Positions 1 through 52,474 of a DNA stretch of 52,474 nt are shown piece by piece. Numbering within the stretch: position 1 is the first letter of the stretch; every line of letters begins with the position of its first letter. The stretch spans positions 1-52,474 of the IMG/VR virus record IMGVR_UViG_3300037493_004638; one strand, 5' to 3'. Origin of the DNA: a virus. The notes under the pieces were generated by a model, which saw only the letters and a list, made by a program, of their open reading frames with translations, was not told where the DNA came from and searched no databases. A program made the position numbers and the translations under genes.

Positions 1-1391
1 GTCGTCGGGACTGTTGACGTTGCTCCCGGCTCGTACACACCGATGCAGAGATAGTTGGTGGCTCCGTCGACGAACGTCCATGCGCGCACGTTGCGCCAGA
101 CGCTCGAAAACGGAATACCGGGGAAGACGACTTGGCTGGTGTCGATGTTCAGCGTCGCGAACGCGGTCGTCGTCAGCGTGCCTGCGGTGCCCTGCGTCGT
201 GAGGTCGAGGTAGGTGTTGGCAACTGCGTTGGCGTAGGACGTGGCGATGCGCGACGTCGTGGCGGTGATGCGGATCGTCCAGTAGTCGGTCGCGAGTGCC
301 AGCGGCGCAGGCAGCGTGCTCGACGTCGTGAAGCGCACACGCGACAAGGTAGGAATGTCACCCGACGTCGTGATCCAGTCGTTCACTGTGTCGACACCTG
401 CGATCATCGCGGTCGTGTACGCTGTCGAGACGGCGTTGATCGTGGGCGTGCTGGCGAGGTTGCTTACCGTCCCGATCCAGACGTTGAGGACCGATGCCGA
501 CATGGTCGGCTGGTAGAAGTAAATCTCAGAGCCGGGGGTCGCGACAATGGCGTTCGACGGGAAGCAAAGCTGGTAGTTGGCCGCGTTGTCGATGGCGGGT
601 GGGGTCGTGGCAGGCAGCCAGTTGGTGCTCAGTGTCGTCAGCGTGCCCGTGTTGCGAGCGCACATGTATGCTGGCACCGAACTCTGCAAGTCGGTGAGGG
701 TAGCTGGAAAATCGGGAGTGCCGACGACCAAGACCCAGTCAGAGCCCATGTATGGCATCGTGGGGTAGCGCGTAATCTGCCCGACGGTCGTCAGGGTTCC
801 GGCCTCCGTCAGCACACCAAAACTACCTGCTACTTGCCCGCTCAGGCCGTTCCCCGTTGCCAAGAACGCGGAACTCGCCTGCATCGTGAACCAACGAGAG
901 TTCTGCGAAGGCAGAAATACCCAACCAGCCAGCGCGTTGTTGCCGTTGGTGAACATCGCAGTGCCAGTGACTGACCCCGGCGTCAGGACTCGAAAGCTGT
1001 TGTCGAAGGTGGACAACGTGTTCAAGGCGTTGTTGTTACCTGCCACGCCGTAGTAGCGGGCCTGCGATGCCGAGTAGACGAAGCTGGTGCTCTCGATGTC
1101 TTGGCCGCACGAAATCTTCGTCGAGTCGAACTGGCCTCCTGCGCCGAAAGCAGGATAGATACCGGCGCTGGCCCTCACATAGGTTCGTGGCAGACAAAGC
1201 TGACCTACTGCCTGTATCCCAACACCGGAAGCGGTAGAAGCGCCCGCAGCGGCCCAAAACGTCGGTCCCTGCGAGAACGCAATCGGCGCGAGGTTCGTCG
1301 GCGTGAACTCGACGCCCTCGATGAACAGTTTTCCGCCCACCTCGATCACGTTGTTGGCGGAACTGGAACGGATGTCGCAAAGGTAAGGCAT
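1..1391 (-). CDS. Putative tail fibre or receptor-binding protein, 3' end cut off
   Basis: The reading frame starts with ATG at 1391 (MPYLCDIRSSSANN) and stays open for 463 codons to the left edge, so its C-terminus lies outside the window. The ATG overlaps the TAA stop of the preceding fibre gene (TAATG), so the two are translationally coupled. Composition is rich in Ala, Gly, Ser, Thr and Asn, with few charged residues and no membrane segment, as in beta-rich phage adhesins. I recognise no specific domain. Its place as the last gene of the fibre locus, after three repeat-rich fibre genes, suggests a distal fibre or receptor-binding subunit (inference). It could equally be another decorative virion protein. 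Confidence 0.75.
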   Translation of the reverse strand, partial: MPYLCDIRSSSANNVIEVGGKLFIEGVEFTPTNLAPIAFSQGPTFWAAAGASTASGVGIQAVGQLCLPRTYVRASAGIYPAFGAGGQFDSTKISCGQDIESTSFVYSASQARYYGVAGNNNALNTLSTFDNSFRVLTPGSVTGTAMFTNGNNALAGWVFLPSQNSRWFTMQASSAFLATGNGLSGQVAGSFGVLTEAGTLTTVGQITRYPTMPYMGSDWVLVVGTPDFPATLTDLQSSVPAYMCARNTGTLTTLSTNWLPATTPPAIDNAANYQLCFPSNAIVATPGSEIYFYQPTMSASVLNVWIGTVSNLASTPTINAVSTAYTTAMIAGVDTVNDWITTSGDIPTLSRVRFTTSSTLPAPLALATDYWTIRITATTSRIATSYANAVANTYLDLTTQGTAGTLTTTAFATLNIDTSQVVFPGIPFSSVWRNVRAWTFVDGATNYLCIGVYEPGATSTVPT

Positions 1392-4000
1392 TAGACGTAC
1401 TCCACGAAGACGACGGCGTTGGAGCCGCCGTTTGCAGTGATGAGGGAAATCGTCAAGTAGTCCGTCGTCGCGACGGCCACCGAGGGCACGGTGACGTCGA
1501 GAGAGCGGTAGTCGCCGATTGCGACGGACACTGGAGACGGCAGGATGCTCGCCCCGTTACGCAGCACGTCGAACTCTGTGACGCCCGCCGAGTCCTCGCC
1601 GAGCGAGGCCCACGCCCTGATGACCGTGACGCTGTCTGGCGGATACCAGCGGGCGTTGGCGGCGAGGGGCGTGGCGAGGGCGCCGACGAAGTTTCCGGTG
1701 AGGGTCTTCGCTGCACCTGCCGCAGCAGCACCCACGATCGTTGTGCCGACGCGCTTGAGGTACTGACCGATGGCGATGCTGCCGATCGTGAGGTCAGTGC
1801 TGTCGGTGCGCAGGGCGTGGTTGTGATCGCTGCGGGCGAACGTCGACGCGCCCCCCTCGGCGTTGCCTGCGCCGATGCCCGTCGTAGGGGCTGCGGTGCC
1901 GAGGGCGTCCGGTCCTGTCGGTGCGTGGCGTGCGGCGTGAGCGGCGACGGTGACGCCGTTGTAGGTGCCGCCCGTGACGTTGCCCGAACCGTCGACGGTG
2001 ACGGTCGAGTTTTTGATCACCTTGCCGGTGATGCCATCGTAGAGCGCAATCGCGCTGCTTGTTGCTGATGCAGGGCCGTTGACGTCTCCGCCACCTGCTA
2101 CTGGCGCCCACGCTGTGCCTGACCAGCGCAGCACGTCGTTGGTCGCAGGTGCGGTGCTCGCGACGTTGCGGTTCTGGATCTTCGCGACCGTGGCCCCGGT
2201 GATGGGTCCGGTGAGATCCCCGCCGACGGTGACAGAGGCGTTACCAATCGTGCCTGTGAGCTGCCCACCGACCGCGTTGGCGCTGACGTTGATCGACTGG
2301 CTGCTGGCCGAGGTGATGCGGCCTTTGTTGTCGACCGCTATCTGCGGGATGGTCGTCGTTGAGCCGTAGGTACTCGCCGAGACCCCGCTCGTTGCCAGTC
2401 CGAGGGTGACGTTTCCGCCTGCACCACCATCGGTCTGCGTGAGTTCACCCACGGCAGGGGTCAGCACGCGCTCCCCAGTGAGGGTCGGGTTCGTCGAGAG
2501 GACGACATAGGTGGCGTCAACCGGGGCCGCACTGCCAACGGACGATGGCGTCCACGCCGTGCCGTTGTACGAGAGCACCTGCCCAGTCGTCGGAGCGACT
2601 GCTGCGACCGCCGTGCCGCGCAAGGCCACGACGCTCGATGCCGTGACGTTTCCGGTGACGTCACCTGAGAGGCCGACGGTGACGTTGCCGATGGTGCCCG
2701 ACACCTGCCCGCCCACAGTGTGCCCGCTGACGTCGAGTGCCGTCGTCGACACGAGCGTCGTGCGCCCGTACTGGTCAACGGTGACGACGGGGATCGCGGT
2801 CGAGCTGCCGAAGGTGCCCGTGGGGTCTGGGACGAGCGGCGTCAACGCCGCGATGGTCGCTGGCGCCCAATCAGCGCCGCCCCACTGGAGTACCTGCCCG
2901 CTCGTAGGCGCGGTACTGGCGACAGAGTTTCCCTGCAGGGCCTCGACGGTGGCGTTGCCGACGGTGCCCGAGAGGTCGCCGCCGACGCTGTTGCCGCTGA
3001 CGTCGAGGCTCGCGGTCGTGACGCCCGTGACATAGCCCTTGTTGTTGACGATGACGACCGGGATCGCCGTCGAAGAGCCGTAGCTACCCTGCGGGTCAGG
3101 CGAAAGCGGCGGCGTCGTGACGGCCTGTGGCTCCCATCGAGTTGCGGCAGCGTTCCATATGAGCGTGAACCCGTCTGACGGCGCTCCGTTGAAGACGTTG
3201 CGGCCCTGCAATTTCTGCACGGTGCTGGCGCCAACAGTGCCCGTGACGTCGCCGCCCATCGCCTGCCCGCTGGCATCGAGCGTGGTCGTCGACACAGAGG
3301 TCGTGCGCCCGTAGCTGTCAACGGTGACAGTCGGTACCTGCGTTGCCGACCCGTAGGTACCTGTCGGGTCAGGAACAAGCGGCGTGAGCGACGCGAGTGT
3401 CGTCGGGGACCATGCGGTCCCGCTCCATACAAGCGCCTGACCTGCTGCTGGAGCAGTGGCCGCGACAGAGCGGTTGCGAATCGCGTTGACGGTCGCCAAC
3501 GTGATTGGACCCGTGAGGTCACCCCCTACAGTGACCGATGCGTTACCGACGGTGCCTGTCAGTTGTCCGCCGACGGCGTTGCCGCTGACGTTGATCGAAG
3601 TAGTCGAGGCGAGCGTGAGCTGGCCCTTGGTATTGACCGTGATGACGGGGATGGCGGTGCTGCCGCCGTAGCTGCCTGAGACGACGCCCGTGGAATCCAG
3701 TTTTGCCGACGTAACCGCGCCGTCGTCGATGGCTGATGTACCAACGGCGTTGGGCGCGATGGTTGGATTCGGGTACGTCCCGGTGAGGGAGCCTCCCATT
3801 GCCGTCGCGAGACTGATAGTCGGCGTTGCTCCTCCTGAAGAGTGCAGCGGTTCCGACACCACGATGGCAGTGACGGCTTCGGATCCAACGATGCTGTTGA
3901 GAGACCGGGCTAGAAATTTACCATCGGCAATTGTGCCGATATCAAGCAGCTGTGTGCCTGTGACGTTGATTATCTTCTTAGCAGCAGGTTGGAATGTCAT
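1391..4000 (-). CDS. Repetitive tail fibre protein (869 aa)
   Basis: The first 40 residues (MTFQPAAKKI then a LARSLNSIVG-type end) resemble the start of the neighbouring fibre at 4070-6961 and may be a shared attachment motif. The body is built from repeats: GGDLTG/GGQLTG turns, and five copies of a module of the form AP-x2-GQ-x-L-x-W-x-GTAW-x-P near residues 180, 280, 370, 475 and 620. [15 protein letters not shown] block near residue 75 recurs in the protein at 7053-7895. A histidine-containing SDHNHAL motif lies near residue 745; HxH motifs of this kind bind metal in some phage fibres. The last 120 residues are non-repetitive and may be the tip. It lies downstream of a strong terminator, so it may have its own promoter. 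Confidence 0.85.
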   Translation of the reverse strand: MTFQPAAKKIINVTGTQLLDIGTIADGKFLARSLNSIVGSEAVTAIVVSEPLHSSGGATPTISLATAMGGSLTGTYPNPTIAPNAVGTSAIDDGAVTSAKLDSTGVVSGSYGGSTAIPVITVNTKGQLTLASTTSINVSGNAVGGQLTGTVGNASVTVGGDLTGPITLATVNAIRNRSVAATAPAAGQALVWSGTAWSPTTLASLTPLVPDPTGTYGSATQVPTVTVDSYGRTTSVSTTTLDASGQAMGGDVTGTVGASTVQKLQGRNVFNGAPSDGFTLIWNAAATRWEPQAVTTPPLSPDPQGSYGSSTAIPVVIVNNKGYVTGVTTASLDVSGNSVGGDLSGTVGNATVEALQGNSVASTAPTSGQVLQWGGADWAPATIAALTPLVPDPTGTFGSSTAIPVVTVDQYGRTTLVSTTALDVSGHTVGGQVSGTIGNVTVGLSGDVTGNVTASSVVALRGTAVAAVAPTTGQVLSYNGTAWTPSSVGSAAPVDATYVVLSTNPTLTGERVLTPAVGELTQTDGGAGGNVTLGLATSGVSASTYGSTTTIPQIAVDNKGRITSASSQSINVSANAVGGQLTGTIGNASVTVGGDLTGPITGATVAKIQNRNVASTAPATNDVLRWSGTAWAPVAGGGDVNGPASATSSAIALYDGITGKVIKNSTVTVDGSGNVTGGTYNGVTVAAHAARHAPTGPDALGTAAPTTGIGAGNAEGGASTFARSDHNHALRTDSTDLTIGSIAIGQYLKRVGTTIVGAAAAGAAKTLTGNFVGALATPLAANARWYPPDSVTVIRAWASLGEDSAGVTEFDVLRNGASILPSPVSVAIGDYRSLDVTVPSVAVATTDYLTISLITANGGSNAVVFVEYV

Positions 4001-4010
4001 CGGTATTCCA

Positions 4011-4050
4011 TGAAGTAAAACAAGGGTGGCCTCCCAGCAGCCACCCTTGT
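4011..4050 (-). terminator. Rho-independent terminator after the coiled-coil fibre gene
   Basis: Perfect 11-bp inverted repeat, ACAAGGGTGGC at 4020-4030 and GCCACCCTTGT at 4040-4050, with a 9-nt loop. Read on the minus strand it is followed by TTTTACTTCA (4020-4011). It lies in the 69-bp gap just downstream of the stop of the 963-aa fibre gene, in the correct orientation. Confidence 0.9.
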
Positions 4051-4069
4051 CTGCTTGCTATCAGTTTTC

Positions 4070-6961
4070 TTAGACGACGAACCAGTTGGACCCGTCGCTG
4101 ATCACGGTCACCGAGTCGAACTGCACGAGCAGCGCGTAGCTGGCCGAGCCGTCGATGGTCTGACCCGACGCGGCTGCGACGGAGCAGGCGTTCGCCGAGT
4201 CGTCGCTGCGCTTGACGAGGATCTTGCGACCCCGGTTCATCGCAGCCTGCGGCAAGGTGATCACCACAGACGAAGCGGCGGCGCTGGCAATCACGACGTC
4301 AGCCGCGAGGCTGACCGACGCGCTGGCCGACGCGATCTGCACGGGCGAGAGGCGGCTGGAGATCATGAGCGCGCTTTCCTGACGGAAAGACGACGTCACG
4401 AAACCAGTCGCTTCGACAACGAAGGACACGGTGTTGACCGTCGTCGCCGAACTGCCGCAGGAGACGGTGTAGACCGCTTCCGAGGCCAGCAGCGAACCAA
4501 GCTGGTTGCCGGGGACCGCCGACGTCGTCATCGGGATACGACGAGCAGACGGAACCTCAGGATGCGCGCCGGAGTCGGTGCCGAAGTAGAAGAAGTACTT
4601 CAGACCAGCCGTGAGCACGGTGGACGGGTTGGTGACCAACACGCGACGGCTTTTCGCGAAGCCGGGGAGGGCGTCGCCAGTGCCAGTCGGCATCGTGTAG
4701 ATGCTGAAGAACGGGCGCTGGGCGCTCGCCACAGAATCCATCGTCACAACCGCGTAGCCGCTCAGACCACCCAGCGTCGCCGGGGTACGGGTACCGTCAA
4801 ACAGGTACCAGTTGATCTTGCTGCTCGCGACGGCGTTTTTGAAGTGCCAGCCCGAACGACCCGAAGGATCGATCGAGCCGGGTTCGCCATCGGCATAGAC
4901 GCCGGGGGTATTCTCATACACCGGCATCGTGTCGACGTAGGTTTCGAGAGACAGAGCCCGAGCCGCGAGGGCAAGGTAGCCCGCTTCACGCGATGCTGTC
5001 TCTGATGCAAGGCTCAACGTCAGCGCAGCGTCGCCATCGGCGCGAGCGACGGCCTCGTCGTCGATACGGACGCTGAGAGCGACATCGGCCACGAGCCGAT
5101 CATTGACCTCACCGTCGATGCGACCGCCGAGCGCGGTATCAGCAGAAGCGCGGGTACCCGCTTCGCTGGTGATGCGCGTATCGAGGGCGCTATCCGCAGA
5201 GGTGCGAGCAGAAGCCTCTGAGGTCACGCGGGTGTCGAGGGCGCTGTCCGCAGCGACGCGGGCAGTTTCCTCGGACGCGATGCTGGACTGCAACACGCCG
5301 TCGGCAGACGAACGAGCCGTGGCCTCGTTGTCGATGGCGGTTTGCAGAGCAGCATCGGCAGACGAACGAGCCGATGTTTCGCCGTCTACGCGCACGCCGA
5401 GAGCGGTATCGGCAGTCGAACGAGCCAATGTTTCGGATTCGACCGCAGTTTGCAGCGCGGAGTCACCAGCGATGCGCGCAGCGACTTCGGTGTCGATGCG
5501 AACACCAAGGGCAACATCCGCAGCCAGACGAGCAGCGGTTTCCGCAACGTCAGCGGCCAGACGAGCGGCGGTTTCAACAGCAAGATCCGCCGAGGCCGAG
5601 GAGGCCAAAGACGAGATCGCGCCGTTGATGTTCCCGTCAGCAGTCTGGAACGCAGCAACAATCTCCGTCAGCGAGTCGAGCGCAGTCACGTCGAGGTTGC
5701 TCAGGACGTTGTCGATCCGAACGCCCAAGGCGTCGTCGGCAGCCAGACGGGCAGCGGCTTCACCACTGACCGCAGACACCCGAAGAGCAGCTTCGGCATT
5801 GACCGCAGCTTGCAGAGCGATGTCGGCAGAAGCGCGGGTAGCGGCTTCCGAGTCGACCGCAGCTTGCAGATCCACATCGCCAGCGACACGCAGGGCAATC
5901 TCACCATCGACGCGCAGGCCGAGAGCGACATCGCCAGCAGCGCGATCCACGACTTCAGCGGCGATGGCCGAGTTGATCGTGGTATCGGCAGTTTCGCGGG
6001 CACTGACTTCGTCGTCGATGCGGACACCGAGGGCCAAGTCAGCTGCGCCACGAGCAGAAGCCTCAGTGTCGATCCGACCACCAAGGGCAACGTCACCCGA
6101 GGCGCGCGAGGCGGACTCGGTGTCGATGCGGGTGTTGATCGAGACGTCAGCAGCCTGACGGTCGCTGACTTCGGTCGAGACCCGACCGTCGAGGGCAATG
6201 TCAGCAGCCGAACGGGTGGTAGCTTCGGCGGTCACGGCAGCGGCACGAGCCGAGGCTTCACCGTCGATACGCACACCGAGAGCGGTATCGGCACCGGCGC
6301 GCGAGGTCGCTTCGCTGGTGAGGTTGCTCTGAAGCAGAGAATCAGCCTCGCCGCGAGCCGTGGCTTCTTCACTGAGGGAGAGGCTCAGGGCGTCGTCAGC
6401 CGCTTCGCGGGCATTCATTTCCGCGAGGATGTCGTTCGCGCGTGAGGCAGCTTCCGCCATGATCGCAGCGACGCGGTCGCTGATCTCTTGGTTCAGGTCG
6501 CTGCGCAGGTCGCTGTCGCCTTGAGTACGGGCCAGAATCTCAGCGGTCAGGTCGGTGCTGGCGGCGCTCGACAAGGCCGTGATGGCTCCCTGAAGATTGC
6601 TGTCGGCGTTCTGGAAAGCCAGCACCAGCTCGGCCAGCGAGTTGAGCGCCGTGCCGTCGGTGTTGCTCAACAGGTTGTTGATCTGGCTCTGGAGGCCAGC
6701 GATGTCGCCGCTGATGATCGCCGAAACGGCGTCATCGACGTACTTCTTGGTCGACGCCATGCTGTCGGACGTCGGGGTGACGAGCGAGAGCTTGGACTGG
6801 GTGATCACACCGTCGGACAGCTGGCTGTTGCCAATCTGCGCGGCCTTGATCACGTTCCCCATACGTTGAAGGACAAGACCTTCAGGCAGGGTGGAGATGT
6901 TGAGAACTTCGGTGGCGTTGTCGGCTGCCTTCAGCTTCGCAACGTATGGCTTGAACGTCAT
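4070..6961 (-). CDS. Long coiled-coil tail fibre protein (963 aa)
   Basis: The N-terminus (MTFKPYVAKLKAAD) resembles that of the downstream fibre. Residues about 85-640 are a coiled-coil rod made of an 18-residue repeat of the form SAR-x2-AD-x2-LGVRIDDEV, with more than 20 copies. Inside the rod, a 46-residue segment with NTDGTALNSLAELVLAFQ is repeated about 350 residues later as NLDVTALDSLTEIVAAFQ. The last ~320 residues form a non-repetitive globular region ending in SDGSNWFVV, a terminus also seen (SGDWFII) in the protein at 7053-7895. I infer a trimeric long fibre shaft with a C-terminal head. The ATG at 6961 has AGGAG upstream, and a strong terminator follows the gene. Confidence 0.88.
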   Translation of the reverse strand: MTFKPYVAKLKAADNATEVLNISTLPEGLVLQRMGNVIKAAQIGNSQLSDGVITQSKLSLVTPTSDSMASTKKYVDDAVSAIISGDIAGLQSQINNLLSNTDGTALNSLAELVLAFQNADSNLQGAITALSSAASTDLTAEILARTQGDSDLRSDLNQEISDRVAAIMAEAASRANDILAEMNAREAADDALSLSLSEEATARGEADSLLQSNLTSEATSRAGADTALGVRIDGEASARAAAVTAEATTRSAADIALDGRVSTEVSDRQAADVSINTRIDTESASRASGDVALGGRIDTEASARGAADLALGVRIDDEVSARETADTTINSAIAAEVVDRAAGDVALGLRVDGEIALRVAGDVDLQAAVDSEAATRASADIALQAAVNAEAALRVSAVSGEAAARLAADDALGVRIDNVLSNLDVTALDSLTEIVAAFQTADGNINGAISSLASSASADLAVETAARLAADVAETAARLAADVALGVRIDTEVAARIAGDSALQTAVESETLARSTADTALGVRVDGETSARSSADAALQTAIDNEATARSSADGVLQSSIASEETARVAADSALDTRVTSEASARTSADSALDTRITSEAGTRASADTALGGRIDGEVNDRLVADVALSVRIDDEAVARADGDAALTLSLASETASREAGYLALAARALSLETYVDTMPVYENTPGVYADGEPGSIDPSGRSGWHFKNAVASSKINWYLFDGTRTPATLGGLSGYAVVTMDSVASAQRPFFSIYTMPTGTGDALPGFAKSRRVLVTNPSTVLTAGLKYFFYFGTDSGAHPEVPSARRIPMTTSAVPGNQLGSLLASEAVYTVSCGSSATTVNTVSFVVEATGFVTSSFRQESALMISSRLSPVQIASASASVSLAADVVIASAAASSVVITLPQAAMNRGRKILVKRSDDSANACSVAAASGQTIDGSASYALLVQFDSVTVISDGSNWFVV

Positions 6962-7052
6962 CTCGTACTCCTAGACTGATTGTTGAATGAAAGGGCTGAC
7001 CGTTGACCAACAGGCTTTGATTTTGCAGCGCGGGATTGGGCATCTGACCTAC

Positions 7053-7895
7053 TCAGATAATGAACCAGTCCCCGCTGTCCTTCTGAACAGTGGCGCTTTC
7101 CCACTGAGTAATGAGTTTTATTGAAACTTTCGCATCAACTGTTCCCACTGAAGGCAATAAAACCACGCTGTTGAGTGATATATCGACTTTCTTTATGTTG
7201 AAGATCGATCCGATGCTGCCGTCCAAAGTGACTGTTGTTTCCCCAGCCGAGGCGTCCACAAGAATTGTAAAATCGTTTGGAAGAGTAGTCGTGTCTGCAG
7301 CGACGCTACGAATAGCGTTTGAACCCCCGCCACTGACCGCGACAGTGCTCGCCGCTGTGACCCGTCCATCGACGTCGATGGTGACGACCGGAATCTGCGT
7401 AGCGGAACCATATGGTCCTGCCACAACGCCAGTGGACTGAAGCTGTGTCGGGCCTACTGCGTTGGCAGCGATGGTCGGGTTTGGGTACGTCCCTGCAAGG
7501 GATCCTCCCGCTGGTCCGGTAGGAGAGCCACCGCCTCCACCGCCAAGTGGCAACCAAGCCGTCCCGTCCCAGACGTACATGACGAGCGGGGAGCGGGTGA
7601 CACGGGTGTCGCCAAGCTGGTTGTCAACGGACGGAAGGTCAGACGCCTGATAGACCGTCGGACGCCAGTTCTGGCCCAGCGGCCACGCCGGGACCAGCTC
7701 GTTGAGGTCGCCGGGTGCCGGAATTATCTCGACGGTCAGTTTTCCAGCCGCCAACATTTGTTGAAGGCCCATCATGTTCCCCATCTCGACAGGGGAACGG
7801 GACACGGAAATTGGTCGTCCAGACCGCAGCGTCACGTAGAGATCCCTGAGCCAGAGATCCTCCGTCGATATGTTCGTGATGCGGAGCTGAGACAT
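7053..7895 (-). CDS. Short fibre/adaptor protein with a shared N-terminal module
   Basis: 280 aa. Residues 1-60 (ITNIS, then VSRSPVEM, then [17 protein letters not shown]) align clearly with the N-terminus of the virion protein at 46034-46669. The middle carries a GGGGGG linker at about 118-123, a [15 protein letters not shown]-type block ([14 protein letters not shown]) shared with the 869-aa fibre, and a [12 protein letters not shown] segment of the same repeat family. The C-terminal ~85 residues form a beta-rich domain ending in SGDWFII, like the end of the 963-aa fibre. The mosaic suggests an adaptor or short fibre joining a common anchor to a receptor-binding tip (inference). It is the first gene of the leftward fibre locus and faces the divergent plus-strand island. 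Confidence 0.8.
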
Positions 7896-7912
7896 TGTGC
7901 AGGTGTCCTCAG

Positions 7913-7940
7913 TTGAAGTATCTGGGGCTTCTACTACGAT
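7913..7940 (+). promoter_or_regulatory. Weak sigma70-like promoter candidate for the plus-strand island
   Basis: In the 108-bp divergent gap, TTGAAG (7913-7918) and TACGAT (7935-7940) are separated by 16 bp. Each matches the sigma70 consensus at 4 of 6 positions. It lies about 65 bp before the ATG at 8004. It is a visual match only and could be chance. Confidence 0.3.
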
Positions 7941-8003
7941 CGCAACTTTGCTGTGCTACCGTTTTCGAGTCCGGTGCGGTACCGGGAAGCAACTAGGGAC
8001 ACC

Positions 8004-8873
8004 ATGAGCTACAAAGCCGACTTCTCTCGCTTCGCTGGGCTGTCAACCCTTCCCGGTCTTCCTTCGCTCGAAGAAGGTATGAAGGACGAGGCGTACCGCG
8101 AGGGGCGGGATGCGGGCGCCGCTGTCGTTCAAGTGCTGATCAAGGGGTGGGCCAAGGCTCCAAAAGAGAACACGAAGACGGCTTGGATGCCAGTCGTCGA
8201 CAAGTATGCAGGCGTTCAAGAATTTTCCAAGGACCCCGAGTGGCTCCGGGGCTTCCAGTCCTCGCTGGTTGGCCACTTCGGGAAGCCGATCAAGATCACC
8301 AATGAGTCGTCCGACGAAGCCGACGTCGCGAAAGTCATCCTTCAGCAGATGGGTGGCTTCGGTCGGCTGAAGGCGATGATCGGCGCAAAGAACTTCTCAA
8401 AAACTGACAACAGCCTGACGTTCCAGTGGCCGAGCAAGCAGCGGTCGACTGGCAACGCCCTCAAGGTCACGCTGAAGGGCGACGACACCTACGACATGGA
8501 GTTCTTCAACGGCCCGAAGTCCGTGAAGAAGTACGACGGGGTCTACAATGACCAGCTGAAGAGCATCTTCGAGAAGCAAACTGGACTCTACCTCACCATG
8601 AGCGCAGCGACCACGGGAGAGCCGCTCGCGGAGGCATCTGAGGTCGAGAGCAAGGACGACCTCCCGGCTTATGCGCAGCACAACGTGAAGCGCGTCGAGA
8701 AGATGTTCGGTGTGAAGTACAGCACGGCGTGGGAGGGCGGCAACGGCATCATCCTCGTGTTCGCCCTCCAGAACCCTCCTCGGATTGTGAAGGAGACGCT
8801 GAAGTCGCTGGCCGACTTGGCGGACTTCCGCTGGGTGGAGTTCAACGCGAACGACATCTCCATCGGCTGCTGA
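8004..8873 (+). CDS. Protein of unknown function (289 aa), first gene of the plus-strand island
   Basis: The ATG at 8004 (MSYKADFSRFAGL) is preceded by AGGGA at a normal distance; an in-frame start further upstream, near 7953, would extend into the promoter region and lacks a good ribosome binding site. The protein is soluble and mixed in charge, without signal peptide or membrane segment. Residues about 70-170 include KVILQQMGGFGRLKAMIGAK and a QWPSKQRSTGNALKV stretch. The C-terminal third (VKRVEKMFGVKY, FALQNPPRIVKETL, FNANDISIGC) looks like an alpha/beta fold. I recognise no family. It is followed 33 bp downstream by a second plus-strand gene, so the two are probably co-transcribed. Confidence 0.72.
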   Translation: MSYKADFSRFAGLSTLPGLPSLEEGMKDEAYREGRDAGAAVVQVLIKGWAKAPKENTKTAWMPVVDKYAGVQEFSKDPEWLRGFQSSLVGHFGKPIKITNESSDEADVAKVILQQMGGFGRLKAMIGAKNFSKTDNSLTFQWPSKQRSTGNALKVTLKGDDTYDMEFFNGPKSVKKYDGVYNDQLKSIFEKQTGLYLTMSAATTGEPLAEASEVESKDDLPAYAQHNVKRVEKMFGVKYSTAWEGGNGIILVFALQNPPRIVKETLKSLADLADFRWVEFNANDISIGC

Positions 8874-8906
8874 CTGAGTTCAACCCCTTCCCGTCTGAGG
8901 TACACT

Positions 8907-9917
8907 GTGAGCGTCTCCAGCAAAATGCATCATCTCCTCGACAAGGCACCGCTACGTGCAGAGTCGAGGGAAGACGACGACAAGAAGGTGATCATCAAGA
9001 CGCTCCTCGCTGCCTTCAAGAAAGGTGGCTACGACGAGATGATGACGGCTGCCTACACGCTCGAAGGTCACGGCATCTCGAAGCAGATGCTGTCGAGTCT
9101 CTTGCTAGGGATGACCCGTACTGGCGAGTTGGGAGGCGTGTCCGTCCGGTTGACAGCCGACGAGAAGTGGCTGATCGACCAGTACGCCTACGACATCCGT
9201 GAGTGGGTCGTGCCCGTCGCCCGCGCTATTGCCCAAGGAGCGATGGCTGTGGCGAAGTCCCCGGCAGGCCGCGCCGCCCTCGCGTCAGCGGGAGAGTTTG
9301 CAGCGAAGGCTGTCGGTCGTGCCATCAAGCAAAAGGTGGATGCAAAGCAGCTCTCCCCCGACAAGTACCACGATGAGCATGGGCAGTGCCCTGATGGGTT
9401 CCGGCGCAACAGGGCTGGCACCAAGTGTGTGCCTGTGGGGAAAACCGAGTCCTCCTCCCTCAAAGCTGACGTCGAAGAGAACGCCTTCCACCACGGCACC
9501 ATCCGCCAGTGGCAAAACGGGCGCCACATGAAGAACGGCGCAAACTGGGAGCGCATCAAGACCGGGCGACCGCAGCAGCACGCGTCGAAGATGCCTACCG
9601 TCTTCGACGTCGTTCAGGGGAACGTCCCTCCTGACGCCCTCGGTCCTCCCATCGCGTCCATGCCATCCATCGGCGTCGTCGGTGCGTCGGTACCTGAGAT
9701 GTCCGTCAGCGAGGCGACCTTGATCCTTCAGGCCCAGCTTGAAGGTGAGGAGCACTTCGACGAGGACATCATGAAGATGGTGTTCGGCGTCTTGCGGAAG
9801 GTGACCGGGCGGAAGGAGCCATTGACGATCAAGGCTGCAACACCATCAGGCGTCACCCCCATCAACGTCTACCAGCAGCTTCGGAAGTCCAAGCGCACCC
9901 GTATGGCGGAGCGTTGA
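8907..9917 (+). CDS. Phage protein with CPDGFRRNRAGTKCVPVG motif (336 aa)
   Basis: GTG start at 8907 with GAGG seven bases upstream. An N-terminal helical region (LLAAFKKGGYDEMMTAAYTL) precedes an Ala-rich segment at about 95-145. Near residue 157 comes DEHGQCPDGFRRNRAGTKCV, a short two-cysteine motif seen in many phage structural or head-associated proteins, where its role is not established. The C-terminal ~90 residues (SVSEATLILQAQLEGEEHF) look like a separate domain with a basic tail. It ends with a TTGA overlap region just before the ATG of the next gene, consistent with coupling. Function unknown; association with the virion is a guess from the motif. Confidence 0.75.
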   Translation: MSVSSKMHHLLDKAPLRAESREDDDKKVIIKTLLAAFKKGGYDEMMTAAYTLEGHGISKQMLSSLLLGMTRTGELGGVSVRLTADEKWLIDQYAYDIREWVVPVARAIAQGAMAVAKSPAGRAALASAGEFAAKAVGRAIKQKVDAKQLSPDKYHDEHGQCPDGFRRNRAGTKCVPVGKTESSSLKADVEENAFHHGTIRQWQNGRHMKNGANWERIKTGRPQQHASKMPTVFDVVQGNVPPDALGPPIASMPSIGVVGASVPEMSVSEATLILQAQLEGEEHFDEDIMKMVFGVLRKVTGRKEPLTIKAATPSGVTPINVYQQLRKSKRTRMAER

Positions 9918-9919
9918 AC

Positions 9920-10438
9920 ATGAAGTCCCGCACTACCCCCAGCGCCAAAGTGCTCACGTCGATCGGTGTGATCGTCGTCGATATCCTCGATGAAAAGACG
10001 ACGAAGAGAGACCAAGGCGACCAGCCTCCGTCAGACATGACAATTTCCAACCTCAAGCAGGTCATCCGCGACGCTGAGGAGATCCTTGCCAACATCGATC
10101 CCAACACGGAACTGATGGGATGGGCGGAGGACAAGATCACGCAAGCCAAGGTCGCCGTCGACAGCGTCAAGAACTACGTCCTGAACGACTTCGTCGAGGA
10201 GTCGCGCATCGACGAGAAGATTCAGCCTCCCACATCTCCGAAGGGTCGAGCGGCCTTCAGCGCGAGCCTCGGCGGATGGTCGAAGGCAGCCTCGAAGGTT
10301 GCAGGCTCCTACAAAGACAAGCTGATGCAGGCGAACCCGAGAGAGATCGAAGACCAAGCGCTCCTTGGGGCCGACCTCGCCTCAGTGTCGAAGCTCCTTG
10401 CGGTGATTGCGGACCGGGCGGAGCGCCTCAAGAAGTAG
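9920..10438 (+). CDS. Small phage protein with the IDPNTELMGWAEDKI motif (172 aa)
   Basis: The ATG at 9920 has GGAG eight bases upstream, in the end of the preceding gene; a TTG six bases earlier is in frame but less likely. Residues about 45-85 contain DAEEILANIDPNTELMGWAE and AKVAVDSVKNYVLND. This matches a short helical motif (pattern E-L-x2-W-x3-KI-x2-A-x4-V-x3-Y) that I recognise from many tailed-phage proteins of unknown or virion function. A Pro-rich linker and a helical C-terminus (LGADLASVSKLLAVIADRAE) follow. Its 3' end overlaps by 11 bp the convergent HTH/zinc gene, so no terminator fits between them. Confidence 0.72.
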   Translation: MKSRTTPSAKVLTSIGVIVVDILDEKTTKRDQGDQPPSDMTISNLKQVIRDAEEILANIDPNTELMGWAEDKITQAKVAVDSVKNYVLNDFVEESRIDEKIQPPTSPKGRAAFSASLGGWSKAASKVAGSYKDKLMQANPREIEDQALLGADLASVSKLLAVIADRAERLKK

Positions 10439-10943
10439 GGATGGCCTCGTCAGTTTTCCCTGTCTTCTTCGCGCGCCGCTTCTTGGGCGCGTCTTCAATT
10501 TCAGTGTCCTCGCCGGTGTTCAGGTCGTCCGGCGGCGTTCCTGCGGGGACTTTCAAGCCGTCCGTCAGGCCGAAGTGGTACAGGCGCCCCCAGAGGTGCC
10601 AACCGCTGGAGAAGCCTGCTTTCTCGGCGGCAGCCGCGTAGGAACCACCTGTGCGAAGGACTCCGAGTGCCACGTTCACTCGAAGCATCGCGTTCTCGTA
10701 GCGGTTCTTGTGCAGACACTCGCGAGAGCAGAACTGCGCTCGCAAGGTCTGGCAGATCTTCCCGCACGTGAGACACGCCGAACGGTCAGCAGCCCCGCGC
10801 CCTCGTCCTCGTGTTGGCACTCCCGCAACAGCCAGCGTCTTGCGGACCCACTCGTGCGAACGATTGAGTGCCCCAGCGACCTCGCGAAGGTCTTTCCCGA
10901 GACCGTACAGCGTGACGGCCTGTTCTTGGATCGGAGTGAGCAT
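10428..10943 (-). CDS. HTH plus zinc-ribbon DNA-binding protein, likely regulator
   Basis: 171 aa. Residues about 5-40 (IQEQAVTLYGLGKDLREVAG, LNRSHEWVRKTLAVAG) read as a helix-turn-helix of the resolvase/sigma-like type. Residues 57-76 have cysteines at 57, 60, 64, 72 and 76 (CLTCGKIC, FCSREC), a small zinc finger. A second helical repeat (LRTGGSYAAAAEKAGFSSG) at about 95-115 could be another HTH, followed by an acidic then Lys/Arg-rich tail. The ATG at 10943 has AGGAAG just upstream. A perfect 8-bp inverted repeat lies 13 bp upstream of the start, suggesting autoregulation and control of the divergent small genes (inference). Confidence 0.78.
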   Translation of the reverse strand: MLTPIQEQAVTLYGLGKDLREVAGALNRSHEWVRKTLAVAGVPTRGRGRGAADRSACLTCGKICQTLRAQFCSRECLHKNRYENAMLRVNVALGVLRTGGSYAAAAEKAGFSSGWHLWGRLYHFGLTDGLKVPAGTPPDDLNTGEDTEIEDAPKKRRAKKTGKTDEAIPTS

Positions 10944-10955
10944 CTCTTCCTGTAG

Positions 10956-10980
10956 CTGTTACAGGACTGTTGTGTAACAG
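10956..10980. promoter_or_regulatory. Operator-like inverted repeat CTGTTACA-9-TGTAACAG
   Basis: CTGTTACA (10956-10963) and TGTAACAG (10973-10980) are perfect reverse complements separated by 9 bp, giving a 17-bp centre-to-centre distance typical of dimeric HTH repressors. It sits in the gap between the HTH gene (start 10943, leftwards) and a small rightward gene (start 11012). A TTGACT -35-like hexamer lies on the minus strand at 10997-10992. No T-tract follows, so it is not a terminator. Confidence 0.55.
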
Positions 10981-11011
10981 TAAGAGCACGCAGTCAACTG
11001 CGGAGGCAAGC

Positions 11012-11170
11012 GTGAACCCATCCCCGAACCAAATCGTGCTGACGAGCAGATCCTACGGTGGGGATCTGCTTTGGGAAGCGTGGCGGATGTCCGTCGAGGG
11101 CTTCAGGTGTGTTGCTGCCGGTCTTGATGTGGCTCAAGTGTTGAAAGACGCTCGGATGGAGAAGAGATGA
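11012..11170 (+). CDS. Small protein of unknown function (52 aa)
   Basis: GTG start at 11012 with a strong GGAGG six bases upstream; the longer open frame beginning at 10970 would run through the inverted repeat and has no ribosome binding site. The product (QIVLTSRSYGGDLLWEAWRM, then DVAQVLKDARMEKR) is short and probably all helical. Its last codons overlap the next gene's ATG (ATGA), so the two small genes form a coupled pair. Early-expressed small phage proteins often look like this, but there is no specific evidence of function. Confidence 0.6.
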   Translation: MNPSPNQIVLTSRSYGGDLLWEAWRMSVEGFRCVAAGLDVAQVLKDARMEKR

Positions 11171-11376
11171 ACGCAAGCGAGTCAGGTGCGGCCCTGCTGC
11201 GAGGACGCCGGATGCAAACGGGCAAGTGCCCAGACCACGGGATCGTCCTTGTCACGAAGGGCGACATGGTCGAAGGGGAGCAGGTCGTCGGTCGGGTCTA
11301 CAGGTGCCCGAAGGACGGGTGCGAGTTCGAGGCGGTCGCTCGCAGCGGGTCTCGGCTGATGAAGCTGCTGCGCTAG
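11167..11376 (+). CDS. Small zinc-ribbon-like protein (69 aa)
   Basis: The ATG overlaps the stop of the upstream gene (ATGA). Residues 21-53 contain CPDHG and CPKDGCEFEA, a CPxH...CPxxxC arrangement suggesting a one-metal zinc ribbon, followed by a basic end (RSGSRLMKLLR). This is the last plus-strand gene. It overlaps by 4 bp the convergent gene ending at 11373, so the strand switch is tail to tail with no intergenic space. It could bind nucleic acid or a host protein; no family assigned. Confidence 0.62.
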   Translation: MNASESGAALLRGRRMQTGKCPDHGIVLVTKGDMVEGEQVVGRVYRCPKDGCEFEAVARSGSRLMKLLR

Positions 11377-11624
11377 GCTGCGCGGGTCTCTTCGGAAGAA
11401 GAGGGTGAGGACAATTCGGCAACACGGGCCCGATGCGCGCGCTTCATTTCAAGAGCGCGTTCAAGTTCCTGCATGGCGAGGTCAATAGCGGTCTTGACAC
11501 GGCTGTCGTTGCTGGGTGCAGCAGAGACGGTGACCTTCTGACTGACTGGGCGAGCGACACTGACTTGGGAAACAGCAGTCTCAGCAGAGTCGGTGCTGAA
11601 GTTCCAGCGGGTCGCTACGTCCAT
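11373..11624 (-). CDS. Small protein of unknown function (83 aa)
   Basis: ATG start at 11624. The N-terminal half is Ser/Val-rich (SVARPVSQKVTVSAAPSN). The second half is one amphipathic helix (KTAIDLAMQELERALEMK) with a short Ser/Glu tail. The gene ends converging on the plus-strand zinc-ribbon gene, with a 4-bp overlap. Nothing identifies a family. The spacing and correct orientation relative to the minus-strand operon support it as real, but evidence is limited to an open frame. Confidence 0.5.
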   Translation of the reverse strand: MDVATRWNFSTDSAETAVSQVSVARPVSQKVTVSAAPSNDSRVKTAIDLAMQELERALEMKRAHRARVAELSSPSSSEETRAA

Positions 11625-11697
11625 GTTGCACCTCTTCAGGTCGAGTCTTCAAGAATTGCGCGACGGTTGCAACCGTCTCGACACTTCTACGCCTGTG

Positions 11698-12039
11698 TCA
11701 AGACCGACCCTTGCCATTGGTCAAAGCGTGACGCTCCAGTTTGTCAACACTACCGACCAGTCGCTCCAGCAGGGAATTTGATTCTGAACCCAACGCGGTC
11801 TGCTCCTTGACCACCGCAAGCAGCTTCTCCGCCATGCGTTCCGTGTCGGCGACCCTCTTGCTCTGGTCGTCCCCGCGTGCCTTCTCGGCAGCAGCGACAA
11901 GAGCTGCCTGCGCAACGACCTGCGTGTGCAGTTCGTTGTTGTTTCGCCACAGGAAAACGACAGCGATCATAGGGGCCACGATGAGGAGGCCCGCAACGCC
12001 GTAGGTCTTCATGATCAGAGCGAGCAGTTCCTCAGGCAT
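11698..12039 (-). CDS. Small membrane protein with coiled-coil tail, holin or spanin candidate (113 aa)
   Basis: The ATG at 12039 (MPEELLALIMKTYG) has AGGAGG nine bases upstream, so I prefer it over the in-frame start at 12192, which would overlap the neighbour. Residues about 13-31 (GVAGLLIVAPMIAVVFLW) form one hydrophobic membrane segment. The rest is a long charged helix (ELHTQVVAQAALVAAAEKAR and on), likely cytoplasmic or periplasmic coiled coil. One membrane segment plus coiled coil is compatible with a pinholin, an XhlA-like lysis helper or an i-spanin, but no endolysin is seen nearby to decide it. The function is therefore inference from topology only. Confidence 0.65.
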   Translation of the reverse strand: MPEELLALIMKTYGVAGLLIVAPMIAVVFLWRNNNELHTQVVAQAALVAAAEKARGDDQSKRVADTERMAEKLLAVVKEQTALGSESNSLLERLVGSVDKLERHALTNGKGRS

Positions 12040-12077
12040 TGGCGATCCTCCTGACTGAACAAGACTAGCGAACGGGG

Positions 12078-12413
12078 TCAGGAACGCGAATCCGTTGTGT
12101 TGGAGGACGAAAGGTGTCTCTCCGACTTCATGGAGTTCAGGTGCCGCTGGAGCCTCTCCGCCTTGACGGCGAAGCCGCTGACGGCGTTGCACGCATCTTC
12201 GAGGTAGAGGGTCGATATTTCGTGCAGGATCTTTGCTGTTTTTTCGTCCAATTGAACATTCTCAAAGCGAGAGTGATCAGGGAAGTCGTTGAAGACTGCC
12301 TGCAGCACGCGCAACCACTCGTGCAGGTCATCGTTCCAAGCCTCCAACGGAGGCTTCGGCTTCGCCGACGGCTTCAGGAAATTCCAGAACGAAGCGATCC
12401 ACCGAAACATCAT
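12078..12413 (-). CDS. Protein of unknown function (111 aa), helical
   Basis: ATG start at 12413 overlaps the stop of the HNH gene (ATGA). The N-terminus (MFRWIASFWNFLKPSAKP) is aromatic and hydrophobic and could be a short membrane-associated helix. The remainder is predicted mainly helical (HEWLRVLQAVFNDFPDH, TAKILHEISTLYLEDACNAV). It sits between an HNH endonuclease and the holin-like gene. No family recognised. A peripheral membrane role with the lysis-type neighbour is possible, but the sequence does not show it. Confidence 0.6.
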   Translation of the reverse strand: MMFRWIASFWNFLKPSAKPKPPLEAWNDDLHEWLRVLQAVFNDFPDHSRFENVQLDEKTAKILHEISTLYLEDACNAVSGFAVKAERLQRHLNSMKSERHLSSSNTTDSRS

Positions 12414-12916
12414 GTCCCTGAAGTAACAGGCCGAGTCTTTCTTTCAGAGGAACTTTTGCGGATGTGGCACGGCACACACAAGGTCTGATAGGTGTCCACT
12501 CCACCCGATGACTCCCCGACAGCGACCCCTCCGCCCTGCGAGACCGGCACCATATGGTCTGCCTCCCACAGAGCGAGGTGCCTCGACTGATGAGCTGGGA
12601 ACCCTCTCTCCACGCCGACCCGCTCTCGCTCCTCCAAGGAGAGGTCAAACAGACGCCGACGGAGGGCGAGCGTGTCGAGCTGGCAGCTTGCGCAGAAGCC
12701 CTTGTCTCGCAGGAAGACTTGGGACCGCAGGTACGCGGTGTCGCTCCGTAGCCGCCACTCGTGGACGCAATTCGGACCGCAATAGGTGCGCTGGGGTGGA
12801 AAGACTTCGTGGGCACACCAGCGGCACAAACGCCCACCGTGGGCTCCTCGTTTTGATGGTGGGGCGTCGGCGGAGGTCAGACGGCGTGTCGTGCTCAAGG
12901 TCGCCTTCCGCAACAC
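12410..12916 (-). CDS. HNH endonuclease with double zinc ribbon
   Basis: Start uncertain: GTG at 12916 (168 aa) is proposed because the open frame further upstream lies inside the preceding gene. Residues C31, C34, C46 and C50 form an N-terminal zinc knuckle (CRWCAHEVFP, CGPNC). The HNH domain has CASC at 75-78, the D120-H121 pair in EADHMVPV, and CVPCHIRKS at 147-155, giving C147, C150, H151 and K154. These fit the ββα-metal fold of HNH nucleases. The gene overlaps both neighbours by short coupled overlaps. It may be a homing-type nuclease or a packaging-associated nicking enzyme; its place in an accessory block favours the former (inference). Confidence 0.78.
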   Translation of the reverse strand: MLRKATLSTTRRLTSADAPPSKRGAHGGRLCRWCAHEVFPPQRTYCGPNCVHEWRLRSDTAYLRSQVFLRDKGFCASCQLDTLALRRRLFDLSLEERERVGVERGFPAHQSRHLALWEADHMVPVSQGGGVAVGESSGGVDTYQTLCVPCHIRKSSSERKTRPVTSGT

Positions 12917-13260
12917 AAGCAAATGACCCCAGTGACACTGATCGTCCAAGGGCCTGAGCATCGAAGGCACCGAGGGGCCTGAACCACAGGTTTTGCAGGC
13001 TTGGGGCGTGACCACAGGACCGGCCCCGCAGCAGTCCGCTCCCGAATGATGATGCTGCGCAGGTCCATCCACGCGAGGGTGTTGCTCAGAACAGCAAGGG
13101 AAAACTCAGGAATCAGCGTCCGCAGTTCTCGCACCGTCATCGGGCGCTTGAGGACTGCGGTGATACGCGCCGCCCACACCTGCCAACGCGGGTCGTCCGA
13201 CGCGGGGATATGCTCCTCCGCCAACCGAGATGGATGCGCTTTTTTTCGTTCCTCGACCAT
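12895..13260 (-). CDS. Winged-helix plus zinc-ribbon protein (121 aa)
   Basis: ATG start at 13260. Residues about 27-85 (WAARITAVLKRPMTVRELRT, FSLAVLSNTLAWMDLRSIII) have the helix spacing of a winged helix domain. The C-terminus carries cysteines at 98, 101, 114, 116 and 117 (CLRCSGPW, ICLCCGRRP), a small zinc ribbon. The combination suggests a DNA-binding regulator or a helper of the HNH gene that follows, with which it overlaps by about 22 bp. A 65-bp gap separates it from the upstream YkgJ-type gene, where a promoter could lie. Confidence 0.65.
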   Translation of the reverse strand: MVEERKKAHPSRLAEEHIPASDDPRWQVWAARITAVLKRPMTVRELRTLIPEFSLAVLSNTLAWMDLRSIIIRERTAAGPVLWSRPKPAKPVVQAPRCLRCSGPWTISVTGVICLCCGRRP

Positions 13261-13325
13261 GTAGAAAAGGTTCTACACAGACTGAAGGTTTGCAAACAGC
13301 AGTCCATTCGCAAACTCTCGTAAGT

Positions 13326-14033
13326 TCATGTTTGTGGCACGTCGATCGTCACCATCCCGGCAGGGACTTCGGACGGAGGCATCTCCTCCTCGCTGAGAGA
13401 GTCCATGATGTGCATCGTCCATGAGCGGATGTCGGCCATCCCTTGCGGGGGAGCTTCGGCGAGCGTCTTGATGAACCCTGCCTCCCCTTCGGTGATGAGC
13501 CTGATGGCCCACAGGACCGCGACAGGGATCGGGGCGATGAGGGGAGGGTACCCGCGCTGCTTCGAGAGCCGGAGGGCCTCCTCGATCGCCTCAAGGTCGA
13601 ACGCCTGCGTGTTTATGCGAGCAACAGTCTTCTCTCCGGCCTCAGACGAACAGTTCGAGGGCTGGGAGACCGCGAAGTAGGTGCGGCACGGCGTGGGGCG
13701 CACGGCGTAGATGGAGCAGGACCGTTGCCCATCAAGGAAGACACACGGAGTGTTCGTGTTGAAGTGCGCAGTCCGGTCGTACTGGAGCTTCTGGGTCGCG
13801 TTGTAGAGGTTCCGCGAGATTGCGCCGAGGGCCTGAGGCGGAAGCTGCAGCAGGGTTTCCGCGATGGCGATGGCTTCGGGGAGGCTGATGAAGATCATCA
13901 GGTTGCAGCAGTGCGAGCACCCCTTGCGACAGGTGGTGCCGTTCTCAGTTGCCAACTTCTGGATCGCCGGTTCCTGCTCCTCGTAGAGCTTCAGCATCCG
14001 GTGGCCCAACCTCTTCGCGTCCTTGTCCTGCAT
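13326..14033 (-). CDS. YkgJ-family cysteine-cluster protein
   Basis: 235 aa from ATG 14033, chosen because AGGAG lies seven bases upstream; a longer open frame extends to 14216 without support. The N-terminal cluster has C35, C39, C42 and C43 (CRKGCSHCC), followed by C97, C106, C116 and C128 (CVFLDGQRSCSIYAVRPTPC). This is the diagnostic layout of the UPF0153/YkgJ family (CxxxCxxCC, then CxxL...C.IY..RP..C), annotated as zinc- or iron-chelating. The exact reaction is unknown. Such genes occur sporadically in phages. It overlaps the upstream methyltransferase gene by 89 bp in a different frame, so the two are expressed together. Confidence 0.85.
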   Translation of the reverse strand: MQDKDAKRLGHRMLKLYEEQEPAIQKLATENGTTCRKGCSHCCNLMIFISLPEAIAIAETLLQLPPQALGAISRNLYNATQKLQYDRTAHFNTNTPCVFLDGQRSCSIYAVRPTPCRTYFAVSQPSNCSSEAGEKTVARINTQAFDLEAIEEALRLSKQRGYPPLIAPIPVAVLWAIRLITEGEAGFIKTLAEAPPQGMADIRSWTMHIMDSLSEEEMPPSEVPAGMVTIDVPQT

Positions 14034-14700
14034 CTGTGTCTCCTGTCGTTGCCGCTTTCGGCGTCCGTGGTTTGCGAGGTCGCTTCTCTGTCGACTTCGG
14101 ATTTCGCACTTCACTCGGGGTGGAGGCAAGCACTTCCACTCGTCCTGACGCACGCTTTCCGAGGTGGTACCCGTGCCACACCATCCACGCGTAGGACGTG
14201 CTGTCCGTCTGCCCATCTGGCGTGAAGGAGGGCCTGTCGGGGATGACGTAGACGTCTGGGCAGTCGCCGGTGAGCCACAAGCTGCGCTCGGCGCCAGACA
14301 GGTAGTTCAAGCGAAGCAGGAAGCAGACGCTGGTCGCATGCTGACGAGCGACGTGCAGGAATTCCGTCGCCAGCGAGAACGGTGGATTGGAGATGATGAC
14401 GTCGAAGGGAGTCGTCGGAAGGGGCGTCGTGCAGAAGTTCCCGATGAGAGGCGCGCGACCCGTCAGGAGATGCAGGGCCGAGGCGTGTTCGGCGTTCACC
14501 TCAGATGCCGTCCAGCGGACCTTGGAGCCGTAGGCCGGATGCGCGCTGGTGGCCTCAATGAGAGCGCCCGCTCCAGCTCCCGCATCAAGCCAATTCCCCA
14601 CCGGGAGGACTTGCTTGTCGAGAAGCCGGGCGAGCACCCAAGGCGGGGTCGGGTAGGACTCGTGGGGCGATCGGGCCCCGCCACGCTTCGTGCTGCTCAT
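13945..14700 (-). CDS. DNA N6-adenine methyltransferase
   Basis: 251 aa. Motif I, DAGAGAGALIEA, at residues 39-50 binds S-adenosylmethionine. The catalytic motif IV NPPF at 105-108 defines an amino-methyltransferase, most likely N6-adenine. YPTPPWVLARLLD at 16-28 is the usual N-terminal FxTP-like motif X. Residues after ~190 form a basic, low-complexity Arg/Thr/Pro tail that is encoded in the stretch overlapping the YkgJ-type gene. No restriction endonuclease is adjacent, so it is an orphan methyltransferase. Protection of phage DNA from host restriction is the usual explanation (inference). Its target sequence cannot be read from the protein. Confidence 0.87.
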   Translation of the reverse strand: MSSTKRGGARSPHESYPTPPWVLARLLDKQVLPVGNWLDAGAGAGALIEATSAHPAYGSKVRWTASEVNAEHASALHLLTGRAPLIGNFCTTPLPTTPFDVIISNPPFSLATEFLHVARQHATSVCFLLRLNYLSGAERSLWLTGDCPDVYVIPDRPSFTPDGQTDSTSYAWMVWHGYHLGKRASGRVEVLASTPSEVRNPKSTEKRPRKPRTPKAATTGDTDAGQGREEVGPPDAEALRGAGTGDPEVGN

Positions 14701-14730
14701 GGCGGGGTCGTAACACGCTTCTTGGAAAAC

Positions 14731-15387
14731 TCAGCCCCGTCCCATCCGGGCGAGAATCTCGTCGAGGCGAGCATCGAGGTCGCCCGGTTCGGCGCTCGCG
14801 GCAAGGGGTTTGACCAAGCGGAGCTTGGGCTGCTTCTTCTTCCCGCTGCCCACGACCTGCGTCCACGAGCCGTCCTTGTCCTTCTGCCAGACTGTGCCGT
14901 CCTTGCGGGTGGACCTGTCGCCGACTTTGGCCCCTCGGTTCTTGGCCTTGAAGGACTGCTGCTGGGCCTGCTGCTTCCAACCCTTGGGGCGGGTGCCCTT
15001 CGGAGTGTTCTTCGTGGTCTGGTCTGAGGACGTCGAGGCGTGACCCCGGTCGTACCCGCTCTGATTGGCCGCAGCCACGGAGTTCTTGAACGCGCTCCAG
15101 CGGTCCTTCGCTCCTTTGACCTTCCCTTGAGCCTTCCCGATCTGGTGGGCAACAGTTCGGACCAGCTTGCCGACCTTGCCGAAGAAGTCTTTCTCATCGA
15201 GAGAGAAGCCCTCGTCGGACTCGGACATCTCGATGAGCACGTCAGCGTACTCCTCCAGCGAGTCGACCTCTATGTCGATGTTGTGCTCGGCGAGGATGAG
15301 TTCAGCCTGCGTGAAGCTTCTGACCAGCTCGGCCTCGTCGAGGTGGAGGAGGATCGCGTCCATCTGCAAGTTCACGTCTGCGTTCAT
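14731..15387 (-). CDS. Protein of unknown function (218 aa), basic and Lys/Gln-rich
   Basis: ATG at 15387. The first 60 residues are acidic and helical (MDAILLHLDEAELVRSFTQA, EYADVLIEMSESDEG). The middle (KVGKLVRTVAHQIGKAQGKV) is amphipathic. Residues about 115-190 are strongly basic and Lys/Gln/Gly-rich, with KDGTVWQKDKDGSWTQV reminiscent of a short beta-hairpin. The end (GDLDARLDEILARMGRG) is a short acidic helix. The charge split and low complexity resemble small phage DNA-associated or internal head proteins, but no family is recognised. It follows the zinc-ribbon gene with a 37-bp gap, in the same operon direction. Confidence 0.65.
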   Translation of the reverse strand: MNADVNLQMDAILLHLDEAELVRSFTQAELILAEHNIDIEVDSLEEYADVLIEMSESDEGFSLDEKDFFGKVGKLVRTVAHQIGKAQGKVKGAKDRWSAFKNSVAAANQSGYDRGHASTSSDQTTKNTPKGTRPKGWKQQAQQQSFKAKNRGAKVGDRSTRKDGTVWQKDKDGSWTQVVGSGKKKQPKLRLVKPLAASAEPGDLDARLDEILARMGRG

Positions 15388-15424
15388 GATGCGGCCTCTG
15401 GTGGATCTTCTGAACAGGAACGGA

Positions 15425-15811
15425 TCAGCGACTCTTCCGGGCTTTGACGGCCATCTTCTGGAGCTTCATGCGGCCCTTCGCGACGTCGCCCTTGCCCATC
15501 TTCTTGGCGCCGATCCACGCCGCGAGACCTTCAGGGCTGGTGGCACCCTTCTTCTTGAGCTGGCCGACGAGCTTCTTGAATTTGCTCATTGCCTTCTCGT
15601 GCAGGTCACCGTCTTCGCACTGGCAGGACTCGTCGATGCCCTCTTCGATCGACTCGTACATATCGTCGGCGCACGCTTCGCAGAGCATCTCGCCGTCTTC
15701 ACCCTCGATGATTTCTTCTTCCTCCAGCTCGCAGCCGCAGTTTTCGCACATGTCCATGCCTTCGAGACGGAGGCGCATGACTTCGAGGTTGTGAGCAATT
15801 CCGGGCAGCAT
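15425..15811 (-). CDS. Acidic zinc-ribbon protein with AAWIG motif (128 aa)
   Basis: ATG at 15811. Residues 22-47 have MCENCGCE and LCEACADD, giving C22, C25, C44 and C47, a rubredoxin-like zinc knuckle embedded in a very acidic stretch. The C-terminus becomes basic and carries SPEGLAAWIGAKKMGKG (about 92-108), a motif I recognise from many phage proteins (LAAWIGxKKxGK). A variant, RLAFWIGLRAAG, ends the next gene upstream. The motif's role is not established. The two genes are separated by 26 bp and probably co-expressed. Confidence 0.7.
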   Translation of the reverse strand: MLPGIAHNLEVMRLRLEGMDMCENCGCELEEEEIIEGEDGEMLCEACADDMYESIEEGIDESCQCEDGDLHEKAMSKFKKLVGQLKKKGATSPEGLAAWIGAKKMGKGDVAKGRMKLQKMAVKARKSR

Positions 15812-15837
15812 TGAGAACTCCTGTAGTGAGGGGATGG

Positions 15838-16908
15838 TCAGGTGGAGAGCAGGTCACGCATGCGATTGGAGATCGAGGACATCTCCTCGGTCTTACTTCC
15901 TGCAGCGCGAAGACCGATCCAGAACGCGAGCCGCTGGGGGTCGCGAACACCCGGATTCTTCGCCAGCTTCTTGGCGAGCTTGTCGCGCTCCGGTGTCCTC
16001 GCAGTCGAGAAGGGGCCGACCTTCTTTGGAGGAGGCATCTTCGACTGCTTGACAGCTTTCACCTCGGAGATGCGCTTGTCGTTGCCACGCACGCTGCCGT
16101 CCACGCCCGCCATGCGGCGCATCTCAGCAGCGAACCAAGAGCCGGGCTCCTTGGTCTCTTGCTTCAGCGCGGGAATCTGGGTGGCGACAACGACGAAGCC
16201 GCCTGCATCCATCTCGGCAGTGAATGCTTCGGGACCATACAGTCCGTCGAGGGTCTTCTGCACCGCAGCGAGGACGGGGTCAGCGTAGTCGCGAAGCCAG
16301 TCGTCGGTCGACTTCGGGGCGACTCCTGCCATGCTGCCTGCACCTGCGACGGGGAAACGAGTGCCACTGACGACGAAGTCATCGTGAGAGCGCCGACCTT
16401 CAGGGTCAAGAACGACGACCATGATGCCGTCCTCGTCTTGGCTCGTTGCCTCAACGACGCCTGCAGGAGTCTTCAGGCCGTCAAGAGCCTTGACCATCCC
16501 ATCAAGCGACGGAGTCTCATCGTGCGACTCACCCATCGACACCGACTGGTCGAGCCAGTCGAAGATGCGGGCCGGGTCGCCGAGCATCTCGTCGTCGAAG
16601 CCCATGCGGGGGCTGCTCTTGTAGAGCAGCTTGCCGTCCCGCCTGAACTCGCCTGTCACCGTGTAGAGACCCATCGCAGGGTTGAACTCAATGAACAGCT
16701 GAATGACCGGACCATTCTCTTCGCCAGACGCTGCCTTCTCAGGGACGAAGCGAGCAAGGAGACGAACAGTCCCCTTGATCTCAACAGGGTCCGCCAGACG
16801 CCACTCCCGGCCAAACACGTCGGACAGGTACTCCTCGTAGTCGGGCGCGTAGCGCGCCACGAGCCGTGCAGTGCCCAACTTTTCCAGCGTGTGTTGGTCG
16901 ATGTACAT
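15838..16908 (-). CDS. Protein of unknown function with C-terminal AFWIG motif (356 aa)
   Basis: ATG at 16908. Residues about 1-110 look like an alpha/beta domain (RLVARYAPDYEEYLSDVF, VIQLFIEFNPAMGLYTVTGE). A second part at about 140-265 includes EDGIMVVVLDPEGRRSHDD and FTAEMDAGGFVVVATQIPA. The end contains KKLAKNPGVRDPQRLAFWIG, related to the AAWIG motif of the next gene. No catalytic motif is evident. With its neighbour it may represent a two-gene set sharing this C-terminal tag, perhaps a packaging or assembly signal (speculative). No signal peptide or membrane segment. Confidence 0.7.
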   Translation of the reverse strand: MYIDQHTLEKLGTARLVARYAPDYEEYLSDVFGREWRLADPVEIKGTVRLLARFVPEKAASGEENGPVIQLFIEFNPAMGLYTVTGEFRRDGKLLYKSSPRMGFDDEMLGDPARIFDWLDQSVSMGESHDETPSLDGMVKALDGLKTPAGVVEATSQDEDGIMVVVLDPEGRRSHDDFVVSGTRFPVAGAGSMAGVAPKSTDDWLRDYADPVLAAVQKTLDGLYGPEAFTAEMDAGGFVVVATQIPALKQETKEPGSWFAAEMRRMAGVDGSVRGNDKRISEVKAVKQSKMPPPKKVGPFSTARTPERDKLAKKLAKNPGVRDPQRLAFWIGLRAAGSKTEEMSSISNRMRDLLST

Positions 16909-16975
16909 CCAGCCCTCATCTGCAGTTCAGATGACCGAACCTAGCAGATTTTCACAGGTCGTCACGCAGAACGCG

Positions 16976-17383
16976 TCAATCGCCCGGCTGTTCCACGAAC
17001 GGAGCAACGGTCTCGTCGCCTGCGATCCCAATGATCTCGTCCGCTGCGATCCAACCCACGAGGCTCTTGTCCTTCAGCTTGTAGGTCCAGCCGAAAGGAA
17101 GACGGAAGAACATGATGCGGTCCCCCTCCTTGAGGGCCGTCTTCGCAAGGGGCCCGATCGAGAGCACTGTGCCGGTGACGAGCACCTGCGAGCCGAGCCG
17201 CTGCCCATAAGCAGCAGCATGGTCGGGCGGGAGGTAGATGCCGCTCGCGGTCCGGTCAGGAAGCACGTCGGTACGCAGGAAAACTCGGGATCCGATGGCG
17301 ACCACGCGGTGGCCGACCTCGTCCCACGTCGCTTTGATGAATTCGGCAGTCGTCTGGGTCGGGGCAGGCATCGTCTCAGTCAT
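16976..17383 (-). CDS. GroES-like co-chaperonin (T4 gp31-type analogue)
   Basis: 135 aa from ATG 17383 (MTETMPAPTQ), which has GGAG seven to eight bases upstream. The order of motifs follows Cpn10: VVAIGSRVFLRTD (strand 1), a mobile-loop-like TASGIYLPPDH at about 44-54 whose IYL replaces the GroEL-binding IVL tripeptide of GroES, then GTVLSIGP and LKEGDRIMFFR, and the closing ADEIIGIAGDE. In T4 the gp31 co-chaperonin replaces host GroES so that GroEL can fold the large capsid protein; a similar role is the natural inference here. It is longer than GroES (about 97 aa), with ~24 extra N-terminal residues and a ~10-residue tail. Confidence 0.85.
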   Translation of the reverse strand: MTETMPAPTQTTAEFIKATWDEVGHRVVAIGSRVFLRTDVLPDRTASGIYLPPDHAAAYGQRLGSQVLVTGTVLSIGPLAKTALKEGDRIMFFRLPFGWTYKLKDKSLVGWIAADEIIGIAGDETVAPFVEQPGD

Positions 17384-17391
17384 GTGTCTCC

Positions 17392-17724
17392 TCAAAGGGC
17401 CCGAGGGCCGTCCGTTTTCGTACCAGTAGCCCATCTATTGTCAGATCGGTAGGCATCTGCGCGAGCCGTCAGCGCGTCCATCGCAGCCTCGATCGTGATC
17501 AGCAGCTCCTTGTTCCCCGGAAGTCCGGCGAGAAGGCGCTTCTGAGCCACGAGCAGGTCTGCCTGCGAATTGTAGAAGGCTACCGGGGTCGTCAGGTGCC
17601 TCATGACAGAGGACGCCGCGTCGAAGACCGCGAAGGCGTTCCCTTTCATGGCAACCGAGTCGACACCGTCTGCAAGCACCTTTGTGGGAGGTGTCGGGGT
17701 GCGTTTGAGGGCTTTCTTAGCCAT
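17392..17724 (-). CDS. Small helical protein of unknown function (110 aa)
   Basis: ATG at 17724 with GGAGG close upstream. The product has a basic N-terminus (MAKKALKRTPTPP), then mostly helices (NAFAVFDAASSVMRHL, FYNSQADLLVAQKRLLAGLP, ELLITIEAAMDALTARADAY). It lies immediately upstream of the GroES-like gene, 8 bp from its start, and is probably co-translated with it. No family recognised. It could be a small assembly factor, but only its place next to the co-chaperonin suggests this. Confidence 0.62.
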   Translation of the reverse strand: MAKKALKRTPTPPTKVLADGVDSVAMKGNAFAVFDAASSVMRHLTTPVAFYNSQADLLVAQKRLLAGLPGNKELLITIEAAMDALTARADAYRSDNRWATGTKTDGPRAL

Positions 17725-17770
17725 GCGGCCTCCTGTTGGAAGCTCAGTAACAGCTCCCCCCGCCTCTATT

Positions 17771-18034
17771 TCAGTGGGACGGAAGGGTCGTAACCCAGAT
17801 GCGAAGCTTGTTCGGGATCTCTTTGGGCTTCAAGTCGTGGATCGGGAAGGCATCCTTGCCGGGCCAACCTTGTCTGCTCACATGAACGAGTCCGCCTGAC
17901 ACTGAGAAAACTACTCCGACGAGCGCTGGGTTGGTCCGGTCGACCACCTTGTCCCCGGGTCGGGGGACGTCGTCCGAGAGGATCACATGGGCCGGGGGGA
18001 CTGCCGATGTTCGACGTCGGCAGTTGCACCCCAT
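17771..18034 (-). CDS. Small SH3-like/KOW-like beta protein (87 aa)
   Basis: The frame starting at 18034 (MGCNCRRRTSAVPPAH) is chosen over an overlapping open frame starting at 18029 because its product is hydrophobic-patterned. PRPGDKVVDRTNPALVGVVF and LVHVSRQGWPGKDAF form a GDxV...GxV...V pattern typical of small SH3-like barrels. The N-terminal CNCRRR could bind a metal with few partners. Its ATG lies 1 bp from the upstream stop, indicating coupling. No specific function. Confidence 0.6.
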   Translation of the reverse strand: MGCNCRRRTSAVPPAHVILSDDVPRPGDKVVDRTNPALVGVVFSVSGGLVHVSRQGWPGKDAFPIHDLKPKEIPNKLRIWVTTLPSH

Positions 18035-18035
18035 G

Positions 18036-18713
18036 TCAGCCCTTCGTGGACTTCTGCAGGAAGGCCATCACGGCTTCCAGCTCCGTCGCCGACTCGGCCA
18101 TCATTTCGAGGATGCGGCTGGCGTTGTCGCAGGCAGCCTTGACCTTGCGGTCGAGCGTCTTGTCCTCCGCGAACTCGGCGAACTTCTCGCTGGCTTCATC
18201 CGCTCGCTGCGACAAGGACGTGGTGAAGGCGACGACCTCGCGGGACCACTGGAAGACTTTGGGTGAGACGGGGTCGAGAGCAGTCTCGCGGAGCTTGGTT
18301 CCTGTGTGCGAGATGCCAGCAAGGCGACGCATCTTGTCCATCGAGGACTCGTCGACGGTCGAGTGGCGACGGCGAAGCCCGTCTGGGGCGTCTTCGAGAC
18401 CGGACTTTGCCTCCGGGCGAAGAAGCTTCTCGTAGAAGTCCGGGTGCCAATCCACCTTCGACTCATCCTTGCGAGCGGCCTTCAGGAGCTTCTCGTAGGA
18501 AGCGAGCTTCTTCTTGGCGTCTGGCTCCGCCTCGTGCTCCTTCTCCTTCGCCCTGCCTGCGGAGGTGAGCTTCATCGTGCCGGGTTCAAGGTACCCGTTC
18601 TTCTGGAGCTGCGAGACGCAGATGGCGAACGCCCTCTCGGTGTCGCCGTCCTTTGCAGCAACAGCAGCGACACAGTGGCGAACGAGGTCGGGGGTTCCAC
18701 GGTCCATCGGCAC
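18036..18713 (-). CDS. Phage protein with AFAIC...LQKNGYLEPGT motif (225 aa)
   Basis: A GTG start at 18713 with AGGAG upstream is preferred; an ATG two codons inside is also possible. The N-terminus has CVAAVAAKDGDTERAFAICV followed by SQLQKNGYLEPGTMKLTSAG. I recognise this Cys-containing short domain from many phage head-associated or multidomain proteins (pattern C-x-V...AFAIC-x-A-x-LQK). The middle is charged and unstructured. The C-terminal half is long helices (REVVAFTTSLSQRADEASEK, KVKAACDNASRILEMMAESA), likely coiled coil. Function unknown. Confidence 0.68.
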   Translation of the reverse strand: MPMDRGTPDLVRHCVAAVAAKDGDTERAFAICVSQLQKNGYLEPGTMKLTSAGRAKEKEHEAEPDAKKKLASYEKLLKAARKDESKVDWHPDFYEKLLRPEAKSGLEDAPDGLRRRHSTVDESSMDKMRRLAGISHTGTKLRETALDPVSPKVFQWSREVVAFTTSLSQRADEASEKFAEFAEDKTLDRKVKAACDNASRILEMMAESATELEAVMAFLQKSTKG

Positions 18714-18722
18714 GGCAGGCTC

Positions 18723-18998
18723 CTACTTGAGATGTTCGATCAGGTTGTCGAGCTGCTCGATGGCGTAGTCGAGGTCGCCCGGGTAGCCGAAGCTGAGAGG
18801 CTTCTTGGCTTGTTCCATCGCGTGTTTGGCAAGGAGGGCTTCGATCTCCCGAAGCCGCTTGTCGACGACGACCCGCTTCGCGGCGTAGGCATCTGAGGCC
18901 GACATCTTGCCCTTCGGGGGAAGGCTCGGGGTAACGCTCTTTGCAACTGCGCTGCCGCTGGCTTCAAGCACCTTGTTCATACGGTCGGCGACAGACAT
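18723..18998 (-). CDS. Small helical protein of unknown function (91 aa)
   Basis: ATG at 18998 with GAGG upstream. The product contains two helical segments, SVADRMNKVLEASGSAVAKS and the long AYAAKRVVVDKRLREIEALL followed by LDYAIEQLDNLIEHLK, consistent with a small helical hairpin. It ends 9 bp before the GTG of the next gene. The 69-bp gap upstream holds one of the CCATATGG palindromes. No family recognised. Confidence 0.6.
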   Translation of the reverse strand: MSVADRMNKVLEASGSAVAKSVTPSLPPKGKMSASDAYAAKRVVVDKRLREIEALLAKHAMEQAKKPLSFGYPGDLDYAIEQLDNLIEHLK

Positions 18999-19067
18999 CG
19001 GGAACCTCAGATGGGTGGCGTAGCGGGTTTTTGCAGGACTCGAAACGGAAACCGGACCATATGGCCC

Positions 19068-19253
19068 CTAGCGGTCATCCGACAGGTAGTCGGCCTTCGC
19101 ACAGTCAACCGAGTCGACCGATTTTCTCAAGTCGAGGTAGATGACGGCGACCTTGGGAGGCGTCGAGTCAAACTCGTAGATGATGTCGACGGGCGACGTC
19201 GACGACACCTCAGGTTGGGTGTACGAGGCCGAGAGGGTCGAGGAGGACTTCAT
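19068..19253 (-). CDS. Small protein of unknown function (61 aa)
   Basis: The ATG at 19253 (MKSSSTLSASYTQPEV) overlaps the stop of the Nudix gene (ATGA), which decides the start; the longer open frame to 19385 lies inside the Nudix gene. The sequence (PVDIIYEFDSTPPKVAVIYL) suggests a small beta-rich unit. It ends in a TAG just before a CCATATGG-centred hairpin. No family recognised. Confidence 0.55.
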   Translation of the reverse strand: MKSSSTLSASYTQPEVSSTSPVDIIYEFDSTPPKVAVIYLDLRKSVDSVDCAKADYLSDDR

Positions 19254-19954
19254 AGCCAACCCTTGTCGTTGCCCGATGCGAGGCGCTTCCGCTTGACCTT
19301 CTCGACAAGGTCCATCGCCTTCGTGAGGATCTTGATGTCGCGGCTGTTCCCGCCCTTGGCGAACTTGTGAATGGCTTCGGTCCACGTCGCGAGCAGAACC
19401 TTGTCGGTCTCCTCGTCGTGGCGCCCAAGGTCGCGGGTGGCCACCATGAGGTAGTAGTGCGTGTGCGACATCGAGCCTTCAGCGAGGCCGAGGTAGCCGC
19501 CCGGGATGATGCGTGCGACGATGCCGATCTCTTCTTCGACCTCGCGAAGCGCGGCTTGCTCCTGCGTTTCACCCTTGTCGATGCGGCCCTTGGCGAAGGC
19601 CCACGGTCCGAAGTTGCCGGATGGCTTTCGGATGTAGACGTGGTCGAGGTCGTCGACGCCTCCGAGGACAACGCCTCCTGCCGAGATCCACTTCTCTGGC
19701 TTCTTGTACTCGGGCTTCTCAGGCTTCAGTCCAGAAGACCCGTCCGGTCCGACGCCCTTGGATGAGTCATCGCTCTTGGACGACTTGGAACTGGACCAGC
19801 TCGACTTGGAGGACTTCTCTGCAGGGACGCCGAACCACGACTTCGCGGGCTTGTCGGACGTCGGTTTGTCGCCGCCCGAAGCCTTGATGACCTTGCCGTC
19901 GGGCCCGACCTTGAAGATCGCCTCCAGCTGTTCCAGATCTTCCTTGAAAGTCAT
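19250..19954 (-). CDS. Nudix hydrolase
   Basis: 234 aa from the ATG at 19954, which overlaps the stop of the inserted HNH-like gene (TGATG) and has GAGG seven bases upstream. The Nudix box GX5EX7REUXEEXGU is complete at residues 123-145: G123, E129, R137, E138, E141, E142 and G144. The domain spans about 87-220. Residues 25-85 are a Ser/Lys/Pro-rich linker, unusually long for a Nudix enzyme, preceded by a short MTFKEDLEQLEAIFK helix. Phage Nudix enzymes hydrolyse nucleotide sugars, (d)NTPs or NAD derivatives; the substrate is not readable here. The Shine-Dalgarno lies within the 16-bp duplicated sequence. Confidence 0.88.
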   Translation of the reverse strand: MTFKEDLEQLEAIFKVGPDGKVIKASGGDKPTSDKPAKSWFGVPAEKSSKSSWSSSKSSKSDDSSKGVGPDGSSGLKPEKPEYKKPEKWISAGGVVLGGVDDLDHVYIRKPSGNFGPWAFAKGRIDKGETQEQAALREVEEEIGIVARIIPGGYLGLAEGSMSHTHYYLMVATRDLGRHDEETDKVLLATWTEAIHKFAKGGNSRDIKILTKAMDLVEKVKRKRLASGNDKGWL

Positions 19955-19969
19955 CACCAAGCCTCGATT
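19954..19969. repeat. Direct repeat, downstream copy, flanking the HNH-like insertion
   Basis: TCACCAAGCCTCGATT, identical to 20854-20869 and exactly 900 bp away. On the minus strand this copy provides the last four codons and stop (IEAW, TGA) of the HNH-like gene, and the GAGG Shine-Dalgarno for the Nudix gene whose ATG overlaps its end. Confidence 0.85.
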
Positions 19970-20847
19970 TCCAAGCGACCTGCCTCGGTGAAGATGGCCG
20001 CTTCGTTGCTCCACCCAGACCGAAGCCTACCGCTGATCGTTTTTGCAGCCACGCCGCTGAACGTACTCCAATCCTTCAGACAACGTAACTCCCCGCGAGC
20101 CTCCAGAAAACGGACTTTGCGGGTGTTCCTCCGTTGTTCCGCGCGCGTCGCCCAACGCACGTTCCCCGGCGCGTAGTTCCCGTTGACGTCAATACGGTCC
20201 AACGAAAACTCAGGCCCCGGTTTCGGGCCTACGCTCTGCAGGAAGTTTCGGAAGCCGCTCGGACCTCGCCACTCTTCAGCCACGACGATGCCCCGCCCGC
20301 CGTAGTAGTGGAAGGCAGGCTCAGACTTACAGTAGCAGCGGCTCTGCATGCCATACCAAGTGTTGTGTTCAGCAGACCTTCGTGTCGTCCCGCGTGCCGG
20401 GTCTGTTTCACTGCACGCTCGGGCGGCGGTCGGCTTCCAGACGGCGTCTGCGGCGGTCCATCCTTTGCTCAAGCGAGCGTAGATGGTCCCCGCCGCCACA
20501 CCACTCAAGTGGGACCACGCACCGACAGACCTCGTCTGGCCGGAGACAGTTAGGCGCAAGGAGCTTCGCTTGTTTAGCGCCTGCTCCGCTCGAAGCACCC
20601 AACGAACATTCGCGGACTCGTAGTGACCGTTCGGGTCGATGCGATCCAGCGAGTAGGCAGGCGACGGGCGTCGACCCACGGCCACCACGAATCGTGTGAG
20701 TCCCCCTCTACCGACCCACTCCGCGCAAACCCGGATTCCACGTCCCCCGTACCAAGGGTAGTTCGACGCGCGAGGATTCTGGCAGCGGGTGATCACCCCA
20801 CTGAGCACCTTCCGCTCGTGGTGAAAAGTAGTAGTTATTTCAAGCAC
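19954..20847 (-). CDS. Tandemly duplicated degenerate-HNH protein, likely homing-type mobile gene
   Basis: 297 aa, GTG start at 20847 shortly after GAGGG. The protein is a head-to-tail duplication. Each half has a WYGGRGI/YYGGRGI motif (about residues 33 and 177), then SLDRIDPNGHYESANVRW or SLDRIDVNGNYAPGNVRW, an HNH-like core in which His is replaced by Arg, and then an HTH-like repeat (SGVAAGTIYARLSKGWTA; SGVAAKTISGRLRSGWSN). Such repeats bind DNA in phage homing endonucleases. The gene ends in IEAW, identical to the end of the upstream gene, because a 16-bp sequence is repeated exactly 900 bp apart on both sides. The activity itself is inferred. Confidence 0.8.
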   Translation of the reverse strand: MLEITTTFHHERKVLSGVITRCQNPRASNYPWYGGRGIRVCAEWVGRGGLTRFVVAVGRRPSPAYSLDRIDPNGHYESANVRWVLRAEQALNKRSSLRLTVSGQTRSVGAWSHLSGVAAGTIYARLSKGWTAADAVWKPTAARACSETDPARGTTRRSAEHNTWYGMQSRCYCKSEPAFHYYGGRGIVVAEEWRGPSGFRNFLQSVGPKPGPEFSLDRIDVNGNYAPGNVRWATRAEQRRNTRKVRFLEARGELRCLKDWSTFSGVAAKTISGRLRSGWSNEAAIFTEAGRLEIEAW

Positions 20848-20853
20848 TTACCC

Positions 20854-20869
20854 TCACCAAGCCTCGATT
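20854..20869. repeat. Direct repeat, upstream copy, flanking the HNH-like insertion
   Basis: TCACCAAGCCTCGATT, the second copy of the 16-bp repeat. On the minus strand it encodes the IEAW end and stop codon of the gene at 20854-21273. With its partner it marks the boundaries of a 900-bp inserted segment. Confidence 0.85.
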
Positions 20870-21273
20870 CTGAACGCCGCTCCTGCGCCGCGCACAGCAA
20901 TACCAGCCTCGTAACGGTTCCGGTACGTGAATGACTCGCTCGCGAGGATCCGCCCATGCACGTTCGTTCCATCGAACGAGTATTCCAGAGCAGCTCCGCC
21001 GTCGTTGCAGATGCGGATGTTGCCCGACCAGAGCATCGGGTGAACGATTGGTGGGGCGGTGGTCCCGGTTCCAGTGGGGGTCAGCGGGTTCACCACAGGA
21101 GCGTTGCTCCCGTAGGGGACGTTCGGTGCAGGGGTGAGTGGGTTTGCGCCCGCGCCGTCGAGGAACATGAAGGCGTTGGCGTCAAACGCAGCAGCTGCGA
21201 CACCGCTGGTGAAGAAGCGGATCGAGCGGATGCCGCTGGGGACGCGAGGGGGCCAAGATGGGGGGAACGGCAT
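20854..21273 (-). CDS. Small putative virion protein (139 aa)
   Basis: ATG at 21273 with AGGAG seven bases upstream. A Pro/Gly-rich N-terminus (MPFPPSWPPRVPSGIRSIRF) leads into a linker with repeated NPLTP motifs (NPLTPAPNVPYGSNAPVVNP). A beta-rich C-terminus follows (GGAALEYSFDGTNVHGRILA, then YRNRYEAGIAVRGAGAAFRI), resembling small decoration or fibre-associated folds. The HNH-like element is inserted immediately after its stop codon. No family assigned; a virion role is inferred from composition. Confidence 0.65.
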   Translation of the reverse strand: MPFPPSWPPRVPSGIRSIRFFTSGVAAAAFDANAFMFLDGAGANPLTPAPNVPYGSNAPVVNPLTPTGTGTTAPPIVHPMLWSGNIRICNDGGAALEYSFDGTNVHGRILASESFTYRNRYEAGIAVRGAGAAFRIEAW

Positions 21274-21282
21274 GGGCTACTC

Positions 21283-21480
21283 CTACGGAGACTTCAAGAC
21301 AACGCCGATGGCTTGGGCGAGAAGTTGAGCGACGTTCATACCACGTTCGGCAGCCTCTGCGTTCAGTGCAATGAAGGTGACCTCTGGAATGGCGATGAAC
21401 ACCACGTTGCCGGTGGGATCCCCTCCAGTCAGAGGGTTCTCTTGAGGCTTCATGTAGCTGATGGCTCGGGGTGACGTCAT
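21283..21480 (-). CDS. Small protein of unknown function (65 aa)
   Basis: ATG at 21480, beginning MTSPRAISYMKPQENPLTGG. The middle (GNVVFIAIPEVTFIALNAEA) is hydrophobic but short for a membrane span, and the end (GMNVAQLLAQAIGVVLKSP) is a helix that might be a degenerate ribbon-helix-helix. It is spaced 9 bp from the next gene and directly abuts the upstream stop at 21481. No family recognised. Confidence 0.55.
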   Translation of the reverse strand: MTSPRAISYMKPQENPLTGGDPTGNVVFIAIPEVTFIALNAEAAERGMNVAQLLAQAIGVVLKSP

Positions 21481-21816
21481 TCAGCCCTCCTGCGCTTTGA
21501 GCATTTGGGCGGCAGTCATCGCGGTCGGGCGAAACCCGGAGGGGGACATCGCAGTTTTCTTCTTGTGAGGAAGCACGGTGTACTTCCAGCGCGCGGCCAG
21601 ACTGAGGATGTCGAAGTCCTCCGGGGTCAGCTCGCCACCGGGGATGCCGGTCTCCATGAACGCGGACCGGATGGCTGTGTCGGGGGATACGTCAGGGTTC
21701 TTCTCAAAGAACGCTTCGGTCGCATCCCAGACCTGTCGCGCGGATTTCGTGCGCCACGGCCAGCTGGGGCCGGATGGCCCACCGAGGTCGCGCAGCATTT
21801 CAGGGAGGGTGCTCAT
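21481..21816 (-). CDS. Protein of unknown function (111 aa)
   Basis: The start ATG at 21816 (MSTLPEMLRDLGGPSG) overlaps the stop of the preceding gene (ATGA), so the longer open frame to 22194 is discarded. The product is mixed helical with a C-terminal basic part (RWKYTVLPHKKKTAMSPSGF, then MTAAQMLKAQEG). TEAFFEKNPDVSPDTAIRSA suggests an Ala-containing helical hairpin. Directly following the CIS-tube-like gene, it may act with it in tail assembly (inference by position). Confidence 0.6.
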   Translation of the reverse strand: MSTLPEMLRDLGGPSGPSWPWRTKSARQVWDATEAFFEKNPDVSPDTAIRSAFMETGIPGGELTPEDFDILSLAARWKYTVLPHKKKTAMSPSGFRPTAMTAAQMLKAQEG

Positions 21817-22574
21817 CTTGCTGTTGGTGGCTTTCTGAAGAAGCTGTTGTAGCCGAAGAAGGAGGTGCCCGCGATGACCTTCCCGCCCAGAGTCGCCTCT
21901 GCCATCGAGTCCGTTCGGCCCGGGAACGACACGACCTGATTGAACTGTGGAATCTGCGCGAAAGCAAGGCTGACGCTCGCCAAACGAGGGTTTCCCGACG
22001 GGAAGAACTTCTCCCAAGTGACGTCGCAAGAGGTCATCACACACAGGATCGAGTCTGCGTCCTGAGATGTGAAGTTGTTCTCGCCTCCAGCCAGACCGAT
22101 GCCGCTCTGGGGGAGGTTCAGCTTCAACTTTGCCGGAGGAATGGTTCGTTGCTTCGCAGAGTCGTATTTGGGCAGCATGTACTGTCGGAGCCACACGACC
22201 GCTGAACGGACGTCGACGTTGCGCTCTCCTTGCCCGGAGCTTTTCAGGCGCTCCTTGGCTGCGTTCGCGGCAAAGGCCCCGACGTCAGTCACCAGCAGCG
22301 CGAGGTCAATGTCTGAGGAAAACTGAGCGGTGAACGAGATGGTCCGCTCACCGGATGCGACCCACTGGTAGACGGGGAGACTCCCACCGGGAATCTCCTT
22401 GCTCTGCCAGTTGACCGCTTTGTTGTCGGAGATGGTCTCAGGGAAGTACTGGAACGCCTGCGCTGTGTCCGGCTCGTCGGTGTCCGGCTTCAACGAGATG
22501 AGCGTGGCCATGCTGCGCTTCTCAGAGAGCAGGCCGGGCCCGAGGGCCGTCGCAAGTCCGACCAGTCCAGCCAC
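21813..22574 (-). CDS. CIS-tube-like / baseplate-type tail protein (253 aa)
   Basis: GTG start at 22574, with GAGG six bases upstream. Residues about 40-85 carry FQYFPETISDNKAVNWQSKE, IPGGSLPVYQWVASGERTIS and FTAQFSSD. This F-x-F-P-E-x-I...PGxSxPVYQ...GExRTISF pattern is that of the tube-associated protein of contractile injection systems (CIS_tube, Pvc7/AFP7-like), which joins inner tube and baseplate. A helical region (LKSSGQGERNVDVRSAVVWL) and the end with SFPGRTDSMAEATLGGKVI follow. Its position, 16 kb from the main tube and hub genes, is unusual. The homology is by motif reading, so confidence is moderate. Confidence 0.65.
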   Translation of the reverse strand: MAGLVGLATALGPGLLSEKRSMATLISLKPDTDEPDTAQAFQYFPETISDNKAVNWQSKEIPGGSLPVYQWVASGERTISFTAQFSSDIDLALLVTDVGAFAANAAKERLKSSGQGERNVDVRSAVVWLRQYMLPKYDSAKQRTIPPAKLKLNLPQSGIGLAGGENNFTSQDADSILCVMTSCDVTWEKFFPSGNPRLASVSLAFAQIPQFNQVVSFPGRTDSMAEATLGGKVIAGTSFFGYNSFFRKPPTAR

Positions 22575-22593
22575 ATCTCACCTCGTCGTTGGT

Positions 22594-23760
22594 TCAGCCG
22601 CCAGAGACGTCGGACCCGGTTGGGATGTAGTGCGGGTGCTGCACGGGAGCCTTCGCACCGTTGGGCAAGCGGTACTTCCCGCTCTTGCGGCCCTTCTCGT
22701 ACTTCTTCGTGTACGCGGCCTTGCCCTTCCACATCTTGACGGTCTTCTTCTGGCCCTTCTTGATGCCCTGCGCGGGAACATCCTTCAACGCAGTGCAGAC
22801 CTGCTCGGCCTCGGTGCCGGTACAAGTCCAGATGCCTTTGGCTGAACGCGTCTTCTTCGACGGAGCGTTCTGGCCGATCTTGGAGTAGTTGTAGAAGGGG
22901 CTGGTCTTCTTCTTGCCGGGTCCACCGCCGCCAGTGACGGGCTTCTTTCCGTCGCCCTTCTTCTTTTCCTTGCCGAGTGCTGCCTTGGCGCGCGCCTTGG
23001 CCTTCTCCGAAGCCTCGTAGAGGGGGTGCGGGGTGATCATCTCGCGGAGTTCGGCCACGAGTTTGCTGAACGACTTGTTCTCGTCCATGTCCTCCTCGTC
23101 CTCTTCTTCTTCCTCCTCCTCACCCTCGTTCTCGCCTTCTTCTTCCTCGTCCTCGTCGGCGTCAGTCTCTCCTTGACCTTGGTCGTCAGTCGCAGCCTTG
23201 GCGACCTTCTTCTCGGCGATGCCGACCAGCGATCCGAGCGCCACCCAGCCCTTGTTGAGGGTCTGTATCTGGCAGTCGTCGGTGAGCTGCTGGTCGGAGC
23301 GCAAGAAGGACTCGTGAACGCCGTCACTCCACTCCAGAGTGACCCACGGCATCGAGATCTTCTTGATCTTCCCGGTCTTGCCGTCGATGCGGCGGATGTT
23401 GGCCCCAGCGAGTACGTTCACGTCGATCATCTCGGTCACTCCTTCGTTCCGCTCGAACTGGCCGAGCATTTTTTGAGCCCATGTGCGACCGGGGTCTCCG
23501 CCCCAAAGTCCCCACGCGATTCTTCCGGCACTCGGGTACCCCTCGTCACCGGAGTAGAAGCCTGCTCCTTGTTTGTCGACCTCATGGCGAGCGAAAAAAC
23601 TCACCATGCGCTTCACGGTCGACGGACTCAGGGACTTCCGGTTTGCGAGGTCTCTGGCGCGAGCAACGCCGATGGATGTTCCGCCCCTCTTGAACTCACG
23701 ACGCAATTCAAGCGCCTGAGCAGCTTCTTTTGCGACGGGAGCAGGGGGCGTGAGGTCCAT
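22594..23760 (-). CDS. Phage protein with RGGTSIGVARARDL domain and acidic linker (388 aa)
   Basis: Residues about 8-105 contain ALELRREFKRGGTSIGVARA, KSLSPSTVKRMVSFFARHEV, SAGRIAWGLWGGDPGRTWAQ. This is a domain I recognise from many tailed phages, often inside large head-related or protease-like proteins; its biochemical role is not established. The central part (115-180) is beta-rich (KIKKISMPWVTLEWSDGVHE). Residues ~200-245 are a nearly pure Glu/Asp run. The C-terminus is Lys-rich and may form a zinc-free basic domain (VQHPHYIPTGSDVSGG at the end). Acidic and basic blocks suggest a scaffold or DNA-mimic role, but this is speculation. Confidence 0.72.
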   Translation of the reverse strand: MDLTPPAPVAKEAAQALELRREFKRGGTSIGVARARDLANRKSLSPSTVKRMVSFFARHEVDKQGAGFYSGDEGYPSAGRIAWGLWGGDPGRTWAQKMLGQFERNEGVTEMIDVNVLAGANIRRIDGKTGKIKKISMPWVTLEWSDGVHESFLRSDQQLTDDCQIQTLNKGWVALGSLVGIAEKKVAKAATDDQGQGETDADEDEEEEGENEGEEEEEEEDEEDMDENKSFSKLVAELREMITPHPLYEASEKAKARAKAALGKEKKKGDGKKPVTGGGGPGKKKTSPFYNYSKIGQNAPSKKTRSAKGIWTCTGTEAEQVCTALKDVPAQGIKKGQKKTVKMWKGKAAYTKKYEKGRKSGKYRLPNGAKAPVQHPHYIPTGSDVSGG

Positions 23761-23772
23761 GACAAAGCCACT

Positions 23773-24129
23773 CTATGGGAGATATTTTGGTTCTACCACC
23801 CCAGCATCCCACGAAACAGAGTCAAAACGAAAAGCGCCGACCACTCGACCCTCGAAGCTTGGGTCGCGCGTCAGCACTCCTCGGATGTCCCCGCTCATGT
23901 CTGCGTTCCGCAGCAGGACATTCGAGACGACGCCGGAGGGCTGGAGCACGAGGATGGCGTAGGCACTGGGAGCAGCAGCTTTGCGCAAGTTGGCCTTGGC
24001 CAACAAGGCGCCAGACGGGGCCAGCAGCGCACACAGCGCAGGCCACGTGAGCGAGAGAGGATCAGCGTCCTTCTGCGGTACCAGCCAACCATCTCGAATT
24101 TTGCAGGGCGTGATCAGAAAACTGGCCAC
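23773..24129 (-). CDS. Protein of unknown function (118 aa)
   Basis: The start GTG at 24129 (VASFLITPCKIRDGWLVPQK) has AGGAGG just upstream; the open frame extends to 24195, but that part contains a terminator hairpin and is therefore unlikely to be coding. The sequence has a hydrophobic helix region (PLSLTWPALCALLAPSGALL) and a beta-rich end (SYAILVLQPSGVVSNVLL-like, VVGAFRFDSVSWDAGVVEP). No family recognised. It lies directly after a terminator, so it probably has its own promoter or relies on readthrough. Confidence 0.55.
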   Translation of the reverse strand: MASFLITPCKIRDGWLVPQKDADPLSLTWPALCALLAPSGALLAKANLRKAAAPSAYAILVLQPSGVVSNVLLRNADMSGDIRGVLTRDPSFEGRVVGAFRFDSVSWDAGVVEPKYLP

Positions 24130-24140
24130 GGTCCTCCTCA

Positions 24141-24180
24141 GAGACTGAAAATCCGGGTCGAACCATATGGTCCGCCCGGA
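24141..24180 (-). terminator. Rho-independent terminator with CCATATGG in the upper stem
   Basis: On the minus strand, TCCGGG and CCCGGA arms (24180-24175 and 24157-24152) enclose a perfect ACCATATGGT palindrome with short mismatches between, followed by TTTTCAGTCT. It lies downstream of the gene ending at 24210 and upstream of the gene starting at 24129, in the correct orientation. Confidence 0.65.
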
Positions 24181-24209
24181 GTTCCGTCGGGACACCTACC
24201 CGTCAGCGC

Positions 24210-24536
24210 TCAGAGAGAGGCGCCGAGTTCGTCTTCGGCATCGGTGGTGTTGGCATCAGCAACGAAGGCGAGGCTGATGTCACCGGCCTGAACCATGCGC
24301 GCCCAGTCGTCGGCGGGGAGCATGGGCTGCTGCATCTGCACGCGGACGTTGAAGTCACGAGCGTGGACAGCGAGGGTGCGCGAGGCAGCGACAGCGAGGG
24401 GGCCGTTCGCCTCGAAGGGGTGCGGGAGGCCGTCGAGGACGTCGCCACCGACGGCGTCGAGGGACACACCGCCGCCACCGACGGCAGGACGGTTCAGGAT
24501 CTTGGTCGAGAGATTCGCGACAGTGAGCAAAGCCAT
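24210..24536 (-). CDS. Small putative virion protein (108 aa)
   Basis: The ATG at 24536 (MALLTVANLSTKILNRPAVG) is chosen for its GGAGG six bases upstream; the open frame extending to 24596 has no support. The sequence contains GGGGVSLDAVGGDVLDGLPH and a beta-rich second half (RTLAVHARDFNVRVQMQQPM, AGDISLAFVADANTTDAED). It looks like a small beta-sandwich virion protein, but no family is recognised. It is followed by a terminator, marking the end of a transcription unit that starts with the baseplate-attached genes. Confidence 0.62.
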   Translation of the reverse strand: MALLTVANLSTKILNRPAVGGGGVSLDAVGGDVLDGLPHPFEANGPLAVAASRTLAVHARDFNVRVQMQQPMLPADDWARMVQAGDISLAFVADANTTDAEDELGASL

Positions 24537-24624
24537 TGATGCCTCCAGTTGAACAGGTGCGGGCCCGGAAGCCCCTAGCCTAGATGGCGGGAGCATCGGG
24601 CGTCAAACAGGTTCCCGCAAGGGC

Positions 24625-25029
24625 TCAGTCCCCAGCGGTCGCTATGACGATGTCCACGTCCACCGCCGCCGGGTCCGTGTTGATGATCTGCAAGCTCGTC
24701 AGCGACTTCGCCGACATCAGGAACGTCGACTCGGCAGCGGTTCCCACCGGAGCCACGTCCAGCGCGGTTCCGCCGTTCAGGGCGACCCCCACAGACGTCA
24801 AGGTCAGGGTCGGGTCGGACGGGATGATGCGAAGCATCAGGAACACCGCCGCCGAGATGGAGTCCAAGGGGAGGATGACCGTCGCCCCTGCCAGCACCCG
24901 AGTTTTCCAGACACCCCCTTCGTTGGGGTCGTCCGACGTGACCGAGAGGCACACGTTCCCGAGGTCTTTTGAGTCAGCAGGGCTCGACGAGATGGAGACG
25001 GTGACGTTGTAGCGAAGACGAATGGACAC
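24625..25029 (-). CDS. Small beta-rich virion-type protein (134 aa)
   Basis: GTG start at 25029 (MSIRLRYNVTVSISSSPADS) with AGGAG upstream. The product is uniformly beta-rich, with DDPNEGGVWKTRVLAGATVI and ALDVAPVGTAAESTFLMSAK, and no charged helices, resembling small decoration or fibre-head proteins. It follows the 849-aa adhesin by 9 bp and is likely co-transcribed, perhaps forming part of the same appendage (inference). Confidence 0.62.
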   Translation of the reverse strand: MSIRLRYNVTVSISSSPADSKDLGNVCLSVTSDDPNEGGVWKTRVLAGATVILPLDSISAAVFLMLRIIPSDPTLTLTSVGVALNGGTALDVAPVGTAAESTFLMSAKSLTSLQIINTDPAAVDVDIVIATAGD

Positions 25030-25038
25030 GGAGGGCTC

Positions 25039-27588
25039 CTAGTTACCTGTGACAACAATCATAATGTGTCTGTTGACCCACAGTGGATTGACGTTGAAAT
25101 CCAACCAAGCAGATGTACTGAAGTCGTAGGCTTCAATGTAGAACCCAGAAGCATCCGGCGAGTTCACCCTGAGCATTGTAGGTGCGACGCCGTTGATTCC
25201 AGCCTTTTCCATCCAAGTCGCACTGACCTCCATTTCCGCAATCCCTGAGTCAAGGGCGAACACATGGGTCAGGTTTACTCGAAGAGAGTCGGCGAAGGGT
25301 CCAGCTGACTGGACGACAAGAGTTCCGATCCCGAATGACCCTGCGAGCGCCACCCAGCCACCCAGAGTACGAATAAGCACTCCTCGGGCTTTTACGATGT
25401 TTCTCCGGGTGACATTGTTGTCGATGTAGGTCGTGGCCCTTGGCTGAAAACTATTTGCATCCACCAGTGCGGCAGTGGCAGAGATCAACTGCGCCGTGTT
25501 CACCCGAAAGATTCCAGACGCTGGCAGCGTGAAGTTGGCATCTCGCGCCGAAGTGACTAGGAAATCACCGTTCCCACTGACGGAACCTGTATTGATGCTG
25601 ACGTCATCAGCCGCTGTGATGAAGATGTCGCTGCCTAAGACTCCGGTAGCAGAGAGAATGAGGCTTCCTGCGATCGGAGCGGGGGGCGTGCCTGTTGCCA
25701 CGACAACCCCTCCTGATGCAGACCGGAGCAGTGCATCCCCTGTAGAGGCCGCGATGTCGATGTCGATCGCTTCGACGACCGCTGCAGGCAGTATAGCGGA
25801 CCCGATGTTGACGGTGGTGAGGGCTGAGATCAAGAGCGCGTTCATCGGCGCGTTCGGTGGCTGCCCACCGGCGAAGATGCTGACCCCGCCCACGCCGAGT
25901 TCGCTGCCGATCATCGTGTCCCCTGTGAACACAGGCGGCAAAGCGGTGCCCGACCAAACAAGCGCTCCGGTAGCGCCGATCAGAGATGCACTGTTGCTGA
26001 AGGACTGAATCGTGATCGGTCCGGTGTCGGTGATCACCTCGACGTACCCTGTCGTCGCCGCTTCGATGGTGACGTCACCCGACGACGTCTGCATGTAGAG
26101 CGGGGAGACGCCTGCATTGAGGGAGATCCTTCCTCCGGTCTGATACAATCCGCCGTCGATGCTCACCTTGGCGCTGAAAGGATTGAGCACCGTGTTGACG
26201 AGAAGGGTGTCGACGACGCGGACGTTCTTCGTGGCACGACCCAGCGTCACCTCGGTGGCGTTCACAGGACCAATTGCGATGGGCCCTGAGTTCACAGGGG
26301 CGGGGGCGTCGAGGCTGCTCGCGAAGACGGTGCCGATGTTCGTTGACCCGAGGACCGTCAAGTCCTGCTCGACGATCTCGTTTCCCTCCACGCGGAAAGT
26401 GTGGCCTGCCCCCGGCACCGAGGAGGAGAGCACCGTCTCCCCCGAGCCGTAGGTCAGATCCGCGTACTCTGCGCCGGGGAACGCATCTTCGTAGAGCCGG
26501 ACCTTCGTGTGGTGAGACTCCCCGGAAATCTCAGGGATGGCGTCCGTGGCCGGACCGTGCTGCTCCAGCTGGAGGTCGACGTCGGCGATGTCGAAGATCG
26601 GCGCGTTGACCCCGACCGTCGTGTACGACACCGCCGAGCATTGGACGAAGACTTCTTTGACGACGGCTGCAGTAGTGGTGACTGCGGGGAGTTGGACGGT
26701 CGTGGAGTACGTCTCCCACACACCGACAACCGTCGAGTCCAGCTGCAAAGTCACAGTCGTGATTGTCACCCCAGCGGCATCCGTGATGGTCGCCGACAAG
26801 ACAGGGTTCCCCACACTCGGAACGACGGAAGGGCGGAACGCGACAGTCAGGCGCAGGCGCCGGTTGGTCGGGACAGGGAGGCCAATCTTCTGAAGCAGGG
26901 TACCGCTGACGCTGCCGAGGCCAGCCGCGTTCTTTCGAGCCCGGAAGGCCAGATTGAAACCAGACGGAGCCAGCACCGCGCTCGATGCGATGTAGGTCAT
27001 CGCGGTGAGGGATGCCGAGTCCCAGAAGTCAGGGAGGCCGACGAGATCGTGAGTGAGGTACGGGGCGCCGTTGCGAACAACAGACACCATCGGCGTCGCG
27101 TCTCGACCCCTCGACAGGAACGGAAAACTGCGGTCGTCGATGTTGATGTTCGCTGCCGGAATGAGTCCTGCCGCCGGAACAACAACCTTCGCGAGCACGC
27201 ACGAAGTCGCCGGGACAGTCTCCGTCCCGAGGTCGTAGATGTTGACCGTTCCCGTCGTGTCGGCAGGGAAGGCGTAGTGAAGGTCGACGCAGACAGCGAC
27301 CGTCTTGGAGGCGTAGGCGCTCAGGTCCAAGTCGATGGTTCCCGCGACATGAACGCTGACGCTGGTGGTTGGATTGAGGTCGCTGACGGCGACGGCAGAG
27401 CTTCGACCAGATGGGTCTGTCGCAAGCTCGATGTGCAACGGGGTGCCAGACACCTGAGGGTTGAAGCCCTCGTAGACGCCCGCAGACACGATCCCCCGGA
27501 ACTGCTGGTTCAGGGACTCAGAAATGTACGGCGCGCGGAAGCGAACCGTAATTTCCTGACTGGTGAAGCTGTACCCGGAAGTTGGCAT
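25039..27588 (-). CDS. Large baseplate-attached adhesin or tail fibre (849 aa)
   Basis: ATG at 27588 (MPTSGYSFTSQEITVRFRAP). Residues ~1-380 form several beta-sandwich-like segments (TIDLDLSAYASKTVAVCVDL, RLRLTVAFRPSVVPSVGNPV). Residues ~380-700 have repetitive beta motifs (SSGDVTIEAATTGYVEVITD, STGDALLRSASGGVVVATG), probably a beta-helix shaft. The C-terminal 150 residues have TTYIDNNVTRRNIVKARGVL and a terminal globular part. No enzymatic motif is seen. Its place after the gpI-like gene makes it a candidate side fibre or tailspike (inference). Confidence 0.78.
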   Translation of the reverse strand: MPTSGYSFTSQEITVRFRAPYISESLNQQFRGIVSAGVYEGFNPQVSGTPLHIELATDPSGRSSAVAVSDLNPTTSVSVHVAGTIDLDLSAYASKTVAVCVDLHYAFPADTTGTVNIYDLGTETVPATSCVLAKVVVPAAGLIPAANINIDDRSFPFLSRGRDATPMVSVVRNGAPYLTHDLVGLPDFWDSASLTAMTYIASSAVLAPSGFNLAFRARKNAAGLGSVSGTLLQKIGLPVPTNRRLRLTVAFRPSVVPSVGNPVLSATITDAAGVTITTVTLQLDSTVVGVWETYSTTVQLPAVTTTAAVVKEVFVQCSAVSYTTVGVNAPIFDIADVDLQLEQHGPATDAIPEISGESHHTKVRLYEDAFPGAEYADLTYGSGETVLSSSVPGAGHTFRVEGNEIVEQDLTVLGSTNIGTVFASSLDAPAPVNSGPIAIGPVNATEVTLGRATKNVRVVDTLLVNTVLNPFSAKVSIDGGLYQTGGRISLNAGVSPLYMQTSSGDVTIEAATTGYVEVITDTGPITIQSFSNSASLIGATGALVWSGTALPPVFTGDTMIGSELGVGGVSIFAGGQPPNAPMNALLISALTTVNIGSAILPAAVVEAIDIDIAASTGDALLRSASGGVVVATGTPPAPIAGSLILSATGVLGSDIFITAADDVSINTGSVSGNGDFLVTSARDANFTLPASGIFRVNTAQLISATAALVDANSFQPRATTYIDNNVTRRNIVKARGVLIRTLGGWVALAGSFGIGTLVVQSAGPFADSLRVNLTHVFALDSGIAEMEVSATWMEKAGINGVAPTMLRVNSPDASGFYIEAYDFSTSAWLDFNVNPLWVNRHIMIVVTGN

Positions 27589-27624
27589 GGAGAACTCGTA
27601 CCTTGGAGAGCCAAGGAGGGAAAG

Positions 27625-30429
27625 TCACGGGAGGAGGACGTAGATAGGGGCAGCGTTCGCAGGCAGGGTGTCGTCGATGAGGCGGGTCACGCGCTCGAAG
27701 GCTTGGTCGTTCGCCAAAGCTCCTTCCGAGAGCAGCTTGGCGGTCTTGGTGAGTTCGACGATCACCCGGTAGGTCGCGCAGATGTTGCAGTCGAGGACGA
27801 TGTTGCAGATGTAGGTGAAGGCCACCGGCCCTACGACCGGAGGGACCGTTGACTGCGTCGTGACCGTGTAGACGGCGTTCGGGTAGGTCGTCGCGATCTG
27901 CGGGACCGCATCCAAGTCGACGTAAGGGACGAGCACGGGCGCCCCGAGGGAGACGAGCGTGGGTGGAGCATCGAGGAAACGAATGTTCCCAGCGCTGTCA
28001 GTGAACTTCCAGTCCCCTCCGGTGTAGACCGAGATGTCGTCACCTACGATGGTCAACGTGTGGACGTTGAGCACCGAGGAGATGCTGAGAATCACCGATC
28101 CGCCCGAGGCTGACAAGGCATCCGGATTCACTGCGGTGGAACCGACGATGATGGGCTCAACGTCGCACATGACGTCGATGCCGGGACGATTGAACGCCGT
28201 CCGAAGCAGGATGTCAGCCATGACCGCGACGTAGTCGAGGTCGACGTCGTCCATCCGAGGGAAGGTCGGAACGACAGTCGTGAAAAGCTGCCCAATGGAC
28301 GAAGTCAGCAGCCCGTTGTTGGGCTCGACGTAGTTCCAGTTTTCAATCGGCCCGAGGTTGGCCCCTATGGATGGCTGGAGGAGGCGAACCACTGTGGGCG
28401 AGATGACCGACCCGATGATCCAGAAGTTGTCGTTCACCGGGGCAACAGAGGCGGAGTTCCCCGTGTTGAGCACGCGACCGACGTCTGAGGCCACGAAGCT
28501 CTGGGTCGGATCGCTGAATTCAGCGAAGCCCGCGTTGTTCGTGATGGTGCCTGCGACCCGACTGCGGCCCGGGTCGCCGACGTAGATGTAGTTGAAACCC
28601 GCCGATGTCGACGTCCCCGGAGCTGCGACCACTGTGAAGAGCGGCAGCACGTTGGCGTCAAAGCCAGACAGGTGAGCGACGTCGATGACCGACGCAGCGG
28701 TTCCCTTCACTGCGATCCACTGGGAGACCTGCCTCACCCAAGCACGCTGGCGGTCGTCAACCTGTTGGGTGTCCACCTCGATGCCGAAGTCCCGCGCGAA
28801 GATGTCGAGCAGGGCCTGTGCGTGGATCTGTACCTCGCAGTCGAGCGGGTTCAGACGGGTCGGGTCCGGTCGGATGATTGGAGCGGAACGGATCTCCCAG
28901 TAGCAGATCGCTGGGTCCGCTCGGAGGAAGGCTTTCACGAAGGCCCGGTCTCCGGCGGAGTTCACCCCCATGATCTCGTAGCAGCCGTCGTTGCCGAGGG
29001 AGGAGCCGTGGATCGATAACAGTTTTCCGATGTCCGTAGGCTCGAACGACGCCGCTGGGGAGAAAACCCGAGTGGTCGTCGGAGTCGGGTGCAGCGGGTC
29101 GGGGCCCGAATTCGGCAGGACTTCGAGGTCGAAGTTCTCGTTGCTGACCACCCCGAGGGGCAGCCCACCCCTCAGCGTGATGCGCGCGAACGGACGAACG
29201 GCCCAGAAGAACGGCCCGTCGGTCTCTGGGAGGCGAAGTCCTTTGATGGGGGCCCGGTCGAACGCGGCCACGGTCGTCTCCACACCGGGAGTGACGGTGC
29301 GATACACCTCGACGTACTTCACGATGGTCGGGTTCAGCCCGATCGCCGTGACGATGTCAGAGGGGATCGTCGTGATGCTCGACCCTGCATCGGTGGCCAG
29401 CCGCACCGTGATGTCGAAGCGCTCTTGAGAGATGGCGTCCGACTGGAACGAGACGACAAGTGGGAGGTTCGGAAGCGCCTCGTAGGTGTGCTGGATGGTG
29501 ACAAGCCGGTCGGCGGTGGTGCGGTAGGCGTAGGTGATCTTCCCGAAGGGGTCTTTGAGAGCCCCGGGAACGACAAGGCGCCCGACGACAGCACGTCCCG
29601 CCTCGACATCGCCGATCTCGGTGAGCACCGACGCCCCATCCGAAAGGGGGCCGAGGAAGATCAGCTTCCCGATGTCCGTCTGCGTGAACACGTAGGACGG
29701 AGAGCCGACGGTGCCTGCGGCATCAACCTCTCCGTCGTTGAATTCGCGCTCATTGAGCTGCTGGTTGTTGAGGACAGACTGGTAGTACATCTGGCGCGTC
29801 AGCACGGAGAACTGCTTCGCGCCGTCGAACACCTGCCAGCCGATCTCCACGAGACGGGGGTCGCCACCCCGAATCTCGATCTCGACCTCGTCGACAGGAA
29901 TCTCGACCGCCGGGCGCATCTCCCAGCGCACCGGCCCGGCGTCCACAGCGATCAGAGGGTCGGTGAAGACTTCCTTCTCGTTGATGAATCCCGAGATGGT
30001 GAATGTCTGCTGGTTGTTCGTCTGAACTGACGAACGTCGGATTATGATTTGTTTGCCGATATCCGCAGGGGAGAAGCGGGTGGTTCGGTCCTGCGCCGTG
30101 AAGGTGCCGGACGAGAAAACGCGGGCCTGTGCCCCTGTCTGCTCGATCGCCCCTGTGGGGATGATCTGCTTCCCGAGCGTGAGGAACTCGAAGTCCGACC
30201 ACGCCGTCCGCACGAGAAAAGGGTCGCGGAGGTCACCAAACTGGCGGATGTGCTCGCGAAGGTTGTCGAAGGACGGGAACAGCCCCTCCTGAAGACGCTC
30301 CAGCAGGCGACCGTTGTCGGCGTCAACCTTCTGATAGACCTGCGGAATCGTGTCGAAGAGGACGTTGCGCGCCCAATCCGCCTGCCCTGTAGGGCTCTGT
30401 CCAAAAGGTCCACTTCCGAATCCACCCAC
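27625..30429 (-). CDS. Baseplate/tail protein with gpI-like N-terminus and DIGK repeats (934 aa)
   Basis: GTG start at 30429 with GGAGGT six bases upstream. The first 100 residues (RNVLFDTIPQVYQKVDADNG, FPSFDNLREHIRQFGDLRDP) resemble P2 gpI/tail-protein-I type baseplate proteins (LLPxxY...). Four internal repeats carry FSPADIGKQI, FTQTDIGKLI, FEPTDIGKLL and FVASDVGRVL near residues 120, 253, 466 and 650, each followed by a beta segment. The C-terminus (ALANDQAFERVTRLIDDTLP, AAPIYVLLP) is again baseplate-like. I infer a wedge-to-fibre connector combining gpI with repeated insertions. Confidence 0.78.
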   Translation of the reverse strand: MGGFGSGPFGQSPTGQADWARNVLFDTIPQVYQKVDADNGRLLERLQEGLFPSFDNLREHIRQFGDLRDPFLVRTAWSDFEFLTLGKQIIPTGAIEQTGAQARVFSSGTFTAQDRTTRFSPADIGKQIIIRRSSVQTNNQQTFTISGFINEKEVFTDPLIAVDAGPVRWEMRPAVEIPVDEVEIEIRGGDPRLVEIGWQVFDGAKQFSVLTRQMYYQSVLNNQQLNEREFNDGEVDAAGTVGSPSYVFTQTDIGKLIFLGPLSDGASVLTEIGDVEAGRAVVGRLVVPGALKDPFGKITYAYRTTADRLVTIQHTYEALPNLPLVVSFQSDAISQERFDITVRLATDAGSSITTIPSDIVTAIGLNPTIVKYVEVYRTVTPGVETTVAAFDRAPIKGLRLPETDGPFFWAVRPFARITLRGGLPLGVVSNENFDLEVLPNSGPDPLHPTPTTTRVFSPAASFEPTDIGKLLSIHGSSLGNDGCYEIMGVNSAGDRAFVKAFLRADPAICYWEIRSAPIIRPDPTRLNPLDCEVQIHAQALLDIFARDFGIEVDTQQVDDRQRAWVRQVSQWIAVKGTAASVIDVAHLSGFDANVLPLFTVVAAPGTSTSAGFNYIYVGDPGRSRVAGTITNNAGFAEFSDPTQSFVASDVGRVLNTGNSASVAPVNDNFWIIGSVISPTVVRLLQPSIGANLGPIENWNYVEPNNGLLTSSIGQLFTTVVPTFPRMDDVDLDYVAVMADILLRTAFNRPGIDVMCDVEPIIVGSTAVNPDALSASGGSVILSISSVLNVHTLTIVGDDISVYTGGDWKFTDSAGNIRFLDAPPTLVSLGAPVLVPYVDLDAVPQIATTYPNAVYTVTTQSTVPPVVGPVAFTYICNIVLDCNICATYRVIVELTKTAKLLSEGALANDQAFERVTRLIDDTLPANAAPIYVLLP

Positions 30430-30508
30430 TGCAAACCTCCATCGGATCCGAAGTACCCTACTACCGAGCGTTCCTCTGGACTACTGCGGGTCCGTATGGT
30501 CCTCAAAA

Positions 30509-30886
30509 TCAGAGAGGCAGGAAGGTCACACCGGGTTGAACGACAAAGGAGCTGCGGGGGACGACGTTGTACCGCTCTGAGGACGCTGTGATGAGCCAGA
30601 CGTCGAACGCGAGCGTGCAGGGCGCGATGCCCTGCGTGTCCGCCGGAACGAAGTAGAACTCAGCGATTCCTTGACGCGGGATCGTGATGGCCGCTTCACT
30701 GGGGACGTTCGACCGCTTCTGGATTGTGGGTAGGTCGTCGCTCAGGGCCTGTTTGACCGTGAGGATCACTCGACCCCCCGTGATGTCGTAGGGCGTGCCG
30801 TCCGGCTTTGTGACGGCCATCTGGAGCTTCTTGGTCGTGCCCCGGATGATCGTCAGGCTGTTCGCAGGCAGAAGCAGCGGCTGCAT
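30509..30886 (-). CDS. BppU-N-like or Ig-like tail protein (125 aa)
   Basis: ATG at 30886 (MQPLLLPANSLTIIRGTTKK). The pattern LTIIRGTTKKLQMAVTKPDG...PYDITGGRVILTVKQ...FYFVPADTQ resembles the immunoglobulin-like N-terminal domain of phage baseplate upper protein (BppU/DUF2479), in which T-GxT..L.....DG-x-P-x-DLTG marks the first strands. The domain fills almost the whole protein. It probably sits at the tail tip or baseplate, before the gpI-like protein that follows. Identification is by motif only. Confidence 0.68.
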   Translation of the reverse strand: MQPLLLPANSLTIIRGTTKKLQMAVTKPDGTPYDITGGRVILTVKQALSDDLPTIQKRSNVPSEAAITIPRQGIAEFYFVPADTQGIAPCTLAFDVWLITASSERYNVVPRSSFVVQPGVTFLPL

Positions 30887-30901
30887 GGAGGCTCCAGTCA
30901 G

Positions 30902-31222
30902 TCACTTCTCGCGAGGAACCCACCCCTCGGCGAGCTGGGAAATGACATCCACAACGTAGCAGAATCCTGCCGAAGCGAACGCCCAGATTGCTGCAGGACC
31001 GAAGGTGGCTGCCAACGCTTCAGGAAGAGGCATCGAGGGGCTCACGGGCAGCCCATAGATGACCCGGGACAAGACCCACCCCATCCACCCAGCGTGGAAG
31101 CCAGTGCAGTACGAGCACGAGAGCATCCGGTCGAAGAAGTTCACCTTGCGGAGCACGTCGACCTTGTTCATCAAGCCGAAGCACAGGCCGTAGCAGAGCA
31201 ACAGGTCGATCAGAGCAGGCAT
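30902..31222 (-). CDS. Membrane protein with CSYCTGFHAGW motif, DUF1360-like (106 aa)
   Basis: ATG at 31222, overlapping the stop of the upstream gene (TGATG). Two or three hydrophobic segments: about 2-18 (PALIDLLLCYGLCFGLM), 45-60 (GWMGWVLSRVIYGLPV) and 75-95 (AIWAFASAGFCYVVDVISQL). Between the first two lies MLSCSYCTGFHAGW, matching the CxxCxGxWxG-type motif of the DUF1360 membrane family, whose function is unknown. Such genes often sit among tail or lysis genes. No lysis activity can be claimed. Confidence 0.7.
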   Translation of the reverse strand: MPALIDLLLCYGLCFGLMNKVDVLRKVNFFDRMLSCSYCTGFHAGWMGWVLSRVIYGLPVSPSMPLPEALAATFGPAAIWAFASAGFCYVVDVISQLAEGWVPREK

Positions 31223-31584
31223 CAGAGCTTCTCCTCGGAAACAGTTTTCTTCCGGCGGGACGTTCCGGCGGGGGCAGCCCGGCGGGACGTGACCGTCGGC
31301 GCGACACGGCTGGTGTCGATGGGGACCAACCGACAGCAGGCCGTAGCCGCGCTCTTGGCAAAGATCTCGACGGTGTCAGGCTGGTCGTCGCCGTCGCAGT
31401 CGAAGCCGAGATGCAGCTTGTGCGTGTTGAGGGCCGCGAAGATCAGGTCGCGTTCCTCCTTCATGGAGTCGGAGATGTTCACCAAGCCATGCTGCCGCAG
31501 GATCTCAACCTGCAGCAGCCGCCTGACGGCTTCCCCGAGTCCCATCTCCATAGTTTTTGAGACGTGCTTCTCGGTGTCGGTCAC
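31222..31584 (-). CDS. Small protein with DCDGDDQPD calcium-loop-like motif (120 aa)
   Basis: GTG at 31584 (MTDTEKHVSKTMEMGLGEAV). N-terminal helices (AVRRLLQVEILRQHGLVN) are followed by HLGFDCDGDDQPDTVEIFAK at about 58-77, whose DxDGDxxPD resembles a calcium-binding loop of dockerin or thrombospondin type-3 kind. A Cys pair (AATACCRLVP) and a basic tail (RRAAPAGTSRRKKTVSEEKL) follow. Function unknown. It is coupled to the DUF1360-like membrane gene by a TGATG overlap. Confidence 0.62.
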   Translation of the reverse strand: MTDTEKHVSKTMEMGLGEAVRRLLQVEILRQHGLVNISDSMKEERDLIFAALNTHKLHLGFDCDGDDQPDTVEIFAKSAATACCRLVPIDTSRVAPTVTSRRAAPAGTSRRKKTVSEEKL

Positions 31585-31590
31585 TGAAAC

Positions 31591-31941
31591 CTACTTTGTT
31601 CGAGTGAAGCTGCGGAATTCGTTGTTGTAGCTGTAGATGAAGTCGCCGTTGAAGTTCAGGCCGGTGGCGATGCCTGCGGCCTTGATGGCCTCCTCGAACT
31701 GCTTGCGAGCGGCTTGAACATTTGCTTGGAGCAGGATCGACTCTTGGTGAGCCTTCTCCGTGTGAGCGCCGAGGTTCAGGAGAAGCTGGTGCAGCTGCCG
31801 TTCGGTGGGGAGGATGAGGTCCAGCTGGGCTTGGTCGACCGGAGTCGACTCACCAACGGCGAGGGTGATCGCCTTGGGTGGGTTGGTGACGGTCTCGGTG
31901 GCTTCAGAGACTTCGGGGGCGATGGGAGTTTCAGACAACAT
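31591..31941 (-). CDS. Helical protein of unknown function (116 aa)
   Basis: The ATG at 31941 (MLSETPIAPEVSEATETVTN) has GGAG five bases upstream and is preferred over the in-frame ATG at 31971. After an acidic N-terminus the protein is mostly helix (AQLDLILPTERQLHQLLLNL, HTEKAHQESILLQANVQAAR), a likely coiled coil, ending with an aromatic FNGDFIYSYNNEFRSFTRTK. It lies between a fibre gene and the calcium-loop gene. No family recognised; a fibre chaperone is possible but unsupported. Confidence 0.6.
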   Translation of the reverse strand: MLSETPIAPEVSEATETVTNPPKAITLAVGESTPVDQAQLDLILPTERQLHQLLLNLGAHTEKAHQESILLQANVQAARKQFEEAIKAAGIATGLNFNGDFIYSYNNEFRSFTRTK

Positions 31942-31994
31942 GTGATCTCCAGCAGAGGGGTGCGTGTCCATACCAGACTACGCCTAAGTCAACC

Positions 31995-33050
31995 TCACAC
32001 AATCGTAGTCCCCTTGATCGACAAGGCAACCGAAGCAGTGAGGAACAAGGGGCTGCTGTACGCAGAGGCGTCATCGACGATGCCGACTTCGGTCACGACG
32101 GTACCCGGTGCGAAGCCGGTGACGTTATTCGTGAGCTTCCCTGAGGTGAGAGAGACGTAGACCGGGTCGCCTGCGGCCAAGGTCAGTCCAGCAATGAAGT
32201 TCGCAGTTGCGTAGCTGGCGATCGGTTGCACCTTCCCGACTCCGGGCCCACCTACGGTGTGGACGATTCCGACTGCGCGTGCGGTTCCAATCACCGTTGC
32301 GTTCGCGGACGATGCGACGCCGTTCCCTGAAATTCGTGCAACGTCTCCAAGAGTCAGGAGCGACGTGTCGAGCGTCAGCAGAGTGGTTCCTCCGCCTGCG
32401 GAAGGTGCAGAAACCCATGCCGCACCTGTGGAGGTGAGCACGTTCCCCACGGCACCGGGCACCGCCAAGCCTGTCCCTCCGTTCGCAACAGGCACAATGC
32501 CTGTCAGCGAGATAATCGGCGATGCGCCACCGCTCGAATTGATAGGAGCCAAGGCCGTGACAGCGGTCACACCGCCACCTCCGCCCGGGGCGTCGATGAT
32601 GGGCAGTGCGTCACCGTCGTTCAGCACTTGGCCGTTGCGCCAGTACAGTTTGTTCTGACGCCGTCGGAAAAGAACGAAGGTGCTGTCGACCTCAGACGGA
32701 GGCAGCACGTCCGCCGACGCGAGAACAAGGGTGACAGGGGCTTGCGGGGATGGCTGGAAAAGGACGTACCCGAGCGCACCGTCGTTCACGACCGTCGTCA
32801 GGTTCCCTGCGGGGATGGTCTCCGCATAGCCAGACTGCGAGGAGTTCAGGACGATGGGCAGCGCCCACGTCACCGTGTTGAGGGTCGCGTCCCATGAGAT
32901 GACCCCGCCGCCCGACAGGATGATGTTCTTCTCGTCGTGCAGCGCGAAGACCGAGGCGTCCTCAGCCCGAACCATGTCCTCAAAAGACGAGTACCAAGGA
33001 TCCTCGCCATCGCGAGGATACGGCCACTGCATGCGAGGACTGGTGGACAT
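31995..33050 (-). CDS. Baseplate-proximal fibre or adaptor protein (351 aa)
   Basis: ATG at 33050 (MSTSPRMQWPYPRDGEDPWY). The first ~165 residues look like a structured anchor (SFEDMVRAEDASVFALHDEK, GYVLFQPSPQAPVTLVLASA). A GGGGG linker at about 178 leads into APINSSGGASPIISLTGIVP, which matches the EPLHSSGGATPTISLATAM segment of the 869-aa fibre, and then NVLTSTGAAWVSAPS, related to the repeat of that fibre. The C-terminal half is beta-rich. Located right after baseplate J, it is a candidate fibre connector to the wedge (inference). Confidence 0.75.
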   Translation of the reverse strand: MSTSPRMQWPYPRDGEDPWYSSFEDMVRAEDASVFALHDEKNIILSGGGVISWDATLNTVTWALPIVLNSSQSGYAETIPAGNLTTVVNDGALGYVLFQPSPQAPVTLVLASADVLPPSEVDSTFVLFRRRQNKLYWRNGQVLNDGDALPIIDAPGGGGGVTAVTALAPINSSGGASPIISLTGIVPVANGGTGLAVPGAVGNVLTSTGAAWVSAPSAGGGTTLLTLDTSLLTLGDVARISGNGVASSANATVIGTARAVGIVHTVGGPGVGKVQPIASYATANFIAGLTLAAGDPVYVSLTSGKLTNNVTGFAPGTVVTEVGIVDDASAYSSPLFLTASVALSIKGTTIV

Positions 33051-33070
33051 GCGATGCTCGTTTCGGTCGC

Positions 33071-35248
33071 CTAGACGGCGGAAGGACCAGTGTAGAGGAC
33101 GGAGGTTACAACGAAGGAGTCCTTGGTCACGACCTCGCTGTCGAGGATGATGAGGTTGCCGAAGGAATCCAGCTTCGTCGTGAGGGGGATGACCGGGCTG
33201 TCCGCTGTCAGGTACCCGACGATGATCGGGTTCACGAAGGCCACTCCTGCAACCGTCAGCGCACCATCAGTGATCTCGGAACGGTACAGCGAACTACCGA
33301 ACAGTCGATTCTTGAGCAGGTTGTCCAGAACCGACTCGACTGCAAGCCGAGCCACTTGCTCGCTGAAGCCGGGGCGGACGCCAATCTGGACATCGAGGAT
33401 GGCGTAGATCAGGGACCGCTCTCCCGAGACAACCTGCACTGTCTGCGTCACTGCTTTCCGGGCGTCGAGGTAGGTCTGCAGGCTCAGTTTGAGACCGAGG
33501 CTGGGGGCGACGTAGAAGCCGCTCGCGTCCCGAGTGAGGATCGGGACCGTGACGAGGTTCGCAGAGCAGTTCGCGGACAGGATCGCATCCACGTGGGCTT
33601 CGATCTCGTCGAGCGTCCCATTGACGGTCCCGACACCAATCCCACCGGGCTCGAAGGGGAACACCGCTGCCGTGATGGCTGGCGAGACGACCGTGTCGAT
33701 GTTGATGACCGCCGCATCGGATGCGACGACCGCATTGGTCTGTGCCAGCAGGATGGAGTCGGGAGTCGTTGGGGCGAGGCCGACTGCAAGCAAGTCGTCT
33801 TGCACGTCTCCGCAGGACACCACAGACGAGTCGATCTGCGACTGCATCGTCACGAGGTCGATGTTGATGTTCGTGAAGAGCGCTTGCAAAGCTGTTTTGG
33901 TCGCCGATGTGAGTTGGTCTGTTGCGGCAACCGGGATGGGCCCGAGCGTGACCAGCCCATCGTTGCAACGGCTGCTCGCAAGGACCGCGCGATTGCTGGC
34001 GGAGTTCAGAGTCGAGATCGTGGTGGTGATGGTTCCCGTTGCACCCGTGTTGAGGACACCGATGTCCGCGATGCCCGTCGTGATCGTGAGATTCGCAGCC
34101 GTGATGGTCGCTGTGTCCACGCCCAGCGCCAGCAGCTGTGCGTCCACCGTGGTCGCCACTGGAGCCACGATGTTGCGGACGTCCTGCAGGAGGCTCTGGA
34201 GTTCAAGGTCGCTATCGGCGGAGCGGGTCGAGTACGCCTGTGACGCAGCCACACGCCCGAAGAGAGGGTCAGCAAACGCCGAGGAGAGGGCCACGTAGTC
34301 GCTGCGGGTCACCGCAACTTGGCGGCTCTTGTAGACCTGCCCCGCGAGGTACTTCGCTCGTTCAAGCGACTCTGGATTGTCTCCACCGACCGCACCTTCA
34401 GGGTTCGTGATGGACAAGGCGATGGTCTGAAAACTGACGACGAGCGGCTTGGCAACCTTCGTGATGGTGTTCGCAGTCACCTGCCCAGCAAGCCCTGTGG
34501 CGGCGATGTAGGTGACAGCGATTGTGGAGTTCGGCCCGGGAATATCGGTCTGCGCGACCGTGCCGTCCCCGAAGCGGATCGTCGTCGGGTCGTCGCTATA
34601 GCCGACCTCGAAGAACTGCCCACCTGTGACGGGGAGGAAGTCAGCCTCCGCGTAGGGGGCACCGTTGACGAGAACAGACACAGACCCCTGCACCACGTTC
34701 TTCCCTGACGGGACGTTGCGGAGGTTGAAGACTTGGCTTGCAGTACCATCGCCAACGAACGACTCAGAGCGGCTCTCCCCTTCGTAGATCGGGATAGTCT
34801 GCGGGGAGTTCTGCCGAGGGGCGAACGTCACAGCCTCTGCGCTCTCGAAGATCAGGTTGTTGGGGCCCAGAAACTGGAAGCCAACTGGGATCGTGACTGT
34901 GAAGTTGACAGGGTTCGATATGCTGACGACGACGTCGGTGGAGGAGCTGACGGCGCCTCCCATCTTGTAGCCGAGCTGCCTTGTAAGGCGCGACACAGCC
35001 TTCCGAGTCTGCGCCGTGTCGAGGTACGAGTCGGAGGCACGGCGGTCGAGATAGAACGCAAGGGAGTCGAGGCCATACGCCGAGATGTCCAGCAGCATGA
35101 TGGCGAGGCTGGAGAGGGCAAAGTCGTTGAACTCAGCAGCAAACTTCGTCTGAAGCTCAGAGCGCAGGTCATCGAAGATCGTCGGGAAGTCGAGCCCGGC
35201 GTACTGAACTTTGTTGAGAGCGGCGACCGCTGTTGTCGAGTTCGCCAT
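33071..35248 (-). CDS. Baseplate J-like protein (gp6/gp47-type wedge subunit)
   Basis: 725 aa. The N-terminus (FPTIFDDLRSELQTKFAAEF, LDISAYGLDSLAFYLDRRAS) and the segment GAVGGDNPESLERAKYLAGQ...RQVAVTRSDYVALSSAFADP at about 285-330 are the hallmark of baseplate J proteins (GGxxPES...AVTxxDY). The C-terminus (ILDVQIGVRPGFSEQVARLA, then NRLFGSSLYRSEI) is the usual J end. Between these, residues ~365-560 form a Thr/Ala/Val-rich insertion absent from short J proteins. It forms the wedge of the contractile baseplate. Upstream is the gp25 gene; the order gp25, then J, is canonical. Confidence 0.9.
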   Translation of the reverse strand: MANSTTAVAALNKVQYAGLDFPTIFDDLRSELQTKFAAEFNDFALSSLAIMLLDISAYGLDSLAFYLDRRASDSYLDTAQTRKAVSRLTRQLGYKMGGAVSSSTDVVVSISNPVNFTVTIPVGFQFLGPNNLIFESAEAVTFAPRQNSPQTIPIYEGESRSESFVGDGTASQVFNLRNVPSGKNVVQGSVSVLVNGAPYAEADFLPVTGGQFFEVGYSDDPTTIRFGDGTVAQTDIPGPNSTIAVTYIAATGLAGQVTANTITKVAKPLVVSFQTIALSITNPEGAVGGDNPESLERAKYLAGQVYKSRQVAVTRSDYVALSSAFADPLFGRVAASQAYSTRSADSDLELQSLLQDVRNIVAPVATTVDAQLLALGVDTATITAANLTITTGIADIGVLNTGATGTITTTISTLNSASNRAVLASSRCNDGLVTLGPIPVAATDQLTSATKTALQALFTNINIDLVTMQSQIDSSVVSCGDVQDDLLAVGLAPTTPDSILLAQTNAVVASDAAVINIDTVVSPAITAAVFPFEPGGIGVGTVNGTLDEIEAHVDAILSANCSANLVTVPILTRDASGFYVAPSLGLKLSLQTYLDARKAVTQTVQVVSGERSLIYAILDVQIGVRPGFSEQVARLAVESVLDNLLKNRLFGSSLYRSEITDGALTVAGVAFVNPIIVGYLTADSPVIPLTTKLDSFGNLIILDSEVVTKDSFVVTSVLYTGPSAV

Positions 35249-35281
35249 ACGAGAACCTGCTTCCTTGATGGTCGGACTGTT

Positions 35282-35665
35282 CTACGGGGCGGCTGTCGGA
35301 ATGGCGACTGGGAAAGCGCCAGTAGTCCCTGTGGCGACCACTGTGTACTCGATCAGGATGGTCACAAATGCGTCGTCGCGAGTGAAGGAGATGTTGTCGA
35401 GCCGAGCCCGAGGCTCCCATCGAGCGATCGTCGTTGAAATTTCAGACCTGATAATCTGCGTTAGAATGTCATCGTTGTTCTCGAAGACGTACTGCTGCAT
35501 GTCGCACCCGAATTGAGGGCGCATCGGACGCTCGCCTCGCTGAGTCTGCAGGATCTGCTGCAGAGACATCCGGACGAGGTCGTCATCGAAGGTGGCAGCG
35601 GGAAGACTCTGGGAGCCCTTCTGGAAGGGGAAAGCCACGCCTCTGTAGAACGCCATCAGGGCCAT
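35282..35665 (-). CDS. Baseplate wedge protein, gp25-like
   Basis: 127 aa. The ATG at 35665 lies within a CCATATGG palindrome and has AAGGAGG eight bases upstream; an internal ATG three codons later is weaker. The sequence follows the GPW/gp25 family: QSLQQ-like core in DDLVRMSLQQILQTQRGERP, the MRPQFGCDMQQYVFENNDD stretch, and the IARWEPRARLDNISFTRDD region equivalent to the conserved E-x-R motif. In T4 and P2 this protein initiates sheath assembly and holds the wedge. It precedes baseplate J as expected. Confidence 0.9.
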   Translation of the reverse strand: MALMAFYRGVAFPFQKGSQSLPAATFDDDLVRMSLQQILQTQRGERPMRPQFGCDMQQYVFENNDDILTQIIRSEISTTIARWEPRARLDNISFTRDDAFVTILIEYTVVATGTTGAFPVAIPTAAP

Positions 35666-35710
35666 ATGGTCCGCCTCCTTGGGTACTGCATCCTAGACGT
35701 ATCTGCTCGT

Positions 35711-36196
35711 TCACACCACCGGCCCGATGATGGGCGGGCCAGATGGCTGTGGAAACGTGACGAGCGTGCTCAAGGTGGCAGTGTGGAGCGCAGTGGCAAC
35801 GGCTGTCGCGTAGACCTCGGCGGGATTCGGCACCACCAAGAGAGCCGTCAGGATGGGCAGCATGGCGGGGGCGAGGACAGGGGGAGCTGCCACACCGGGG
35901 AGTGGGACGCCTGCGAAGATGGCACCGGTCCAAAAGAGGGTGATCATCGAGACGAAGCCTGCAGCGACCACCGGAGGAGCCCCGGGCAGCACCGCAAAAG
36001 CCGACCCGAGGGCCACGTCCATCGTGACCACACCGGGGCCCGGAGTCACCAGCGGGAAACCAAGGGAAGAGGCGGCGGCGGCATACTCGCGGTAGGCCGA
36101 CGCGACCCGACTGGCTGCGGTGAACGCATCCGGAGGCTTGTCCGTGGTCGACAGCTTGAGCAGGGCGTTGAAAAGAACCGAAGGGTCAAGAGGCAC
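35711..36196 (-). CDS. Hydrophobic Pro/Ala-rich protein between spike and gp25 (161 aa)
   Basis: GTG start at 36196 (MPLDPSVLFNALLKLSTTDK). After a helical N-terminus (FTAASRVASAYREYAAAASS) the rest is very hydrophobic and Pro/Gly-rich (VVTMDVALGSAFAVLPGAPP, FVSMITLFWTGAIFAGVPLP, LAPAMLPILTALLVVPNPAE). Two or more segments could cross or enter a membrane. It does not look like a PAAR tip. Located between spike and gp25, it may be part of the spike complex or a membrane-acting baseplate factor (inference only). No family recognised. Confidence 0.68.
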   Translation of the reverse strand: MPLDPSVLFNALLKLSTTDKPPDAFTAASRVASAYREYAAAASSLGFPLVTPGPGVVTMDVALGSAFAVLPGAPPVVAAGFVSMITLFWTGAIFAGVPLPGVAAPPVLAPAMLPILTALLVVPNPAEVYATAVATALHTATLSTLVTFPQPSGPPIIGPVV

Positions 36197-36199
36197 AGT

Positions 36200-37069
36200 T
36201 CACTTGACCTTCACGACTGTCGACAGCAACGCCGGGGTTGCAGGAGCGACTGGAGGGCTGGAGGGCCCAACGCCGGTCGCGTGGGTGTGCGTGTTGAGCC
36301 ACGTCAAAAGCTGCTGCCCGAGCACTGCGGGTTCTGTCGGAAGGTTCCCAAGGTTCACGGCGGCGGCTTTGGCGGAAAACTCGGATGCCCCGTCGATCAC
36401 GACTTTCTGGGTGGTCTTGATGGTCACCCCGCCTGCGTCGATGGTGATCGTGTTCGAGTTGTCCTTGTCCGTGATGGTGATCTTCTTCCCCACCGTGTCG
36501 ATGACGACCGACGACTCATTCGCTGCCTGCAGCTTGACCGCGCCGTCCTTGGTGAACTGGAGGAAGGCGTTTTTTCCGTCCCGAGCTGCACTGGCAGGGT
36601 CGACAGGTTGCGCCGTTGGCTTGCGCCACGTCAGCGTCACGTCCTCGGAACCGCTCTCGTCGTTGAGGACGAAGGAGTGGCCCATGCGGGTCACGAAGCC
36701 TCGACGGGTGGGAACCGAGCCGTCCGCCGCCGGGTAGCCAAGCTCAGGTGGCAGCTTTCCTTGTGCTGAGAAGCCTCCGAAGTAGATGGGTCTGCCGGTC
36801 AGCCGCCCTCGTGGGTAGGCGATCCACACGACGTCGCCGATTTCAGGGGGCCAGAACCACCCTCGGTCCGGTCCGCCGCCTGCGAACGCCGGGTACGCCC
36901 AGATGTCCGGGGGAGAATCGTTGCCGACTTCCTCACACAAGACTTGGATGCGACCCTGCTTCGTCGGGTCCGCCACCGACGTCACGCGCGCCAAGTAGGT
37001 GCCGTAGAACACATGGTGCGGTTCAAGACCGTAGTTCTGTAGCCACTCGTAGAAGCTCTGAAAGTTCAT
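36200..37069 (-). CDS. Baseplate spike protein, gpV/gp5-like
   Basis: 289 aa. Residues ~20-110 form the OB-fold of gp5/gpV/VgrG-type spikes (YGTYLARVTSVADPTKQGRI, VLCEEVGNDSPPDIWAYPAF, PEIGDVVWIAYPRGRLTGRP). Residues ~185-235 carry short alternating repeats (VIDTVGKKITITDKDNSNTI, TIDAGGVTIKTTQKVVIDGA), the usual triple-stranded beta-helix needle. The C-terminus ends with NTHTHATGVGPSSPPVAP, a His-containing segment seen in similar spikes. No lysozyme domain is present, unlike T4 gp5. It overlaps the hub gene by ATGA. Confidence 0.9.
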   Translation of the reverse strand: MNFQSFYEWLQNYGLEPHHVFYGTYLARVTSVADPTKQGRIQVLCEEVGNDSPPDIWAYPAFAGGGPDRGWFWPPEIGDVVWIAYPRGRLTGRPIYFGGFSAQGKLPPELGYPAADGSVPTRRGFVTRMGHSFVLNDESGSEDVTLTWRKPTAQPVDPASAARDGKNAFLQFTKDGAVKLQAANESSVVIDTVGKKITITDKDNSNTITIDAGGVTIKTTQKVVIDGASEFSAKAAAVNLGNLPTEPAVLGQQLLTWLNTHTHATGVGPSSPPVAPATPALLSTVVKVK

Positions 37070-38508
37070 GCGATACCCACGTCACGTGGAATCACCACGA
37101 TCGGGTCCAGCATCTGCAGCTGAGATTCGGTTCCAGATCCGCTCGAAATTGGTGCGGTTTCGTTCACCGCCTTGGGCGAGATCTTGTCGAGGATGGCTTG
37201 CACCATGAGCTGGCTGTTCTGGATGAGTGTGAGCGATGTTGTGAACCCTGAGGCCGACATGGAGTGCTTCAAGGCATGGCAGATGTACTTGCCATCGATG
37301 CGCTTGGAGCCGATATTTACCTGATACACTTCGCCCGGAAACACCTCCGGAACACCGATTGTTTCAATTTCAAGCTGGAGGCCGACCGAATTTGAGAGTG
37401 AGGTCATCCCAGCGAGTTGGTCGAGGGCGCTCTTCTCAAGAGGAGTATCGTCGTCGGGAACCGGAGCCGTAGTCTTCGACTGCTTGTTCGAGTCGTTGTC
37501 AACGCCTGTCTGAGAGTCATCTCCTCCCGTGACCTTAGCGTCTTTGGGGCCAGTGGTGTTCTCAGAGGACTCTTGCGTGGTCTGGTTGATCTTCTTCAGT
37601 TGTAGCTCCTTGGCCCAACCTGAAAGAAAGATCGCCGACAGCCCCTCGCCGACAGAGATGGAGAGGATTGGATAGATCGAGTCGCTCGCGATCGAGGATC
37701 CGATCGAGGATCCGAACCCTCCTACACTGAAGTCGTAGAGGGTGAAGAGCGCCAGTGGTTCTTGTGCCACCATCCGCGCCTGAGAGACGATATTCAGTAC
37801 ACTGAAGCCCGCTTCAGCGTTGAAGGTATTGACCCAGCATCCTGCAGCTCGCGCCAGCTGCGAGATGATGTGCAGGTAGGACTTTCCGGAATTGACCAGC
37901 GGAACGACCTCCTGCAAGCCGAAGTACGAGTCCTCGTCAAGGAGCCAATCGTCGACGTTGGTTGAGACGTTCGCTCCCATCTTCTCGACGAGTTTGATGA
38001 TGTGCGTTTGTCTGGTCTGACGCACCTCTGTCCCCGATGCCGAAGTAGCCGCGAGGTAGTAGCCCGCCGTACCGATACCCTTCAGGGTGATGGTCACGTC
38101 GGCCCCGAAGGTCACCTCCGGAGGCTGAAGAATTCCTTGGAACGGGATGTTCTTGGACGGGCCTGTTCCAGTGGAGTAGCCGAGGATCACCTCGATAGCG
38201 TTGATCGGGTATTCAAGTAGGGTCGAGTCGAGAATCTTCCGCGCGTCTTCCAGAGTTGGCGTCAGGACAACGTCGATGGTCGGTATTCCTCCCAAGTCGA
38301 TCGAGACCGTCACCGACGAGAGATAGGAGAGGGTACTGGCGAACAGCGGGTCTCCGTTCTTCTCGCCCGCCGTCGTCCCCGTGAGTTCAACCGTCTGAGG
38401 ATTCACTTGGGCGCTAGAGACTGACAACGGGAAGCGTTTCTCACCCTCCAAGCCCGGGTTCTTGAGGATCGCCGCGTACATGAAAGGACTGGAAAAATCG
38501 GTCTTCAC
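37066..38508 (-). CDS. Baseplate hub protein, gpD/gp27-like
   Basis: 480 aa, ATG at 38508. The C-terminal ~110 residues carry FPGEVYQVNIGSKRIDGKYI...CHALKHSMSASGFTTSLTLI, matching late-control gpD/hub proteins (GxxVxVxGxxxxxGxYxVxxVxHxxxxxGFxTxLxLxR). The N-terminal half is beta-rich with VTFGADVTITLKGIGTAGYY and a helical QTRQTHIIKLVEKMGANVST linker. A Ser/Thr/Asp-rich insertion (about 310-355) is probably an exposed loop. The hub connects tube and spike. It lies next to the gp53-like gene and overlaps the spike by 4 bp, the usual order. Confidence 0.88.
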   Translation of the reverse strand: MKTDFSSPFMYAAILKNPGLEGEKRFPLSVSSAQVNPQTVELTGTTAGEKNGDPLFASTLSYLSSVTVSIDLGGIPTIDVVLTPTLEDARKILDSTLLEYPINAIEVILGYSTGTGPSKNIPFQGILQPPEVTFGADVTITLKGIGTAGYYLAATSASGTEVRQTRQTHIIKLVEKMGANVSTNVDDWLLDEDSYFGLQEVVPLVNSGKSYLHIISQLARAAGCWVNTFNAEAGFSVLNIVSQARMVAQEPLALFTLYDFSVGGFGSSIGSSIASDSIYPILSISVGEGLSAIFLSGWAKELQLKKINQTTQESSENTTGPKDAKVTGGDDSQTGVDNDSNKQSKTTAPVPDDDTPLEKSALDQLAGMTSLSNSVGLQLEIETIGVPEVFPGEVYQVNIGSKRIDGKYICHALKHSMSASGFTTSLTLIQNSQLMVQAILDKISPKAVNETAPISSGSGTESQLQMLDPIVVIPRDVGIA

Positions 38509-38517
38509 AGCACCCTC

Positions 38518-38835
38518 CTACTGCTTGGTCTTCTTGGCGAACAGGGTGTCGGCAACATAGGTCGGCGACGGAATCCGGATGGTGGCCCCTACCTGCAGGT
38601 CAGTTGGCAGAAGGTAGAGGTCGTTGGCGAGCGCGATGACCCACCAGAGATTCGGGTCGTCGTAGTAGCTGAATGCGAGATTGTCGATGCGGTCGGTGAT
38701 GTTGACGGTGATGTAGAAGTCGGACGGCTGGACTGGGACTTGGGGAAGATTGTCCAGCTCCCAAAAAGTCACGCCCCGCACTGTGAGCAGGTTCTTGAAG
38801 CGTAGTCGGCTTTGCCGAGAAACGACGACAGACAT
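38518..38835 (-). CDS. LysM/gp53-like baseplate protein (105 aa)
   Basis: The product MSVVVSRQSRLRFKNLLTVR... has the pattern FSYYDDPNLWWVIALANDLY then LLPTDLQVGATIRIPSP. This is the LysM-like module of T4 gp53 and of small tail proteins (W..IA.AN....P..L..G..L.IP) that sits between tape measure and hub in many myoviruses. The N-terminal part contains FYITVNITDRIDNLAFSYYD. Its position between tape measure and hub genes supports the identification. Confidence 0.85.
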   Translation of the reverse strand: MSVVVSRQSRLRFKNLLTVRGVTFWELDNLPQVPVQPSDFYITVNITDRIDNLAFSYYDDPNLWWVIALANDLYLLPTDLQVGATIRIPSPTYVADTLFAKKTKQ

Positions 38836-38843
38836 TGCTTACC

Positions 38844-41800
38844 TCAGGGATTAGAACGCAGACGGTAGTTTGCGGGAGGGGAGGTGCTTGCTAAGTCTGT
38901 AGCAGGAGACGGGCCTCGGGCCTTGGTTGTGGCTCCGGCTGCCGCAGTAGAGTTGCGGTTTTCTTGCAACACCCTCGCGATGGTTTCGAGGATGGCCGTT
39001 TGCTTCGCGGCCTCCGTGATCTGGTCCGCTGCCCACTTCGGATTCTCAAGCGCGGAGACGACCGCCGCCGAGTTTTCCTTGTTCGCCGAAGCCACGCTCA
39101 CCCAGTCTGCCGGACCGCCTTTGTCGGCCAACACACCATCACCCATCGCGAGGTCAGGAAGACCCTTCTTCTTGCTTGGAGCAGCTGTCTCGGCATTCTT
39201 GGCCTTGAAAGCGGCGAAGTCCTTCTTCCCTTGTGCGATTTCAGCCGCACTGGCCCCCAATACCTTCTCAGGACCGTTCATATCCAGCATCCGAGCGCCG
39301 AGGCTCGTTATCTTTCCGTCGTCGAGACTTCGGTAAGCCTTGGTGGCGAGAGGATCCTTGATCCTCATTTCCATCTTATCGGGGTTTGCGAGGGCAGCGG
39401 CAACGTCGCTCTTCTTGGTGCTCTGTAGCCACGCACCAGCCTTCTTGATGTTAGCGATCGTGGCAGAGTCAATGCCGAAGAACTTCGCCAAGCCGGGGGA
39501 CTCCGAGATGGTCTTTCCGAGGCCGACGAGCAGGTCGCCGATGGTCTGGATGATGCTGGTCAAGGGTGACGAGATAAGGGTGGCCAGCTTGTTCGATTGC
39601 TCGCGAATGAAGTTGAACACAAAGGCAAAGGCGTTGTAGACGACGTCGAACCCGCCCGTGAAGAAGTTGGCGATGTGGACGCCGACGTTCTCGAAGAACG
39701 TCAAGGTGTTCCGACCGATGTATGACAAGAAATTCCAGATGTGATCGCCGTACCATTCGACCGTCAAGAATATGTTGTTCCACATGCGGTCCCACGTTTC
39801 TCCGAACGAGTCGCCCTCCTGTTGAGCCATTGCGAACATGCCTGCAAAGAAGGCTGCGAAGGCGACGATCACAATCGCGGCAGCCGCTGTGATGGAGCCT
39901 GCGATGTAGAGGAAGACCTGCTTGATGCCGTGCCACAGGAGCTGACCCCAATTGCCGACCATCGTGAGCAGCCGTGGGCCGATGCTCGTGAAGACCTTCT
40001 TGAGGCCCCACCACAATAACTTGAAGCCTAGCTTCACGACCCCGCCAGCAATCGACGCGAAGACTGACGCGAAGGCAGCCATGATCGGACCGAGAAAGGT
40101 CAAACTGAGGATTGCGCCTGCAATCAGGAGCGGAAGGGACTCGCCGAACCAAGCCTTCATCTTCTCCTCGAAAGTCATGCTGGGGTCATCCCAAATGACA
40201 ACCATCCGATCCCACCACCCAGCCATGTAGGTCTTCAGTTCCTCAAGCGCGAAGTCGAAGGCTACTCGCAAAGTCTCGCCAAGGGAGTGCCCGAGGCTCT
40301 CAGAGGTGCCTGCGTCCTTCGCAAGAGGGTCACCCATGAGACCGGCCCACATGCCCGTCAGCGCCTTCTTCGCCTCGCCGAACGCGAAGACCAATGCGTC
40401 GTGCAGCATGGTCCCGACGGCTCCTCCAATGACTGTCGCGTCCCCAGCCTCCGGGTCAACCTTCTCCCCCATCAGCCCCGACATGAACCCTGAGAACATC
40501 TCCTTGGCGAAGGCGAGGGCCTTGGTGAAGGCTTCCTTGAGGGTGAACATGACGGCTTTGAGGATCGCGTCTGTGTCCTTGTCACCCGTGATAGCGCCGT
40601 CACCGAAGAGTCCGCCGGACAGGATCTTGCGTGCGAAGTTGGAGATGAACTTGATGCCTGTCTCAAGGTATCCCGGCAGCTTCTCCTTCATGAAGACGAT
40701 GATTTCTTTACCCGTCTTCTCCAGCGCCATGCGGGCGATGATGCTCGTGCGCTCTCCTGCCGTCAGACCCATCTTCTCCAACGCGGGCCCTACTTGGTCC
40801 TCGATGGTGAGATAGTTCGACATCAGTTCAGCGCCGAGCCCTGCGAAGACCCCAACCAGCGCGCCGAACGGAGACAGCAGATTGATGCCGAGAGCGCGGA
40901 GCTTGGCCAACGGCGCAGTCAGGGTTTCAGCTGCCGTTCCGAGCGCTGCCAGCGGACCCTGAAGGTTCGCAGGGAAGATGCCCTTCGCACCGAACTTCTG
41001 AATGTCCGCAAGTTTTCCGAGGACGAGACCGAGGGGCCCACCATCCGCCGCGACTTTCTCCATCTTCGCGCCAAAGCTGTTGAACGACGCTTGGCTTTCC
41101 GCGAGAAACTGATTCGTCGACACAGTCGCGAGGCCTCGGAAGCGCTGCAGGAAGCCTTGCTGCTGACGCTCGAACGCCTCTGCAGCAGTGATACCCGTCG
41201 TGAAACCTTCCTTCGCGAGCTTGCCTGTCGCCTGCGCTGACTCCGCAACCATCTTGCCGACGTCCACGGTGGTCAGGGCCAGACGTCCCTCGGCGGTCTG
41301 CAGCATCTTGACGATCTCATCACCGGACGCACCAAAGGCGCTCGACGCATGCGCGCGGAACAGCTCGACAGCGGCAGCGGCGTCTCCGTCGCTGAGACCG
41401 CCTACCGCCGTCGCGAACTGTTTCAGGAAGACTTCAGGGCTCTCGCTCATCGCGTTGAAGGCTGCTTCGATGCCCGGCCCAGCCTTGGCCAACCCCAGCG
41501 TGCTCTCGTGCAAGGCAGCGACCGCACCCGCCTTGAGATCTGCGAAGCCCTTCTTGCCCTCAGTCAGCGCAGTCGCGAGCCCAAGAGCCGTCTCCATCGC
41601 CTTCTCGCCGTTCCCAGTGACGGTACGGAAGGCTTGGGCTGTGGCGACAATGCCTTTGCCGAAGGCGGCAAGCTGTTCTGGAGAGTCGCCCAACATCTTG
41701 CGCGTGCTCAGGATCGACGTGATCTCGTCAACCTTCCCGAGCCCCAAGGCCGCATCCCCAGCGTCTGTCCCGAACTTCGTGAGCATGTCCGTGATCGTCG

Positions 41801-42347
41801 AGACGGCCTTGGGGTCGACTTTCTTTCCCATCTGCAGCAGCGAGTAGCCGAACTTGTCACCTGAGACGCCTGCAACTTCAGCCAGCTTCGCCAGCGTCGC
41901 CGCGCTGTCGACCCCCATGTCCTTCAGGATGTCGGAAGCCTTCATTTTACCGACGGTGGCCTCGAAGCCGTAGATTGCCTTCCCCGCTTGATCCGCCCCG
42001 ATGTTCAAGCCGTAGGCCATCGAGGACGATTGCTTCTTGAACCTCGTCAACTCCTTGCCGGTGTAGCCCAGCGTTGCGCCGAGCTTCCGCGTCTCCTTGT
42101 CGAACGCAGTGAACGTCCCCTCAATCGAGGAGGTCAGCTCCTGTCCGCCTGTCCCGAGCGTCTTGAGCTTGTCCCCTAGATCCCCAAGTCGTTCAAAACT
42201 CAGGGCCGACAGCATGGTCTGGAGGCGCTGGAGCCCCAGCATCTCCTTCCCGAGCGAGCGGAAGTCCCGACTCAGCCCGGTGATGGCCTTGCCGAGCCCA
42301 AGGTCGTTTCCTCGGAAGCTGAAACCAAGACCGAAATTGAGGGCCAT
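38844..42347 (-). CDS. Tail tape measure protein
   Basis: 1167 aa from the ATG at 42347 (MALNFGLGFSFRGNDLGLGK), chosen because GGAG precedes it; the open frame extending to 42380 has no ribosome binding site. It is mostly long helices with low Cys content, with hydrophobic segments at about 739-775 (LPLLIAGAILSLTFLGPIMA, FASVFASIAGG) and 815-840 (AAAAIVIVAFAAFFAGMFAM), as typical of tape measures. Using the ~0.15 nm per residue relation known from lambda-like tails, a tail of roughly 170-180 nm is expected (estimate). It is preceded by the frameshifted chaperone and followed by the LysM gene. Confidence 0.92.
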   Translation of the reverse strand: MALNFGLGFSFRGNDLGLGKAITGLSRDFRSLGKEMLGLQRLQTMLSALSFERLGDLGDKLKTLGTGGQELTSSIEGTFTAFDKETRKLGATLGYTGKELTRFKKQSSSMAYGLNIGADQAGKAIYGFEATVGKMKASDILKDMGVDSAATLAKLAEVAGVSGDKFGYSLLQMGKKVDPKAVSTITDMLTKFGTDAGDAALGLGKVDEITSILSTRKMLGDSPEQLAAFGKGIVATAQAFRTVTGNGEKAMETALGLATALTEGKKGFADLKAGAVAALHESTLGLAKAGPGIEAAFNAMSESPEVFLKQFATAVGGLSDGDAAAAVELFRAHASSAFGASGDEIVKMLQTAEGRLALTTVDVGKMVAESAQATGKLAKEGFTTGITAAEAFERQQQGFLQRFRGLATVSTNQFLAESQASFNSFGAKMEKVAADGGPLGLVLGKLADIQKFGAKGIFPANLQGPLAALGTAAETLTAPLAKLRALGINLLSPFGALVGVFAGLGAELMSNYLTIEDQVGPALEKMGLTAGERTSIIARMALEKTGKEIIVFMKEKLPGYLETGIKFISNFARKILSGGLFGDGAITGDKDTDAILKAVMFTLKEAFTKALAFAKEMFSGFMSGLMGEKVDPEAGDATVIGGAVGTMLHDALVFAFGEAKKALTGMWAGLMGDPLAKDAGTSESLGHSLGETLRVAFDFALEELKTYMAGWWDRMVVIWDDPSMTFEEKMKAWFGESLPLLIAGAILSLTFLGPIMAAFASVFASIAGGVVKLGFKLLWWGLKKVFTSIGPRLLTMVGNWGQLLWHGIKQVFLYIAGSITAAAAIVIVAFAAFFAGMFAMAQQEGDSFGETWDRMWNNIFLTVEWYGDHIWNFLSYIGRNTLTFFENVGVHIANFFTGGFDVVYNAFAFVFNFIREQSNKLATLISSPLTSIIQTIGDLLVGLGKTISESPGLAKFFGIDSATIANIKKAGAWLQSTKKSDVAAALANPDKMEMRIKDPLATKAYRSLDDGKITSLGARMLDMNGPEKVLGASAAEIAQGKKDFAAFKAKNAETAAPSKKKGLPDLAMGDGVLADKGGPADWVSVASANKENSAAVVSALENPKWAADQITEAAKQTAILETIARVLQENRNSTAAAGATTKARGPSPATDLASTSPPANYRLRSNP

Positions 42348-42409
42348 CGACTCTCCAGCAGAGGAGGGGTGGGGGGTCACCTCCGACGATTTTGTAGCAC
42401 GACGGCCTG

Positions 42410-42610
42410 TCAGCGTCTCATTCGAGAGCGGGACTGCGAGTCCGCCTGCCGTTGCTTCTCCGCGCGAGTTTTCTCCAGTTCAACCTTCCACTGAATGAGC
42501 CTGTGACGCCGGGTCGTCGGGATGCTCATGATGTCCGTGTAGGCCGATCCAAACGACTCCATCATGAACGCGATTTCGTCTTCGAGTCCTTCTGGACTCG
42601 ACCCGGGAAG
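42410..42610 (-). CDS. Tape-measure chaperone -1 frameshift extension (GT-type product)
   Basis: This is the portion reached by a -1 slip from the 268-aa upstream gene. After F253 the -1 frame continues LPGSSPEGLEDEIAFMMESF and ends QADSQSRSRMRR before a stop at 42410, giving a fusion of 319 aa. It has no ribosome binding site of its own and the in-frame ATG at 42670 would start inside the upstream gene's zinc region. The helical MMESFGSAYTDIMSIPTTRR segment is the usual 'T' domain of tape-measure chaperones, and the fusion lies directly before the tape measure gene. Confidence 0.85.
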   Translation of the reverse strand, partial: LPGSSPEGLEDEIAFMMESFGSAYTDIMSIPTTRRHRLIQWKVELEKTRAEKQRQADSQSRSRMRR

Positions 42611-43368
42611 AAAAAACCGGGCTGACCCAAGTCCAGCTCGCTCTTGTACTCGTGCGAGCAGACAGGACACTGCATGTCCATCTCGGTGTCAACGCCCCCG
42701 TCCTGCCCTTCCATCATGGACCGCAGGCCCTGACGATCTCGGAACGACAGCCCTCGGATGTCGTGCATCGTCGGCGTCTTTCCGTCGAGAAGTTCGATGC
42801 GCGAAAGCAACAGGGCTGAGGGCTTCTCGTCGTCAGCGACCTTGCTGGCACGTTCCTCGTCGGCACCCGTCCCAAGACGATGGCGAACCTTCCGGCCCGA
42901 TGGGAGCACGTCGTCGAACACGCGGACCATCGGGTTGGTCATCTTCTGGACGGTGAGGTCGCTGAGATCGAGGATGTAGTTGCCCTTGCTCTTGCATTCT
43001 GGACAGACCTCCTCGACAGGAAATTCGTCTCCCAGAGACGTGCGGCGAAGGGCCAGCAGCAGGAAAATGCGGTCGCCAGTCGGGAGGTGGGAGATGATGC
43101 TGGGGAACTGCCCCCGGTCCGTGATGGTGCCGATGCGCTCCAAACAGGCAGACAAGAGCATCCCGAGCTTCTTCTGCACCCCGAGCTTCGGAGTGGCGAG
43201 AAGGTCTTCTTCCCGCCCCGTCATTTCCCTCAGGTGGACCTCAGTGTGAAGCACTCCAAGGTTGTCGAGGTAGCCGCACGGCAACTCGAAGACGCCGTTT
43301 GTCGGCTTCGGAGTGTCGATCAGGTTCTGGTTGATGTTCTCTGAGAAAGTCGGTGCTTTGTCGCTCAC
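42562..43368 (-). CDS. Tape-measure chaperone / gp26-like zinc-ribbon protein, short form (268 aa)
   Basis: The product has a helical N-terminal half (EVHLREMTGREEDLLATPKL, KKLGMLLSACLERIGTITDR) and two CPxC pairs at C122/C125 (CPECKSKGNYILDLSDL) and C234/C237 (CPVCSHEYKSELDLGQPGFF). The same layout is seen in T4 gp26-like baseplate/assembly proteins of myoviruses. Its last codons contain the slippery site, and termination at 42562 gives the short form. By analogy with gpG/gpGT and P2 E/E', the short and long forms are made in a fixed ratio as tail assembly chaperones. The gene overlaps the upstream gene by ATGA. Confidence 0.85.
   Translation of the reverse strand: MSDKAPTFSENINQNLIDTPKPTNGVFELPCGYLDNLGVLHTEVHLREMTGREEDLLATPKLGVQKKLGMLLSACLERIGTITDRGQFPSIISHLPTGDRIFLLLALRRTSLGDEFPVEEVCPECKSKGNYILDLSDLTVQKMTNPMVRVFDDVLPSGRKVRHRLGTGADEERASKVADDEKPSALLLSRIELLDGKTPTMHDIRGLSFRDRQGLRSMMEGQDGGVDTEMDMQCPVCSHEYKSELDLGQPGFFFPGRVQKDSKTKSRS
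42582..42616 (-). promoter_or_regulatory. Programmed -1 ribosomal frameshift signal
   Basis: The slippery heptamer T_TTT_TTC (minus strand 42616-42610) lies in the zero frame GGT TTT TTC. An 8-nt spacer (42609-42602) follows, then a perfect 8-bp stem TCGAGTCC / GGACTCGA (42601-42594 and 42589-42582) with a 4-nt loop. All three elements have the canonical arrangement, and the -1 frame stays open for 66 codons. Confidence 0.9.
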
Positions 43369-43970
43369 GTCTTGTTCCTTCCGGCTGCGTCCACCAATGG
43401 CGAGGCTTCCGCCTCGTACATGCAGAAAAGGGCTTTGAGAGCCGTCGTCACGGTCATCCCTTGCCCGTCCACGATCGTTTTGAAAGTTGAGTACAGGTCC
43501 GACTCCACCCAGATGTTGAGCCGGACATCAGACCCTGCGTCCTGATACGACGAGAGGTCGTCGAAGCGTGCTTGGTCGGCGACGTAACGGCCCATCATGT
43601 AGCGCACCAAAGCGCCCATGCTGCTCGTGTGGCCGACGTCCCGTCGCTCCTGCAGCTTCTTGTAGAGCCGGTCGGAGACCCAGATGTTGACGAGACGCTT
43701 TCCTTGCTCCGCGACCTTCTTCGGGGAGACGCTGGAGGCCAGCTCGCATGCCCGGCAGAGGAGCACGGAGTTCGCGAGGAGCAGTTTTCCGCCCGCCTCC
43801 TCCGGAACGATGAGTCGGGGTTTGAGCTTGTGCTCCCCTCCGCAGTTCGCACATTTTCCGTGTGCAGCGTCGTAGACCATCTGCGACCACATCCGGCGGT
43901 CGTCGGGTTCTGCTGGGTCCGTCAAGATCGCACCTGTTGGGACCATATGGCCCGCGTCCATGTTGAGCAT
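43365..43970 (-). CDS. Zinc-finger plus double ribbon-helix-helix protein (201 aa)
   Basis: Residues 40-75 have C40, C43, C72 and C75 (CANCGGEHKLKPRLI...VLLCRACELA), an HNH-like or plain zinc fold lacking an obvious catalytic His. Two ribbon-helix-helix-like segments follow: RLVNIWVSDRLYKKLQERRD...MGALVRYMMGRYV (92-130) and VRLNIWVESDLYSTFKTIVD...TTALKALFCMYEAE (149-188). The RHH pairs suggest DNA or nucleic-acid binding. A regulator among tail genes is unusual. The ATG at 43970 is used; an ATG inside the CCATATGG palindrome (43945) is an alternative. It follows a strong terminator. Confidence 0.75.
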   Translation of the reverse strand: MLNMDAGHMVPTGAILTDPAEPDDRRMWSQMVYDAAHGKCANCGGEHKLKPRLIVPEEAGGKLLLANSVLLCRACELASSVSPKKVAEQGKRLVNIWVSDRLYKKLQERRDVGHTSSMGALVRYMMGRYVADQARFDDLSSYQDAGSDVRLNIWVESDLYSTFKTIVDGQGMTVTTALKALFCMYEAEASPLVDAAGRNKT

Positions 43971-44002
43971 GCCTTACCTCACACTCGATGTATCATACTC
44001 CC

Positions 44003-44026
44003 AAAAAAAGCCCACGCGAAGTGGGC
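44003..44026 (-). terminator. Rho-independent terminator after the 184-aa gene
   Basis: GCCCAC (44010-44015) and GTGGGC (44021-44026) with a 5-nt loop; on the minus strand the stem is followed by seven T residues (44009-44003). A TATGAT -10-like hexamer occurs about ten bases further on, so a new transcript may start here. Confidence 0.93.
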
Positions 44027-44033
44027 GGTGTGT

Positions 44034-44588
44034 TCAGGGGAGCCATCCCATCGCCTTCAGTGCCCGCAGATACTCTGCGTCTCCAGCCTTGAGCGCCCGG
44101 AGAGCGCGGACCGATGCGGATTCCCACCCAGATGCCGCAGGATTGGGGAACGGGTTCTTGGTGGGCGGTCCAAGGGGAACGGCGTAAGCGCCTACGTTGG
44201 CGGTCGTGGTGCCCTCCTGCTGGGCAAGAAGCGCCTTCATGGCGTCCATCCTCGCTTGCTGCAGCTGAGGAGACGGGGGCGGACGGTTGAAGCTCCTTCG
44301 CCCCATCTCGTGCGCTTCCTTCCACGTCGCGCGACCGGCAACGTGTTCAAGGACCTCCTCGTCCTCTTCGCCGAAGATCGAGGCGACGGACTCGGACGCC
44401 CCACGCAGGACGTCGGCGGTCGCACGCATCTGCCCGCGCAGATCGGCATACTCGGGGTGGCGGGAGCGCTTGCGGTAGATGCCGGAGAGGACGTCGAGCA
44501 TGTCCTCGACGCGGCCCGTGCGGTCGACGAGGTCTTCGAGCTTGGCCTTCAGGTCGAAGGTGTCGTCGTTGGATTCGGAGTGGCGCAT
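44034..44588 (-). CDS. Helical protein of unknown function in the tail cluster (184 aa)
   Basis: ATG at 44588 (MRHSESNDDTFDLKAKLEDL). The product is acidic and helical (VDRTGRVEDMLDVLSGIYRK, ADLRGQMRATADVLRGASES), with a Pro-rich region (FNRPPPSPQLQQARMDAMKA) and a C-terminal ESASVRALRALKAGDAEYLR. Located between tube paralogue and RHH/zinc gene and ending at a terminator, it is likely tail-related, but no family is recognised. A tail chaperone or minor component would fit the place. Confidence 0.65.
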   Translation of the reverse strand: MRHSESNDDTFDLKAKLEDLVDRTGRVEDMLDVLSGIYRKRSRHPEYADLRGQMRATADVLRGASESVASIFGEEDEEVLEHVAGRATWKEAHEMGRRSFNRPPPSPQLQQARMDAMKALLAQQEGTTTANVGAYAVPLGPPTKNPFPNPAASGWESASVRALRALKAGDAEYLRALKAMGWLP

Positions 44589-44597
44589 CCTCGTAGT

Positions 44598-45329
44598 CTA
44601 CGCAGACAGCGCAATTTCCTCCACGAATTCCGGCTGGATGTCCATCTCCTGAATCGAGACCTGCCCAGAGGTCGCATCGAAGTCTGAGCCGGTCTTGTAC
44701 CTGAGCGGAACACAGTTCTTGAGGAGGAAGGCGCGTGCGGGGATCTTGATGCTGGTCGCCTGCGAAGTAGGCGCGTTGGGAGCGAAGTTGGCCGCGAGGG
44801 TTGCCGCACCTAGAGACCCAAGTTGCACGCCGGACGCGACGCCTGCCTCGACTCCAGGCAGCAAACCAGCTCCCGCACCGACAGCAAAGCCGGTCACGGT
44901 CGACAGCCCTGTTGCGAGACCTGCTGCCAAGGCAACCTGCTCCCCTACATTTCGAGCGGGGGTGTTTCGGAAGAAGTGAACCAGAAGCAGGGTTCGGCGG
45001 TAGGTGATGCCGCCAATCTGGAGCCCGGAGAGCCCGGTTGTTCCCGCAAGCGCGGCCATCGTCCACTTCCAAAAGTCCGAGTTGAACCACGTCACGCCCC
45101 GAGACAGCGTGATCGACCCGACGCTCGCGCCCTTCACCACGGTCTTCGTGAAGGGCCAGTTTCCTTCGTTGATCTGCTGAGTCTCGACAGTGATCTCCGG
45201 GGAAGACACCGCAGAGAACCCCGAGAGCGGGGTGAACAATGGCAGCGCAGGCGCGAAGTCGATGGGGGCGACGTCGTAGAGCCAGAAGTTGTTGTCGCGC
45301 AGTGGGTCAAGCAGGTTGGAGCGCGCCAT
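44598..45329 (-). CDS. Second gp19-like tail tube paralogue with Gly/Ala insertion (243 aa)
   Basis: The N-terminal ~95 residues (VETQQINEGNWPFTKTVVKG, VGSITLSRGVTWFNSDFWKW) and the C-terminal ~55 (FLLKNCVPLRYKTGSDFDAT, SGQVSIQEMDIQPEFVEE) match the gp19-like tube family and the tube protein just upstream. Between them (about 125-185) lies a hydrophobic Gly/Ala/Val-rich insertion (LAAGLATGLSTVTGFAVGAG, LLPGVEAGVASGVQLGSLGA). A second tube-like protein could act as tube initiator, terminator or end cap. The insertion is unusual; it might contact membrane or tape measure (inference). Confidence 0.82.
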   Translation of the reverse strand: MARSNLLDPLRDNNFWLYDVAPIDFAPALPLFTPLSGFSAVSSPEITVETQQINEGNWPFTKTVVKGASVGSITLSRGVTWFNSDFWKWTMAALAGTTGLSGLQIGGITYRRTLLLVHFFRNTPARNVGEQVALAAGLATGLSTVTGFAVGAGAGLLPGVEAGVASGVQLGSLGAATLAANFAPNAPTSQATSIKIPARAFLLKNCVPLRYKTGSDFDATSGQVSIQEMDIQPEFVEEIALSA

Positions 45330-45340
45330 CAGTCACCTTC

Positions 45341-45381
45341 AAAGAAAAACGCCGGAGTCGAGGCTACCTCAAACTCCGGCG
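45341..45381 (-). terminator. Rho-independent terminator between the two tube genes
   Basis: CGCCGGAGT (45350-45358) and ACTCCGGCG (45373-45381) form a perfect 9-bp stem with an inner GAGG/CCTC extension. On the minus strand it is followed by TTTTTCTTT (45349-45341). It would lower expression of the second tube paralogue relative to the main tube protein. Confidence 0.93.
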
Positions 45382-45400
45382 CCAGTGGGTCAGACCCGTC

Positions 45401-45985
45401 TCAAGAAGGCCTGACGTCGATTCTTGCGTCCACCACGTCAAAGTACTCGAAGGCAATGTCCAACTCAGACACAGAAATGTCGCTCGACGAGGCATCGAGG
45501 TCACCCGCGACCTTCGCGCGGATCGGGAACGCCTCGTACAGGTTGTAGGTGCGGGATGGCTCCGCTGAAGACTTCAGCGCCGCTGATTCCGGCATGCCGC
45601 CAGACGTGCTTGCGGTCGTGATGGGAACCGGGCGAGTCAGCACCGAGCGGTTGAAGTGCTTGATGCTGACCGTCGTCCGGTAGTCCCCGGAGCCTTCGAC
45701 GACCACGCGGAGCCAGTTCCAGAAGTTCGAGCCGGTCTGGGTGACGCCCTTTTGCAAGGTGATGTCACTGACAGTCGTATTGCCCGGGTACTTCTGCGGG
45801 TAGTTGAAGTGCCCTTCCCGGTATTCCACGGCCTCCGTCGTCGCTTCAGGCGTCGTGCAGGACATAAAACCTGCAGGTACGTTCGACGGAAAGATCTCAG
45901 GACGCAGTGTGTCGGGAATTTCCGCACCAGTCGTCACGTGGAACCGCATCGAATGCAAGAAGTCGGTGGCTGCTGCGCGTGTCAT
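45401..45985 (-). CDS. Tail tube protein, gp19-like
   Basis: 194 aa, ATG at 45985. VEYREGHFNYPQKYPGNTTV, SDITLQKGVTQTGSNFWNWL and the C-terminal ASSSDISVSELDIAFEYFDV are characteristic of T4-like/phage tube proteins (gp19, Hcp-like fold). These stack as hexamer rings inside the sheath. The middle (KHFNRSVLTRPVPITTASTS) is the loop typical of the family. It lies downstream of the sheath and the 211-aa protein and is followed by a terminator, as expected for a highly expressed structural gene. Confidence 0.92.
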   Translation of the reverse strand: MTRAAATDFLHSMRFHVTTGAEIPDTLRPEIFPSNVPAGFMSCTTPEATTEAVEYREGHFNYPQKYPGNTTVSDITLQKGVTQTGSNFWNWLRVVVEGSGDYRTTVSIKHFNRSVLTRPVPITTASTSGGMPESAALKSSAEPSRTYNLYEAFPIRAKVAGDLDASSSDISVSELDIAFEYFDVVDARIDVRPS

Positions 45986-46005
45986 GTCTGGCTCCTAGAG
46001 CAGAT

Positions 46006-46035
46006 GATAGGGTTCCGAAGACGCTGAACCCTATC
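46006..46035 (-). other. Strong hairpin without T-tract in front of the tube gene
   Basis: GATAGGGTTC (46006-46015) and GAACCCTATC (46026-46035) are perfect 10-bp arms with a 10-nt loop, beginning at the stop codon of the 211-aa gene and ending 20 bp before the tube gene. No T run follows on the minus strand, so it is probably an mRNA-stabilising or processing hairpin rather than a terminator. Confidence 0.7.
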
Positions 46036-46669
46036 AGGCTTCGCGACGGGCGGTGATGACGATCTCGCCCGTCACCGAGCGGTCGCTACGACGAACGAAG
46101 AGGCCGACAGACGCGCCGGGGGTCAGGACCACCGAAGCGTCGCCTGCGCCCAGCGACATGACCGGGTTGACGCCAGTCGCTGCCGAGGAGATGGTCGCCG
46201 CCAGCGTGCCCGCTCCGCCAGCCGCAGAGCGGATGGTGAGGCCCGAGCCGCCAACGGCTGTCGAAATCGAGGCGAACGCATTCAGAATGCGGACCTTGTA
46301 CGGCAGCGTGTTGACCGCGTAGATGGTCACGTCGTCAGCCGTACCGGGGGCACCACCCGAGGCGAACGCCTTGCGGAAGATGACCGGAGCGGAGTCGATC
46401 GCTGCAGCAGCAACCGGAGCAACTGCCAGCGCGCTCACCGAGCCGGGAGCGATAGGCGAGGGAAGCGGGATGGAGGCCAACTCATCCGCCGTGTAGGCGA
46501 TGGATGCGGTCAGGACTCCGTCAGCGACTGCAGCTTGCAGGCCCGCCATCGACGAGATTTCCGCAGGCGACCGGCTGACGACGAGGGTCTGTGCTGCGGC
46601 GATGTCGACGTAGACATCGTTGAGGAAGAAGGCCGACGCCGAGATGTTCGTGATCGAGAGGGAAGCCAT
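46034..46669 (-). CDS. Virion protein sharing an N-terminal module with a fibre protein (211 aa)
   Basis: The N-terminal ~60 residues (SLSITNISASAFFLNDVYVD, VVSRSPAEISSMAGLQAAVA, DGVLTASI) correspond to those of the fibre protein at 7053-7895. The following ~25 residues are a Pro/Ala linker. The C-terminal ~120 residues are beta-rich (AVNTLPYKVRILNAFASIST, then ASVVLTPGASVGLFVRRSDR, EIVITARREA) and look like a compact jelly-roll. Between sheath and tube, with a terminator upstream, it could be a decoration or collar protein (inference). Confidence 0.75.
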   Translation of the reverse strand: MASLSITNISASAFFLNDVYVDIAAAQTLVVSRSPAEISSMAGLQAAVADGVLTASIAYTADELASIPLPSPIAPGSVSALAVAPVAAAAIDSAPVIFRKAFASGGAPGTADDVTIYAVNTLPYKVRILNAFASISTAVGGSGLTIRSAAGGAGTLAATISSAATGVNPVMSLGAGDASVVLTPGASVGLFVRRSDRSVTGEIVITARREA

Positions 46670-46708
46670 GTGAGTTCTCCTGCAAGCTGGGGGAAGAGTA
46701 CGAGGGTT

Positions 46709-46748
46709 CAGAGAGAAACACCAACGGGACCATATGGACCCGTTGGTG
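46709..46748 (-). terminator. Rho-independent terminator after the sheath gene
   Basis: CACCAACGGG (46719-46728) and CCCGTTGGTG (46739-46748) are perfect 10-bp arms around a CCATATGG core. On the minus strand the hairpin is followed by TTTCTCTCTG (46718-46709). It lies in the 84-bp gap between sheath and the 211-aa gene, in the correct orientation. Confidence 0.85.
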
Positions 46749-46753
46749 GAAAG

Positions 46754-49606
46754 TCAGGAATTGAGGGACTTCTGCTGGAAGCGCATTCGCACGAACTCAG
46801 CAGGCTTGTTCGGGGCTGCACCGATGTCGATGATGACTTGACCCGCTTCGATGGTGGCCGGGGTATTGTTCGAGGAGTCGCAGACGACGAAGAACGCCTG
46901 TTGAGGGTTCACGCCCGCAAAGAAGCCTTGCGAGAACAGGTTCCCCATGTACGAGTCCAATTGCGCTTTGATGCGCGACCAGAGGCCGGGGCCATTGTTC
47001 TCGAAGACGATCCACCACGTAGCGTTGAAGACCGACTTCTCCAAGAACATGAACAGCCGACGAGCGTTGATGTAGCGCCAGTCGGGTACGTTCGAGATGG
47101 TGCGGACGCCCCACACCGCGAGCCCAGTCTGCGTCGACGAGATCAACGGGTTGACCTTGTTCGGGTAGAGGAGGTCACGGTCTTCCTGCGTCGGAGACGT
47201 TTCCAGACCCACGAGGTAGGTCAAGGCGCCGTCCACGGTGCCGCCGGGGCTCTTCCCGACGTTCCGGTTGTTGTCCGTGCGGGCGTAGACACCCGCGATG
47301 TGCCCAAGGGCAGGCATCAGCGTGGGCCGGTTGTTCATCAGGGGATTGGAAACCCGGACCCACGGCCAGTAGAGCGCCGCGTAGTCCGAGGACCGTGCGA
47401 GGCTGAACCGGAACCAATCGACCGCCCTCTGGGCCGTCAGCCCGGCAGGCGGGGTGAGGATGATGAAGCGGTCACCACCCTGCGGCATCAGCGCGCGGCC
47501 AGCGGCGTAGTCGAGCTGATCCTGCGAGATGATCACGTTCCCGGCGAAGTCGACGATCGTGATCTGCAGCAGCTCCTCGACCTTGTTGAAGGCGTACATG
47601 CCCTTGTAGGTCGCAGCCAGCGCCGTGGCGTCGGTGAACTGCGACCGACCCCAGTTCGTCGAGTCGAACGTGCCTTCCTCACCCGGCAGGTAGTTCTTCG
47701 AGCTGTCGCCGAGGATCTCGGAGTGAACCGTCTCGGCCACCTTGTCGGCAAAGGTCGCGACGACGAGCGTGGCTCCCTTGATGTTGTTCAGGGTGGTGAA
47801 CTCGACCGCGCCGGTCTCGTAGTCGACGGTGTTGACCGCCGAAGTCAGGGCTGACCCCACCAGATTGCCGTCACCGTCGTCCGTGATGACGCGCGCCGTG
47901 CCGCCCGTGTCGGTGTAGGCGATCGACACCGTCCGAGGCGCGATGGGTCCACCGAGCGAGGTCGAGAAGACTCGGTTGGGAGCCAGCGCGTTGCCGCCGC
48001 CGAGGGACAACGTGTGCGGGACCGCATTCAGCTGGTAGGGCGGGATGTCACCGGCAGGCTCGTTGATCCGGATGAAATCGGACAACTCGTTCACGACGTC
48101 GGCAAAGTAGACAGGCGAGGTTGGGTCGTTGAAGACCATCTCCTCGTACTGCTCGACGACGTTGAAGGACGACGTCGGCGTATTGCGCAGCAGCACCAGC
48201 ATGTCGAAGCGGGTGTAGACGCCGGTCGAGGCATCAAAGAAGTTCGGCGATCCAGCGATCTGGACCTGCAGGTTGTTTCCCCACGTCCCAACAGAGATCG
48301 GGTCAACCGACCACGCGTTGAGCGTGTAGTCCGAGAGGAGAGGGCTCTTGTTGCAGGGGATGAAGCCCGTGAGGTCGAGCGCGAACGCACCTGAGGAGTA
48401 GTCCACGGACCCGGGGGTCGCGACATCGCCGAGCCACAGACCTGCTGCCGAGGCGACGATCGGGGCGACTGAGAAGCCAGCAGCGGCGACGCTCTCCGAG
48501 AGCACAGGGGTCGGGGCGACGGACGAGTTCGGCACCAGTTTGATCTGGGTCAACGATCCAGCCACGGCTTCGGCCTTGAGCAGAAGCAGGGGGGCGTTGT
48601 TGATGGCAGCGATCGTCGCAGCCTGAATCGTTGCCGTGGAGTCCGCGAGGGTGAACGGGATGGGGAGACCCGTCGAGGCGCCGTTCGAGTCGTACTCGAA
48701 CGTGACCGGCGGGTTGACGCCATCATCGATAATGAAAGCGTCGGTGTCGATGAGGGAGGCGCCTGCAACAATCGAGATGGCTGCGAAGCCGTCGACTGCC
48801 GTGCGGGTCGCAGTCGTCGGAGTGAAGTCCGCCGTGACGAGGGCACCGTTGTCTGCGAGCACCGGAACGAACGTCCCGAAAGTGCGGAGCGAGAAGCGCC
48901 CCGAGCGCGAGTCGAGGATCACGATCGCGCCGTCAGTGCCGTCACCGACCGAGGCTTGGACGATCGAACCCGTCCCTGCAGGAATCAAGATGGCCTGCGC
49001 ACCGGGGCCCGCGAGCGTGAAGTTGATGGTGACGGTACCGCGCACGACGGCGTCGAGGTTGTTCACCAGCGTGGGGAGGCCAGCGGGATTGATGCGACCA
49101 TCGTAGCTCGCCTGAGCCGTCACCAGCGAGAGGTTGGCGGTGCTGTCGCGATTGCGCGTGTTCTGAGCGACCACAGGGGCGCCTGCCGAGCGCCAGTTGA
49201 CGTTGATCGAGCCGGGTACGAGGGGAGAGGCCCCCGCAGCCGTCGGGAACGAACCGGTGAACGCCGTTGTGACGCCGTCGCCCGTTCCGATGCTGTCGTC
49301 GGTGAGGTCTGACTGGATCTTCGCATTGGCAGCCACCGCGTTCGCGGGAGGAACACGCACGATGAAGGCACGACGGCCACCATTGGCGAAGAACGCCGCG
49401 AGCGAGAGAGGCATGAGGCTCTGCGTGACCAGCCCACCGAAGATGCGGGAGTACTGCTCGAAGCTCTGCACGAGCACAGCCTCGTTGGCCGGACCACGCT
49501 CTGCGTATCCCACGGTGCCGAGGTTCGAGGTCGTCACACCGGGAATGATCTGCGCCGCCGTCGGGACTTCTTCGACGAAAACACCGGGCGAGAGAATGTC
49601 AGCCAT
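46754..49606 (-). CDS. Tail sheath protein (950 aa)
   Basis: N-terminus DILSPGVFVEEVPTAAQIIP, then GTVGYAERGPANEAVLVQSF and SLAAFFANGGRRAFIVRVPP, are classic sheath motifs. The C-terminal domain has RAVDWFRFSLARSSDYAALY, NARRLFMFLEKSVFNATWWI, WSRIKAQLDSYMGNLFSQGF and the DIGAAPNKPAEFVRMRFQQK end. Its 950 residues exceed T4 gp18 (659); the extra ~300 lie in the middle (about 95-450), where GDGTDGAIVILDSRSGRFSL and beta-rich segments form inserted surface domains. It contracts around the tube. Confidence 0.95.
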   Translation of the reverse strand: MADILSPGVFVEEVPTAAQIIPGVTTSNLGTVGYAERGPANEAVLVQSFEQYSRIFGGLVTQSLMPLSLAAFFANGGRRAFIVRVPPANAVAANAKIQSDLTDDSIGTGDGVTTAFTGSFPTAAGASPLVPGSINVNWRSAGAPVVAQNTRNRDSTANLSLVTAQASYDGRINPAGLPTLVNNLDAVVRGTVTINFTLAGPGAQAILIPAGTGSIVQASVGDGTDGAIVILDSRSGRFSLRTFGTFVPVLADNGALVTADFTPTTATRTAVDGFAAISIVAGASLIDTDAFIIDDGVNPPVTFEYDSNGASTGLPIPFTLADSTATIQAATIAAINNAPLLLLKAEAVAGSLTQIKLVPNSSVAPTPVLSESVAAAGFSVAPIVASAAGLWLGDVATPGSVDYSSGAFALDLTGFIPCNKSPLLSDYTLNAWSVDPISVGTWGNNLQVQIAGSPNFFDASTGVYTRFDMLVLLRNTPTSSFNVVEQYEEMVFNDPTSPVYFADVVNELSDFIRINEPAGDIPPYQLNAVPHTLSLGGGNALAPNRVFSTSLGGPIAPRTVSIAYTDTGGTARVITDDGDGNLVGSALTSAVNTVDYETGAVEFTTLNNIKGATLVVATFADKVAETVHSEILGDSSKNYLPGEEGTFDSTNWGRSQFTDATALAATYKGMYAFNKVEELLQITIVDFAGNVIISQDQLDYAAGRALMPQGGDRFIILTPPAGLTAQRAVDWFRFSLARSSDYAALYWPWVRVSNPLMNNRPTLMPALGHIAGVYARTDNNRNVGKSPGGTVDGALTYLVGLETSPTQEDRDLLYPNKVNPLISSTQTGLAVWGVRTISNVPDWRYINARRLFMFLEKSVFNATWWIVFENNGPGLWSRIKAQLDSYMGNLFSQGFFAGVNPQQAFFVVCDSSNNTPATIEAGQVIIDIGAAPNKPAEFVRMRFQQKSLNS

Positions 49607-49647
49607 GTCGTGCTCCTACAGGTGAACAATGTCGCGGAAAGGGAGAA

Positions 49648-49992
49648 TCACTTCTTTTCAGGCGACGGAAGGATGGGGTCTTCCTTGACCTTGGCCTCAG
49701 GCTTCGCTTCAGGCTTCGCTTCAGGCTTCGCTTCAGGCTTCGCTTCAGGCTTCGCGGGAGCGGGGGCCTTCTTGACAGCGACGGTCACACCGGACTTCGA
49801 CTTCTTCGCCGCGATGAGGGGGATGGTGCGAACCTCAGGGATCAGCGCGCGCTGGTCGAGCAGGCTCTTCATGGAAGCCGACAGCTCCACATCATCGGAG
49901 AGCGAGGTCCATGCCTTCGGAGGGAAAACTGCGACCTTGCCCTCGATGGTGGCTGAGACGGAACCGCGAGTCGTGTTGTAGAACTTGCTCAT
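49648..49992 (-). CDS. Small protein with KPEA tandem repeats (114 aa)
   Basis: ATG at 49992. The first ~70 residues form a compact domain (YNTTRGSVSATIEGKVAVFP, DDVELSASMKSLLDQRALIP). A Lys/Pro/Ala tail with five KPEA units (about 83-102) and a closing KEDPILPSPEKK follow. Similar small genes lie just before the sheath in several myoviruses; the repeat could be a flexible tether. It overlaps the upstream gene by ATGA and is probably co-expressed with the sheath. Role unknown. Confidence 0.7.
   Translation of the reverse strand: MSKFYNTTRGSVSATIEGKVAVFPPKAWTSLSDDVELSASMKSLLDQRALIPEVRTIPLIAAKKSKSGVTVAVKKAPAPAKPEAKPEAKPEAKPEAKPEAKVKEDPILPSPEKK
49697..49756. repeat. Five tandem 12-bp repeats encoding the KPEA tail
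   Basis: Unit TCAGGCTTCGCT repeated at 49697, 49709, 49721, 49733 and 49745, the last with one different final base. Identical copies suggest recent slippage and copy number that may vary between isolates. Confidence 0.95.
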
Positions 49993-50708
49993 GGATTCTT
50001 CCTCTGGAGGGAGAGTACTGGCGGTTGCGTTGCAGTGCGGGAAATTGTCGGGTCAGCAAGATCGTATTCTGCTTCGACCCTGATGGTCACGGCAAATTGG
50101 ATCATGCGCTCCAAGATGCCTGCGACGTCATCCAAGTTGATAATACCTTCGTTGAAAGCCTCGTAGGAACGAGGAACACCGAGGGAGTCCGTCACCCAGA
50201 CCTGACCGTACACAGGCCAGATTTTCAGGATGTGCGTGAGCATCCGATTCGCTGCGCTTCTGCCGGGTCCACCGCGCAGCGAGTTGTAGATGTTGACCGT
50301 GTAGGTGAGGTCGTAGGGCGTTGCCGCCTCTTGCATCGCCATACGATCTGCCTGCGTGCGAGGACCGTTTTGGGTCTGAGCCGTGACGAACGTCGCTGTC
50401 TTGGCCGGGGCCCGGTACTTCTGCGTGAAAGGGTGCAGCCGCTGCTGAGACACCGAGATGTCGTCGCGCGTGACGACGAAGGCCGGGTACCGGAAGTTCG
50501 CGTAGAAGTCTTCCGGGTACATGAAGTAGACCGGGATCCCCGGGTCACCCGGAGGGGGCTCGACTCCATCAATGGTGATGTAGAAGTGGCTGCCGTTGAC
50601 TCGCCCACCCATCGACTCGATGAAGCCTTGGTCAAATGACCGGAGGTCAACATCGCCGTTTGGCAGGGCACCCGTAACCTGTTCGAGGAGAACAGACGGG
50701 TCTGTCAT
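49989..50708 (-). CDS. Neck or tail-terminator-type protein (239 aa)
   Basis: ATG at 50708 (MTDPSVLLEQVTGALPNGDV). The C-terminal half reads TPYDLTYTVNIYNSLRGGPG, RMLTHILKIWPVYGQVWVTD, SLGVPRSYEAFNEGIINLDD and RMIQFAVTIRVEAEYDLADP, a YxLxYxV...VxxE/DLxD architecture seen in tail-terminator or completion proteins. No specific family is certain. It sits just upstream of the KPEA protein and sheath, where terminator or neck genes commonly lie. Confidence 0.65.
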   Translation of the reverse strand: MTDPSVLLEQVTGALPNGDVDLRSFDQGFIESMGGRVNGSHFYITIDGVEPPPGDPGIPVYFMYPEDFYANFRYPAFVVTRDDISVSQQRLHPFTQKYRAPAKTATFVTAQTQNGPRTQADRMAMQEAATPYDLTYTVNIYNSLRGGPGRSAANRMLTHILKIWPVYGQVWVTDSLGVPRSYEAFNEGIINLDDVAGILERMIQFAVTIRVEAEYDLADPTISRTATQPPVLSLQRKNP

Positions 50709-50713
50709 TGGGG

Positions 50714-51115
50714 TCAGGCGCTCTCGCCGAACTGAGCATCAGCAATCGCCATGACCATGTCGCCGAACGCCATGATCTTCGCTTTGCCGATCCACTCAGC
50801 GGTGGAAACAAGATCGTCTTCCGGGGGGAGGAAGGGCAGAGAACCCTCCTCAGCGACAGCGTCTGCTGCGTCGAAGACGAAGTCGACAGCGCTCTCGGAG
50901 TCGAGGTCGTAGGCGTCCTCGATGCCAGCAGCGATGTCGAGCATGTAGTCGATGAGCACGTCGTTCACGTCGCTCACGTTCTCGGCGCCGCCGGTTCCAG
51001 CTTCACCCTCGCCGTGCTCAGTGTCGATCTCACTCTCAGGACCCCATGCCTCGCCTTCCATCTCCGCGAGTCGTTTGCGGATGCCTGCGAGCTTCTGGGA
51101 AACACTGATGGCCAT
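50714..51115 (-). CDS. Acidic protein of unknown function (133 aa)
   Basis: The ATG at 51115 (MAISVSQKLAGIRKRLAEME) has GGAGG at a normal distance, so I use it rather than the in-frame start at 51154. The product is strongly acidic (PESEIDTEHGEGEAGTGGAE, IEDAYDLDSESAVDFVFDAA) and helical. It ends with EWIGKAKIMAFGDMVMAIAD. Located among neck genes, it could be a small connector or assembly factor. No family recognised. Confidence 0.62.
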   Translation of the reverse strand: MAISVSQKLAGIRKRLAEMEGEAWGPESEIDTEHGEGEAGTGGAENVSDVNDVLIDYMLDIAAGIEDAYDLDSESAVDFVFDAADAVAEEGSLPFLPPEDDLVSTAEWIGKAKIMAFGDMVMAIADAQFGESA

Positions 51116-51150
51116 AGAGTCCTCCGTAGGGTCTGCTTGTTCTACTGCAC

Positions 51151-51945
51151 TCACCGAATTTTGTCTTGAAACTCTTCAAACGAGTCGATCTCCGTACCGG
51201 GAACCGCTGGGGATGACAAGTTCCTCCAAGACTTCCACCCGTCAAAGTCCCAGTCCAGCATAGCCCGTCCGACCACTTCGCTCTCAAACAAGGCAGCGAC
51301 TCGCTGCTTGGTGGCAACGATGGCCGGGCGCCAGTGCGCGACACTCCGAGACCCTCCCAGCCCGTACTCCAGTCGAAGCGCGGTGTACGCCAAGTCGGTT
51401 GTTGCCGTGACCTTCTTGGGAGGGTCGACCTTCAGCCCTTCGTCTTGGAACGCCTTGGACCATTCTGGGCGGCTCTTCAGAAGCTTCTCGCGAACCCCCT
51501 CCACCTCTCGGGTTGAAACCTTCCGCTTCGTGACCGTCGCGACCGACGTCGGAGGCTTGAAGGGGAGAGTGTCGGCGGTCCACGGTTGGTACCGCATCAG
51601 CAGCTTGACGGCGGGGTGCGGCTTCCGTTCGTTCTTTGGCTTGAAGTAGAGAACGTCCCGGGCGCCGTCGACCTCCTCAGCCTTGGTCGGTTCCGATGCC
51701 ACTGCGAAGACCGGGTTGACGACGCCAGACTGTACGAGGCGCAGAGAACTGCGGTATGCAGCGTAGTCTGCCCCTGTCGGGATGCGAGAGACCACCTCTT
51801 CGAGCATGATCTGCGCGGCGTTGTGGACGATGTAGCGTTGGATGGCTTCAGCTCGAAGCTTCAAGAAGCCTTGCTCGACCATCGCCAGCGTCATGCGGGT
51901 TCCCATGTCGGGACCGATTTTGATGTCGATGGACGGCTTCGGCAT
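51151..51945 (-). CDS. Putative neck/connector protein (264 aa)
   Basis: The N-terminal part (MVEQGFLKLRAEAIQRYIVH, IMLEEVVSRIPTGADYAAYR) is helical with the E-E-V-V-S-x-I-P-x-G pattern found in HK97 gp10-like tail completion proteins. The middle is mixed alpha/beta (PWTADTLPFKPPTSVATVTK) and the C-terminus charged. Fold similarity is a weak visual impression. It overlaps the upstream zinc-ribbon gene by TGATG. A head-tail joining role is inferred from its place before the tail genes. Confidence 0.55.
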   Translation of the reverse strand: MPKPSIDIKIGPDMGTRMTLAMVEQGFLKLRAEAIQRYIVHNAAQIMLEEVVSRIPTGADYAAYRSSLRLVQSGVVNPVFAVASEPTKAEEVDGARDVLYFKPKNERKPHPAVKLLMRYQPWTADTLPFKPPTSVATVTKRKVSTREVEGVREKLLKSRPEWSKAFQDEGLKVDPPKKVTATTDLAYTALRLEYGLGGSRSVAHWRPAIVATKQRVAALFESEVVGRAMLDWDFDGWKSWRNLSSPAVPGTEIDSFEEFQDKIR

Positions 51946-52415
51946 CAGCCCTTCTCCGCGTCGATCTTCTCAAATTCAGCTTCAGTCTCAGCGATCCGCT
52001 CCCAAACAGTTTTCTTGCGGGGAGGGAAGAGTGTGGCGAGGGTCTTCTCGACTCCGCCACCTATGTTCACCAAGGCTTGAGCTTCTTGAGGGAGCTGCAT
52101 GTTCGTCGGTTTGAGCGTTGGAAGCATGCGCTTGTGCTTCTCACATACCCCGAAACGGCGAGGTGACCCCGGCTTGGCGATGACTCCCGCTGGGGGTTCC
52201 CCGCAGATGAAGCACCACTGGTCGAAGGCCGTCATCGGGCCTGCGTACTCGTGGAAGTCATCACCTGCGAGCGGCGACCCACACGGCGTGCGAGACGTGC
52301 AGCGGTCCCCCGGGAGATTCAGGTCGCGGCCCTCCCAATACCGAGGACAGGTGGCGCACACAGTCGACAACCCACCTTGGACCGCGAGGGCCACCCGCAC
52401 ACTGTGCTGCGACAA
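51945..52415 (-). CDS. Zinc-ribbon protein with TTG start (156 aa)
   Basis: TTG start at 52415 (MSQHSVRVALAVQGGLSTVC) preceded closely by GGAGGTCAA, the strongest Shine-Dalgarno of the area. Cys pairs occur in CATCPRYWEGRDLNLPGDRC (about 20-39), in TSRTPCGSPLAG, and in QWCFICGEPPAGVIAKPGSP with FGVCEKHKRM (about 67-95), so one or two zinc sites are likely. The C-terminal third is helical (KKTVWERIAETEAEFEKIDA). No family recognised. The gene starts 9 bp after the upstream stop. Confidence 0.65.
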   Translation of the reverse strand: MSQHSVRVALAVQGGLSTVCATCPRYWEGRDLNLPGDRCTSRTPCGSPLAGDDFHEYAGPMTAFDQWCFICGEPPAGVIAKPGSPRRFGVCEKHKRMLPTLKPTNMQLPQEAQALVNIGGGVEKTLATLFPPRKKTVWERIAETEAEFEKIDAEKG

Positions 52416-52423
52416 TTGACCTC

Positions 52424-52474
52424 CTAGACCGCCGCCTTGGCAACCTTGAGGGCCTTCGTCGCCTTCGAGGCGTT
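52424..52474 (-). CDS. 3' end of a gene running off the right edge
   Basis: Only the last 16 codons before a TAG at 52424-52426 are visible: NASKATKALKVAKAAV. The Ala/Lys-rich end is compatible with many phage proteins. Its stop lies 8 bp before the TTG of the zinc-ribbon gene, so it belongs to the same leftward operon. Nothing more can be said. Confidence 0.6.
   Translation of the reverse strand, partial: NASKATKALKVAKAAV

Follow-up and report, generated by a model that had tools for sequence, protein, structure and literature searches.

A gene on the minus strand of a contractile-tailed phage record appears to encode a divergent member of the Cpn10 family, and this protein probably acts as a co-chaperonin of the gp31 type, capping the GroEL of its host so that a large phage protein can fold. 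The window, meaning the whole stretch of DNA that I analysed, comes from IMG/VR, where it forms a virus record 52,474 bases long, classed as linear and probably a fragment. Judged from its sequence, the protein (P0002) is a Cpn10 that carries a hydrophobic GroEL-binding tripeptide and that, in the better-scoring alignment register, has lost the stretch corresponding to the roof hairpin and lengthened its mobile loop. The loss of the roof together with the long loop arm would be stronger evidence for a gp31-like role than the tripeptide, IYL, which had first drawn attention to the gene. The features discussed below are collected in Table 1.

The first-pass annotation had placed a Cpn10/GroES-like gene at 16976-17383, and these coordinates prove exact; to them can be added the strand, with the ATG at 17383 and the stop at 16976-16978 on the minus strand, the plus strand across the same bases being a different and unrelated open frame. 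A listed ORF of 152 aa that starts at 17434 is probably too long at its 5' end, because a GAGGAG stretch precedes the ATG at 17383 both in the window and in a homologous gene, L002, found on contig G001. The two proteins are 93% identical in alignment and have the IYL tripeptide and the N-terminus in common. Across the whole gene the pair differ by 27 synonymous and 10 replacement codons (dN 0.041, dS 0.39; NG86), which shows that the gene is real and under purifying selection. This includes the N-terminal extension, which was noticed at the outset as some 24 extra residues and is indeed conserved in L002, with 2 synonymous and 1 replacement codons and one codon missing. A C-terminal tail of about 15 residues, which had escaped the annotation, is the less conserved end (4 synonymous and 4 replacement codons).

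Table 1. Positions of the Cpn10-family gene and its parts in the window, in order from the 5' end of the gene.
Feature	Position	Strand	Evidence and remarks
Likely ribosome-binding site, GAGGAG	17388..17393	minus	A few bases 5' of the ATG; conserved in L002
Cpn10-family (GroES-like) gene, P0002	16976..17383	minus	135 aa + stop; PF00166 above cut-off; PHROG 3188; dN/dS values
N-terminal extension ahead of the Cpn10 domain, residues 1-24	17312..17383	minus	Multiple alignment; conserved in L002
Mobile loop with long distal arm, residues 43-69	17177..17257	minus	Anchor counts
IYL tripeptide of the mobile loop, residues 49-51	17231..17239	minus	Block test; anchor counts
Strand TGTVLSIG, residues 70-77 (counterpart of GroES RGEVLAVG)	17153..17176	minus	13.1 bits; alternative register GSQVLVTG 1.7 bits
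Roof stub PLAKTA at the place of the GroES roof hairpin, residues 78-83	17135..17152	minus	Anchor counts
LKEGDRIMFF, residues 84-93 (counterpart of GroES VKVGDIVIFN)	17105..17134	minus	14.7 bits, 0/1000 shuffles
C-terminal tail, residues 121-135 (about 15 residues)	16979..17023	minus	Two alignments (MAFFT, 11 and 34 sequences)

Although no standard GroES, the protein belongs to the Cpn10 family by its sequence matches. With 25 bits (E 1.9e-5) against Pfam PF00166 it passes the curated cut-off of 21.1, and it matches PHROG 3188, 'co-chaperonin GroES', at E 6.2e-5. The NCBIfam GroES models all score far under their cut-offs of 96-136, the best of them reaching 18.3 bits where 120 is required, and solved GroES chains are matched by phmmer only at E 0.024 or worse. 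I then scored the blocks of a Cpn10 profile on the protein and on 1000 shuffles of it, the profile being an alignment of 91 roofed Cpn10s (72 bacterial, 12 viral and 7 others, namely six from phages and that of E. coli). The mobile-loop block, DRTASGIYLP, is the strongest in the protein, with 20.1 bits and no shuffle to equal it, and it contains the glycine and the hydrophobic tripeptide (SGIYL) by which a Cpn10 is recognised; the strand TGTVLSIG was equalled by 1 shuffle in 1000 and LKEGDRIMFF by none. The first-strand, roof and C-terminal blocks do not rise above shuffles, 190, 701 and 759 of 1000 scoring as high. The first-pass observation of a Cpn10-family protein is confirmed.

The tripeptide does read IYL where IVL was expected, but as a sign of re-tuned binding to GroEL it is not supported, as the middle position varies in the sample and the key leucine is kept. 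Aromatic middle residues are found in other members of the family (IFL in three viral rows, of which two have the same sequence; LFI; LYI in Achromobacter phage Motura; IFI in one bacterial sequence), so that IYL, unusual in detail, would not be the telling feature; the gp31 tripeptides include LII, IVI, FLL and others. The leucine, L51, is equivalent to Leu27 of GroES, the third residue of the tripeptide, whose replacement in L27A is reported to abolish the interaction with GroEL (excerpt of PMC3514286).

The lengths on either side of the strand are more distinctive. From strand to GD, a measure of the roof, P0002 and L002 both have 9 residues in the better-scoring register, the shortest in the sample, compared with 16-17 in all 89 roofed Cpn10s measured: 17 in E. 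coli GroES, in 70 of the 72 bacterial sequences (two were unmeasured) and in 7/7 of the others, and 16-17 in 12/12 viral ones. The bacterial sample is a narrow one, since its titles are almost all of beta-proteobacteria, and its 72 different sequences come from 80 loci. The same spacing is 10 in 16/16 gp31 proteins under the first anchor rule; a second rule, which goes to the final GD, GQ or GE within range, gives 18 instead of 10 in 7 of these 16. On the other side, the distal arm of the mobile loop, measured between the tripeptide and the V of the following strand, is longer in P0002 and L002 than in any other sequence of the sample, at 21 residues in this register as against 12 in 70/72 bacterial Cpn10s (again two unmeasured), 11-17 in the 12 viral and 7 other proteins and 13-14 in the 16 gp31s. 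The mobile loop is therefore longer than that of GroES, as in gp31, but its extra residues are placed otherwise.

These resemblances raise the question of origin: is P0002 a direct descendant of the gp31 of a T4-type phage, or a GroES that lost its roof separately? Descent from gp31 is compatible with the role proposed above, and I consider it a real possibility that falls somewhat short of an even chance. Of the 107 sequences compared, the one closest to P0002 is Acinetobacter phage Melin gp31 (z 13.8), hhalign favours a gp31 pair (E 3.3e-5, probability 72.5) over a GroES pair (E 0.0056, probability 6.5), and trees unite P0002 with gp31 at 100/98, at 99/96 once the N-terminus is removed and at 98/94 when all the gp31 included is of the Melin type. 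Against this, the grouping is gone when T4-type gp31 only is included, and in the trees, to which 5 of the 72 bacterial sequences were offered, long branches meet (a treekit warning). Furthermore, the HMMER profile scores point the opposite way, with 16.5 bits to the roofed-Cpn10 profile and 2.9 to the gp31 profile, and the median z is 0.5 over 14 gp31 loci (5 of 19 having been left out of the comparisons) against 8.1 over the 72 bacterial sequences. T4 gp31 itself barely exceeds shuffles (z 1.7, 22/300 as high).

In the other history, a myovirus not close to T4 would have started from an ordinary GroES and, with the other side of the mobile loop lengthened, made of it a lid with long arms and no roof, so that the enlarged GroEL cage would have been invented a second time and independently; this I hold to be doubtful. 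The titles and abstract openings of the literature searched contain no roofless Cpn10 beyond the gp31 group, which speaks weakly for novelty. That a phage should carry a co-chaperonin is in itself common: in a collection of phages, 90 records match E. coli GroES and 1355 match T4 gp31. P0002 has no match in that collection at E 0.01, and raising the limit to E 10 brings in five records, of which four, at E 2, are Acinetobacter gp31-type genes. When viral contigs were scanned with the one protein, a single relative came up, the contig of L002, and two motif scans returned 2 and 4 stretches, of which only those on the same contig encode a Cpn10. A scan for high-GC codons of TA[SG]GI gave at least 120 stretches, and hmmsearch recognised no new Cpn10 among those listed; a search of genome contigs for relatives gave none.

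The main doubt about the loop lengths is the register. An unlikely alternative is that P0002 is an ordinary, divergent GroES with its roof in place: residues 64-71 (GSQVLVTG) would then be the strand, TVLSIGPLA the roof, and the loops would be near normal in length, with a distal arm of 15 residues. The best paths are indeed nearly gapless when P0002 is compared with the roofed-Cpn10 profile in HMMER, where the strand register is shifted and no roof is lost, with two GroES proteins in hhalign and with solved GroES in phmmer, and by eye the length from GI to GD is 41 residues as compared with 40 in E. coli GroES. Nevertheless, the gapped, roofless register is the likelier of the two, because GSQVLVTG scores only 1.7 bits as the strand whereas TGTVLSIG scores 13.1. 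Supporting this, the MAFFT alignments of 11 and of 34 sequences both put the gap in the roof, and nowhere in the protein does the roof block score better than in shuffled sequence.

Two AlphaFold2 models have mean pLDDT values below 50 (46.4 from a 2-sequence input and 46.9 from a 44-sequence input), and structure comparison of these low-pLDDT models gave top matches of Z 3.3 and Z 2.2 to unrelated proteins, with no Cpn10 chain among the matches listed; these matches are given no weight. From the 80 bacterial loci the larger input took 31, and from the 12 viral loci 11; gp31 was omitted from it because the 34-sequence alignment misaligns gp31 after the strand.

What kind of phage carries this gene? 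PHROG matches to 30 window proteins include a sheath, a tube, a baseplate hub, a baseplate wedge, tail-fibre-like genes and HNH endonucleases, from which the phage is taken to have a contractile tail, and the baseplate wedge near the GroES-like gene is T4-like. As pointers to the host, the DnaB has mixed matches, and the best bits of the sheath go to a Streptomyces phage. Contig G001 (109,966 bases) is colinear with window positions 1-30302 and reaches 77 kb further to the left; among 18 of its proteins scanned are UvsX-like, DnaB-like, primase and helicase genes and one short virion-protein match. PHROG scans of these 18 and of the 30 window proteins recognised no capsid gene, the only head match in the window being a weak one to scaffolding (E 0.023). 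Neither record contains a tRNA, and no Cpn60 (GroEL) was found in either of the two, both of which may be fragments.

Several other features of the region were observed along the way. An HNH endonuclease gene at 19954-20847 on the minus strand (PHROG 3377, E 6.6e-80) lies within some 890 bases that G001, colinear elsewhere, lacks, a presence and absence as expected for a mobile, homing-type endonuclease. An additional 1.1 kb or so is present in G001 (96926-98050) at the point matching window position ~17771, immediately upstream of the gene next to the GroES-like one. The minus strand also encodes a NUDIX-domain protein (19250-20014) and a protein with a CxxCxxCC metal-chelating domain (13326-14216), and at 1391-7895 it has adjacent genes that share PHROG 36881 and 37034 and whose DNA matches G001 at several offsets, which suggests that they carry repeated domains. 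The tail sheath gene (46754-49606, minus strand) is 950 aa long and matches sheath families best towards its C-terminus, the top family covering roughly residues 659-944; the sheath gene of Streptomyces phage GiJojo has 1941 bases, or about 646 aa, and the remainder of the present protein may be a large added domain.

In this setting, I suggest that seven copies of P0002 would form a ring taking the place of host GroES on host GroEL, since the available sequence of the phage shows no GroEL that it could bring along. With the long arms and open dome, the cage would be taller or more open and so accommodate one large phage protein; by analogy with T4 this client would most likely be the major capsid protein, the first-pass annotation having proposed a large capsid or sheath protein. 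That the protein has kept the Cpn10 fold for some task other than serving GroEL, for example in the virion, would fit the extensions at both ends and the uncharacterised genes that adjoin it, but is very unlikely given that the GroEL-contact tripeptide and its leucine are retained in the strongest block of the protein.

The interest of a co-chaperonin capping host GroEL in this manner lies in what T4 gp31 has come to represent, as it is the textbook example of a phage remodelling the GroEL cage. GroES is reported to be unable to substitute for gp31 in the folding of gp23, and the same source, as excerpted, holds that cage size is perhaps not the whole explanation of gp31 specificity, to which subtler features may contribute (PMC3012670). 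A distant co-chaperonin with the same kinds of loop change, arranged differently, would be a natural test of cage size against such subtler features. Should P0002 enable a large capsid protein to fold when GroES does not, the requirement common to both phage lids would be a taller cage with an open roof, and if it was invented independently, cage enlargement would be a repeatable answer to the problem of large phage proteins.

Among known systems, bacterial GroES (PF00166) shares with P0002 a domain match above the curated cut-off and the mobile-loop, strand and GD motifs, but in the better-scoring register the roof stretch of P0002 is 8 residues shorter and its distal arm 9 longer; the NCBIfam GroES models are a further point of difference, P0002 lying far below every listed cut-off. 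The GroES proteins of Erwinia phage Hallingskeid and of Motura are also phage-borne Cpn10s, the latter with a tyrosine in its tripeptide too, but both differ in having kept 17 residues in the roof stretch, with 12 in the distal arm. CocO of phage RB49 may be likened to P0002 by description alone, as a phage co-chaperonin said to stand in for GroES (excerpt of PMC3012670). The right comparison, as the first-pass annotation had supposed, is T4 gp31, although the short roof stretch and long mobile-loop arm on which the comparison now rests were not part of its case. In the portion of PMC6318259 available, gp31 is described as having flexible loops of 22 residues, compared with 16, no roof loops and a cage about 8% larger; there the volume of the GroEL-GroES cage is put at 194,000 cubic angstroms and the size of gp23 at about 56 kDa. 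Like gp31 and its homologues (PDB 1g31, 2cgt), including that of Melin, P0002 has a mobile loop exceeding that of GroES and, in the better-scoring register, would lack the roof stretch (9 residues to their 10); it occurs, with no GroEL found alongside, in a contractile-tailed phage with a T4-like baseplate wedge. Unlike them, it has a 24-residue N-terminal extension and a C-terminal tail, and its additional loop residues follow the tripeptide where those of gp31 precede it. With T4 gp31 itself it has almost no pairwise similarity.
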